DNA of 40,202 nucleotides from Clostridia bacterium (lineage in GTDB: Bacteria; Bacillota; Clostridia; Oscillospirales; RGIG8002): the NCBI GenBank assembly GCA_017620395.1, contig JAFZQJ010000033.1:1-40202 (forward strand), given 5' to 3'. The position numbers and the translations under genes were made by a program. The notes under the pieces were generated by a model. The model was not told the origin of the DNA, searched no databases, and saw nothing but the letters and a program-made list of their open reading frames with translations. Shown piece by piece: positions 1 to 40,202 of this stretch (positions are counted from its first letter, which is position 1; every line of letters starts with the position of its first letter).

Positions 1-148
1 CTTTTTAAGATGCGGAGCAGTTTTGAACGAGATGTTTATCGTTCAGGCAAAACAACAAAACAGCGGTCATACTTGATGTATGGCCGCTGTTTTTTGTGAA
101 GCATGGGCGGGAAACAGCCGTTCAAAACCCGACTTATCCCTTATCTGC
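1..148. repeat. Partial copy of a dispersed intergenic repeat (MITE-like), cut by the left window edge
   Basis: This intergenic stretch shares its plan with the element at 34720-34996. Both contain TGCGGAGCAGTTTTGAACGA (here about 11-30), then CGTTCA(A)GGCAAAA. Next comes a central hairpin (here about 63-85) and then GCCGTTCAAAAC (here about 117-128). The central hairpins differ in sequence but both still pair: GGTCATAC/GTATGGCC here, GGCAATAC/GTATTGCC in the other copy. The GTTTTGAACG and CGTTCAAAAC boxes are themselves inverted. The left end lies outside the window. It is non-coding, and short antisense ORFs across it are not credible. Confidence 0.65.
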
Positions 149-176
149 ACGCCCTTTCCTTCGGGGCTTTCTTTTG

Positions 177-205
177 TTGCAAATAGAGCGGGATAATGGT
201 ATAAT
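177..205 (+). promoter_or_regulatory. Sigma-A-type promoter for the S51-like peptidase gene
   Basis: TTGCAA (177-182) and TATAAT (200-205) are separated by 17 bp. A TG dinucleotide one base upstream of the -10 box makes it an extended -10 promoter. The predicted transcript starts around 212, only about 20 nt before the gene's start codon and just upstream of its AAGGAGG ribosome-binding site. Confidence 0.6.
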
Positions 206-233
206 ACCGGTATATTCCACAAGGAGGCGCTGT

Positions 234-932
234 ATGAAAATCGTTGCACTCGGCGGAGGCACGGTCGACGAAAGCTCCGCAGTCGAAAAGTATATAGTCG
301 AATTCAGCGGAAAAGAACGTCCGCGCTTTCTGTTTCTGCCCACGGCAAGCGGCGACGGCGGACATTACATAAACGCCGTAAAGCGCACCTATAAGCGCCT
401 CGGCTGCGCAGCGGACGCGCTGTGCCTCGTTCGCGCAGAATACGCGGCCGACGAGCTTGAATCACGCGTTTCAGCCGCCGATATTATCTACGTCGGCGGG
501 GGCGATCCGCTGCGGATGATGACCGTCTGGGAACGCGTCGGGATACTCCCGCTGCTGAAAGCGGCGGCGGGACGCGGCGCGGTCATGTGCGGAGTCAGCG
601 CGGGCGCGATGTGCTGGTTTGCCTCCGGCTACAGCGACCGCGACTATTACGACAGCTCCGTCTCATCCCCTTCATACCGGCTGATAGACGGCCTCGGCTT
701 CATTCCGGCCGTCTGCTGCCCGCATTACGACGAGCCCGGGCGCGACAGCTTCGACGCGGCCTGCGCATCGTTCTCGCTGCCCGGGGTCGCGCTCGAAAAC
801 GACGTCGCGCTCGTTTGCGACGGCTCCGCCTGCTCCCTCGTTAAAAACGACGGGCGCAAACGCGGGTGGCTGCTTACCGCCGAAAACGGTTACGTTTTGA
901 AAACGGAACTGCGCGGAGTTTTTTCGCTATGA
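234..932 (+). CDS. Peptidase E-like protein (peptidase S51 / type 1 glutamine amidotransferase-like)
   Basis: A 232-residue cytosolic protein of the S51 (PepE-like) fold. The family contains aspartyl dipeptidases and uncharacterised hydrolases with a Ser nucleophile in a class-I amidotransferase-like scaffold. Visible landmarks are the N-terminal beta strand and glycine loop (IVALGGGT), the YVGGGDPLRMM segment around residues 86-95, and the nucleophile elbow GVSAGAM with Ser122. The conserved histidine lies in CCPHYDE (His164). The ATG at 234 is chosen because AAGGAGG sits 6 nt upstream; the longer open frame from 96 would run back through the promoter and repeat. The gene is monocistronic, and potA has its own upstream region. 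The substrate cannot be read from the sequence. Confidence 0.85.
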   Translation: MKIVALGGGTVDESSAVEKYIVEFSGKERPRFLFLPTASGDGGHYINAVKRTYKRLGCAADALCLVRAEYAADELESRVSAADIIYVGGGDPLRMMTVWERVGILPLLKAAAGRGAVMCGVSAGAMCWFASGYSDRDYYDSSVSSPSYRLIDGLGFIPAVCCPHYDEPGRDSFDAACASFSLPGVALENDVALVCDGSACSLVKNDGRKRGWLLTAENGYVLKTELRGVFSL

Positions 933-975
933 TAATATATTTGTAAAAAATGCGGCGCTTTTTTCGCTGAAACTA

Positions 976-1009
976 TTGACAAAAACGCGAAAAACTACTA
1001 TTTTATAAT
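976..1009 (+). promoter_or_regulatory. Candidate promoter of the pot operon
   Basis: A perfect TTGACA (976-981) lies upstream of a perfect TATAAT (1004-1009), but their 22-bp spacing is too long for a standard promoter. A TATTTT at 999-1004 would give 17 bp. The leader that follows contains a small hairpin, CCCTT/AAGGG at about 1033-1046, ahead of the potA start. Confidence 0.4.
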
Positions 1010-1076
1010 AGAAAACTTATCCGGTCGAGGATGCCCTTTCACAAGGGGTACGTTCCGCGGAACTGGGGGTTGAGAA

Positions 1077-2222
1077 ATGGCCAACTCGGAAATTGTCCGT
1101 TTGGAAAACATTCATAAGGAATTTGACGGCGAAACAGTACTCGATAACATCAACCTGTCGATAAGGGACAAGGAATTCGTCACGCTGCTGGGCCCTTCGG
1201 GGTGCGGCAAGACTACCACCCTTCGCATTATCGCGGGATTTGAGACTCCGACATCGGGTAATGTTTTTTTCTTTGATAAGATAATTAACGACGTTCCGCC
1301 GCACAAGCGCGAGGTGAACACAGTATTCCAGCGCTATGCGCTCTTTCCTCACCTCAACGTTTTTGAAAACATCGCGTTCGGCCTGCGCCTGAAAAAGACG
1401 CCCGAGAAAATCATCCGCGAAAAAGTCTTCGAGATGCTGAAGCTGATCAACCTCAATGGCTTTGCGAAGCGCAACGTCAACTCGCTCTCCGGCGGACAGC
1501 AGCAGCGCGTCGCGATCGCCCGTGCGCTGATAAACTCGCCCCGCATGCTGCTTCTCGACGAGCCGCTCGGCGCGCTCGATCTGAAGCTCCGCAAGGATAT
1601 GCAGGTCGAACTGAAGAATATCCAGCAACAGATGGGCGTCACGTTCGTCTACGTTACGCACGACCAGGAGGAAGCCCTCTCGATGAGCGACACCGTCGTC
1701 GTTATGGATAACGGCGTCATTCAGCAGATCGGCACGCCTCAGGATATATACAACGAGCCGCAGAACGCCTTCGTCGCCGACTTCATCGGCGAGAGCAACA
1801 TCATCGACGGCGTTATGCTCGACGACTATCTCGTTTCCATTTTCGGCTACAAGTTCAAGTGCCTCGACTCCGGCTTCGAGCAGAAGGAGCCGGTCGACGT
1901 AGTCATACGCCCCGAGGACATCGATATCGTCCGCGCCGATTCCGGACATCTTTCCGGCGTAGTCACCAACGTTACGTTCAAGGGGGTGCACTACGAAATA
2001 ATCGTTGACGTCAAGGGCTTCAAGTGGATGATACAGACGACGGACTTCCACGCCCAGGGCGACACGATCGGCATCAAGTTAAATCCGGACGACATTCATA
2101 TTATGAAAAAGTCCGAATACTCCGGCAAGTTCGGCGACTACTCCTCATATTCCGAGGAATACGACAAGCTCGACGACGCGACCATCCTCAACGATGACTC
2201 CGACGCGGAGGTGATCGACTGA
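1077..2222 (+). CDS. potA: Spermidine/putrescine ABC transporter ATP-binding protein PotA
   Basis: This is the cytosolic ATPase subunit that energises polyamine import, 381 residues long. Walker [10 protein letters not shown] is at about residues 39-47. The Q-loop region is [10 protein letters not shown], the ABC signature is LSGGQQQR, Walker B is LLLDEP, and the H-loop is YVTHDQEEA. The C-terminal third resembles a TOBE regulatory domain, as in other PotA/MalK-type ATPases, followed by an acidic tail rich in Asp, Ser and Tyr. The ATG at 1077 follows a G-rich site (GGGGGTTGAG) and gives the usual family N-terminus. It is the first gene of a tightly packed operon, and its TGA stop shares one base with the potB start. 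Assignment to polyamines rests on operon content and overall resemblance. Confidence 0.93.
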
Positions 2223-3031
2223 TGCGCGAAAAGCTTGCCGCGGCGCCCTATCTCGTATGGATGGTTCTCTTTATAGTCGCGCCGCTGATATTCGTCTTCG
2301 TCTACGCGTTCACCGACGCGAACGGACATTTCACTTTCGCGAACATCGCCGCGCTGAAGGCGTATCTGCCGACCTTTCTGGATTCGATACTGCTCGGCGC
2401 GATAGCGGCGGTGATCTGCCTGCTCATCGCCTATCCGTTCGCATACTTCATATCGCGCACGAAGCCGCGCACGCAGCGCATAATCGTGCTGCTCGTTATG
2501 CTGCCGATGTGCATGAGCTTCCTGCTCCGCACGCTGGCGTGGGTATCCTTGTTTGAGGACACCGGCATAATCAACAACTTCCTGACGAGCATCGGCATAG
2601 GTCCGTTCAAGCTTATCAGAACGCGCGCCGCTATCGTTTTCGGTATGGTATACAACTACCTGCCGTATATGATCCTGCCGCTCTACACCGTGCTGATGAA
2701 GATCGACGGGCGGCTGCTCGAGGCCTCCGCCGACCTCGGCGCGAACAAGGTCAAAACTTTCCGCAAGGTCATCCTGCCGCTCAGTATCCCCGGTATAATT
2801 TCGGGAATAACGATGGTGTTCGTGCCGGCGGTCAGCACCTTCTATATCTCCGTGAAGATGGGCCCCGCGGATACGGCCATGATCGGCGACATAATCGAGA
2901 AGCAGTTCAAAAACGCCTACAACCCCAACCTCGGCGCGGCGATGAGCCTGGTGCTGATGGTAATGATCATAATCTGTATGGCGGTAATGAACCGCTTTAC
3001 GGATAACGACGGGGAGGATATCGTGCTATGA
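2222..3031 (+). CDS. potB: Spermidine/putrescine ABC transporter permease PotB
   Basis: An integral membrane permease of 269 residues with about six transmembrane helices. It would form half of the channel of the polyamine importer. The cytoplasmic EAA loop that docks onto the ATPase is visible near residues 160-180 (EASADLGANKVKTFRKVILP). The gene starts inside the potA stop codon (TGATG, one-base overlap) and overlaps potC by four bases (ATGA). Translational coupling across the operon is therefore likely. Length and helix pattern are normal for the family. Confidence 0.92.
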   Translation: MREKLAAAPYLVWMVLFIVAPLIFVFVYAFTDANGHFTFANIAALKAYLPTFLDSILLGAIAAVICLLIAYPFAYFISRTKPRTQRIIVLLVMLPMCMSFLLRTLAWVSLFEDTGIINNFLTSIGIGPFKLIRTRAAIVFGMVYNYLPYMILPLYTVLMKIDGRLLEASADLGANKVKTFRKVILPLSIPGIISGITMVFVPAVSTFYISVKMGPADTAMIGDIIEKQFKNAYNPNLGAAMSLVLMVMIIICMAVMNRFTDNDGEDIVL

Positions 3032-3846
3032 AAACGTTCGGCAAGATCTATACCGTCCTCGTATTCGTACTGCTTTACACTCCGATACTGCTGCTGATGC
3101 TCTTCTCGTTCAACTCGACGAAGAACACCGTTCATTTCGAGGGCTTTACGCTGAAATGGTACGGCGAGCTCTTCAGCAACAGCAACCTGCTGCACCTGCT
3201 GCTCAACACCGTTATAATCGCTGTCATCGCCTCGATAGTCGCGACGGTGCTCGGCACGATGGCGGCGGTCGGCATTCACAAGATGAAGAAACGCATGCAG
3301 AGCGTCATCCTCACGGTCACTAATATCCCGATGACCAACCCCGACATCGTGACCGGCGTCTCCCTCGCGCTGCTCTTCGTCTTCATCGGCGGGATGATGA
3401 AAAACAACAACGTGCTCGGCTTCTGGACGCTGCTGATCGCGCATATAACCTTTGGTCTGCCCTACGTCATACTCTCGGTACTGCCGAAGATACGGCAGAT
3501 GGACCGCAACCTGATGGACGCGGCGCTCGACCTCGGCTGCACGCCGTTGAAGGCGTTTTTCAAGGTGATGCTTCCGGAGATAATGCCCGGCGTCTTCACC
3601 GGAATGACTATGGTCTTCACACTGTCGCTCGACGACTTCGTCATCAGCTATTTCGTCTACGGCTCCGGCTTCTCGACGCTCCCGATCGAGATATACAACT
3701 ACACCAAGAAGCCGATCCCGCCGTCGATATACGCGCTGTTCACGATGCTCTTTATCGTCATACTTGCGCTGATGATCTTGATGAACGTCTTCCAGGCGCG
3801 CGACGAACGCAAAAAAGCAAGTAAACTCGCGGCGCTTCAGCCGTAA
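3028..3846 (+). CDS. potC: Spermidine/putrescine ABC transporter permease PotC
   Basis: The second permease subunit, 272 residues with about six membrane helices. Its EAA loop reads DAALDLGCTPLKAFFKVMLP around residues 169-188. The N-terminal FSFNSTKN and WYGELF segments are typical of PotC. It overlaps potB by four bases and is followed after 30 nt by the binding-protein gene, which has its own good ribosome-binding site (GGAGG). It would pair with PotB to form the membrane pore through which the periplasmic-type binding protein delivers polyamines. Confidence 0.92.
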   Translation: MKTFGKIYTVLVFVLLYTPILLLMLFSFNSTKNTVHFEGFTLKWYGELFSNSNLLHLLLNTVIIAVIASIVATVLGTMAAVGIHKMKKRMQSVILTVTNIPMTNPDIVTGVSLALLFVFIGGMMKNNNVLGFWTLLIAHITFGLPYVILSVLPKIRQMDRNLMDAALDLGCTPLKAFFKVMLPEIMPGVFTGMTMVFTLSLDDFVISYFVYGSGFSTLPIEIYNYTKKPIPPSIYALFTMLFIVILALMILMNVFQARDERKKASKLAALQP

Positions 3847-3876
3847 CGATAATTACATCCAACGGAGGTACACAAA

Positions 3877-5058
3877 ATGAAAAAAATCATTGCTGCAATC
3901 CTTACGCTGACGCTGGTCGCGGCGCTCTTCACGGCGATGCCGACGGTTACGGCCGAAGCTGAAGAAGCAGTCACGATCAACGTTTACAACTGGGGCCAGT
4001 ACATCGGCGTCGGCGAGGACGACACGATCGACGTCAACGCCGAATTCACGAAGCGCACCGGCATAAAGGTCAACTACACGACCTACGACTCAAACGAAAC
4101 TATGCTGACGAAGCTGGAAACGGGCGGGTCGAGCTACGATATCATAATCCCCTCGGATTATATGATCGACCGCATGATAAAAAAGGACATGCTCGAGAAG
4201 CTGGATTTCTCCAACATCCCGAACTACAAATATATCGACGAAACGTATAAAAACACCGCCTACGACCCGAACAACGAATACTCCGTCCCCTACACCTACG
4301 GCACCGTCGGCATCATCTATAACACGAAATACGTCACCAAGACAGTCGACAGCTGGAACATTCTCTGGGACGAGGAATACAAAGACAAGATACTGACCTT
4401 CGACAACCCCCGCGATCTTTTCGCGATAGCGGAGTTCCTGCTCGGCATCGACGTCAACACCACCTCCCCCGAGGACTACGAGGCGTGCTACAACAAGCTG
4501 CTCGAGCAGAAGCCCGTTCTGCAGCAGTACGTTATGGATCAGATCTTCGACGCGATGATCAATGAATCCGCCTGGATCGCCCCCTACTACGCGGGCGACT
4601 TCGTGACGATGCACGAAGATAACCCCGACCTCGCCTTCTGCTATCCGAAGGAGGGCTTCAACTTCTTCATCGACGCCATCTGCATCCCGAAGGGCTGCGA
4701 GCACAAGGCGGAAGCCGAAGCGTATATCAACTTCCTCTGCGATCCCGAGATCTCCGGAAAGAATATGGACGCCATCGGCTACGCCACGCCCATTCCGGAG
4801 GCGAAGGAATACTTGAGCGAGGAATTCGCCGACAGCGACGTCGTCTACTTCGACGAAGCGACCGCCGCGAACTCCAAGATGTTCAAGGACCTCCCGGACG
4901 AGAGCTTCCAGCTGATGAACGATTACTGGTCAAAGCTGAAGGTCGAGGGCTCCGCGGGCTACACGCTCTATATCATCATCGGCGCGGCAATAGTCGCGAT
5001 AATCGCCGTTGTCGTCATCATCCGCATGCGTAAGAAAAAGCTCTACGAACAGGAATAA
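3877..5058 (+). CDS. potD: Polyamine-binding protein PotD-like, with a C-terminal membrane anchor
   Basis: The extracellular solute-binding protein of the transporter, 393 residues. An N-terminal signal peptide (about 1-28, ending near VTAEA) is followed by the PotD-like ligand-binding fold: INVYNWGQYI near 34-43, the DIIIPSDYMIDRM segment and the SVPYTYGTVGIIYN segment. It has no lipobox cysteine, which is unusual because Gram-positive PotD proteins are normally lipoproteins. Instead residues about 361-383 form a single transmembrane helix followed by a positively charged tail (RMRKKK). The protein therefore appears tethered by its C-terminus. It is the last gene of the pot operon and is followed by a large palindrome. 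Confidence 0.88.
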   Translation: MKKIIAAILTLTLVAALFTAMPTVTAEAEEAVTINVYNWGQYIGVGEDDTIDVNAEFTKRTGIKVNYTTYDSNETMLTKLETGGSSYDIIIPSDYMIDRMIKKDMLEKLDFSNIPNYKYIDETYKNTAYDPNNEYSVPYTYGTVGIIYNTKYVTKTVDSWNILWDEEYKDKILTFDNPRDLFAIAEFLLGIDVNTTSPEDYEACYNKLLEQKPVLQQYVMDQIFDAMINESAWIAPYYAGDFVTMHEDNPDLAFCYPKEGFNFFIDAICIPKGCEHKAEAEAYINFLCDPEISGKNMDAIGYATPIPEAKEYLSEEFADSDVVYFDEATAANSKMFKDLPDESFQLMNDYWSKLKVEGSAGYTLYIIIGAAIVAIIAVVVIIRMRKKKLYEQE

Positions 5059-5064
5059 GGAAAT

Positions 5065-5106
5065 ACACGCACCGTTCTCAGTCAATTGACTGAGAACGGT
5101 GCGTGT
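5065..5106. repeat. Perfect 42-bp palindrome between potD and the LRR gene
   Basis: Positions 5065-5085 are the exact reverse complement of 5086-5106, centred on GTCAATTGAC, with no unpaired centre. In RNA it would form a 19-bp stem on a minimal loop. It can end transcripts leaving potD, although the following U-rich run (ATTTTTT at about 5120) is 14 nt away. It also overlaps the -35 box of a candidate promoter for the next gene, so an operator role is possible. Confidence 0.75.
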
Positions 5107-5114
5107 TGAATAAT
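5086..5114 (+). promoter_or_regulatory. Candidate promoter for the LRR protein gene, overlapping the palindrome
   Basis: TTGACT (5086-5091) and AATAAT (5109-5114) are 17 bp apart, and each matches the sigma-A consensus at five of six positions. The -35 box is the right half of the palindrome centre. The predicted leader is about 30 nt. Confidence 0.4.
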
Positions 5115-5150
5115 TCAATCATTTTTTACACAACAAAAAGGAGGCAGCAC

Positions 5151-8100
5151 ATGAAAAACAAAACGTTCAGAAAGGCGCTCTCCGCGCTTCTCACCCTCGC
5201 GCTCCTGCTCGCGTTCGCGCCGACGGCGGTGATACCCGTCTCCGCGCTCACCGAGGGCGACTGGGAGTACACAGTCAGCGATAATAAAGTTGTTATCACC
5301 AAATACAACAGCGTCCTCGACGACTACGTCATCGTACCCGCCGAGCTCGGCGGTCATACGGTATCGATGATCGGCGACAACGCATTCCTTGACTGCGCTT
5401 CAATCCTCACGTCAGTGACCTTACCCGACTCGCTCGAGATCATAGGCGACCAAGCGTTCATGAACTGCTCCTCGCTCGAGTCGGTAACCTTCGGCAGCGG
5501 GCTGAAGAGCATCGGCTTGGACGCGTTCAGAAATTGCCACTCGCTGGAAATTAACAGCTTCCCCGACTCGCTCGAGAGCATAGGCGACGGCGCGTTCTCG
5601 AGCTGCACCTCGCTCACGTCCGTTTCCTTCCCGGCGTCGCTCAAAACGCTCGGAAACGGCGCTTTCCAAAACTCCGGCATCGAAACGGCGACCTTCTCCG
5701 GCGCGGGTCCGGAAACGATCGGCATCTCCGCTTTCCGCGCATGCGGCAATCTTGAATCCCTGACCTTCGGCAACGGACTGAAAACGATATGTTCGCACGC
5801 CTTTATGGATTGCATCTCGCTTACCTCCGCGACCTTCCCCGACTCGCTCGAGACCATCGAGGACGGCGCGTTCTCGACCTGCCTCTCGCTCGCGTCCGTT
5901 TCCTTCCCGGCGTCGCTCATAACGCTCAGAGACTACGCTTTCGACTACTGCTCCGGCATCAAGACGGCGACCTTCTCCGGCGCGGGTCCGGAAACGATCG
6001 GCAACTCCGCTTTCCGCTCATGCAGCTCCCTTGAATCCGTGACCTTCGGCAGCGGGCTGAAAACGATAGACGAAGACGCCTTTTCCATGTGCGAAAAACT
6101 CTCGTCCGTCAGCTTCCCGGCGTCGCTCGAAACGCTCGCCGAGAATGCGTTCGAGAGCTGCACCGCGCTCGCGACGGTCAACCTGCCCTTCACCGAGGCG
6201 GAGTGGACCGCGGCCGGCGGCTGGACGTACTACGGCGTGACCGAAACGAACAACGCCGAGCTTTATAACGCGGCGCTGACCTTTGTGCAGCCCGTGTTCG
6301 ATTACACAGACAACGGCGGCGTGACTATTACCGGCTGCACTAATATCGACAGATTCCCCGATCTCGTCATCCCCGCGCAGATCGGCGGCAGTGACGTCAC
6401 AGAGATTGCCGACGACGCCTTCAAAGGCATAGCGACCCTTAAAAGCGTGACCCTGCCCGACAGCGTTTCGGTCATCGGTTACGGCGCCTTCAGCAACTGC
6501 ACCTCGCTTGAAAGCGTCGAAATCCCGGATAGCTCGAGGCTCTTTATCATCAACAACGTCGCGTTTCAGAACTGCTCCGCGCTCCGGAGCATCAGTCTGC
6601 CGGACTCGCTGAGCACTCTCGGACAAAGCGCCTTCGAAAACTGCTCATCGCTCGCGAGCGTGACCTTCGGGAGCAGATGCTCTTTAAACGGTATCGGCTT
6701 TATGACGTTCTATGGATGCCGCTCGCTGACAAGCATCGTTCTGCCCGACGCGGTCAGGACTATCGAGGATTCCGCCTTCGAAAACTGCTCATCGCTCGCG
6801 TCCGTCACCTTCGGCAACCGGCTGGAGATGATATGTTACAGGGCGTTCGGCGAATGCGACGCGCTCGAAAGCGTCGCCTTCCCCTCCTCGCTCAATACGC
6901 TGTCGCAGAACGTGTTCTTCGGCTGCGAATCGCTCGCGACGGTCAACCTGCCCTTCACCAGAAGCGAGTGGAACGCCGCCGGCGGCTGGAGCAAATACGG
7001 CGTGGACGCGTCGAACAACGCCGAGCTTTATAACGCGGCGCTGACCTTCGTTAAGCCGGCTCCCGCCTTCACCTACGAAGTCGATTACCGCGGCGCAACG
7101 GTCACCGGATGCACGAATATCGACGATATCGAACACCTCGTCATCCCCGCCGAGCTCGGCGGCGAACCGGTACTCAATATAGGCGAAGACGCTTTCAGCG
7201 GATGCACCGGCATCAAAACCGTGATCTTACCCGACTCGCTCGAGAACATCGAGGACGGCGCGTTCAAGGGCTGCTCCGCGCTCGCTGCCGTCGACTTCGG
7301 CAGCGGAGTGGGAAACATCGAAGGCAGGGCGTTCGAAAACTGCGCCTCGCTCACGTCCGTGACCTTCCCGGACTCGCTTGACGGGATCGGCATCGGCGCG
7401 TTCAAGAACTGCACCTCGCTCGCGACAGTCGACTTCGGCAGCGGGCTGGAGGATATAGACTGCAACGCATTCGAAAACTGCGGCGTCACGTCGCTGGTAT
7501 TCCCCGATTCTCTTGAGTTGATTGACGAATGTGCGTTCAGCGGCTGCGGCAATCTCACTTCCGTCGACTTCGGAGACGGTGTGAAAGAGCTGGGGCAAGG
7601 CGCTTTTGAGGGCTGCGTCCTGCTCGAATCCGTCTTCCTCCCGGCTTCGCTCAGTGAGTTTTATGAAGAAGTGTTCGCCGACTGCTCGGCGCTCCGGACG
7701 GTCGTCTTCTCCGGCGAAGGCCCGGAGGAGATCGGCAGTGAAGCGTTTGACGGCTGCGGAAACCTCGAATCCGTCACCTTCGGCAGCGGGCTGAAGACGA
7801 TAGGCGCAAGCGCATTCGACGACTGCGTAAAGCTCGCGACCGTGACCTTCCCGGACTCGCTCGAGACCATCGACGAATACGCGTTCTATGGCTGCACTTC
7901 GCTCGCGACCGTTACCTTCGGCAGCGGTCTGAAAACGATAGAGCATCAGGCGTTCTATGAATGCGCCGCGCTCGCGACGGTAAACCTGCCGTTCACCGAA
8001 GCGCAGTGGAACGCCGGCGGCGGCTGGGCTCTTTACGGCGTGAACGCCAATAACAACGAAGAGCTTTATAACGCGGCGCTGACCTTCGTCATCCCGGTTC

Positions 8101-11100
8101 CCGCCTTCACCTATACGGATATCGAGGGCGGCGTGAAGATAACCGGCTGCACGAATATCCGCGATATATACAACCTCGTCATTCCCGCGGAGATAGACGG
8201 CAAGGCCGTGCTCGCGATCGGCGACCAGGCGTTCAGCTCGACGGATATCGTCTCCGTCGTCATTCCCGACTCGATCGTGACTATCGAAGAGTACGCGTTC
8301 TATTGGTGCCCCTCGCTGACCTCGGTAACCTTCGGCAGCGGTCTGAAAACGATAGAGCGTCAGGCGTTCAACGGCACCGCGCTCACCTCCGTGACCTTCC
8401 CCGACTCGCTCGAGAGCATAGGCGAACAAGCGTTCAAGAACTGCGCCTCGCTCGCGTCGGTAACATTCGGCAGCGGGCTGAAAACGATAGGGCGTCAGGC
8501 GTTCGGCAGCTGCTCCTCGCTCTCCGCCGTCGTTCTCCCCGACTCTCTCGAAACGATCGGCGCCCGCACGTTCGATAACTGCGACGCCCTGACCTCGATA
8601 ACCTTCGGCAGCGGGCTGAAGGCGGTAAGCGAAAACATGTTCGAAGGCTGCGACAGCCTCGCCTCCGTCGCGTTCCCCGACTCGCTCGAGACCATAGGCG
8701 ACGAGGCGTTCAAAAGCTGCAGCCTGCTCGCGTCGGTCACCTTCGGCAGCGGGCTGAAGACGATAGGCTACAGCGCGTTCGACAGCTGCGCCTCGCTCAC
8801 CTCCGTTTCCTTCCCCGACTCGCTCGAGACCATAGGCAACGACGCGTTCAAATACTGCGCCTCGCTCGCCTCGATAACCTTCGGCAGCGGGCTGAAGACG
8901 ATAGGCAGCAGCGCTTTCGGCAGCTGCTCCTCGCTCACCTCCGTGACCTTCCCCGACTCGCTCGAGACGCTCGGCGGCCAAGCGTTCTATAGTTGCGGCC
9001 TGCTCGAATCGGTCGCCTTCGGCAGCGGGCTGAAAACGATAGACTACGACGCGTTCGGCGGCTGCTCCTCGCTCGCGACCGTTTCCTTCCCGCTCACCGA
9101 GGCGGAGTGGAACGCGCTGGGCGGCTGGGATTACTTCAGAGCCGCCGTAAACGGCAACGAGGAGCTCGTTAACGCGACTCTGATCCTGGTCAAGCCCGTA
9201 TTCACCTACGCGGATATCGAGGGCGGCGTAATTATCACCGGCTGCACGAATATCGACAGATTCCCCGACCTCGTCATCCCCGCCGAGATAGACGGCAAGA
9301 CCGTGCTCAGGATAGACGCCATGGCGTTTTCCGGCGCCGCGATCAAATCCGTAACTCTGCCCGACTCGCTCGAAAGAATCAATTCGGGCGCGTTCGGCAA
9401 CTGCGCCGCGCTCACGTCCGTTTCCTTCGGCAGCGGACTGAAGACGATAGCCAATCAGGCGTTCTTGAACTGCGGCAGTCTGACTTCGGTCGCCTTCCCG
9501 GATTCGCTTGAAGCGATCGATAAGAGCGCGTTCGCCGGCTGCGCCGCGCTCGCGACCGTCACCTTCGGCAGCGGGCTGAAGACGATAGGCGAAGGCGCGT
9601 TTAATAGATGCGCTTCGCTGACGTCCGCGGCCTTCCCCGACTCGCTCGAGAGCATCGGCGGCGCCGCGTTCATCTACTGCACCGCGCTCGCGACCGTTAC
9701 CTTCGGCAGCGGACTGAAGAGCATCGGCGACGACGCGTTCAGCAACTGCCCCTCGCTCACCTCCGTGACGTTCCCCGACTCGCTCGAGACCATAGGCAAC
9801 GACGCGTTCTATGGCTGCTACGGGCTCGAATCCGTGACCTTCGGCAGCGGACTGAAGAGCATCGGCTTTAACGCGTTTGACGCCTGCTCGGCGCTGAAGT
9901 CCGTGACTCTCCCCGACTCGCTCGAGTCGATCGGCAGCAGCGCGTTCGGAATATGCGTAAACCTCGAAACCGTCGTTTTCGGCAGCGGGCTGAAGAGCAT
10001 CGGCGATTACGCGTTCAGATTCTGCGACAAGCTGGAATCCGTAACGCTGCCCGCGTCGCTCGAAACGATCGAAAGTAACGCGTTCTACGACAGCGGTCTT
10101 AAAACGGTCGCCGTTCCCTTCACCGCGGCGGAGTGGACCGCGGCTGGCGGCTGGACTTACTACAGCGTGACCGAAACGAACAACCCCGAGCTTTATAACG
10201 CGGCGCCGGTCTTCGTGCAGCCCGCCTTCACCTATACGGATATCGAGGGCGGCGTGAGTATCATCGGCTGCACGAATCTCGACAGATTCACCGAACTCGT
10301 CATCCCCGCGCAGATCGACGGCAAGGCCGTGCTCGAGATCGGCAACAGTGCGTTCTATAGATGCCGCTCGCTCACTTCCGTGGCCTTCCCCGACTCGCTC
10401 GAAAGCATCGGCGACAATGCGTTCAGCGGCTGCGACGCGATCGCGAGCATCACCTTCGGCAGCGGACTGAAAACGATAGGCGAGGAAGCGTTCGAGGACT
10501 GCCACGCGCTCACCTCCGTGACCTTCCCCGACTCGCTCGAAACCATCGGAGATGCCGCGTTCATATCCTGCTACGAGCTCGCGACGGTGACCTTCGGCAG
10601 CGGACTGAAGAGCATCGGCGAAAGCGCGTTCCGGAACTGTAAGTTCTCGGCGCTGACCTTCCCGGATTCGCTCGAAAGCATCGGAGAGATAGCGTTTAAG
10701 CAGTGCCGCTACCTCAAAACCGTAACGCTCCCCGAAGGGATCGAAACGATAGGCGCGGACGCCTTCAGCGGCTGTGCGCTCGAAACCGTCACCTACACCG
10801 GCACGCGCAAGCAGTGGAACGCCATAGACGTCAGTAACGCCGGTCTGCCCGGCGAAGTGACGATAATATGCAAGGGCGACTTCGCGCCCGATACCGCGAT
10901 CTCCGTCAGCGGCGAGGAAACCTTCGGCGAAACCCTCACCGCGACGGTCACCGGCCTGCCCGCCGACGTCGAGGACGCCGTCATCAGCTGGTATAACGAC
11001 GACGGCGACCTGCTCGGCACCGGCGAGACCTACGTCATAACCGCCGCGGACGTCGGGCACGCGGTAAAGGCCGTCCTCTCCAGCGAGAACGCCGTCGCCT

Positions 11101-11756
11101 CCGTAAGCAGCGACTTCACCGCCGTCGCCGGCAAGGCGAGGATAACGAACTACACGCTCCCGACCGCGGCGAGCATCAAATATCCGCAGACCCTCGCGGA
11201 TGCGACGCTCACCGGCGGCGATACCGGAGCGGTCGAAGGCGTATGGGCGTGGTCGACCCCCGACGTTCAGCCGACCTCCGCGCAGAGCGGAAGCTCCTTC
11301 GAGCTGACCTTCACCCCGACCGGCGCGTACGCGGGCGGCTACGAAACGATAACCGCGCGCCTCGCGGTCATAGTCGAGCCCGCGGACTTCGAGCCGCAGG
11401 AGATAGAGGATCCCGTCAGCGGCGTCACGCTCGAAGCCGACTTCGCGCAGGACGTCGAGGTCACGCTGACCGATATCGACTATACGCAGAGCGCGTACCT
11501 CGCGCTGCTGAGAGCCTCCTCCAGGGATACCAGCGGCCTCGGCAAGCTCGTACTGCTCAAGACCGTCGCCTTCACCGTCAACGGCGAAGAAACGGACGAA
11601 GCGTACAGCGGAACCGTCACCGTCAAATCCTACCTCGGCGAAAGATACGCCGGCAACGATTACAGCGTGTGGTTCTTCATCGACGGCGCCCCCGTCAACT
11701 ACGTCGGCACGGTCGACTACGACGGCATGCTCGTAATAGCCGGCGTGGAGCTGTAA
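5151..11756 (+). CDS. Giant secreted leucine-rich-repeat protein (BspA-like, LRR_5 family)
   Basis: A 2201-residue exported protein. The signal peptide covers about residues 1-33. Six repeat blocks follow, with boundaries near residues 381, 634, 982, 1349, 1690 and 1908. Blocks 2 to 6 open with a conserved cap (GCTNI, then LVIPA and a GAF/AF motif). The first five close with a linker containing EWxAxGGW and ELYNAAL. Between caps lie roughly sixty LRR_5 units of about 23 residues. In blocks 3 to 6 they mostly alternate between FPDSLE and FGSGLK types. Residues about 1910-2201 form beta-rich, Ig-like C-terminal regions. No LPXTG, SLH domain or membrane helix is seen. BspA-like proteins are known as surface adhesins; that role here is inference. 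The start at 5151 follows AAGGAGG; the frame from 5103 begins in the promoter region. Confidence 0.9.
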   Translation: MKNKTFRKALSALLTLALLLAFAPTAVIPVSALTEGDWEYTVSDNKVVITKYNSVLDDYVIVPAELGGHTVSMIGDNAFLDCASILTSVTLPDSLEIIGDQAFMNCSSLESVTFGSGLKSIGLDAFRNCHSLEINSFPDSLESIGDGAFSSCTSLTSVSFPASLKTLGNGAFQNSGIETATFSGAGPETIGISAFRACGNLESLTFGNGLKTICSHAFMDCISLTSATFPDSLETIEDGAFSTCLSLASVSFPASLITLRDYAFDYCSGIKTATFSGAGPETIGNSAFRSCSSLESVTFGSGLKTIDEDAFSMCEKLSSVSFPASLETLAENAFESCTALATVNLPFTEAEWTAAGGWTYYGVTETNNAELYNAALTFVQPVFDYTDNGGVTITGCTNIDRFPDLVIPAQIGGSDVTEIADDAFKGIATLKSVTLPDSVSVIGYGAFSNCTSLESVEIPDSSRLFIINNVAFQNCSALRSISLPDSLSTLGQSAFENCSSLASVTFGSRCSLNGIGFMTFYGCRSLTSIVLPDAVRTIEDSAFENCSSLASVTFGNRLEMICYRAFGECDALESVAFPSSLNTLSQNVFFGCESLATVNLPFTRSEWNAAGGWSKYGVDASNNAELYNAALTFVKPAPAFTYEVDYRGATVTGCTNIDDIEHLVIPAELGGEPVLNIGEDAFSGCTGIKTVILPDSLENIEDGAFKGCSALAAVDFGSGVGNIEGRAFENCASLTSVTFPDSLDGIGIGAFKNCTSLATVDFGSGLEDIDCNAFENCGVTSLVFPDSLELIDECAFSGCGNLTSVDFGDGVKELGQGAFEGCVLLESVFLPASLSEFYEEVFADCSALRTVVFSGEGPEEIGSEAFDGCGNLESVTFGSGLKTIGASAFDDCVKLATVTFPDSLETIDEYAFYGCTSLATVTFGSGLKTIEHQAFYECAALATVNLPFTEAQWNAGGGWALYGVNANNNEELYNAALTFVIPVPAFTYTDIEGGVKITGCTNIRDIYNLVIPAEIDGKAVLAIGDQAFSSTDIVSVVIPDSIVTIEEYAFYWCPSLTSVTFGSGLKTIERQAFNGTALTSVTFPDSLESIGEQAFKNCASLASVTFGSGLKTIGRQAFGSCSSLSAVVLPDSLETIGARTFDNCDALTSITFGSGLKAVSENMFEGCDSLASVAFPDSLETIGDEAFKSCSLLASVTFGSGLKTIGYSAFDSCASLTSVSFPDSLETIGNDAFKYCASLASITFGSGLKTIGSSAFGSCSSLTSVTFPDSLETLGGQAFYSCGLLESVAFGSGLKTIDYDAFGGCSSLATVSFPLTEAEWNALGGWDYFRAAVNGNEELVNATLILVKPVFTYADIEGGVIITGCTNIDRFPDLVIPAEIDGKTVLRIDAMAFSGAAIKSVTLPDSLERINSGAFGNCAALTSVSFGSGLKTIANQAFLNCGSLTSVAFPDSLEAIDKSAFAGCAALATVTFGSGLKTIGEGAFNRCASLTSAAFPDSLESIGGAAFIYCTALATVTFGSGLKSIGDDAFSNCPSLTSVTFPDSLETIGNDAFYGCYGLESVTFGSGLKSIGFNAFDACSALKSVTLPDSLESIGSSAFGICVNLETVVFGSGLKSIGDYAFRFCDKLESVTLPASLETIESNAFYDSGLKTVAVPFTAAEWTAAGGWTYYSVTETNNPELYNAAPVFVQPAFTYTDIEGGVSIIGCTNLDRFTELVIPAQIDGKAVLEIGNSAFYRCRSLTSVAFPDSLESIGDNAFSGCDAIASITFGSGLKTIGEEAFEDCHALTSVTFPDSLETIGDAAFISCYELATVTFGSGLKSIGESAFRNCKFSALTFPDSLESIGEIAFKQCRYLKTVTLPEGIETIGADAFSGCALETVTYTGTRKQWNAIDVSNAGLPGEVTIICKGDFAPDTAISVSGEETFGETLTATVTGLPADVEDAVISWYNDDGDLLGTGETYVITAADVGHAVKAVLSSENAVASVSSDFTAVAGKARITNYTLPTAASIKYPQTLADATLTGGDTGAVEGVWAWSTPDVQPTSAQSGSSFELTFTPTGAYAGGYETITARLAVIVEPADFEPQEIEDPVSGVTLEADFAQDVEVTLTDIDYTQSAYLALLRASSRDTSGLGKLVLLKTVAFTVNGEETDEAYSGTVTVKSYLGERYAGNDYSVWFFIDGAPVNYVGTVDYDGMLVIAGVEL

Positions 11757-11777
11757 TAGCATAGCGAAAACATAACG

Positions 11778-11807
11778 AAAGCGCCTCCCTCGCGGGAGGC
11801 GCTTTTA
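11778..11807. terminator. Bidirectional intrinsic terminator between the LRR gene and prfB
   Basis: A hairpin with stem GCGCCTCCC/GGGAGGCGC (11781-11789 with 11794-11802) and a 4-nt loop. It has A-residues on the left and TTTT on the right. It can end both the rightward LRR transcript and the leftward prfB transcript. Confidence 0.85.
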
Positions 11808-11831
11808 TTTCGGCGTTTTTGAGTTTTCTCT

Positions 11832-12947
11832 TTATTCTATCGAGCCTTCGCTCTTCGCGCGGAGATAGGCGTTGATAAAACCGTCAAGATCGCCGTCCAT
11901 AACGGCGTTGATGTTGCCGACCTCGTAGCCGGTGCGGTTATCCTTGACGAGCGTGTAAGGCATGAAAACGTAGGAGCGTATCTGCGAGCCCCAGCCGATC
12001 TCTTTCTGCGAGCCCTTGATGTCCTCTATGCGGCTGAGGTGTTCCCTCTCCTTGATCTCAATGAGCTTTGACTTCAGCATACGCATGGCGACTTCGCGGT
12101 TCTGATGCTGGCTGCGCTCGTTCTGGCACGCTACGACGATGCCGGTCGGTATGTGAGTGATGCGGATGGCGGATTCGGTCTTGTTGACGTGCTGGCCGCC
12201 CGCGCCGCTGCTTCGGTATGTATCGACGCGCAGGTCGTCCGGGTTTATCTCGACCTCGATACTGTCGTCTATCTCAGGCGTCACGTCGACGGAGGCGAAG
12301 GAGGTCTGCCTTCTGCCCGAAGCGTCGAACGGCGAAATGCGCACGAGACGGTGGACTCCCGCTTCGCTGCGGAGATAGCCGTAGGCGTTTTCGCCTTCGA
12401 CGAGGATGGTCGCGCTCTTGATGCCCGCGCCGTCGCCGTCGAGCCAGTCGAGAAGCTTGTACTTATAGCCGCTGCGCTCCGTCCAGCGCGTGTACATGCG
12501 GTAAAGCATCTGCGCCCAGTCCTGCGCCTCGGTGCCGCCCGCGCCGGGGTGGAATGTAAGTATCGCGTTGCAGCCGTCGTATTCGCCGGAAAGCAGCGTG
12601 GAAACGCGCAGGTGCTCAAGGTCGGCTTCCGCCTTGTCTACCGCCGCCTTCGCTTCGCCGAGGAGCGATTCGTCGTCGCCTTCGACGGCGATGTCGATTA
12701 TCGTCTCCGCGTCGTCAAACTCGGTGACGAGGTCCGAGTACGCCTTTATCTTGGATGAAACCGACTTCGTCTTCTGCTGGTTCTTGCCGGAAAGCTCGAC
12801 GTCGTTCCAGAAAGCGGGGTCCTGCGCTTCTTCTTCAAGGCGCTTGAGCTCCTCTTTGAGATCGTCGATGCACATGGCGCGTTTCAGATCCGGCAGCCCT
12901 TTTTTCAGTCCGTTGAGTCTCAGTTTCAGTTCGTCAAATTCGATCAT
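11832..12947 (-). CDS. prfB: Peptide chain release factor 2
   Basis: A class I release factor, 371 residues, that hydrolyses peptidyl-tRNA at UGA and UAA stops. The stop-recognition tripeptide SPF (in RISPFDASGRRQTSF) identifies RF2 rather than RF1. The catalytic GGQ lies in RSSGAGGQHVNKTESAIR. Unlike many bacterial prfB genes, it has no in-frame UGA and no +1 programmed frameshift near codon 26. The residues around that site (LKRAMCIDDLKEEL) are read continuously. The ATG at 12947 has a TAGGAGAAG site just upstream that overlaps the stop of the CBS-domain gene, so the two are probably co-transcribed and translationally linked. Confidence 0.95.
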   Translation of the reverse strand: MIEFDELKLRLNGLKKGLPDLKRAMCIDDLKEELKRLEEEAQDPAFWNDVELSGKNQQKTKSVSSKIKAYSDLVTEFDDAETIIDIAVEGDDESLLGEAKAAVDKAEADLEHLRVSTLLSGEYDGCNAILTFHPGAGGTEAQDWAQMLYRMYTRWTERSGYKYKLLDWLDGDGAGIKSATILVEGENAYGYLRSEAGVHRLVRISPFDASGRRQTSFASVDVTPEIDDSIEVEINPDDLRVDTYRSSGAGGQHVNKTESAIRITHIPTGIVVACQNERSQHQNREVAMRMLKSKLIEIKEREHLSRIEDIKGSQKEIGWGSQIRSYVFMPYTLVKDNRTGYEVGNINAVMDGDLDGFINAYLRAKSEGSIE

Positions 12948-12957
12948 AATTCTTCTC

Positions 12958-13377
12958 CTATTTGAACGGGGTGGATATTTCGGAGATCGCTTCGCTTATC
13001 TCCGCGTCGTCCGCCCTGCTTCTCGCGATGTCGCCGAAGGACACCATTCCGGCGAGACGCCCGTCGTCGATGACGGGGAGCCTCCTGATCTTGACCGCCG
13101 CCATTATCCTGGCGGCGTCCGCGACGCTCTGGTTCGGAGTTACCGAAACCGCGCCGCCGGACATTATCTCGCCCGCCCTGCATTCGTGCGGACTTTTGCC
13201 AGCCGCAACGCAGCGAAGGACTATATCCCTGTCGGTAACGATACCGGCTATGACGTCGCGCTCAAAGACGGGGACCGCTCCCACGTCATGCTCGCGCATA
13301 AGCCGTGCCACCTCGCAGACGGACTGTCCGCTGTCAGCCGCTACGACGGTTTTGCTCATTACGTCCTTTATCTTCAC
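12958..13377 (-). CDS. CBS-domain pair protein
   Basis: A 139-residue protein made almost entirely of two CBS domains, about residues 1-60 and 68-130. Typical features are the N-terminal VKDVMS-like start (MKIKDVMSKTVV), the VGAVPVF and RLPVIDD strands, and GIVTDRDIVLR and GMVSFGDIA at the domain ends. Such stand-alone proteins bind adenine nucleotides or related ligands and act as sensors; the partner here is unknown. The gene ends 10 nt before the prfB start. A plausible own promoter lies just upstream, downstream of the QueG-like gene. Confidence 0.85.
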   Translation of the reverse strand: MKIKDVMSKTVVAADSGQSVCEVARLMREHDVGAVPVFERDVIAGIVTDRDIVLRCVAAGKSPHECRAGEIMSGGAVSVTPNQSVADAARIMAAVKIRRLPVIDDGRLAGMVSFGDIARSRADDAEISEAISEISTPFK

Positions 13378-13391
13378 AACATCACCCCATA

Positions 13392-13420
13392 ATTATATAT
13401 GGTTAGTGTGCGTTCGTAAA
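13392..13420 (-). promoter_or_regulatory. Candidate promoter for the CBS-domain/prfB pair
   Basis: On the minus strand, TTTACG (13420-13415) and TATAAT (13397-13392) are separated by 17 bp. The -10 box is perfect and the -35 box matches four of six. It lies in the short gap between the QueG-like stop and the CBS start. Confidence 0.45.
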
Positions 13421-13426
13421 GTGTAA

Positions 13427-14233
13427 TTATTCGTTTTTTTCGTTTTTTTGAAGACTGACGTTGCGCAGGATGGTGTTCCTGCCGCGCCATGCGAACGCTG
13501 ACGCGTTAAAAAATACCGGATCGTTTATCAGTTCTTCGGTAACGACCGGCGTCGTTTCAGTAAAGCAGCGCAGACGCGTATCCTCCGCACCTTCGTTCAG
13601 CGGGCAGGCTTCCTGACAGCGGTCGCAGCCCCAGATATAATCCGCCGACGCGATCATACGCTCCTCCTCCGGAGTAAGCTGCCCTTTTTTCTGCGAAACG
13701 TGCGAAACGCACTTATCCGCGTCGAAGCCGCGCTCCGAAAGCGCGCCGTGCGGGCACGCCCTGAAGCACGCGCCGCAGCCGGTGCAGCGGAAACCGGCGG
13801 AAACGTGCGCTTTCACGGCCGGAAGCTTCGCCGTCGTCGCGATTTCCGCGATGAAGCAGTAGCTGCCGAAACGTTCGTTTATAAGCAAGCCGTTTTTGCC
13901 GACGACGCCAAGCCCGCATTTTTCCGCGCACTTCACCTCGGAAAGCGGCGAGCTGTCGACAGACGGCTTGAAGGCTTCGCCCTTGAACCGGCTCTCAAAC
14001 TCGGCGCAGACGCCGCCGAGCAGCGTCTTTATCGAGGCGTGGTAGTCCGGAAAGCAGGCGAACCGCGCGACGTTGCGTTTCACGTCGGGCGTGTGGTAAG
14101 GGAGCAGCATGATTATGTAGGAACGCACGCCGTCCATGGGCGGCTTCAGCGTTTCCGCCTCCTCCGCCGGCAGCACGCCGAACACTTCTATTCCGTTTTT
14201 GAGCAATGCGTCTGCGATAATACCGTTCATCAT
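13427..14233 (-). CDS. QueG-like iron-sulfur protein (epoxyqueuosine reductase family), short form
   Basis: A 268-residue cytosolic protein. The central region resembles the cobalamin-dependent epoxyqueuosine reductase core: SVDSSPLSE around residue 91, matching the VDTGP element that carries the catalytic Asp in QueG, then GLGVVGKNGLLIN and RFGSYCFIAEIAT. Two 4Fe-4S motifs follow, CTGCGACFRACP near 149-160 and CDRCQEACP near 203-211. It is about 100 residues shorter than typical QueG and lacks the C-terminal HEAT-like repeats. It may therefore be a divergent paralogue rather than the queuosine enzyme. Its start overlaps the stop of the 3D-domain gene by four bases (ATGA), so the two are translationally coupled. 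Confidence 0.75.
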   Translation of the reverse strand: MMNGIIADALLKNGIEVFGVLPAEEAETLKPPMDGVRSYIIMLLPYHTPDVKRNVARFACFPDYHASIKTLLGGVCAEFESRFKGEAFKPSVDSSPLSEVKCAEKCGLGVVGKNGLLINERFGSYCFIAEIATTAKLPAVKAHVSAGFRCTGCGACFRACPHGALSERGFDADKCVSHVSQKKGQLTPEEERMIASADYIWGCDRCQEACPLNEGAEDTRLRCFTETTPVVTEELINDPVFFNASAFAWRGRNTILRNVSLQKNEKNE

Positions 14234-15282
14234 CCGACAATATAGACTCTGACGTCGCGCCTGCCGAAGCGGCCGACGGTGGCGTTGCTTTCATAGAAAA
14301 GGTCGATGCGGTTGCCCTTTATTCCGCCGCCGGTGTCTTCGGCGATGCAGTAACCGTAGTTGAACCTGCCGTCGACCGACTCGACGTAGAGGATCGTGCC
14401 GTATGGTATGACCTTCGGGTCGACGGCGACGGCGCCTTCGCGCACGGGCATTCCGAGCGCCGTGACGTTGTACTTCTCTATCGAGGAGTAGGTGTAGGCG
14501 GTGCCCTGCATGACCATAACCTTCTGATATTCGGCCGGCGGCGTTTTCTCGCCCGCCTGCAGCTGCGCGAGCTGCCTGTGCTTGCTCAGAAGCTGCTGCG
14601 TGGAGGTCCCGACGGCGACGAGCTCGTCGACGGGTTTTTTTGTCGTTTTAACGGACACGATGGCGGAATCGACGCGTTCGCCGTCGACGTATTTGTCGCG
14701 GTAGGTAGTCGTTCTGACGCCCTTCTCGCCCGGGCGGGTGACGGTGCGCGTCTTCTTCAGGTATTCGATGGATTTGTATTCCTTCGTCGCGTACGGAATA
14801 CTTTCCTCGACCGTGCGCGTTTCGTAGGTCACGCGAATGACCTTGATGTTCATATCGCCCGCGAGGTAGGTCTCCTGCGAAGGCGTCACCTCGTCGAACT
14901 CGCCGAGCACGATGCCGCACGTCTCAACGGCGTCTCTGACGGTTCCGCCGATAACGGAGATTGTCTCGGTGAAGTTATCCGCGGTAACGCTGACGTAGAA
15001 GGCGCGTCTGACAGTGAGCGTTCCGGCGGTTTCGGACGGCTCGGTAAACTCCACAACGTCGTCCTCCGCAAGCTGAACGCCGCAGATGTCTATCACGCCC
15101 TGCATATCCTTGCGCACGGTGATTATCGCTCTGTCGTTGCCGTCAACGGATACGAGAAACAGGTTGCTCCCTAAAATGACGTACATAAATACGCCGACAA
15201 CGAATATAAGGAATATCGCGCCGAACAACGCCTTGCTGTGCGAGTATATTCTTATGTTCTCCAGGAGCTTCTCTTTTCTCAT
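14230..15282 (-). CDS. Membrane-anchored G5 and 3D domain protein (YabE/Rpf-like cell-wall enzyme)
   Basis: A 350-residue protein. Residues about 18-38 form one membrane helix with a basic cytoplasmic N-terminus. Two DUF348-type repeats follow (from about 43 and 93), then a G5 domain (about 152-225, with TRTVTRPGEKGVRTTTYRDKY). The C-terminal 3D domain (about 255-350) has three conserved aspartates in AVDPKVIP, AEDTGG and NRIDLF. The 3D domain is shared with MltA-type lytic transglycosylases and with YabE/resuscitation-promoting-factor-like proteins. A role in peptidoglycan turnover outside the membrane is likely. The ATG at 15282 is preceded by GGAGGTG. It is the first gene of the pair with the QueG-like gene. 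Confidence 0.85.
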   Translation of the reverse strand: MRKEKLLENIRIYSHSKALFGAIFLIFVVGVFMYVILGSNLFLVSVDGNDRAIITVRKDMQGVIDICGVQLAEDDVVEFTEPSETAGTLTVRRAFYVSVTADNFTETISVIGGTVRDAVETCGIVLGEFDEVTPSQETYLAGDMNIKVIRVTYETRTVEESIPYATKEYKSIEYLKKTRTVTRPGEKGVRTTTYRDKYVDGERVDSAIVSVKTTKKPVDELVAVGTSTQQLLSKHRQLAQLQAGEKTPPAEYQKVMVMQGTAYTYSSIEKYNVTALGMPVREGAVAVDPKVIPYGTILYVESVDGRFNYGYCIAEDTGGGIKGNRIDLFYESNATVGRFGRRDVRVYIVG

Positions 15283-15321
15283 TCGTCACCTCCGGAACGA
15301 TTGACGGTAAGAAAACGCTTC

Positions 15322-15358
15322 TAAAACAATTCGCCGACAATATATGCCGGCGAGTTGT
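15322..15358 (-). terminator. Intrinsic terminator of the rplM-rpsI operon
   Basis: On the minus strand, ACAACTCGCCG pairs with CGGCGAATTGT (15358-15348 with 15336-15326), with one G-T wobble, followed by TTTTA. It lies 18 nt past the rpsI stop. Confidence 0.75.
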
Positions 15359-15376
15359 AATTTCGGGGTGGAATTG

Positions 15377-15775
15377 TTATCTCTTGCTGAACTGAGGAGC
15401 GCGACGGGCGGCTTTGAGGCCGTACTTCTTTCTTTCCTTCATACGAGGATCTCTCGTAAGGAAGCCCGCCTTCTTGAGCGCGGGGCGAAGCTCGTCGCCC
15501 GCCTGAAGCAGAGCGCGGGAAATGCCGTGACGGATGGCGCCGGCCTGACCGGTAACGCCGCCGCCGGCGACGGTGCAGATAACGTCGTACTTGCCCTCGG
15601 TCGCCGTAAGAACGAGGGGCTGACGAACGATCAGCTTGAGGGTGTCGAGTCCGAAGTACTCGTCGATGCTTCTGCCGTTGATTATGACCTTGCCTTCACC
15701 GCTGTAGAGGCGGACTCTGGCGACGGAAGACTTTCTTCTGCCGGTTCCGTAAAGATAGGGTTTCGTATCGTACAT
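15377..15775 (-). CDS. rpsI: 30S ribosomal protein S9
   Basis: A 132-residue S9 protein of the small-subunit head. The family features are [13 protein letters not shown] near the N-terminus, [19 protein letters not shown] in the middle, and the basic C-terminal tail [17 protein letters not shown], whose last residues reach the P-site tRNA. A GAGG-type ribosome-binding site precedes the ATG. It follows rplM after 14 nt in the classic L13-S9 operon. Confidence 0.97.
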
Positions 15776-15789
15776 TAGTCGTTACCTCC

Positions 15790-16218
15790 TCACAGTTCGT
15801 AAGCTTCGGGCTTCTGGGCGGCGTGCTCGTGCTGATCGCCCGCGTAAACGCGAAGTCTCTTGATGGAATTCCTGCCGATGGTGTTGTCGGGAAGCATTCC
15901 CTTGACGGCCTTGGTCATAACGAACTCGGGATCGCTCTCCATAAGGCGTCTGTAGGGGACTTCCTTGAGACCGCCGATGTAGCCGGAGTGACGTCTGTAC
16001 ATCTTCTCATCCAGCTTGTTGCCGGTCAGAATCACCTTGGCGGCGTTGATGACGATAACGTGATCGCCGCAGTCAACGTGAGGGGTGTATTCGGGAGTGT
16101 GCTTGCCGCGCAGAATGCTGGCGGCGACGGTAGCAACGCGTCCCAGCGGCTTGCCGGCCGCGTCGATGACATACCATTTACGCTGTATGTCAGCGGGTTT
16201 CGCCATAAAAGTTGACAT
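15790..16218 (-). CDS. rplM: 50S ribosomal protein L13
   Basis: A 142-residue L13 protein, one of the early-assembling large-subunit proteins. Diagnostic segments are [16 protein letters not shown], the [13 protein letters not shown] stretch, [13 protein letters not shown] and the C-terminal [13 protein letters not shown]. The start is ATG at 16218 (protein beginning MSTFMAKP) because GGAGGA lies 8 nt upstream. The alternative TTG at 16233 overlaps that ribosome-binding site and can be discarded. It is first in the rplM-rpsI operon. Confidence 0.97.
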
Positions 16219-16261
16219 TTCGTTTTCCTCCAAATTTCCTTGAAATCAATTTGCAAAGGAG

Positions 16262-16290
16262 ATTATATTACCACGAGCGCAAAATGTCAA
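16262..16290 (-). promoter_or_regulatory. Consensus sigma-A promoter of rplM-rpsI
   Basis: On the minus strand a perfect TTGACA (16290-16285) and a perfect TATAAT (16267-16262) are spaced by exactly 17 bp. The transcript would start near 16255, giving a leader of about 37 nt to the rplM start. This fits a highly expressed ribosomal operon. The 180 bp to the right, up to the next promoter, are AT-rich and show no gene. Confidence 0.85.
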
Positions 16291-16445
16291 GAGAAATTTT
16301 CGGATTTTTCATCTCGAAATATCAAATCTTCGATTTTCGGCGTTTTTCTTTGATTTTCTCGATAATTCTTAATATCAATTTTTACTTTTTGTATGCGAAT
16401 AAGCCGCGCAGATCCTGTTTTTCCCTCTTTTTTCGCAAATATACC

Positions 16446-16474
16446 TTTTGAAAAACGCGCGGATATGCTATAAT
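16446..16474 (+). promoter_or_regulatory. Extended -10 promoter for the acyltransferase operon
   Basis: TGCTATAAT (16466-16474) is a perfect extended -10 element. TTTTGA (16446-16451) lies 17 bp upstream, with TTGAAA at 16448-16453 as an alternative at 15 bp. GGAAGGGG at about 16495 serves as the ribosome-binding site for the next gene. Confidence 0.6.
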
Positions 16475-16509
16475 AATTTATTATACACTATTCGGAAGGG
16501 GCCGCAAAT

Positions 16510-17781
16510 ATGAAAAAACAGCCCGAAAGATTCGATATGACTCTCAAGCCGATACGCACGAGGTGGTATCTGCGGCCGCTGACTCTGCTGCTGAGTCTGC
16601 CGGACGTCATCGCGCACAAGGCGAAGATAACGAAGACCGGAATGGACGGCATAAAGCCGCCCTACCTGCTGCTCTGCAACCACAACGCGTTCATGGACTT
16701 CAAGGTCGCCACGAAGGCGATCTGGCCGAACCGCGCGAACTACGTCGTCGCGATAGACGGCTTCATCGGGCGCGAGTGGCTGCTGCGGAACGTCGGCTGC
16801 ATCTGCAAGCGCAAGTTCACGCAGGACGTCATACTCATCCGCCAGCTGCTGCGCGTTATCAAAAACGGCGACATCGCCGTCGTCTACCCCGAGGCGCGCT
16901 ATTCCCTCTGCGGCACTACCGCGGTGCTTCCCGAAGGACTCGGCATGCTCTGCAAGATGCTCAAAGTCCCGGTCGTCACGCTGATATGCCACGGGCATCA
17001 CGTCAACTCCCCGTTCTGGAACCTTAAAAACCGCAAGGTAAAGCCCGTGGAGGCCGAGCTGAAGCTGCAGTACACCGCCGAGGAGCTTGAGAAAGCCACC
17101 TCCGACGAAATAAACGAAAAACTCGTGCGCGAGTTTCAATACGACGACTACGCGTGGCAGAAGGAGCGCGGGATACGCGTTAAGGCGCCGTGGCGCGCCG
17201 AGGGACTGCACAAGGTGCTTTATCAGTGCCCGAAGTGCCACGCCGAGTATAAAATGACCTCGAAGGGCGACGAGCTGATCTGCACCGCCTGCGGAAAACG
17301 CTGGAAATACGGCGAGAACGGCGCGCTTACCGCGGTCGAAGGCGTAACGGAGTTCGCGCATATTCCCGACTGGTATGAATGGGAGCGCGAAAACGTGCGC
17401 CGCGAGGTCGCCGAAGGCAGGTATTCCACCGGCGAGATGCCGGTGACGGTCGATTCCCTGCCGAACGCAAAGAAATTCATACGGCTCGGCGAGGGCGTTA
17501 TGGTTCACGATATGAACGGCTTCCGCGTGAAAGGCGTCGACTTCGACGGCGACGAATTCGAGATGGTCAAGCCGGTGCCGTCGCTCTACTCCTGCCACAT
17601 CGAGTATGAGTATCTCGGCAAACACGGCGACTGCGTCGACCTGAACACGCTGGAGGATACGTGGTATATCTACCCGCACGACTGCGAGTTCGCGGTCACG
17701 AAGATGGCGCTTGCGACGGAGGAGCTTTATTACGCCTTCCGCGCCGCCGAAGGCAAGCCCTGCAAACCGGGTTTGGCGTGA
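16510..17781 (+). CDS. PlsC-like lysophospholipid acyltransferase with zinc ribbon and C-terminal domain
   Basis: A 423-residue protein. The N-terminal half is a glycerolipid acyltransferase domain. The catalytic HX4D motif is NHNAFMD (His58, Asp63), a GFIGREW segment lies near 84-90, and YPEARYS (126-132) stands in for the PEGTRS substrate-binding motif. A zinc ribbon follows, with CPKC at 240-243 and CTAC at 258-261. The remaining 150 residues form a domain I do not recognise. Canonical PlsC proteins are about 240 residues, so this is an extended form. It could acylate lysophosphatidic acid or another hydroxylated lipid at the membrane; the acceptor is not evident. It is followed after 13 nt by the Gfo/Idh/MocA gene. 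Confidence 0.75.
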   Translation: MKKQPERFDMTLKPIRTRWYLRPLTLLLSLPDVIAHKAKITKTGMDGIKPPYLLLCNHNAFMDFKVATKAIWPNRANYVVAIDGFIGREWLLRNVGCICKRKFTQDVILIRQLLRVIKNGDIAVVYPEARYSLCGTTAVLPEGLGMLCKMLKVPVVTLICHGHHVNSPFWNLKNRKVKPVEAELKLQYTAEELEKATSDEINEKLVREFQYDDYAWQKERGIRVKAPWRAEGLHKVLYQCPKCHAEYKMTSKGDELICTACGKRWKYGENGALTAVEGVTEFAHIPDWYEWERENVRREVAEGRYSTGEMPVTVDSLPNAKKFIRLGEGVMVHDMNGFRVKGVDFDGDEFEMVKPVPSLYSCHIEYEYLGKHGDCVDLNTLEDTWYIYPHDCEFAVTKMALATEELYYAFRAAEGKPCKPGLA

Positions 17782-17794
17782 TAAGGAGACGCTT

Positions 17795-18934
17795 ATGATC
17801 AGGATAGGAATTGTCGGAGTACGCGGACTTTCATTTTCCGGAGCTCTCTGCTCCATGCCGGATGATGTCAGGATCGCCGCGATTTGCGATCTCGACGAGG
17901 GCTGCCTCGAATTTGCCAGAGGCGAGATAGAGAAGAAATCTCCCTACGCGGGCGAGCTTAAAACCTTCCGCATCTACGAGGACATGATCGAAAAGGGCGA
18001 TATCGACGCGGTCGTCATCTCCACGCCGATGCAGTGCCACGTTCCGCAGGCGATAACCGCGCTGCAGGCGGGCAAGCACGTCATGTGCGAGGTCACCGCG
18101 GGAGTCACGATGGACGAGCTCTGGTGGCTGATCGAAAACGTCGAGAAATCCGGCAAGATATACATGTACGCCGAGAACTACTGCTATATCCCCGACTGCC
18201 AGCTCGTTCGCGCTCTCGTCAAGAAGGGGATGTTCGGCGAAATATACTACGGCGAGGGCGAATATACCCACGACTGCACCGAGCTCCGCAACTGGCACGG
18301 CAAGACGGGCTGGAGAACGTACTGGCAGATGGGTACCCGCGGCGCCTTCTACCCGACGCACTCGCTCGGGCCGATAATGCAGTGCTTCGACGACGACCGC
18401 ATCGTTTCGATAGCTTCGTTTTCGCCCGGCAACCACAACCCATACGGCCTGCGCAACGACGACCTGACGCAGACGGTCTGTCAGCTTGAAAGCGGCAAGC
18501 TCGTCAAGCTTCGCGTCGACACGATTTCTCCCCGTCCGCACGAGACGATGTATTATCAGATACAGGGTACGAAGGGATGCTACGAGGCTTCGCGCTTCGG
18601 AGGCGAGGCGATGATCGCCGTCGCCACCGAGGACGACCCGAAGGGATACGAGCGCTGGCGTCCGCTCTCGGATTTCAGCGAGTTCCTTCCCGAACGCTAC
18701 AAGACCGGCGAAGGCGGAGACGCCGGACACGGCGGCGGCGACTATTATATAGTCAAGGACTTCATCGACGCCGTCAAGACGAACGTCCAGCCAGAGCTGA
18801 ACGTCTATAAGGCGGCGGAATGGACTTCGGTCGCGCTGCTTTCGCAGCTTTCGGTCACGAACCGGGGCCGCCTGCTCGAGGTGCCGAACTTCCGCCAGGG
18901 CATGAGCTGGGAGGAAAAGCGGATAAAGCTGTAA
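17795..18934 (+). CDS. Gfo/Idh/MocA family NAD(P)-dependent oxidoreductase
   Basis: A 379-residue protein with an N-terminal Rossmann domain (IRIGIVGVRG at 2-11, AAICDLDE near 29-36, and AVVISTP and the GKHVMCEV segment, the usual EKP-like position). The C-terminal alpha/beta substrate domain includes GTRGAFYPTHSLGP. The HSLGP and DAGHGGGDY segments resemble sugar dehydrogenases and the NAD-dependent GH109 glycosidase-like members of the family. A sugar or sugar-derivative substrate is therefore likely but not proven. The ATG at 17795 follows AAGGAG; the longer frame from 17711 overlaps the upstream coding region. It is the last GC-rich gene before the AT-rich defence island. Confidence 0.82.
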   Translation: MIRIGIVGVRGLSFSGALCSMPDDVRIAAICDLDEGCLEFARGEIEKKSPYAGELKTFRIYEDMIEKGDIDAVVISTPMQCHVPQAITALQAGKHVMCEVTAGVTMDELWWLIENVEKSGKIYMYAENYCYIPDCQLVRALVKKGMFGEIYYGEGEYTHDCTELRNWHGKTGWRTYWQMGTRGAFYPTHSLGPIMQCFDDDRIVSIASFSPGNHNPYGLRNDDLTQTVCQLESGKLVKLRVDTISPRPHETMYYQIQGTKGCYEASRFGGEAMIAVATEDDPKGYERWRPLSDFSEFLPERYKTGEGGDAGHGGGDYYIVKDFIDAVKTNVQPELNVYKAAEWTSVALLSQLSVTNRGRLLEVPNFRQGMSWEEKRIKL

Positions 18935-18972
18935 AAGCACTATTAGCACAAAAGATATGGAGGGATTATAAA

Positions 18973-21015
18973 ATGGCAAAAGTGCAATCTGTGGAGCCTA
19001 ACATTGCTGATTTGGCAAACAGTTGGTTGAAATCGTTCGGTCTTGATTACAAACTGGAACAAGAATCCTTGAACGCAGAAATAGATTCTGCTCTGAATGA
19101 CTACGCTTCAAAAAACGGTGGCGCAGGAGGCAATCGTCCTGACGCTAAATTGTTGTTGAGCGATAAGAATATGGTCCATTATCCGATTTTGATTGAGTAT
19201 AAGGGCTATAAAGATAAACTCGTTATGCTTGATTCCGACGGAAGGGTTGCCAACAAAACCGCCAATAATACTCCTGATTATAAAGTAATCAATTCTTATG
19301 CCGTTAACGGTGCTGTTCACTACGCTAACGCAATTTTGCACTATACCAGTTATACGGAAATCATCGCAATCGGAATGACCGGTTACAAGGATGATACAGG
19401 CAAGCTGCAGTATGAGATTGGTGTATATTACGTATCCAAGAGCAATTACGGTGTCGGTCAAAAGGTAGACGACTATTCTGATCTTTCTTTTCTCAAAAGC
19501 GGCAACTTCGATCAGTTCATCGAAAAAGTCAAACAGCTGCAGTTATCACAAGAAGAAATTGAAAAGCTCAGAGAGCGACGCGAGCAGGAGATCAATACAA
19601 GTCTTGTTAAACTCAATAACGATATTTATCAGAACGAAAGAGGTTTGAGTGAACGCGATCGCGTTTATCTCGTTGCCGCATCTATTATTGCTACTCTGGG
19701 CGTTCCCGGGAAAGTCGCTGCCCTTGAAAAATCCGAACTTAAATCTTCTTCAGAGGATGGCAACCGAGACGGCGATATCATCCTCCGGAAGATAAAGGCG
19801 TTTTTGAACGAAAAGAAATTGCCACCGGAAAAGCGTGAGCTTATTGTCAGAACTCTTCAGAACACACTGACTACCGACAATATAAATAAAGTCGAAAATG
19901 GCGAAACACAGTTAAAACGTGTGTTCACAAAGATCATTGATGACTTGGGTATTTATTATAAAATCGGTCTCAGCACCGATTTTACAGGCAAGCTGTTCAA
20001 TGAAATGTATAGTTGGCTTGGTTTTTCGCAGGACAAGCTCAACGATGTTGTTTTGACGCCATCTTATGTGGCAACGCTTTTGGCAAAACTGGCAAGAGTG
20101 AATATGGATTCGTATGTGTGGGACTTTGCGACCGGTTCCGCAGGTCTTCTTGTTGCCTCAATGAACGAAATGCTGAATGACGCAAAAGATAAGATCAAAT
20201 CCCCTGATGCATTCACGATAAAATCCGCAGAAATTAAAGCCAACCAATTGCTCGGTCTGGAAATCCTCTCCGAAGTGTATATGCTTGCTATCCTCAACAT
20301 GATTCTTATGGGTGACGGCAGCTCTAACATTATCAATAAAGACTCTCTGAGGGAGTTTAACGGAAATTACGGGTTTGGAAAAACGAACGAGAAATTCCCC
20401 GCAGATGCGTTTGTTCTAAATCCGCCGTATTCTGCACCCGGAAACGGTATGATCTTCGTCGAAAAAGCGCTTTCCATGATGAGCAAGGGATACGCTGCAA
20501 TCATTATCCAAAATTCAGCTGGTAGCGGAAAAGCCATTGACTTCAACAAAAGAATCCTCAAGCACAGCACCTTGCTTGCAAGTATAAGAATGCCGTTAGA
20601 TCTCTTCATAGGTAAGTCTAACGTACAAACGAATGTTTATGTTTTCAGAGTGGGTGAAGCTCACCAAAAGGACGATATCGTTAAATTCATTGATTTCTCA
20701 AATGACGGTTATAAGAGAACAAATCGAAAAAAAGCAAAAATTAATCTTCGCGACGTTGACCACGCTAAAGGCAGATATACAGAGCTTGTTGATCTTGTAC
20801 GTTTCGGGAAGAGTAAGCTTCACTACTATACCGAGAAAGAATACTACGAGGGAACAATTGACCCTGATAGTGGCGCTGATTGGAATCAAACAGCACCTAT
20901 TGACACCAAACCCACAATAGAAGATTTTAAGAAAACCGTCAGTTCTTATCTTGCACATGAAATCTCAAGCCTGTTAAACAATAACGAATTGGAGGATGAC
21001 CGCCTGGGAAAATAA
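18973..21015 (+). CDS. BcgI-like restriction-modification subunit: nuclease fused to N6-adenine methyltransferase
   Basis: A 680-residue AT-rich gene. A PD-ExK-type nuclease centre is visible near the N-terminus: PD at 56-57 and, after a short hydrophobic strand, EYK at 75-77. A helical linker follows. The methyltransferase core has the SAM-binding DFATGSAG near residue 384 and the catalytic NPPY at 483-486, which indicates N6-adenine methylation. Nuclease, methylase and a separate specificity protein match the plan of BcgI, a type IIB enzyme that cuts on both sides of its site. The ATG at 18973 has GGAGGG upstream. The last codons run into TAA at a slippery heptamer that probably shifts some ribosomes into the specificity frame. 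Confidence 0.82.
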   Translation: MAKVQSVEPNIADLANSWLKSFGLDYKLEQESLNAEIDSALNDYASKNGGAGGNRPDAKLLLSDKNMVHYPILIEYKGYKDKLVMLDSDGRVANKTANNTPDYKVINSYAVNGAVHYANAILHYTSYTEIIAIGMTGYKDDTGKLQYEIGVYYVSKSNYGVGQKVDDYSDLSFLKSGNFDQFIEKVKQLQLSQEEIEKLRERREQEINTSLVKLNNDIYQNERGLSERDRVYLVAASIIATLGVPGKVAALEKSELKSSSEDGNRDGDIILRKIKAFLNEKKLPPEKRELIVRTLQNTLTTDNINKVENGETQLKRVFTKIIDDLGIYYKIGLSTDFTGKLFNEMYSWLGFSQDKLNDVVLTPSYVATLLAKLARVNMDSYVWDFATGSAGLLVASMNEMLNDAKDKIKSPDAFTIKSAEIKANQLLGLEILSEVYMLAILNMILMGDGSSNIINKDSLREFNGNYGFGKTNEKFPADAFVLNPPYSAPGNGMIFVEKALSMMSKGYAAIIIQNSAGSGKAIDFNKRILKHSTLLASIRMPLDLFIGKSNVQTNVYVFRVGEAHQKDDIVKFIDFSNDGYKRTNRKKAKINLRDVDHAKGRYTELVDLVRFGKSKLHYYTEKEYYEGTIDPDSGADWNQTAPIDTKPTIEDFKKTVSSYLAHEISSLLNNNELEDDRLGK

Positions 21016-21055
21016 ATGCCTCACTTAACGAAAAGCTGAGGAGTGTTAAGTGGGG
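20991..21055 (+). promoter_or_regulatory. Candidate programmed -1 ribosomal frameshift signal joining the RM and S frames
   Basis: Three elements stand in the order seen in dnaX-type sites. A Shine-Dalgarno-like GGAGG is at 20991-20995. Ten nt later comes the heptamer G_GGA_AAA (21006-21012), in phase with the methyltransferase codons and directly before its TAA. After a 6-nt spacer there is a stem of 11 bp, CCTCACTTAAC (21019-21029) with GTTAAGTGGGG (21045-21055), all paired with one G-U, and a 15-nt loop. A -1 slip enters the frame of the specificity subunit at ATA (21012). Function is inferred from architecture. Confidence 0.7.
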
Positions 21056-22124
21056 CGAATATAAACTCGGCGATTTGTTTGAAATAAATAACACTTTAAG
21101 TTTTAACACAAATGCGCTTGTTCCGGGAGATGAATATGATTATGTTACAAGAACTTCTGTAAATCAGGGTGTTCTTCAAACTACCGGTTTTGTTAATTTG
21201 GCAAATATAAATCCTGCAGGTATATGGAGTTTGGGGCTGCTTCAAATGGACTTTTTCTATCGAAGCAAACAATGGTATGCCGGGCAATTTGTACGAAAGG
21301 TTACACCCAAATTTACTGTCCCCGAAAACGCAGTATCGTTTTTTACAACTGTGTTAAACAAGATAAAGCCGATTCTGCTGTCAGTTCTCGTGCGAAATGT
21401 TGACAAAACCTTTAAGAGCATTAGAATTGAACTTCCTATAACTGCGGATAAAACAATTGATTTTGACTTTATAAGTGCCTTTATGGATGACATAAAGGCG
21501 GAGCGTATCGCTGCATTAACTTCATATTTTAAGGCAAATGGACTTATGCATGATGAAAAATGCGACGAGAACCAGAGTCCTATTGAAATACCAGTTGGCA
21601 TTCAATGGAAAGAATATAGGATGGGGGATCTGTTTGACAGAATTAAGACTAACAAGCTTCCGTATAAGGCGAAGGATTTACCTGCTGAAGCAAGGAATGA
21701 GTATGTTCTGCCTTGCCTGACTTCCAGCTTTAACAATCAAGGGCTTAACTATTATGCGCCTTATAGTGGTGCAACAGTCTTAAAGGATGTTATCACTTTG
21801 CCCTCAAACAGTGATGTTTATCGTGCATATTATCAGTCATCTGAGTTTACTGTGTTATCTGATGCTTATGCAATAGACTGGAAATATGATAATCGAAAGC
21901 TAACGCGAGAACAGTATCTGTTTATGGTAATGTGCATTAACAAGGTTACCGATCGCCCGATTTATTCACACAAGAATAAACTCGGCGGCTGGAATGTCGT
22001 TAGGAACAAGAAAATCAAGTTGCCGGTGGCAAACGGGGAAATAGATTTTGCATTTATGCATGATTTAATCTCTGCCATTGAAAAACTGGTTATCAAGGAT
22101 GTTGTCGATTACACAAGCAGATAG
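21012..22124 (+). CDS. Specificity (S) subunit of the BcgI-like system, probably expressed by -1 frameshift
   Basis: About 370 residues in a frame that opens after a TGA at 20997 and lacks ATG or GTG before the first conserved motif. There are two target-recognition halves. Each begins with the same element, KWGEYKLGDLFEI (from about 21048) and QWKEYRMGDLFDRI (from about 21604). Each ends in a helical spacer, IDFDFISAFMDDIKAERIAAL and IDFAFMHDLISAIEKLVI, a typical S-subunit duplication. Because the first motif lies upstream of the TTG at 21075, that TTG cannot be the true start. A -1 shift at the end of the methyltransferase would give a 1050-residue RM-S fusion. The alternative is a one-base loss in the A-run that separated the gene from its start. 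Confidence 0.8.
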   Translation: MNASLNEKLRSVKWGEYKLGDLFEINNTLSFNTNALVPGDEYDYVTRTSVNQGVLQTTGFVNLANINPAGIWSLGLLQMDFFYRSKQWYAGQFVRKVTPKFTVPENAVSFFTTVLNKIKPILLSVLVRNVDKTFKSIRIELPITADKTIDFDFISAFMDDIKAERIAALTSYFKANGLMHDEKCDENQSPIEIPVGIQWKEYRMGDLFDRIKTNKLPYKAKDLPAEARNEYVLPCLTSSFNNQGLNYYAPYSGATVLKDVITLPSNSDVYRAYYQSSEFTVLSDAYAIDWKYDNRKLTREQYLFMVMCINKVTDRPIYSHKNKLGGWNVVRNKKIKLPVANGEIDFAFMHDLISAIEKLVIKDVVDYTSR

Positions 22125-22222
22125 TAATTGTAATCAGCCAACAAGCGCAGTCAAGTAAACTGTATGATATAGCCATTTCTAACGTATACTATTGCAAGCA
22201 ATTACGATAGGAGTATGCGGAA

Positions 22223-23530
22223 ATGGAAAAAGCGTTTGTATTTGGCGTTGCCCCGGCATTAATTAATGGTAAATGGCTTTATGAATTGATTGAAACAGAC
22301 TGTACATCACTATCACAAACATTTTTTCCAGCTGGTGTTTGTCCTCAAGAAACAAGGATTGTTGTGTTAGAAAATAGTTTATACAGAGATAAAGATCTTA
22401 AAAGGAGATATGAAAAAATGAAAGAAAAAGATGCGAAGATTGTTGAATTGAAGTCGGAGATTAATGATGATTATTCTGATGATTCTTTATTCAACATATC
22501 ATCCTGGGGAGCTGATTTGTCATTCAGGGAACTAATATCCATGTATGAAGATAATGAGCTTGTTAAGCCGGAATTACAGCGAAAATATGTTTGGGATAAA
22601 GTTGAAGCAAGCAGATTTATTGAATCAATTTTGCTTGGTTTGCCTGTACCCAGTATTTTTCTTGCACAATCCGGCAGCGAAAAGTTAATTGTAGATGGTT
22701 ATCAGCGTATAATGACAGTTTACGATTACGTAAGAGGTATTTTTTCTACGGATGAAAAAATATTCAAACTCTCAAATACAGAGAAAATCAATGCAAGATG
22801 GCGTAATAAAGCATTTGCAGAGTTATCAACTGATGATCAGCGAAAGATAAAGAGCACAACTATTCATGCAATTATTTTTGAGCAGAAAAAGCCTGAAAAT
22901 GATGACACAAGTTTATATCAAGTATTTGAGAGAATTAATACAAGTGGAAGAACATTGACTCCTCAAGAAATACGCAATTGCGTGTATCAAGGCACATTTA
23001 ACTCCCTTTTGTTTGAACTTAATAATAACCCAAAATGGAGATCGATGTATGGATCAGAAAAGCCAGATAGCAGAATGCGCGATATTGAATTTATTCTTCG
23101 TTTCTTCCTTATGAAATCCGAAATTGTATTAAAATCTGAAAGTAAACAAATACCGTTAAAAAAATCATTGAATAGTATTATGCATATCCATCAAAACGAG
23201 TTGTCTGATGGAATTGAAAAAATGCAAGACGATTTTAATAAAACCATTGATTATGTTTATAATTCATTGGGATTTAGAGCATTTAACAACTTCTCCCGTG
23301 GAGTTTTTACTAAAAATTTTCACCCGGCAATTTATGACTCTATAATGGTTGCAGCTTTCTTTGCCATGGAAGGCGGAATAGAAGCACGTCCTATTAATGA
23401 AGATACCCATAAGCAACTGTTGTCAAACGAAGAATATATGACCTCAATCAGCCAACGAACAACAGATATTGAGAGCATAAAAACAAGAATACACTTAGCT
23501 GGACAGCTTTTGTTTGGGGCAGAAATATGA
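22223..23530 (+). CDS. DUF262-domain protein (GmrSD/ParB-like nuclease superfamily)
   Basis: A 435-residue AT-rich gene. The DUF262 core starts near residue 95. Family signatures are ELQRKYVWDKVEASRFIESILLGLPVP (117-143), VDGYQR (157-162, where most members have DGQQR) and VFERINTSGRTLTPQEIRN (about 238-256). DUF262 proteins occur in modification-dependent restriction (GmrSD) and other defence loci, where this core is proposed to hydrolyse NTP or cut DNA. The first 65 residues are not typical of the family. A second in-frame ATG at 22418 (Met66) has a stronger ribosome-binding site (AAAGGAG), so a shorter form is possible. The gene overlaps the HEPN gene by four bases. Confidence 0.8.
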   Translation: MEKAFVFGVAPALINGKWLYELIETDCTSLSQTFFPAGVCPQETRIVVLENSLYRDKDLKRRYEKMKEKDAKIVELKSEINDDYSDDSLFNISSWGADLSFRELISMYEDNELVKPELQRKYVWDKVEASRFIESILLGLPVPSIFLAQSGSEKLIVDGYQRIMTVYDYVRGIFSTDEKIFKLSNTEKINARWRNKAFAELSTDDQRKIKSTTIHAIIFEQKKPENDDTSLYQVFERINTSGRTLTPQEIRNCVYQGTFNSLLFELNNNPKWRSMYGSEKPDSRMRDIEFILRFFLMKSEIVLKSESKQIPLKKSLNSIMHIHQNELSDGIEKMQDDFNKTIDYVYNSLGFRAFNNFSRGVFTKNFHPAIYDSIMVAAFFAMEGGIEARPINEDTHKQLLSNEEYMTSISQRTTDIESIKTRIHLAGQLLFGAEI

Positions 23531-24015
23531 AACAGGAGTTGCAAGATTTAATTTCTGAATGTTCCACGGAATTAGTTGATATTGAATCTCGAATACAATC
23601 ACTACAACCTTTTGATAAAGAAATTCGATACCTGACCAATTACGCTCTAATAAAAGCCGCTGGAACTGCAGAATATGTGTATCGGTCAATTGTAGCAGAT
23701 TATTTCTCAAGATTATCTGATAGCCGTGTCGATACATATATAGATTCAACAGTAAGAAACGGGTCAATGAGCGCAAAATATGAGGAAATGTGTAAACTCT
23801 TAGGTCGCTTTGATACAGTGTGGTGTAATAACTTCAAAAATGCTGTAAAGTCTAATCCCGACAGTCAGAGAATAGTGGCCGCCTCAAATTCATTAGTAAC
23901 AAATCGCCACAGTTTTGCACACGGAAAAAATCCAACAGCCACTTTTAGCGATATAAAGCAATACTATCAAGACATTGTTAATCTGATTAATATTTTTGAC
24001 TCTATCGTTTGTTAA
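23527..24015 (+). CDS. HEPN-like protein with Rx4H motif (putative RNase partner of the DUF262 protein)
   Basis: A 162-residue, mostly helical protein. Near the C-terminus it carries NRHSFAHGKNP with Arg127 and His132, the Rx4H catalytic signature of HEPN ribonucleases, in the form seen in MAE_28990/MAE_18760-type HEPN proteins. The gene starts inside the DUF262 stop region (ATGA overlap), so the two are translationally coupled and likely act as one module. HEPN proteins often serve as RNA-cutting effectors in toxin-antitoxin and abortive-infection systems; that role here is inference. A hairpin terminator follows 13 nt after the stop. Confidence 0.72.
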   Translation: MKQELQDLISECSTELVDIESRIQSLQPFDKEIRYLTNYALIKAAGTAEYVYRSIVADYFSRLSDSRVDTYIDSTVRNGSMSAKYEEMCKLLGRFDTVWCNNFKNAVKSNPDSQRIVAASNSLVTNRHSFAHGKNPTATFSDIKQYYQDIVNLINIFDSIVC

Positions 24016-24028
24016 GTACAAAATACAT

Positions 24029-24078
24029 AAAACACTGTCTGTAATTACGATTATCATTACAATTACAGACAGCGTTTT
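24029..24078 (+). terminator. Terminator at the end of the defence operon
   Basis: A long hairpin, 24029-24046 paired with 24061-24078 (18 positions with one mismatch, AAAACACTGTCTGTAATT against its near-complement), with a 14-nt loop and flanking A/T runs. Being nearly symmetrical, it can also act on minus-strand transcripts. Confidence 0.75.
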
Positions 24079-24079
24079 A

Positions 24080-24267
24080 TTATAATGTGTTGATTAATTC
24101 TTTCATTATTACGTCATTCGCTCGATTTCTGATGTTGTTCATCGCCCCTACCCATGCCATCTGGTCGCGGCGTTTGAGGGATTCGGTGACGCCTTCGGAT
24201 GCGGCGAATTGGGCGACGAGGCGCTGTTCCATTTCCGTCGCCTCGCGGTCGGTCTCTATGGCGTGCG
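24080..24267 (-). pseudogene. C-terminal remnant of a TnpV-like transposon-encoded protein
   Basis: The minus strand between a TGA at about 24270 and the TAA at 24080-24082 encodes about 62 residues with no start codon of its own in a suitable place. They include EQRLVAQFAASEGVTESLKR, then DQMAWVGAMNNIRNRA and a final MKELINTL. This matches my recollection of the C-terminus of TnpV family proteins carried by Clostridial transposons. The N-terminal half is missing, and the next gene on this strand (GGDEF) ends immediately beside it. It marks the right-hand edge of the AT-rich island and is probably the scar of a mobile element that delivered or flanked the defence genes. Confidence 0.6.
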
Positions 24268-24274
24268 GGAAGGC

Positions 24275-25429
24275 TCAGCGGCCGACGCCGGCCTCTCTCT
24301 TGCGCCGGTACAGCATACTGTCAGCCTGCCGGATGTATGAGTTCAACGGTTCCTTCGGGTCCGTGCAGCAGACGTGGCCCGCGGTCATCACCAGCTTGTA
24401 CTGCTTATCGCTTGACAGCTCCCGCAGGTAAGCGTTCACGTCATCGGTGAGCGAGTCGGGATCGGGAACCGTGTCCTTGTCGGGCTGCCAGGAGATCAGA
24501 AACTCGTCTCCTCCGTAGCGAGCCGCAAATCCGCCGTACCTCTCCATCGTTCGCTTGATGGCCTGACTGCAGAGAATAAGCGCCTCGTCTCCGGCGGCGT
24601 GGCCGTGGGTATCGTTGATTTTTTTGAAACTGTTCAGATCGCCCATATACAGGTATATCGGCTTTTTCTCCGAGACGTTCTTTATTCTGTCCGAAAGATA
24701 TTCCTCCGCTTTGCGGCGGTTATTCAGACCGGTCAGCGCGTCGGAATTGATGTTCGCCACCTGCATGGTGATGAATATCCCGGCAATGACGGAAAAGATG
24801 GCCGCCGGGAGGATGGACGCCGTTGCGAGAAAGCTGTCCCCGACGATAAAGGCGATGATGATAAACACCGAGAAAAACAGCGTGGCGTTCGATTTGCGCA
24901 AAAACTTTGTCTTTGCGCGGCAAACGTTGACGAGCGATACCGCCGCTATGATCAGCAGATACAGACTTGCCGAAGCCATCATCGGCAGGTACATCGGGCC
25001 GTGAATGAAGGAGTCGTTTTCATCGAGATAGAATACCAGCTTCGTCCACGGGCTCAAGAGGATCATCAAGGTGGAAAACACCGCAGGCAGCCAGCTCAGC
25101 CACCTGCCTATGCCGGACCGCAGATACCGTATATCCAGCCTTTCGACCGTGAACATAAAGAAGGCGGTCGCGCACACCGTCACTGTCCAGAGGCTTATGG
25201 TACAGACGACCAGCATGACGCCCCTCGGAAGGTTCACAAGGCCATACTCCGACAACGTCCAGAGATTGTTGAGAAGAAGATACACCATATGCGTGACGAT
25301 CAAAACGTAAAACCACGTATACTCGCCCTTCCTGGCGATGCTGCGGCCCGTATTCGTCAGGATAAAAACGTCCAGCATCAAGAATACTAATTGAAAAACG
25401 CTGAACGCGAACAAAACGTCATTGTTCAT
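24275..25429 (-). CDS. Membrane-bound diguanylate cyclase (GGDEF domain)
   Basis: A 384-residue protein. The N-terminal 225 residues contain about seven hydrophobic helices, resembling sensory 7TM-type input regions. The C-terminal GGDEF domain (about 226-380) has DALTGLNNRR at its start, GDLNSFKKINDTHGHAAGDE and the intact active-site GGDEF at 306-310. It should therefore make cyclic di-GMP from two GTP. The inhibitory I-site RxxD expected at 297-300 reads RYGG, so the usual product feedback through that site is probably lost. Codon use is GC-rich, like the main genome and unlike the island to its left. A promoter lies about 80 bp upstream of the ATG. Confidence 0.88.
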   Translation of the reverse strand: MNNDVLFAFSVFQLVFLMLDVFILTNTGRSIARKGEYTWFYVLIVTHMVYLLLNNLWTLSEYGLVNLPRGVMLVVCTISLWTVTVCATAFFMFTVERLDIRYLRSGIGRWLSWLPAVFSTLMILLSPWTKLVFYLDENDSFIHGPMYLPMMASASLYLLIIAAVSLVNVCRAKTKFLRKSNATLFFSVFIIIAFIVGDSFLATASILPAAIFSVIAGIFITMQVANINSDALTGLNNRRKAEEYLSDRIKNVSEKKPIYLYMGDLNSFKKINDTHGHAAGDEALILCSQAIKRTMERYGGFAARYGGDEFLISWQPDKDTVPDPDSLTDDVNAYLRELSSDKQYKLVMTAGHVCCTDPKEPLNSYIRQADSMLYRRKREAGVGR

Positions 25430-25509
25430 AATACGCCTCTGTTTCCTCCCCTCAACGTCGATGACTGCAAGCGCTCCGCATACACACCGCGAGTATTTAT
25501 TAAAAATTA

Positions 25510-25538
25510 AGTATATACCACTGCCGCCGAAAAATCAA
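25510..25538 (-). promoter_or_regulatory. Promoter of the diguanylate cyclase gene
   Basis: On the minus strand, TTGATT (25538-25533) and TATACT (25515-25510) are separated by 17 bp. The predicted leader is about 75 nt. The remainder of the 210-bp gap up to the tRNA terminator shows no gene. Confidence 0.55.
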
Positions 25539-25600
25539 GGCAAAATACAATCATTTTTCAGCAACGTTGTATTTTGACCAAAATCAAAGGCTTTTTTTGT

Positions 25601-25635
25601 AAAAAAAAGGATTGCCGTTCAAAACAGCAATCCTT
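25601..25635 (-). terminator. Terminator of the tRNA-Ala transcript
   Basis: On the minus strand, GGATTGC pairs with GCAATCC (25633-25627 with 25615-25609), followed by a run of eight T (25608-25601). It lies directly after the CCA end of the tRNA. Confidence 0.8.
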
Positions 25636-25640
25636 TCATT

Positions 25641-25716
<76 letters not shown>

Positions 25717-25770
25717 GTATTGTCGGAGAAAAGCGGCTTCAAAAGCGCCCTCTCGTCTTCAGCAAGGGAT

Positions 25771-25799
25771 AGTATACCACACCTTTTTCATATATGCAA
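25771..25799 (-). promoter_or_regulatory. Promoter of tRNA-Ala
   Basis: On the minus strand, TTGCAT (25799-25794) and TATACT (25776-25771) are spaced 17 bp apart. A TG one base upstream of the -10 makes it extended. The transcript would begin about 48 nt before the mature tRNA. Confidence 0.6.
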
Positions 25800-25827
25800 G
25801 CACAAATTTCATTTTTTTGCGATTTTT

Positions 25828-26466
25828 TTATTTTTCGCTTTGGCGCCTGCTCGTTTCGCTTATTCCGAGCTCGCGGTTGACGCGGTGCTTTATCATATCG
25901 AGCGCGACGATGTTGCGGCCGCCCTCGGGAATGATTATGTCTGCGAACTTCTTGCTCGGCTCGACGTACATTTCGTGCATCGGCTTGACGGTGTCGAGGT
26001 ACTGGTCGACGACTGATTCGAGCGTGCGCCGGCGGTCGCGAACGTCGCGGATTATCCTGCGGATGATGCGGACGTCCGCGTCGGTATCGACGAATATCTT
26101 TATATCCATCAGGTCGCGGAGCTGCTTTTCCGCAAGGACGAGGATGCCGTCGATTATCAGCACGGAGTTCGGTTCGACGCGGCGGACTTCGTCGCTGCGG
26201 TCGTGGACAGTGTAGTCGTAGACCGGACAGTCGACGGCTCTGCCTTCGCGCAGAAGGCGCAGGTGTTCCGCCATCAGATCGGTATCGAACGCTTCCGGGC
26301 AGTCGTAGTTTATCCTCGTGCGCTCTTCGTAGGTTATATCGTGGTGCGCTTTGTAATAGTCGTCGTGACGCAGGACGGTCACCTTGTCGCCGAATTCCTC
26401 GACGAGACGCCGCGCTATAGTGCTTTTTCCGCTGCCGGAGCCTCCGGCGATGCCGATAATGAGCAT
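25828..26466 (-). CDS. udk: Uridine kinase
   Basis: A 212-residue cytosolic kinase that phosphorylates uridine (and usually cytidine) to UMP (CMP). The P-loop GGSGSGKST is at about residues 8-16. Further family marks are HDDYYK near 39, FDTDLM, CPVYDYTVHDR, and IIDGILVL followed by the lid arginines in RIIRRIIRDVRDRRR. The start is ATG at 26466, which gives the standard MLIIGIAGGSGSGKST N-terminus; a longer frame reading back to 26625 overlaps the phosphorylase gene and is not credible. It is the last gene of the nucleoside operon, 35 nt after the phosphorylase. It would trap imported nucleosides as nucleotides. Confidence 0.93.
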   Translation of the reverse strand: MLIIGIAGGSGSGKSTIARRLVEEFGDKVTVLRHDDYYKAHHDITYEERTRINYDCPEAFDTDLMAEHLRLLREGRAVDCPVYDYTVHDRSDEVRRVEPNSVLIIDGILVLAEKQLRDLMDIKIFVDTDADVRIIRRIIRDVRDRRRTLESVVDQYLDTVKPMHEMYVEPSKKFADIIIPEGGRNIVALDMIKHRVNRELGISETSRRQSEK

Positions 26467-26501
26467 TGTTTTCCCCTCTTCCCTTCCGAACTGCTTCCCG
26501 T

Positions 26502-27803
26502 TTATCTCACCGTCTTGTAGATCAGCGGCTTCTTCTCGGGCGGCGCGTCCGAAATCACGAACGCCTCGCGGATATCCGCCTCCGCCTGCGGAAGCGAGTC
26601 CTCGCGCGCCGTGTAAAGCGTGCACAGCGGCTCGCCCGCGGCGACGGAGTCGCCAACGGTCTTGCGGAGCACCACGCCGGCGCCGAAGTCTATCGCGTCT
26701 TCCTTCGACGCCCTGCCGGCGCCGAGAAGCACGCTCGCCATACCGATCCGGAGCGCGTCCACGGCGCTAACGAAGCCGCTCTTTTCGCTCACGACGTTAT
26801 GCACGAACGGCTCGCGCGGGAAACGCGACGGGTCGTCGATATACCCGACGTCGCCGCCCTGCGCGGCGATCCATTCCCTCATCTTCGCGAACGCCCTGCC
26901 GCTGTCAAGCGACTCTTCCGCGCGCGCGACCGCTTCTTCTATCGGTATCTCAAGCGCGAGCGAAGCCATATTCGACGCGAGCGCGACGCAGATCTCGCGC
27001 AGCGGGCCGCGCGTTTCGCCGCGAAGCACCGAGAGCGCTTCCTTGATCTCGAGCGCGTTGCCGACCGCCCTGCCGAGCGGCGTATCCATATTCGTAAGCA
27101 GCGCGGCGACGTTTCTGCCGCAGCGCTTGCCTATCTTCACCATTTCACGCGCGAGCGTTTCCGCGTCCTCCGGCGTTTTCATGAACGCGCCGCTGCCGAC
27201 CTTCACGTCGAGCACTATCGAATGCGATCCGGCGGCGAGTTTCTTACTCATGATGCTGGAGACCATCAGCGGTATGCAGTCCACGGTCGCGGTCACGTCG
27301 CGCAGCGCGTAGAGCTTCTTATCCGCGGGCGTCATGTTCCCGCTCTGCCCGACGACGACTATCCCGATGCGTTCCGCCTGCGCGATGAATTCCTCCGCGG
27401 AGAGCGAGGTGCGGTAGCCGGGGATGGATTCGAGCTTGTCGACCGTGCCTCCGGTGTGGCCGAGGCCTCTGCCGGACATCTTCGTGACGACCGCACCGAG
27501 CGAAGCCGCGAGCGGAGCGACGATGAGCGACGTCTTGTCGCCGACGCCTCCGGTGCTGTGCTTGTCGGCGCTCAGCGTTCCGAAGCGCGAGAGGTCGACC
27601 GTGTCGCCCGATTTCGCCATCGCGTCGGTCAGCGTCGCGGTCTCCTCCTCCGTCATTCCTCTGAAGCATATCGCCATCGCCAGCGCGGACGCCTGATAAT
27701 CCGGTATTTCGCCGGCGACGTAGCCGTCGATGAAGAAGCGTATTTCTTCCGCGGTCAGTTCGCCGCCCATACGCTTCTTATAGATGATGTCATACATACG
27801 CAT
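26502..27803 (-). CDS. pdp: Pyrimidine-nucleoside (thymidine) phosphorylase
   Basis: A 433-residue enzyme that splits uridine, deoxyuridine or thymidine with phosphate into base and (deoxy)ribose-1-phosphate. The family signature SGRGLGHTGGTVDKLES is at about 108-124. KHSTGGVGDKTS, the phosphate-binding region, is at about 80-91. The C-terminal PYNP domain is intact. The ATG at 27803 is preferred because GGAGGT lies 7 nt upstream; a GTG at 27812 would overlap that site. It could equally be named deoA, as the specificity cannot be told from sequence alone. It links the upstream transporter to salvage with uridine kinase. Confidence 0.92.
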   Translation of the reverse strand: MRMYDIIYKKRMGGELTAEEIRFFIDGYVAGEIPDYQASALAMAICFRGMTEEETATLTDAMAKSGDTVDLSRFGTLSADKHSTGGVGDKTSLIVAPLAASLGAVVTKMSGRGLGHTGGTVDKLESIPGYRTSLSAEEFIAQAERIGIVVVGQSGNMTPADKKLYALRDVTATVDCIPLMVSSIMSKKLAAGSHSIVLDVKVGSGAFMKTPEDAETLAREMVKIGKRCGRNVAALLTNMDTPLGRAVGNALEIKEALSVLRGETRGPLREICVALASNMASLALEIPIEEAVARAEESLDSGRAFAKMREWIAAQGGDVGYIDDPSRFPREPFVHNVVSEKSGFVSAVDALRIGMASVLLGAGRASKEDAIDFGAGVVLRKTVGDSVAAGEPLCTLYTAREDSLPQAEADIREAFVISDAPPEKKPLIYKTVR

Positions 27804-27828
27804 ACCGCGCACCTCCAGACAGGTCGGA

Positions 27829-27855
27829 ATCGGGGACGGCGGCGCCGTCCCCGAT
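27829..27855 (-). other. Intra-operon mRNA hairpin between permease and phosphorylase genes
   Basis: A perfect 12-bp stem, ATCGGGGACGGC (27829-27840) with GCCGTCCCCGAT (27844-27855), on a 3-nt loop and with no T-run on the transcribed strand. It lies in the 57-nt gap upstream of the phosphorylase ribosome-binding site. It is more likely an RNA-stability or partial-attenuation element than a terminator. Confidence 0.6.
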
Positions 27856-27869
27856 CGTTGCGAAAAGAA

Positions 27870-28808
27870 CTACCGCATGCCCTTGTCGTAGGGTATGCCT
27901 TCCGCCTTCGGCGCGCGCGACTTCTTGGACGTGAGCGCGAGCACGACGAGCGAGATAACGTAAGGCAGCATATTGTAGATGCTGCTCGGGATGTTGAGCG
28001 CCTTCAGGAAGCCGATGCCGTCGTATACGTTCGACAGCGCACGGAAAAGTCCGAACAGCAGCGCCGAAAGCGCGATACGCTGCGGCTTCCACTGGCCGAA
28101 GATCATGACGGCGAGCGCGAGGAAGCCGAAACCGGCGACGCCGTATTCAAACTTCCACTCGCTGACGCCGGACGTGATGTAGACGATGCCGCCGAGTCCG
28201 CCGAGCAGACCGGAGATCATTACGCCGGAGTAGCGCATCTTATAGACGCTGATGCCGACGCTCGCGGCCGCCTGCGGATGCTCGCCGCAAGCCATGAGGC
28301 GCAGGCCGAACTTCGTCTTGTAAAGCAGGACGTACGCGGCGGCGAGGGCTATCACCGTCACCAGCATGAACCAGTTGAACTCGAAGCTCCCGATGTTGAC
28401 GATAAACGCCTTCTTCTGCGCGATATAGGTCAGCGTCGCGGAGGGCTTGTCGGGGTTCGCGGCGATGTTTATCGCTTTGACGATGACCGTCGCCGCGGCG
28501 ACGGCGAGCATATTCATCGCGGTTCCGACTATAGTCTGATCCGCTTTGAAGTTGACGCTCGCGACCGCGAGGAGCAGAGAGTAAACAAGTCCGGCGAGCA
28601 TCGAGATAAGGATGACCATTATGATCATTGCCGGCGCCGGAAGGTTCGGCATAAAGTGCATGGTGAGCGCGCCGCCGAGGGCGCCGATCACCATCGTGCC
28701 TTCAAGGCCGAGGTTGATTACGCCGGAATGCTCCGAGAAGCAGCCGCCCAGCGCGACCAGGATCAGTACGGATGAATAAAGCAGAGTGTATTGCAGGAGC
28801 AGCAGCAT
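27870..28808 (-). CDS. nupQ: Nucleoside ABC transporter permease (NupQ/YufQ-like)
   Basis: A 312-residue membrane permease with about eight or nine hydrophobic helices, of the BPD_transp_2 (branched-chain/ribose) type. SGVINLGLEGTMVIGALGG near residues 28-46 is the family hallmark. MACGEHPQAAASVGI is the cytoplasmic coupling region. The start shares one base with the stop of the preceding permease gene (TAATG), which suggests translational coupling. Together with its partner it forms the channel of a BMP-dependent nucleoside importer. Confidence 0.9.
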   Translation of the reverse strand: MLLLLQYTLLYSSVLILVALGGCFSEHSGVINLGLEGTMVIGALGGALTMHFMPNLPAPAMIIMVILISMLAGLVYSLLLAVASVNFKADQTIVGTAMNMLAVAAATVIVKAINIAANPDKPSATLTYIAQKKAFIVNIGSFEFNWFMLVTVIALAAAYVLLYKTKFGLRLMACGEHPQAAASVGISVYKMRYSGVMISGLLGGLGGIVYITSGVSEWKFEYGVAGFGFLALAVMIFGQWKPQRIALSALLFGLFRALSNVYDGIGFLKALNIPSSIYNMLPYVISLVVLALTSKKSRAPKAEGIPYDKGMR

Positions 28809-29989
28809 TACTCATCGCCTCCTTTCCCGGATTCCTCAACAACGACGGCGGTATCGGTTCCCGGCATGGGCTCCCGGTGCCCGCTCGCCGCGCGTTTTTC
28901 TTCACTGCGGGCGATGCTCTTGTTCATCATGAACTTGATGAAGAGAACGAAGCCGCAGAGGTAAATGATTATCGACGATATCAGGTCGGATATCTCCGAG
29001 CTGTAGGTCATCTTGTCGACGTACGCGCCGCCTTCGGTAATGTGCTGGATGAAGAAGGACGAAAGCAGGCATCCGATCGGGTTGAGTCCGCCGAGGAACG
29101 CCGCCGCGATGCCGTTGAAACCCATCGACGGAACGGACGACAGACTGCAGTGCCACTGCTCGTATCCGGTCAGGTAGAACATCGAGGCGCCGAGCGCGGC
29201 GAGCGCGCCGCCGATTGCGATAGTCACGATGATGTTGCGTTTCTCCGCCATACCGGCGTACTTCGCGGCGTTTTTGTTGAAGCCGGTCGCCTTCAGCTCG
29301 TAGCCGAACTTCGTCTTATCGAGAATGATATAGACGGCGACGGCTATGATTATCGCGAGCGGGATCGCTATCGTTACGTATCTGTTGTCGCTGAAGAGCT
29401 TGTCGAGTCCCGCCGACGGGAGCATCGATCTTATGCTCTTTCTCGAAATATCGACCGTGTAGGGACTCGTGCTTTCCTTGACGGTCGTCAGCAGCATATT
29501 GACGGCGTACAGCGATATCCAGTTGAACATTATTCCGCTGATGACCTCGTTGACGTTGCAGTACGCCTTGAGAAGACCGATGATCGCTCCCAGAAGGCCG
29601 CCGGCGATGAGCGCGAGCAGCATGCAGAGCCACCACGGAAGTCCCCACGCGAGCGCCGCGTAAAGCGAAACGCCGACGCCGATGCAGTACTGTCCCGCCG
29701 CGCCGATGTTGAACAGTCCCACCTTGTAGCAGAACAGGATCGACAGCGAACACATGATAAGCGGAGCGGTCTTGACGAGAGTATTGCCCAGATACTTGAG
29801 CGTGAGGCGGCCGTTCGGGCGGTTAAAGAAGTTCTTGAGCAGGTCGGTGATGCCTTTCCACGCGCCGTCCGGCTTGATTATCAGCAGCACTATGAAGCCG
29901 ATGACAAGGCCTATGACTATGCAGAGCAGCGACGCGACGATAGACTGAAATGCGTTGCTCTTCGCCATTGAACGCAGTTTATTCTTCAT
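28808..29989 (-). CDS. nupP: Nucleoside ABC transporter permease (NupP/YufP-like)
   Basis: A 393-residue permease, longer than its partner because of an N-terminal helix plus loop and a charged C-terminal tail of about 40 residues. The conserved NIGAAGQYCIG segment is the family's counterpart of the NLGLEG motif. ATGFNKNAAKYAGM is the EAA-like coupling loop. It overlaps the ATPase gene by 11 nt at its start and the second permease by one base at its end. Family and operon order match the Bacillus nucleoside system. Confidence 0.9.
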   Translation of the reverse strand: MKNKLRSMAKSNAFQSIVASLLCIVIGLVIGFIVLLIIKPDGAWKGITDLLKNFFNRPNGRLTLKYLGNTLVKTAPLIMCSLSILFCYKVGLFNIGAAGQYCIGVGVSLYAALAWGLPWWLCMLLALIAGGLLGAIIGLLKAYCNVNEVISGIMFNWISLYAVNMLLTTVKESTSPYTVDISRKSIRSMLPSAGLDKLFSDNRYVTIAIPLAIIIAVAVYIILDKTKFGYELKATGFNKNAAKYAGMAEKRNIIVTIAIGGALAALGASMFYLTGYEQWHCSLSSVPSMGFNGIAAAFLGGLNPIGCLLSSFFIQHITEGGAYVDKMTYSSEISDLISSIIIYLCGFVLFIKFMMNKSIARSEEKRAASGHREPMPGTDTAVVVEESGKGGDE

Positions 29990-31520
29990 CTTTCACCGCT
30001 CCTCTCTTGGCGCCGGCCATATAAAGGCCGAGCTCTTCGACGGTGGTCTTTTTCGGATCGAGTTCGCCGACGATCTCGCCCTCGTACATGACAAGGATGC
30101 GGTCGGAAAGGCTCATAACCTCCTCAAGCTCGAGGGAAACGAGCAGCACCGCTCTGCCCGCGTCGCGCTGCGCGATGAGCTGGCGGTGTATGTTCTCGAT
30201 CGCGCCGACGTCGAGTCCGCGGGTAGGCTGCACGGCGATGATCAGGTCGGAGTCTCTGTCAAGCTCGCGGGCGACTATCGCCTTCTGCTGATTTCCTCCG
30301 GACATGCTTCTCGCCGGAGTCGCGGAGCCCTGTCCGGAGCGGACGTCGTATTCCCCGATGAGTCTGTCCGAATACGCCCTGATATTGGCCTTGCGGAGCA
30401 TACCGTTCTTTGTGAACTCCGGCTCAAAGTAGCGCTGGAGCACCATATTGTAGTCGAGCGGATAATCGAGCACGAGCCCGTGCTTGTGTCTGTCCTCGGG
30501 GATGTGGCTCCAGCCGGACGTGATGCGCTTTCTGATAGAGCGGTGCGTGACGTCATCGCCCTTGTAGAGTATCCTGCCCGCTCTGACCGGTTCAAGTCCG
30601 GTGACGCCGTAGATAAGCTCGGTCTGTCCGTTGCCGTCGATTCCGGCGACGCAGACGATCTCGCCGCGGCGGACGCTGAAGGAGACTCCCTTGACGGCGT
30701 CGCTGTCGTGCACCCTGCTCTTGACGTGTACGCCGTCAAGCTCGAGCACGACTTCGCCCGGCTTCGCGGGCTCCTTTGCGACGGTGAATTCGACGTCTCT
30801 GCCGACCATCATTCTGGAAAGCTCTTCCTTGGTGGTGTTCTTGACCTCGACGGTGCCTATGTACTTGCCCTTGCGGAGGACCGAGCAGCGGTCGGCGACT
30901 TCCATTATTTCGTTGAGCTTATGCGAGATGAACAGTATCGATTTGCCCTCCGCCGCGAGGCTGCGCATTATCTGCATCAGCTCGGTTATCTCCTGCGGAG
31001 TGAGGACGGCGGTCGGCTCGTCGAAGATGAGTATTTCGTTCTCACGGTAGAGCATTTTAAGGATCTCGGTGCGCTGCTGCATACCGACGGAGATATCCTC
31101 GATGAGCGCGTCGAGATTGACGTAAAGTCCGTAGCGTTCGGAAAGCTCGGTTATCTTTTTGCGCGCTTCGCTCTTGAGCAGGAAGCCCGCTTTGTTCGGC
31201 TCCACGCCGAGCATGATGTTGTCAAGCACGGTGAAGCATTCGACGAGCTTGAAGTGCTGATGCACCATTCCGATGCCGAGCGCGTTGGCGTCGTTCGGGT
31301 CCTTGATGCTGACCGGCTCGCCGTTCATTCTTATTTCGCCCTCCTCCGGCTGATACAGACCGAAAAGCACCGACATAAGCGTCGACTTTCCGGCTCCGTT
31401 TTCGCCGAGGAGCGCGTGTATTTCTCCCTTTTTCAGCTGGAGAGTGATATCGTCGTTGGCGATGATACCGGGGAACCGCTTGGTAATATGCAGCATTTCA
31501 ACGGCATACGGCTGTTCCAC
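29979..31520 (-). CDS. nupO: Nucleoside ABC transporter ATP-binding protein (NupO/YufO-like, two ATPase domains)
   Basis: A 513-residue protein with two fused ABC domains. The first has Walker A GENGAGKST (about 38-46), signature SVGMQQR and Walker B ILIFDEP. The second has the degenerate Walker A GIDGNGQTE, signature MSGGNQQK and a Walker B region IIAVQPTRGLDVG in which Asp-Glu is replaced. This asymmetry is usual in sugar and nucleoside importers of this class. Both Walker sites serve one heterodimeric permease. The end overlaps the next permease gene. A 162-bp gap with a hairpin separates it from the lipoprotein gene upstream. Confidence 0.93.
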   Translation of the reverse strand: MEQPYAVEMLHITKRFPGIIANDDITLQLKKGEIHALLGENGAGKSTLMSVLFGLYQPEEGEIRMNGEPVSIKDPNDANALGIGMVHQHFKLVECFTVLDNIMLGVEPNKAGFLLKSEARKKITELSERYGLYVNLDALIEDISVGMQQRTEILKMLYRENEILIFDEPTAVLTPQEITELMQIMRSLAAEGKSILFISHKLNEIMEVADRCSVLRKGKYIGTVEVKNTTKEELSRMMVGRDVEFTVAKEPAKPGEVVLELDGVHVKSRVHDSDAVKGVSFSVRRGEIVCVAGIDGNGQTELIYGVTGLEPVRAGRILYKGDDVTHRSIRKRITSGWSHIPEDRHKHGLVLDYPLDYNMVLQRYFEPEFTKNGMLRKANIRAYSDRLIGEYDVRSGQGSATPARSMSGGNQQKAIVARELDRDSDLIIAVQPTRGLDVGAIENIHRQLIAQRDAGRAVLLVSLELEEVMSLSDRILVMYEGEIVGELDPKKTTVEELGLYMAGAKRGAVKDEE

Positions 31521-31588
31521 TTCACATCTCCCCTTTCAATCAATAAATAAGCATGTAAACAAGGAGCGTTCTCGCTTGTAATGCGAAA

Positions 31589-31618
31589 GGCAGGGGCGCC
31601 CCTCCGGACACCCCTGCC
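31589..31618 (-). other. Hairpin between the BMP lipoprotein gene and the ABC ATPase gene
   Basis: GGCAGGGG (31589-31596) pairs with CCCCTGCC (31611-31618). The T-run on the minus strand is very short (CCTTT). Placed after the binding-protein gene, it probably acts as a partial terminator or 3' stabiliser so that more binding protein than membrane complex is made. Confidence 0.55.
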
Positions 31619-31682
31619 TCCTTAAAACTCTGTGTCCACTGAATCGGCAGGATCTCAGATCCGCGTTTTATGAACGTTCAGA

Positions 31683-32888
31683 TTATTTGATGTTGCCCTG
31701 ATCGTCGACCGTAACGGCGGTAACGGCAGGCATCTTGTCGGTGGCGTTGGAGACCTTGATGGTTCCGTCGAACATCTTGCCGACGAGCGTTACGTAGTCA
31801 TCCTTGGTGAACTTGCCTTCGGCCCACTGAGTGGACTCGTAGGGGATCTGGACGTAGTTCTTCTCGACGTCGGTGCCGCTGATAAGACCGAGGGTCTCGA
31901 TCTTGCCCTTGTAGTTATCCCACTTGTCGTTGATGATGATGTCCTTAAGAGCATCATAGGTAGCGGGATAGAGGCCCTTCATAGCGGAGGTAACGGTGAT
32001 GCCCGCGCCGTATTTGCCGTCGATGATCGCGGCCTGGTCGACGTCAACGCCGATGACCTTGCCGCCGACCTTCTGAGCGGCCTCGGCAGCGGAAATGTAG
32101 ATGCCGCCGCCGCACGCGAAGACGACTTCGGTGCCGGCCTGATACCAGGTGTCCATCTTGGCGGTGATGTCGGCGTCGCCGAAGAACTGTCCGCCGTAAA
32201 CGTACTTGATCTCGGGCTTCACGCCGAGCTCTGCCGCAGCGGCGTCAGCTCCCTGAACGAAGCCGAAGCCGTAACGGACGACCGCCGGAACAGCCATTCC
32301 GCCGAGGAATCCGAGCTTGGTGTAGCCCAGCTTGACGGCGGCGTAGCCGGCCATGTATCCGCACAGCTCTTCCTGATAAATGGCGCAGTAGACGTTGCTC
32401 ATGTCAACGTACTTGGCGAGATCCCAGTTATCGGGGTTGTAGTCGTACTGTTCGCCCGCGGCGGCGACGCCCGCTTCAAGCAGGTCGCCCTTCGCGACGT
32501 CCAGCGCGACGAACTTGACGTCCGGATAATCCTTCGCGGCTTCGACAATGGCGCCGCCGAAAGCGTAACCGGGCATTACGATGACGTTGTAGCCTTCACC
32601 GGCAGCCTGCTCGATCATGGCGACACGGTCAGCCGTGGAGTCGCCGGCGGGCTTTTTGTAGGTGAACTCGACTTTGTTTTCGTCACAGAACGCTTTGCAA
32701 GCCTCGTAGGTGGTCTGGTTGAAGGACTCGTCGGTGATGTCGCCGTAATCGGTGATCATCGCAACTTTGTAGCTGCTGCCGGCGGGTTCGTCGCCCGAAC
32801 CGTTGGTGTTCGTTTCTTCCTTGCCGCAGCCGACGAACAGTACGCAGCACATGGCAAGCGCGAGAATTAACGCGAGAACTCTTTTCAT
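31683..32888 (-). CDS. BMP-family nucleoside-binding lipoprotein
   Basis: A 401-residue lipoprotein. The signal sequence ends in the lipobox FVGC (Cys21), with a Gly/Ser/Glu-rich linker (about 22-42). The BMP/PnrA-like binding fold follows: KVAMITDYGDITDESFNQ near 45-62, the VIVMPGYAFGGAI strand and GVDVDQAA. PnrA-type proteins capture purine or pyrimidine nucleosides outside the membrane. Together with a phosphorylase and uridine kinase in the same operon, this suggests pyrimidine nucleosides among its ligands. The ATG is preceded by AGGAGGAG. This is the first gene of the operon. Confidence 0.92.
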   Translation of the reverse strand: MKRVLALILALAMCCVLFVGCGKEETNTNGSGDEPAGSSYKVAMITDYGDITDESFNQTTYEACKAFCDENKVEFTYKKPAGDSTADRVAMIEQAAGEGYNVIVMPGYAFGGAIVEAAKDYPDVKFVALDVAKGDLLEAGVAAAGEQYDYNPDNWDLAKYVDMSNVYCAIYQEELCGYMAGYAAVKLGYTKLGFLGGMAVPAVVRYGFGFVQGADAAAAELGVKPEIKYVYGGQFFGDADITAKMDTWYQAGTEVVFACGGGIYISAAEAAQKVGGKVIGVDVDQAAIIDGKYGAGITVTSAMKGLYPATYDALKDIIINDKWDNYKGKIETLGLISGTDVEKNYVQIPYESTQWAEGKFTKDDYVTLVGKMFDGTIKVSNATDKMPAVTAVTVDDQGNIK

Positions 32889-32940
32889 TATTTTCTCCTC
32901 CTTGATTTTCGGATAACGGACTCGTCCGTCTCCGAAGATA

Positions 32941-32969
32941 ATTCTATCCTAAAAAGGCGAAAAAATCAA
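32941..32969 (-). promoter_or_regulatory. Candidate promoter of the nucleoside operon
   Basis: On the minus strand, TTGATT (32969-32964) and TAGAAT (32946-32941) are 17 bp apart. A perfect TTGACA (32992-32987) lies further upstream without a good -10 partner. The leader contains a small hairpin, ACGGAC/GTCCGT at about 32917-32930. I see no riboswitch. Confidence 0.45.
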
Positions 32970-33064
32970 TAGATTTTTACAAAAATTGTCAAATATTTGT
33001 CGCACTTTTTTCACAATTTGCAACAAGCGCCGCAAGGACGCGATCCGGACCGCCGGCGAGCGAA

Positions 33065-33100
33065 GACCGGCCCGCCCGCGGTTTCGCGGACGGACCGGTC
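33065..33100 (-). terminator. Probable terminator downstream of the SpoVT-like gene
   Basis: A 16-bp GC-rich stem (33065-33080 with 33085-33100, two G-U pairs) and 4-nt loop, starting 6 nt past the stop codon on the minus strand. It lacks a clear T-run, so it may be a 3' stabiliser instead. Confidence 0.5.
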
Positions 33101-33105
33101 TGCGT

Positions 33106-33645
33106 TTATTCTTCCATTTGTCTGCCGATGAACTGCGCGGCGGTCTGGATAAGCTTCACGTCCGTTTCGGACGGCGGCTTTCCCTCCTCGCGCACCATGC
33201 AGACGCTGCCCACGACGTCTCCCCCGCTGACGATCGGCGAAACGACGGACGCGGTCTTGTCAACGCCGTCGACGACGCTGACGAGATTCTCCGAGTCGCG
33301 CCTCACGACGTAGTGGACGCGGCTCTCCATCAGCGTTTCGAGACTGTCCGCGACCGGCTTGCCGATAAGGTCGCGTTTCGAGCCGCCGGCGACGGCGACG
33401 ACGGTGTCGCGGTCGGTTATGACCGTCTGGTATCCGCCCGCGCGGTGCAGCACCTCGGCGTACTGCTCCGCAAAGCGCGTCATTTCACCGACGGGCGAAT
33501 ACTTCTTGAAGATGATCTCCCCGTCGTTGTCGGTGTAGATCTCGAGCGGCTCGCCTTCACGGATGCGCATGACGCGGCGTATCTCCTTCGGTATGACGAC
33601 TCTGCCGAGGTCGTCTATCCTTCTCACAATCCCCGTAGCTTTCGT
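33106..33645 (-). CDS. spoVT: SpoVT/AbrB-family transcriptional regulator; expected start codon is ACG
   Basis: About 180 residues. An AbrB-type swapped-hairpin DNA-binding domain (TGIVRRIDDLGRVVIPKEIRR) is followed by a GAF-like sensor domain (about 60-178). SpoVT is a regulator of late sporulation genes in the forespore. Family proteins normally begin MKATGIVRRIDD. Here the Met position is ACG at 33645-33643, with an AAGGGG Shine-Dalgarno-like site 9 nt upstream. The only standard alternatives are a TTG at 33693, which has no ribosome-binding site and lies inside a hairpin, and a GTG at 33627, which would remove five residues. A non-canonical start, or a T-to-C change at the start, is therefore likely. 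Confidence 0.82.
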   Translation of the reverse strand, partial: TKATGIVRRIDDLGRVVIPKEIRRVMRIREGEPLEIYTDNDGEIIFKKYSPVGEMTRFAEQYAEVLHRAGGYQTVITDRDTVVAVAGGSKRDLIGKPVADSLETLMESRVHYVVRRDSENLVSVVDGVDKTASVVSPIVSGGDVVGSVCMVREEGKPPSETDVKLIQTAAQFIGRQMEE

Positions 33646-33651
33646 ATCAAA

Positions 33652-33705
33652 AATCCCCTTCGCTTTACAGATTTGTACCGTTAGTATCTGCAAAGCAAGG
33701 GGATT
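33652..33705 (-). promoter_or_regulatory. Large hairpin in the leader of the SpoVT-like gene
   Basis: Positions 33652-33672 and 33686-33705 form an imperfect inverted repeat (one bulged base, one mismatch) around a 13-nt loop. On the minus strand it ends in GGGGATTTTT, which makes it terminator-like for the upstream gene. The AAGGGG ribosome-binding site of the SpoVT-like gene sits in its 3' arm. It could therefore terminate, attenuate, or block translation. Confidence 0.65.
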
Positions 33706-33739
33706 TATACCGGATCAACCGACAATTCGGTCGAAATCG

Positions 33740-34642
33740 TTATTCTTCGGAGCGCCCGTCGGGCTTGGCGAAACCGTCCGCTTCATCGTATCCTTCGGGC
33801 TTGACCGGGCCGCCGGATTCAACGTAGTCTTCCGGCTTGACGAAGCCGTCGTTTCCGGCGTACGGAACGCCGTTCAGCACCGCCGCTTTTTCTTCCGAAG
33901 CTCTTTTGGCGGCCTTTTTCTTTCTGTCGACCGCGAAGCCGATGATTCCGCCGACCGCGCCTCCGCCGATGGCGCCGACGATCGCCCACAAAGCGACCTT
34001 GCCGACCGAAACGCCGCGCTCCACGTCTTCCTTCAGCGTTTCGTCGACGTCGAACTCTACGCTGTCGACGATCTTTTTGACCATCGCGTATTTTTCGTCG
34101 TTGAATTTCGATACCGACTGGAACTTCAATGAATAGACGTATCTGTTGACAATCGTGAAATACTCGCACAGGTTATACGTGATGTTATCCGAAGCGGTAC
34201 TTACCGTCTCAAGTCTGACGAACTTGTATCCGTTATTCTGATATACGGAGTAATCGTCTATGCTCTGCATTCCCGAGATTTCCTTCGCCAAATCCGCAAC
34301 GAGTTCGTCGCTGTAGTTGGAAAGGTTCGCCACTCCGGAACCCGCTTCTTTTTTAACAACGATCAATTCCAGAAAGTCCCCGTCGTCGCCTATAACGAAC
34401 GCATCAATATACGCGTCGTTAATATCAAAAATCTTGCGCATTTGTTCAACGGAGCCGCCAACCTCTTCGAGCTCGGGGTTGTTCTCGATATTATCGCGTG
34501 TGAAAACGTACCACAGAGTATCGTCTATGGTAACGGTAATGTCGGTATCGGCAGGTTTATACGTTTCGGCATACGCCGCCGCGGGCGCAACGGCAAGAAC
34601 GCAAAGCGTCAGGCAGAATATAAAAGCCGCAATCTGTTTCAT
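33740..34642 (-). CDS. Exported single-pass membrane protein of unknown function
   Basis: A 300-residue protein. The signal peptide covers about residues 1-25 (cleavage near AYAET). An extracellular region of about 185 residues follows. A glycine-rich membrane helix lies at about 217-238 (ALWAIVGAIGGGAVGGIIGF). The last 60 residues are cytoplasmic and charged, with repeated short Gly/Lys-Pro-Glu motifs (FVKPEDY, PVKPEGY, FAKPDG). This gives a type I topology. The extracellular part resembles PsbP-like or DUF-type mixed alpha/beta domains only vaguely, and I do not assign a family. A hairpin follows its stop. It is on the same strand as the SpoVT-like gene, but whether they are co-transcribed is unclear. 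Confidence 0.75.
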   Translation of the reverse strand: MKQIAAFIFCLTLCVLAVAPAAAYAETYKPADTDITVTIDDTLWYVFTRDNIENNPELEEVGGSVEQMRKIFDINDAYIDAFVIGDDGDFLELIVVKKEAGSGVANLSNYSDELVADLAKEISGMQSIDDYSVYQNNGYKFVRLETVSTASDNITYNLCEYFTIVNRYVYSLKFQSVSKFNDEKYAMVKKIVDSVEFDVDETLKEDVERGVSVGKVALWAIVGAIGGGAVGGIIGFAVDRKKKAAKRASEEKAAVLNGVPYAGNDGFVKPEDYVESGGPVKPEGYDEADGFAKPDGRSEE

Positions 34643-34719
34643 TTCGCATTCCTCCTTACGTCATTATAGTAACACGGCGAGGCCCATATTGCAAGCGGAA
34701 AATATTTAGGGCGGAATCG

Positions 34720-34996
34720 ACTGATTGGCGATAAGGACAATACGCCTGATAAGCGGTCACATCCGGCGTTTTCCGGCTTGTTGTCCTCGGCGGTCGCCGG
34801 CCCGCCGTCGTCCTCCGCGCCGCAAACCCCTCGGATTTGCCTCGCTTTCAGGTGCGGAGCAGTTTTGAACGATCCGATTTTGTTTCCGTTCAAGGCAAAA
34901 GCGCAAGGCAATACTTGCTGTATTGCCGAGCATTTTAACACGGAACGGGGCAAAATACGCCGTTCAAAACCGTGTTGTCCTTACCGCTAATCAGTC
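34720..34996. repeat. MITE-like element with 22-bp terminal inverted repeats
   Basis: The ends 34720-34741 and 34975-34996 are inverted copies (20 of 22 matching, starting GACTGATT). The internal part from about 34854 to 34974 repeats the boxes of the element at 1-148. These are the TGCGGAGCAGTTTTGAACGA box, a central hairpin GGCAATAC/GTATTGCC (about 34907-34928), and GCCGTTCAAAAC near the right end. No target-site duplication is obvious, and it contains no credible gene. It fills most of the 520-bp gap between the membrane protein gene and the NifU-like gene. Confidence 0.7.
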
Positions 34997-35022
34997 TTGT
35001 ATCATATTCTTTATATTAACCC

Positions 35023-35051
35023 TTGATTTTTTCATTAAGTTATAATATAAT
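35023..35051 (+). promoter_or_regulatory. Promoter of the NifU-like/GGGtGRT operon
   Basis: TTGATT (35023-35028) and TATAAT (35046-35051) are separated by 17 bp; a second overlapping TATAAT starts at 35041. The leader of about 105 nt ends with AGGAGG 8 nt before the ATG. Confidence 0.65.
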
Positions 35052-35163
35052 ACCCGAAGGGATCGGCGTTACGCTTTCGCCGCTTCCCGACAGTATATCC
35101 GGCTGATCGTTTTCATTATTACAATATGGAGATATCGGCTTTATCAACAGGAGGAAAACGCAT

Positions 35164-35856
35164 ATGAACTACACTGCGGAAATCAAGCATATGTGCCCCG
35201 TCGCTAAGGGCGCGTATCACGGCCCCGCTCCGATTCCGGAAGAGGGAAAATGGGTGCAGGCGAAGGAAATCAAGGATATTTCCGGTTTCACCCACGGCAT
35301 CGGCTGGTGCGCTCCCCAGCAGGGCGCCTGCAAGCTGACGCTGAACGTCAAAGACGGCATCATCGAAGAAGCCCTCGTTGAAACGATCGGTTGCTCCGGT
35401 ATGACCCACTCCGCCGCGATGGCGTCCGAGATCCTTATCGGCAAGACGCTGCTCGAGGCGCTGAACACCGACCTCGTCTGCGACGCCATCAACACCGCGA
35501 TGCGCGAGCTGTTCCTGCAGATCGTCTACGGCCGCACCCAGAGCGCGTTCTCCGAAGACGGCCTTCTGGTCGGCGCTTCGCTCGAGGACCTCGGCAAGGG
35601 CCTGCGCTCGCAGGTCGGCACGATGTTCGCGACCAAAGAGAAGGGCCCCCGCTACCTCGAAATGACCGAGGGCTACTGCTCCAGAATGGCGCTCAACGAG
35701 AACGACGAGATCATCGGCTATGAATTCATCAGCGTCGGCAAGATGATGGACTTCATAAAGGGCGGTATGGACGCCAACGAGGCGATGCAGAAAGCGACCG
35801 GCCACTACGGACAGTGGGATACGGCCGCCAAGTACATCGACCCCCGCAAGGAATAA
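35164..35856 (+). CDS. NifU-like iron-sulfur cluster scaffold protein paired with the GGGtGRT protein
   Basis: A 230-residue protein related to the IscU/NifU scaffold fold. Four cysteines stand in scaffold-like surroundings: HMCPVAKG (Cys11), WCAPQQGACKL (Cys49, Cys56) and ETIGCSGMTHSAAMASE (Cys77). A further one occurs near the C-terminus (GYCSRM). Such proteins hold a cluster while it is built and pass it to targets. Family members are routinely found next to GGGtGRT genes, as here (15-nt gap), and the two probably act together. AGGAGG precedes the ATG. The client proteins are unknown. Confidence 0.82.
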   Translation: MNYTAEIKHMCPVAKGAYHGPAPIPEEGKWVQAKEIKDISGFTHGIGWCAPQQGACKLTLNVKDGIIEEALVETIGCSGMTHSAAMASEILIGKTLLEALNTDLVCDAINTAMRELFLQIVYGRTQSAFSEDGLLVGASLEDLGKGLRSQVGTMFATKEKGPRYLEMTEGYCSRMALNENDEIIGYEFISVGKMMDFIKGGMDANEAMQKATGHYGQWDTAAKYIDPRKE

Positions 35857-35871
35857 GAGAGGTACGGAACT

Positions 35872-36882
35872 ATGGCATTATTTGAAAACTACGACCGCCG
35901 CATCGAAAAGATAAACAAGACGCTTGCGGAGTACGGCATCGGCTCCGTTGAAGAGAGCCGCGAGATCTGCAAAGCCGCCGGCTTCGATCCCTACGAGATC
36001 GCCAAGGGCATTCAGCCCATCTGCTTCGAGAACGTATGCTGGGCCTACTGCGTAGGCGCCGCCATCGCGCTGAAAGCCGGAGCAAAGAACGCCGAAGAAG
36101 CCGCGCGCTATATCGGCATCGGCCTGCAGAGCTTCTGCATCAACGGCTCCGTCGCCGAGAACCGCAAGGTCGGCATCGGCCACGGCAACCTCGCCGCGAT
36201 GCTGCTCAGCGACGAGACCAAGTGCTTCGCCTTCCTCGCCGGCCACGAATCCTTCGCCGCCGCCGAAGGCGCCATCGGCATCGTCCGCAACGCCAACAAG
36301 GTCCGCAAGGAGCCCCTCCGCGTTATCCTCAACGGCCTCGGCAAGGACGCCGCGCAGATCATTTCCCGCATCAACGGCTTCACTTACGTCCAGACGCAGT
36401 ATGACTACTACACCGGCGAGCTGAAGATCGTCCGCGAGATCCCCTACTCCAAGGGCGAGCGCGCCAACGTCCGCTGCTACGGCGCGGACGACGTCCGCGA
36501 GGGCGTCGCGATCATGCACAACGAGCACGTCGACGTTTCCATCACCGGCAACTCCACCAACCCCACCCGCTTCCAGCACCCCGTCGCAGGCACCTATAAG
36601 AAGGAATGCGTCGAACAGGGCAAGAAGTACTTCTCCGTCGCCTCCGGCGGCGGCACCGGCCGCACGCTGCATCCGGACAACATGGCCGCCGGCCCCGCCT
36701 CCTACGGCATGACCGACACCATGGGACGTATGCATTCCGACGCGCAGTTCGCCGGTTCCTCCTCCGTTCCGGCGCACGTCGAAATGATGGGCTTCCTCGG
36801 AATGGGAAACAACCCGATGGTCGGCGCCACCGTCGCCGTCGCCGTCGCGGTTCAGAACAGCCTGCACAGGGCCGGATTCTGA
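35872..36882 (+). CDS. GGGtGRT protein (conserved family of unknown function)
   Basis: A 336-residue cytosolic protein carrying the family-defining glycine-rich string GGGTGRT (in SVASGGGTGRTLHPDNM, around residues 258-274), followed by GMTDTMGRMHSDAQFAGSSSVPAHVE. The N-terminal region contains several conserved cysteines (EICKAAGF, QPICFENVCWAYCVGA). The family is named only for its motif, and no reaction is established that I know of. Its constant pairing with a NifU-like scaffold suggests an iron-sulfur-dependent function. Coding is strongly GC-rich, like highly expressed genes of this genome. A clean terminator follows. Confidence 0.88.
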   Translation: MALFENYDRRIEKINKTLAEYGIGSVEESREICKAAGFDPYEIAKGIQPICFENVCWAYCVGAAIALKAGAKNAEEAARYIGIGLQSFCINGSVAENRKVGIGHGNLAAMLLSDETKCFAFLAGHESFAAAEGAIGIVRNANKVRKEPLRVILNGLGKDAAQIISRINGFTYVQTQYDYYTGELKIVREIPYSKGERANVRCYGADDVREGVAIMHNEHVDVSITGNSTNPTRFQHPVAGTYKKECVEQGKKYFSVASGGGTGRTLHPDNMAAGPASYGMTDTMGRMHSDAQFAGSSSVPAHVEMMGFLGMGNNPMVGATVAVAVAVQNSLHRAGF

Positions 36883-36905
36883 TCAACGCCGATCACTTAA
36901 TAACG

Positions 36906-36938
36906 CAAAAACAGCCGGTCGCTTGGCCGGCTGTTTTT
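36906..36938 (+). terminator. Intrinsic terminator after the GGGtGRT gene
   Basis: ACAGCCGG (36911-36918) pairs with CCGGCTGT (36927-36934) on an 8-nt loop, preceded by AAAA and followed by a T-run. The A-run also lets it act on the convergent minus-strand lipoprotein transcript. Confidence 0.88.
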
Positions 36939-36948
36939 TATTTCGTTT

Positions 36949-37752
36949 TTAATATCCGTGCTCCTCAAACTTAATCGTGTACGTTTCGCCCGGGGTAATG
37001 CCGCTGTAAATTGATATTTTCTCCTTAAACTTATCCCCTTCCGAGAGCGATGACAGATACAAACTACCGTCTTTAACTCTATACCCTTGACTATCATAGA
37101 TTTTGTAATTGATTATGTCATACAACGACGAAGTCTTACCCTTGATTTTTACACCTAATACCTCTATTTCCAAACTCACAGTACTAAACGAACAATCAGA
37201 AGAATACTTGATTTCATCAATACGTACAGCGCCTTCAACCCTATTGCTATAATCTATAATATTCACTTCCGTTGGCAGTTCATCGCAAACGATCTTCACA
37301 TCCTTGACGGGAAGACCGTAGTAAACATCGCAGCTGATCTCGTCAAATTCGACGATCCCCTCGCTGTACACCTTCAAATATGCTTTTCCGCTTGATGAAA
37401 CGCCGGGCAGGACCGCGGATTTCGGGATCCTGACGCACGCGAGGTGCAGTTCCGTATTTTGCCTCGTATAATCGCCGTAATCCTTTTCGGTCACCGTGTG
37501 CGTCTTTTTGTAGAGGACGTTTCCGGACTCATCCTCGATACGAACGTCGGCGGTAACTTCAGCGTCGATAGCGTCGCCGTCGTCGCCGTGGAGCGAAAAG
37601 AAAAAGTTATACTCGTTAACGCCGGAGTTTTCCTGGAAAAACCAGTTTTTCAGCGTCGTAACGTATCTGGCTTTGATCCCCTCGCCGCATCCGCAAAGCG
37701 CAAACGACAAAAGGAAAAGAAACGCAAGGCAAACAGAACCTATTTTCTTCAC
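36949..37752 (-). CDS. Lipoprotein of unknown function
   Basis: A 267-residue protein starting at GTG 37752, which has GGAGGG 7 nt upstream; the longer frame from 37788 lacks a ribosome-binding site. The signal sequence ends in the lipobox LCGC (about residues 19-22), so it is expected to be anchored outside the membrane. The rest is beta-rich and repeats immunoglobulin-like patterns (DVRIEDESGNVLYKKTHTV, VKDVKIVCDELP, VSLEIEVLGVKIKGK). This suggests two or three beta-sandwich domains that I cannot name. Base composition falls towards the C-terminus. It follows the cysteine-rich gene by 44 nt on the same strand and may be co-transcribed. Confidence 0.78.
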   Translation of the reverse strand: MKKIGSVCLAFLFLLSFALCGCGEGIKARYVTTLKNWFFQENSGVNEYNFFFSLHGDDGDAIDAEVTADVRIEDESGNVLYKKTHTVTEKDYGDYTRQNTELHLACVRIPKSAVLPGVSSSGKAYLKVYSEGIVEFDEISCDVYYGLPVKDVKIVCDELPTEVNIIDYSNRVEGAVRIDEIKYSSDCSFSTVSLEIEVLGVKIKGKTSSLYDIINYKIYDSQGYRVKDGSLYLSSLSEGDKFKEKISIYSGITPGETYTIKFEEHGY

Positions 37753-37796
37753 AATAATCCCTCCATGTTCTAACTCTATTCTCTGCAAAAACAGTA

Positions 37797-38801
37797 TTAT
37801 TCGAAATCGCAGTCGTCAACTCTCTTTATCCCTTGGATGCTTTTCAATCCATAATTCAATTTCTTTCCGTTGCCAGTCTTCAGATAATAGTATATCTCTG
37901 CGTAAAATGCAACTTTATCTCCAACATCAAATACGTCGAAACCATCCAAATCAACCCATACGTGCTCTTCTTTTCCGGAAAATAGTAAACCATCATAATA
38001 CATATTGACGCATACGATATCTTTCAGAAGCACTTTCTGCTTTTTTGTGCTTTTTAATGCTACTTCCCCTCTAAACTCCAACGGAACGTTATGATAACCA
38101 GCTTCTAATGATACTCTTTTCTCTCCGTTGTAAAGTGATTGAATTTGCAAATCAAGATAGTCGTCATATGTAAAAGGTACCTTGTGCGTTTCAACTCTAT
38201 TGAAACCTTTGCGACTGAAATCCAATAATCCTTTTTCGGTTTGAACTACGACATTTTTCCCATAGTGTGCCGCGACAAGTCCTTTCAAATCCTCATACAA
38301 ATCGTCTTTTTTATACTTTTCAAGTAATCCTGCCGCTTTTTTCAGCCTGTATTGTTCTTTCTTTCGATTAAGCATTGCGTCATGCTTTTTCTTTTTTTCC
38401 TTTGCTTTTTCGATAAACGTCTTTTCTTCTTCGCTCAAAAGCGGCTCAATGCTTTCAGGATTTTCATATTCTCCGTCTTGAAGTTTGCGTTTGTACCTCT
38501 CGAGTACGTTTTGGAGCATTTCTTTACTCAAAAAAACGGCGTCACCAATCGAGCAACTATGGCAACAACCTGTATTGATGTTACCACAATCGCTACCATA
38601 CATGACTGCCGTATTCCAGGGACAAATAGCGTGCTCTTTTTGAATGAGTTTCCCTTTTTCAATACCCTCGACAAATTCGGGAAAAACACGTGGGTTACCG
38701 CACCCTTCACGACCATCCACCCAAAAACCGGATGGTCCTTTATCGGCGTTTGAAATCATGACATCAATAGCGCCGACGGTTTTTTCGATAGCGTTTTTCA
38801 T
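37797..38801 (-). CDS. Cysteine-rich protein of unknown function with coiled-coil centre
   Basis: A 334-residue AT-rich gene. The N-terminal 90 residues hold clustered cysteines and histidines (REGCGNP, HAICPW, SDCGNINTGCCHSCSIGD), suggesting a metal-binding site. A long lysine- and glutamate-rich helical or coiled-coil segment covers about 100-170. The C-terminal 110 residues look like a small beta-barrel or OB-type domain (KVLLKDIVCVNMYYDGLLF, VWVDLDGFDVFDVGDKVAFYAEI). I do not recognise the family. No signal peptide is present. Composition unlike most neighbours suggests transfer. It is preceded by a good extended -10 promoter. Confidence 0.72.
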   Translation of the reverse strand: MKNAIEKTVGAIDVMISNADKGPSGFWVDGREGCGNPRVFPEFVEGIEKGKLIQKEHAICPWNTAVMYGSDCGNINTGCCHSCSIGDAVFLSKEMLQNVLERYKRKLQDGEYENPESIEPLLSEEEKTFIEKAKEKKKKHDAMLNRKKEQYRLKKAAGLLEKYKKDDLYEDLKGLVAAHYGKNVVVQTEKGLLDFSRKGFNRVETHKVPFTYDDYLDLQIQSLYNGEKRVSLEAGYHNVPLEFRGEVALKSTKKQKVLLKDIVCVNMYYDGLLFSGKEEHVWVDLDGFDVFDVGDKVAFYAEIYYYLKTGNGKKLNYGLKSIQGIKRVDDCDFE

Positions 38802-38896
38802 TTCTCTCTGTAACCTCCGTTAATAAGTGCTGCCGAACGACAGCCTGACATGCTAACTCGGTTACCGAAACGGAAACTCCGCACTCTTTACATTGT

Positions 38897-38925
38897 ACTA
38901 TATCACAGTAGACGAAATAAATCAA
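38897..38925 (-). promoter_or_regulatory. Promoter for the cysteine-rich gene and probably the lipoprotein
   Basis: On the minus strand, TTGATT (38925-38920) and TATAGT (38902-38897) are separated by 17 bp, with TG one base upstream of the -10. The leader would be about 90 nt. The -35 box lies in a short inverted repeat. Confidence 0.5.
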
Positions 38926-38938
38926 TAATTATTTCGTC
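38911..38938. repeat. Inverted repeat overlapping the -35 box
   Basis: GACGAAATAA (38911-38920) and TTATTTCGTC (38929-38938) are exact inverted copies around an 8-nt centre. It may be an operator over the -35 box of the leftward promoter, or a weak terminator for the 66-residue gene at 38984. Confidence 0.55.
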
Positions 38939-38983
38939 CGAAAAAGCGGTTTTCACCTGCGCCGCGGACAAAACGGGCGCCCG

Positions 38984-39184
38984 TCAGTCTTTCGACTTGT
39001 AATAGAGCATACAATGGCAGTAGCCCTCGAAATCGGGGTCCTTTATCTGCGCGCGGAACTCCTCGCACATACATTTATACTCCTCTTTGCGTTCAAGGCG
39101 GCAGGGGCAGTAGCCGCCCGTGCGTTCGAGCCCTTCTTTTATGACCGCGACAATCTCCTTGTCGGGGTTCAGCGTTACCTTCAT
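38984..39184 (-). CDS. Ferredoxin-thioredoxin reductase catalytic-chain-like small protein
   Basis: A 66-residue protein with three paired-cysteine motifs: CPC (26-28), CMC (38-40) and CHC (56-58), the last in GYCHCMLYYK. This pattern is that of the catalytic beta chain of ferredoxin-thioredoxin reductase, which holds a 4Fe-4S cluster beside a redox-active disulfide. Plant and cyanobacterial chains are about 110 residues, so this is a minimal version. No variable chain is seen nearby. The ATG at 39184 is preferred over 39247 because AAAGGAGG precedes it. It could reduce a thioredoxin-like partner from ferredoxin; that is inference. Confidence 0.8.
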   Translation of the reverse strand: MKVTLNPDKEIVAVIKEGLERTGGYCPCRLERKEEYKCMCEEFRAQIKDPDFEGYCHCMLYYKSKD

Positions 39185-39296
39185 TCCGGCGCCTCCTTTG
39201 ATTTCATTATTATTATAATTATACCCCATTCGGGCGCGGTTTGGCAAGTGTTTTTATCCGGCTTACTTATATATACATTATTTGTATAATTTCCTC

Positions 39297-39325
39297 TTGA
39301 AACTTTCGTATCCCGGTGCTATAAT
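39297..39325 (+). promoter_or_regulatory. Promoter of the oligoendopeptidase gene
   Basis: TTGAAA (39297-39302) and TATAAT (39320-39325) are 17 bp apart, with an extended -10 TG at 39317-39318. The predicted leader is about 29 nt. Confidence 0.7.
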
Positions 39326-39360
39326 AGCGTATATTATTATGAAGCAAAGGCGGTATACTT

Positions 39361-40202
39361 ATGAAGTTTTCAGAAATGCCCTATAAGCGCCCGGACATCG
39401 AGGCGGCGAAAAAACAGATAGCCGAAATGACCGAGGCGTTCCGCTCCGCTCCCGATTTCGCGACCGCGGAAAAACTCTTCCTCGAATACGACGCGGAGCA
39501 GAAGCATATCGCTACCGCCTCTTCACTCGCCGAGGTGCGCCACACGATAGACACCCGCGACGAGTTCTACGACGCGGAGGTCAAGTTTTTCAACGCCGCG
39601 TTCCCGGAGCTTCAGGAATACTCGCAGCAATGGACGCTCGCGCTGCTGCAGTCCCCCTTCCGCAAGGAGTTTGAGGAAAAGTACGGCAGCATCGTATTCG
39701 TCAACGCCGAGATCCAGCTCAAGACCTTCTCGCCCGAGATAATCCCCGAGCTTCAGCAGGAGGGCGATCTCGTTCAGGAATACGAAAAGCTGCTCGCTTC
39801 CGCGCAGATACCCTTCAAGGGCGGAGTCTACACGATCGCGCAGCTCGGCAAATACAAGACCGACGCCGACGACGAAACGCGCCTCGCCGCGTGGAAGGCC
39901 GAAGGCCAATGGTACAAGGACAACCAGCGGCAGCTTGACGAGCTTTACGACAAGCTCACCCACCTGCGCGACACGATGGGCAAAAAGCTGGGCTACGGCG
40001 GCTACACCGAGCTCGGCTATTACCGCATGGGCAGAAACTGCTACACGAAGGAGGACGTGGAAAAGTTCCGCGCCGCCGTCGTGAAATACCTCGTTCCCGT
40101 CGCGGACGGCATCTACCGCGAGCAGGCGAAGCGTCTGGGCAAGGAATACCCCCTGAGCTTCTCCGACGCCGCGCTGCAGTTCCGTTCCGGCAACCCCAAG
40201 CC
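39361..40202 (+). CDS. M3-family oligoendopeptidase, N-terminal part (runs off the window)
   Basis: The first 280 codons of a peptidase M3 (PepF/thimet-like) gene; the right end is outside the window. The N-terminus MKFSEMPYKRPDIEAAKKQI and the GYGGYTELGYYRMGRNCYTKEDVEKFR segment (about 211-237) are typical of Clostridial M3 oligoendopeptidases, which degrade short peptides in the cytosol. The zinc-binding HEXXH motif is expected further downstream and cannot be checked here. The ATG at 39361 follows AAAGGCGG at a slightly long distance. The gene has its own strong promoter. Confidence 0.85.
   Translation, partial: MKFSEMPYKRPDIEAAKKQIAEMTEAFRSAPDFATAEKLFLEYDAEQKHIATASSLAEVRHTIDTRDEFYDAEVKFFNAAFPELQEYSQQWTLALLQSPFRKEFEEKYGSIVFVNAEIQLKTFSPEIIPELQQEGDLVQEYEKLLASAQIPFKGGVYTIAQLGKYKTDADDETRLAAWKAEGQWYKDNQRQLDELYDKLTHLRDTMGKKLGYGGYTELGYYRMGRNCYTKEDVEKFRAAVVKYLVPVADGIYREQAKRLGKEYPLSFSDAALQFRSGNPK

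Follow-up and report, generated by a model that had tools for sequence, protein, structure and literature searches.

Sequence evidence for programmed −1 frameshifting between the RM and S frames of a BcgI-like restriction system

How is a specificity (S) subunit translated when its reading frame offers no usable start codon? This question is raised by a locus within a 40,202-nt stretch of Clostridia bacterium DNA (contig JAFZQJ010000033.1; hereafter, the window), where an S frame follows an RM subunit gene in the −1 frame. A first-pass annotation had proposed that the two are fused by a programmed −1 frameshift. The features of the locus are listed below.

18973–21015, + strand: RM subunit gene, nuclease plus N6-adenine methyltransferase; open frame, 680-aa zero-frame product
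20991–20995, + strand: GGAGG, Shine-Dalgarno (SD)-like stimulator, ending 10 nt 5' of the heptamer
21006–21012, + strand: slippery heptamer G_GGA_AAA; a canonical X_XXY_YYZ is kept in 89 of 92 related junctions
21013–21015, + strand: zero-frame stop TAA, abutting the heptamer; the stop is immediate in 82 of 92 junctions
21017–21029, + strand: 5' arm of the hairpin (11-bp core, 21019–21029)
21030–21044, + strand: 15-nt hairpin loop, from a hairpin search and folding
21045–21057, + strand: 3' arm of the hairpin (11-bp core, 21045–21055)
21012–22124, + strand: S domain in the −1 frame, with two target-recognition domains (TRDs); 370 codons follow the slip
18973–22124, + strand: inferred RM-S fusion product, 1050 aa, 118.6 kDa

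The junction and its predicted products

The RM gene ends CTG_GGA_AAA_TAA, and its predicted zero-frame product has a mass of 76.2 kDa. The S frame is closed upstream by TGA at 20997–20999 and stays open until TAG at 22122–22124. Neither ATG nor GTG occurs in it ahead of the motif KWGEYKLGDLF (21048–21080), and the earliest ATG, GTG or TTG, the TTG at 21075, lies within that motif, which is repeated as QWKEYRMGDLF (21603–21635) in the second half of S. The hairpin follows the heptamer after a 6-nt spacer; its 11-bp core stem can be extended to 13 bp. The coordinates, spacings and product sizes (680 and 1050 residues) of the first-pass annotation were all reproduced from the sequence. It therefore appears from the reading frames that RM-S is made by a slip at the heptamer, and that the S frame is reached only in this way.

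Both frames encode recognizable restriction-modification proteins. RM matched Pfam N6_Mtase (6e-21) and, over its full length, PADLOC REase_MTase_IIG PDLC03616 (3e-239). It carries a PD..EYK nuclease-like motif at residues 56–77 and NPPY at 483, and its predicted structure resembled HsdM and the RM chains of the Type IIB enzyme BsaXI. The S frame matched Pfam Methylase_S (3.5e-29) and PADLOC Specificity_II (1.7e-65); structure comparison returned the S subunits 1ydx and 1yf2 and BsaXI S. In profile searches of the PDB, 1ydx was the sole match to S and none was found for RM; PDB sequence searches with the single RM and S proteins also found none.

According to folding calculations, the hairpin of the window has a free energy of −19.5 kcal/mol (z −5.4), and none of 200 shuffled sequences was as stable. 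A covariance model of the junction matched the 1.93-Mb genome once, at 20990–21066 (E 6.6e-17), and gave one match per genome in ten named carriers.

One expectation of the first-pass annotation was mistaken. It held that five A residues at the A-run would leave an S gene opening at the ATG at 20996. Five would instead fuse RM to S in frame; it is three that would open the ATG 20996 frame. No separate S gene opened from such an ATG was seen among the junctions of the clade, nor was any other outcome that the annotation had named as speaking against a shift; a distant relative that does have five A's, L099, is an in-frame fusion.

Adjoining the RM-S operon at 22223–24015 is a GmrSD_N/DUF262 gene that overlaps a small HEPN gene, a pair resembling the PD-T4-2/NsnA defence pair (PADLOC 3e-46 and 4e-64; the match of the HEPN partner is weak). 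The stretch from 19 to 24 kb is 34–43% G+C, as against 48–59% around it, and thus looks like an acquired defence island.

Conservation of the junction among relatives

A single scan with RM yielded 80 loci of 69–88% identity in Bacillota, Bacteroidota, Campylobacterota, Pseudomonadota, Spirochaetota, Mycoplasmatota and Lentisphaerota, and the RM frames of virtually all ended in the same way. These loci were combined with viral contigs and with phage, plasmid and E. coli records into a set of 92 junctions. Across the seven phyla and the phage and plasmid records, the heptamer was canonical in all but three junctions: G_GGA_AAA in 58, G_GGA_AAG in 21, A_AAA_AAG in six and A_AAA_AAA in four. Where the zero-frame stop was not immediate, it lay one codon later in a further seven junctions. 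The sites of L028 and L043 are non-canonical; in L098 and L077 the heptamer is present and the zero-frame stop comes 8–11 codons late. The three-part signal that the annotation had likened to that of dnaX is thus conserved (89/92 heptamers, 78/78 hairpins and an SD-like element in most junctions), and the comparison of heptamer, spacer and stem among relatives, including compensatory changes, came out strongly in its favour.

Most Bacillota have A as the last base of the heptamer, and G is frequent among Gram-negative carriers; this base changes at least six times on the RM tree and may follow the lysine tRNA of the host. In one Bacillota locus (L084, 861–1526), an unrelated N-terminus is joined to just the last 136 RM residues, after which come an intact signal and the S frame; this may be a specificity cassette that has been rearranged or is silent. 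The R1 match L085 was set aside as a chance match, with no RM or S gene nearby.

The S subunits of classical BcgI-like and Type I operons are free proteins, and S could in principle be made here by translational coupling, with ribosomes terminating on RM and reinitiating nearby. The outgroups L114–L118 do have separate S genes with overlapping ATGs, and in 13 of 77 junctions a TGA stop after the heptamer creates an overlapping ATG (A-ATG-A) in the S frame, so that those members might also make free S by reinitiation. However, most junctions have TAA or TAG, and the corresponding S-frame codon is therefore ATA or GTA; in 36 of the 77, ATG, GTG and TTG are wholly absent from the S frame before the motif. 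Moreover, reinitiation needs no canonical heptamer, and the separate S genes of the outgroups lie in the other (+1) frame, where no heptamer is found. At most loci, coupled reinitiation thus has no start codon to work from, and it leaves the heptamer unexplained; we consider it very unlikely as the general explanation. The missing start is also reflected in RefSeq, where S is annotated from a GTG 71 nt into the frame or called partial. The S subunits of these systems, those of E. coli included, are accordingly mis-annotated or truncated in databases.

Selection on the RNA signal

Frameshifting predicts constraint on the nucleotides of the junction beyond that imposed by the proteins, and three tests agree on such RNA-level selection. 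The first concerns the heptamer. The residue preceding the terminal Gly-Lys of RM is variable (L, E, Q, P, G, M, V, K or A), yet the codon preceding GGA ends in G and that preceding AAA ends in A, against a codon background in these genes in which GGA makes up 34% of Gly codons and ∼26% of Leu codons end in G. On the RM tree, the heptamer class changes at least 14 times, yet almost all of its states are canonical slippery heptamers. Since the tail residue varies and the slippery nucleotides do not, the heptamer is very unlikely to be a by-product of the protein tail.

The second concerns the hairpin, which was present at all 78 main-set junctions tested, 3–7 nt 3' of the heptamer. In the hairpin alignment, 97.2% of cells pair, and two-sided changes occur at six of 12 pairs. 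None of 500 shuffles reached the observed pairing on any measure, and slid registers paired at 36–49%. Pair 37–67 exists as UA (40), CG (16), UG (13) and GC (4) and must have changed 24 times or more on the RM tree; viewed as protein, the covariation has a Leu codon on the other arm matching Lys, Glu or Gln at one site. In the third test, synonymous codons were resampled with both protein sequences fixed: 8.2 of 12 pairs were expected and 11.8 observed, the difference being individually significant (p<0.05) in 75/75 sequences.

The SD-like window of 89 junctions binds the anti-SD sequence at a mean of −6.8 kcal/mol, versus −1.1 kcal/mol for background; in 83% of junctions it is among the top 5% of all windows of its gene. 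The element is absent from some Bacteroidota junctions, which may be expected because this group makes little use of SD initiation.

Prophages of E. coli provide a further comparison. Of 5426 complete E. coli genomes, 29 carry the system, which lies close to antitermination Q and hok genes. Two signals, unrelated in sequence but built alike, occur there on RM genes whose DNA is 98.7% identical. The first is G_GGA_AAG_TAA with a stem of the common type, CCCCGCTCA (L112, L120 and L125). In the second, a single codon separates A_AAA_AAG from the stop, and the hairpin that follows, AAACTCCCG..CGGGAGTTT, is unrelated to the common type (L093, L094, L097 and L121–L124). The RM genes remain ∼98.7% identical until ∼43 nt before the stop and diverge thereafter. 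It appears from this breakpoint that an exchange of specificity transfers tail, slip signal and S together. Two unrelated natural signals on a near-identical RM gene also offer a test bed for what a frameshift signal requires.

These data bear on three further explanations. In the first, transcriptional slippage at the A-run would place S in frame in some mRNAs. Runs of seven A's do occur, in the four A_AAA_AAA junctions; however, most junctions have three or four (GGGAAAG, GGGAAAA), whereas the known transcriptional slippage sites discussed in PMC5009743 have ∼9 A or T. Slippage would also leave the covarying hairpin, the SD-like element and the G at the end of the codon before GGA unexplained, and we regard it as highly improbable. 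In the second, the inverted repeat serves another purpose, for instance mRNA stability, attenuation or the binding of a regulator, and the heptamer simply results from a conserved LGK tail. Inverted repeats are common near gene junctions, but it is the tail residue that varies and the slippery nucleotides that are constant, the hairpin sequence is replaced wholesale between L093/L122 and L112 with its position kept, and no Rfam family reached its gathering score near the junction; this explanation is scarcely credible. The last, that the frames are split by an indel introduced in sequencing or assembly or belong to a broken pseudogene, is virtually negligible: the window does come from a 35-contig assembly and one base would join the frames, but the same frame relation recurs in ∼90 loci with both frames long and open, and its presence in complete genomes (Ruminococcus bicirculans 80/3, Haemophilus aegyptius NCTC8502 and many E. 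coli) excludes assembly error.

Overall, the junction combines the sequence hallmarks of bacterial programmed −1 frameshifting, namely a heptamer, a downstream structure, an SD-like stimulator (which is optional) and constraint beyond coding. Such frameshifting very probably yields both RM (76 kDa) and RM-S (119 kDa) from this Type IIG/IIB BcgI-like operon.

Proposed mechanism and comparison with known systems

In the proposed mechanism, ribosomes translating the RM gene would pause at G_GGA_AAA, with the hairpin six nucleotides ahead and the SD-like element behind. Some would slip back one base and enter the S frame to make RM-S, and the remainder would stop at once and release RM. RM and RM-S would then assemble so that two RM domains serve one two-domain S. 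BcgI itself is a 2RM:1S enzyme (PMC4081073), as the first-pass annotation had stated, and co-production of RM and RM-S could supply this 2:1 need without a separate S gene. We infer that slip efficiency is substantial and that both proteins accumulate, the selected quantity being the ratio of RM to RM-S, ideally ∼1:1 to serve 2RM:1S. G_GGA_AAG and A_AAA_AAG are among the strongest bacterial heptamers (PMC4066793 and PMC5009743); G_GGA_AAA, the variant of the window, is inefficient in E. coli assays (PMC4066793), the native host here being a Clostridia bacterium.

The limits of the clade are marked by relatives of two kinds. The Lactobacillaceae relatives (L114/L115; RM ∼40% identity) and the system of phage phi-42 (L116; RM ∼27% identity), which we take to be the BcgI-like Sau42I, have a separate S. 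The term "BcgI-like" is a fair description, although the frameshifted systems form a clade separate from these. In-frame RM-S fusions were found only at L057 and L099 among the relatives examined. L057 has one recognition domain. In L099 (57% identity), S shares the zero frame with RM owing to the five-A run; ribosomes slipping by −1 at the same heptamer would meet a TAG after two codons, and the product would be truncated to RM. The hairpin of L099 is different again, GCCATTCAATG..CATTGAATGGC. This single sequence looks like the reversed frame order of some dnaX genes described in PMC5009743. A search for relatives of the frame-swapped L099 returned the same contig only. Between its two recognition domains, L099 carries GACA tetranucleotide repeats (4960–5700), which suggest added phase variation. 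Since in-frame RM-S is tolerated at L057 and L099, the persistence of the out-of-frame arrangement is hard to explain unless RM alone is needed. It is probable that the whole clade, which would have moved among at least seven phyla and prophages, does without an S gene, that the −1 shift sets RM:RM-S at ∼1:1 and so gives every complex two catalytic domains and a single two-headed recognition module, and that the cassette travels with S upon exchange of specificity.

A widespread family of anti-phage restriction enzymes appears in this way to make its recognition subunit only upon a slip of the ribosome. To our knowledge, few bacterial chromosomal genes outside transposons use programmed −1 frameshifting. 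As the first-pass annotation had supposed, the open-access papers searched held no report of frameshifting in an RM or S gene and described no restriction enzyme as −1 frameshifted. No such case is mentioned in PMC3711429 or in the available part of PMC5009743, which survey or review frameshifting. A −1 frameshift has been suspected in a fusion of a C protein and a restriction endonuclease, whose product the authors sought and did not find (PMC3850674).

Among known systems, BcgI, BsaXI and phi-42 share with the window an RM with an N-terminal nuclease-like motif and a gamma-type adenine methyltransferase, and a two-TRD, Type I-like S subunit, in one operon. The BcgI type differs in having S as a separate gene that brings a start codon of its own and needs no frameshift, whereas the S frame of the window has no start. 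AloI, TstI and CjeI, in which RM and S occupy one ORF, are made as the fusion only, with one catalytic domain per two TRDs; in the window, a stop and a −1 offset separate the two frames, and RM is encoded alone as well. For such single-chain enzymes, the way in which a lone catalytic domain works with two recognition domains has been called a mystery (PMC3874165). If RM and RM-S are both made, two forms from one gene would be a possible answer to this Type IIB puzzle.

Haemophilus aegyptius NCTC8502 carries a member of the clade that has G_GGA_AAG_TAA with a longer loop (L075, 5037–6203). L075 is the sole homologue in that genome, has two different TRDs and would encode products of 77 and 121 kDa. 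HaeIV is reportedly a single polypeptide, and we considered whether it is the shift product of L075.

The signal itself is most like that of dnaX (tau/gamma), which has an upstream SD, an A_AAA_AAG or G_GGA_AAR heptamer and a downstream hairpin, and makes two products with a common N-terminus; half of the ribosomes shift on E. coli dnaX (PMC5009743). The gene is unrelated, however, the hairpin sequence is different, and in RM-S it is the longer product that results from the shift. The closest protein parallel is the artificial M-S fusion of EcoKI (Type IMS), which is active in vitro only with added free M (PMC3510504). That fusion was engineered and has no frameshift signal; RM-S would be its natural version, with RM replacing M.
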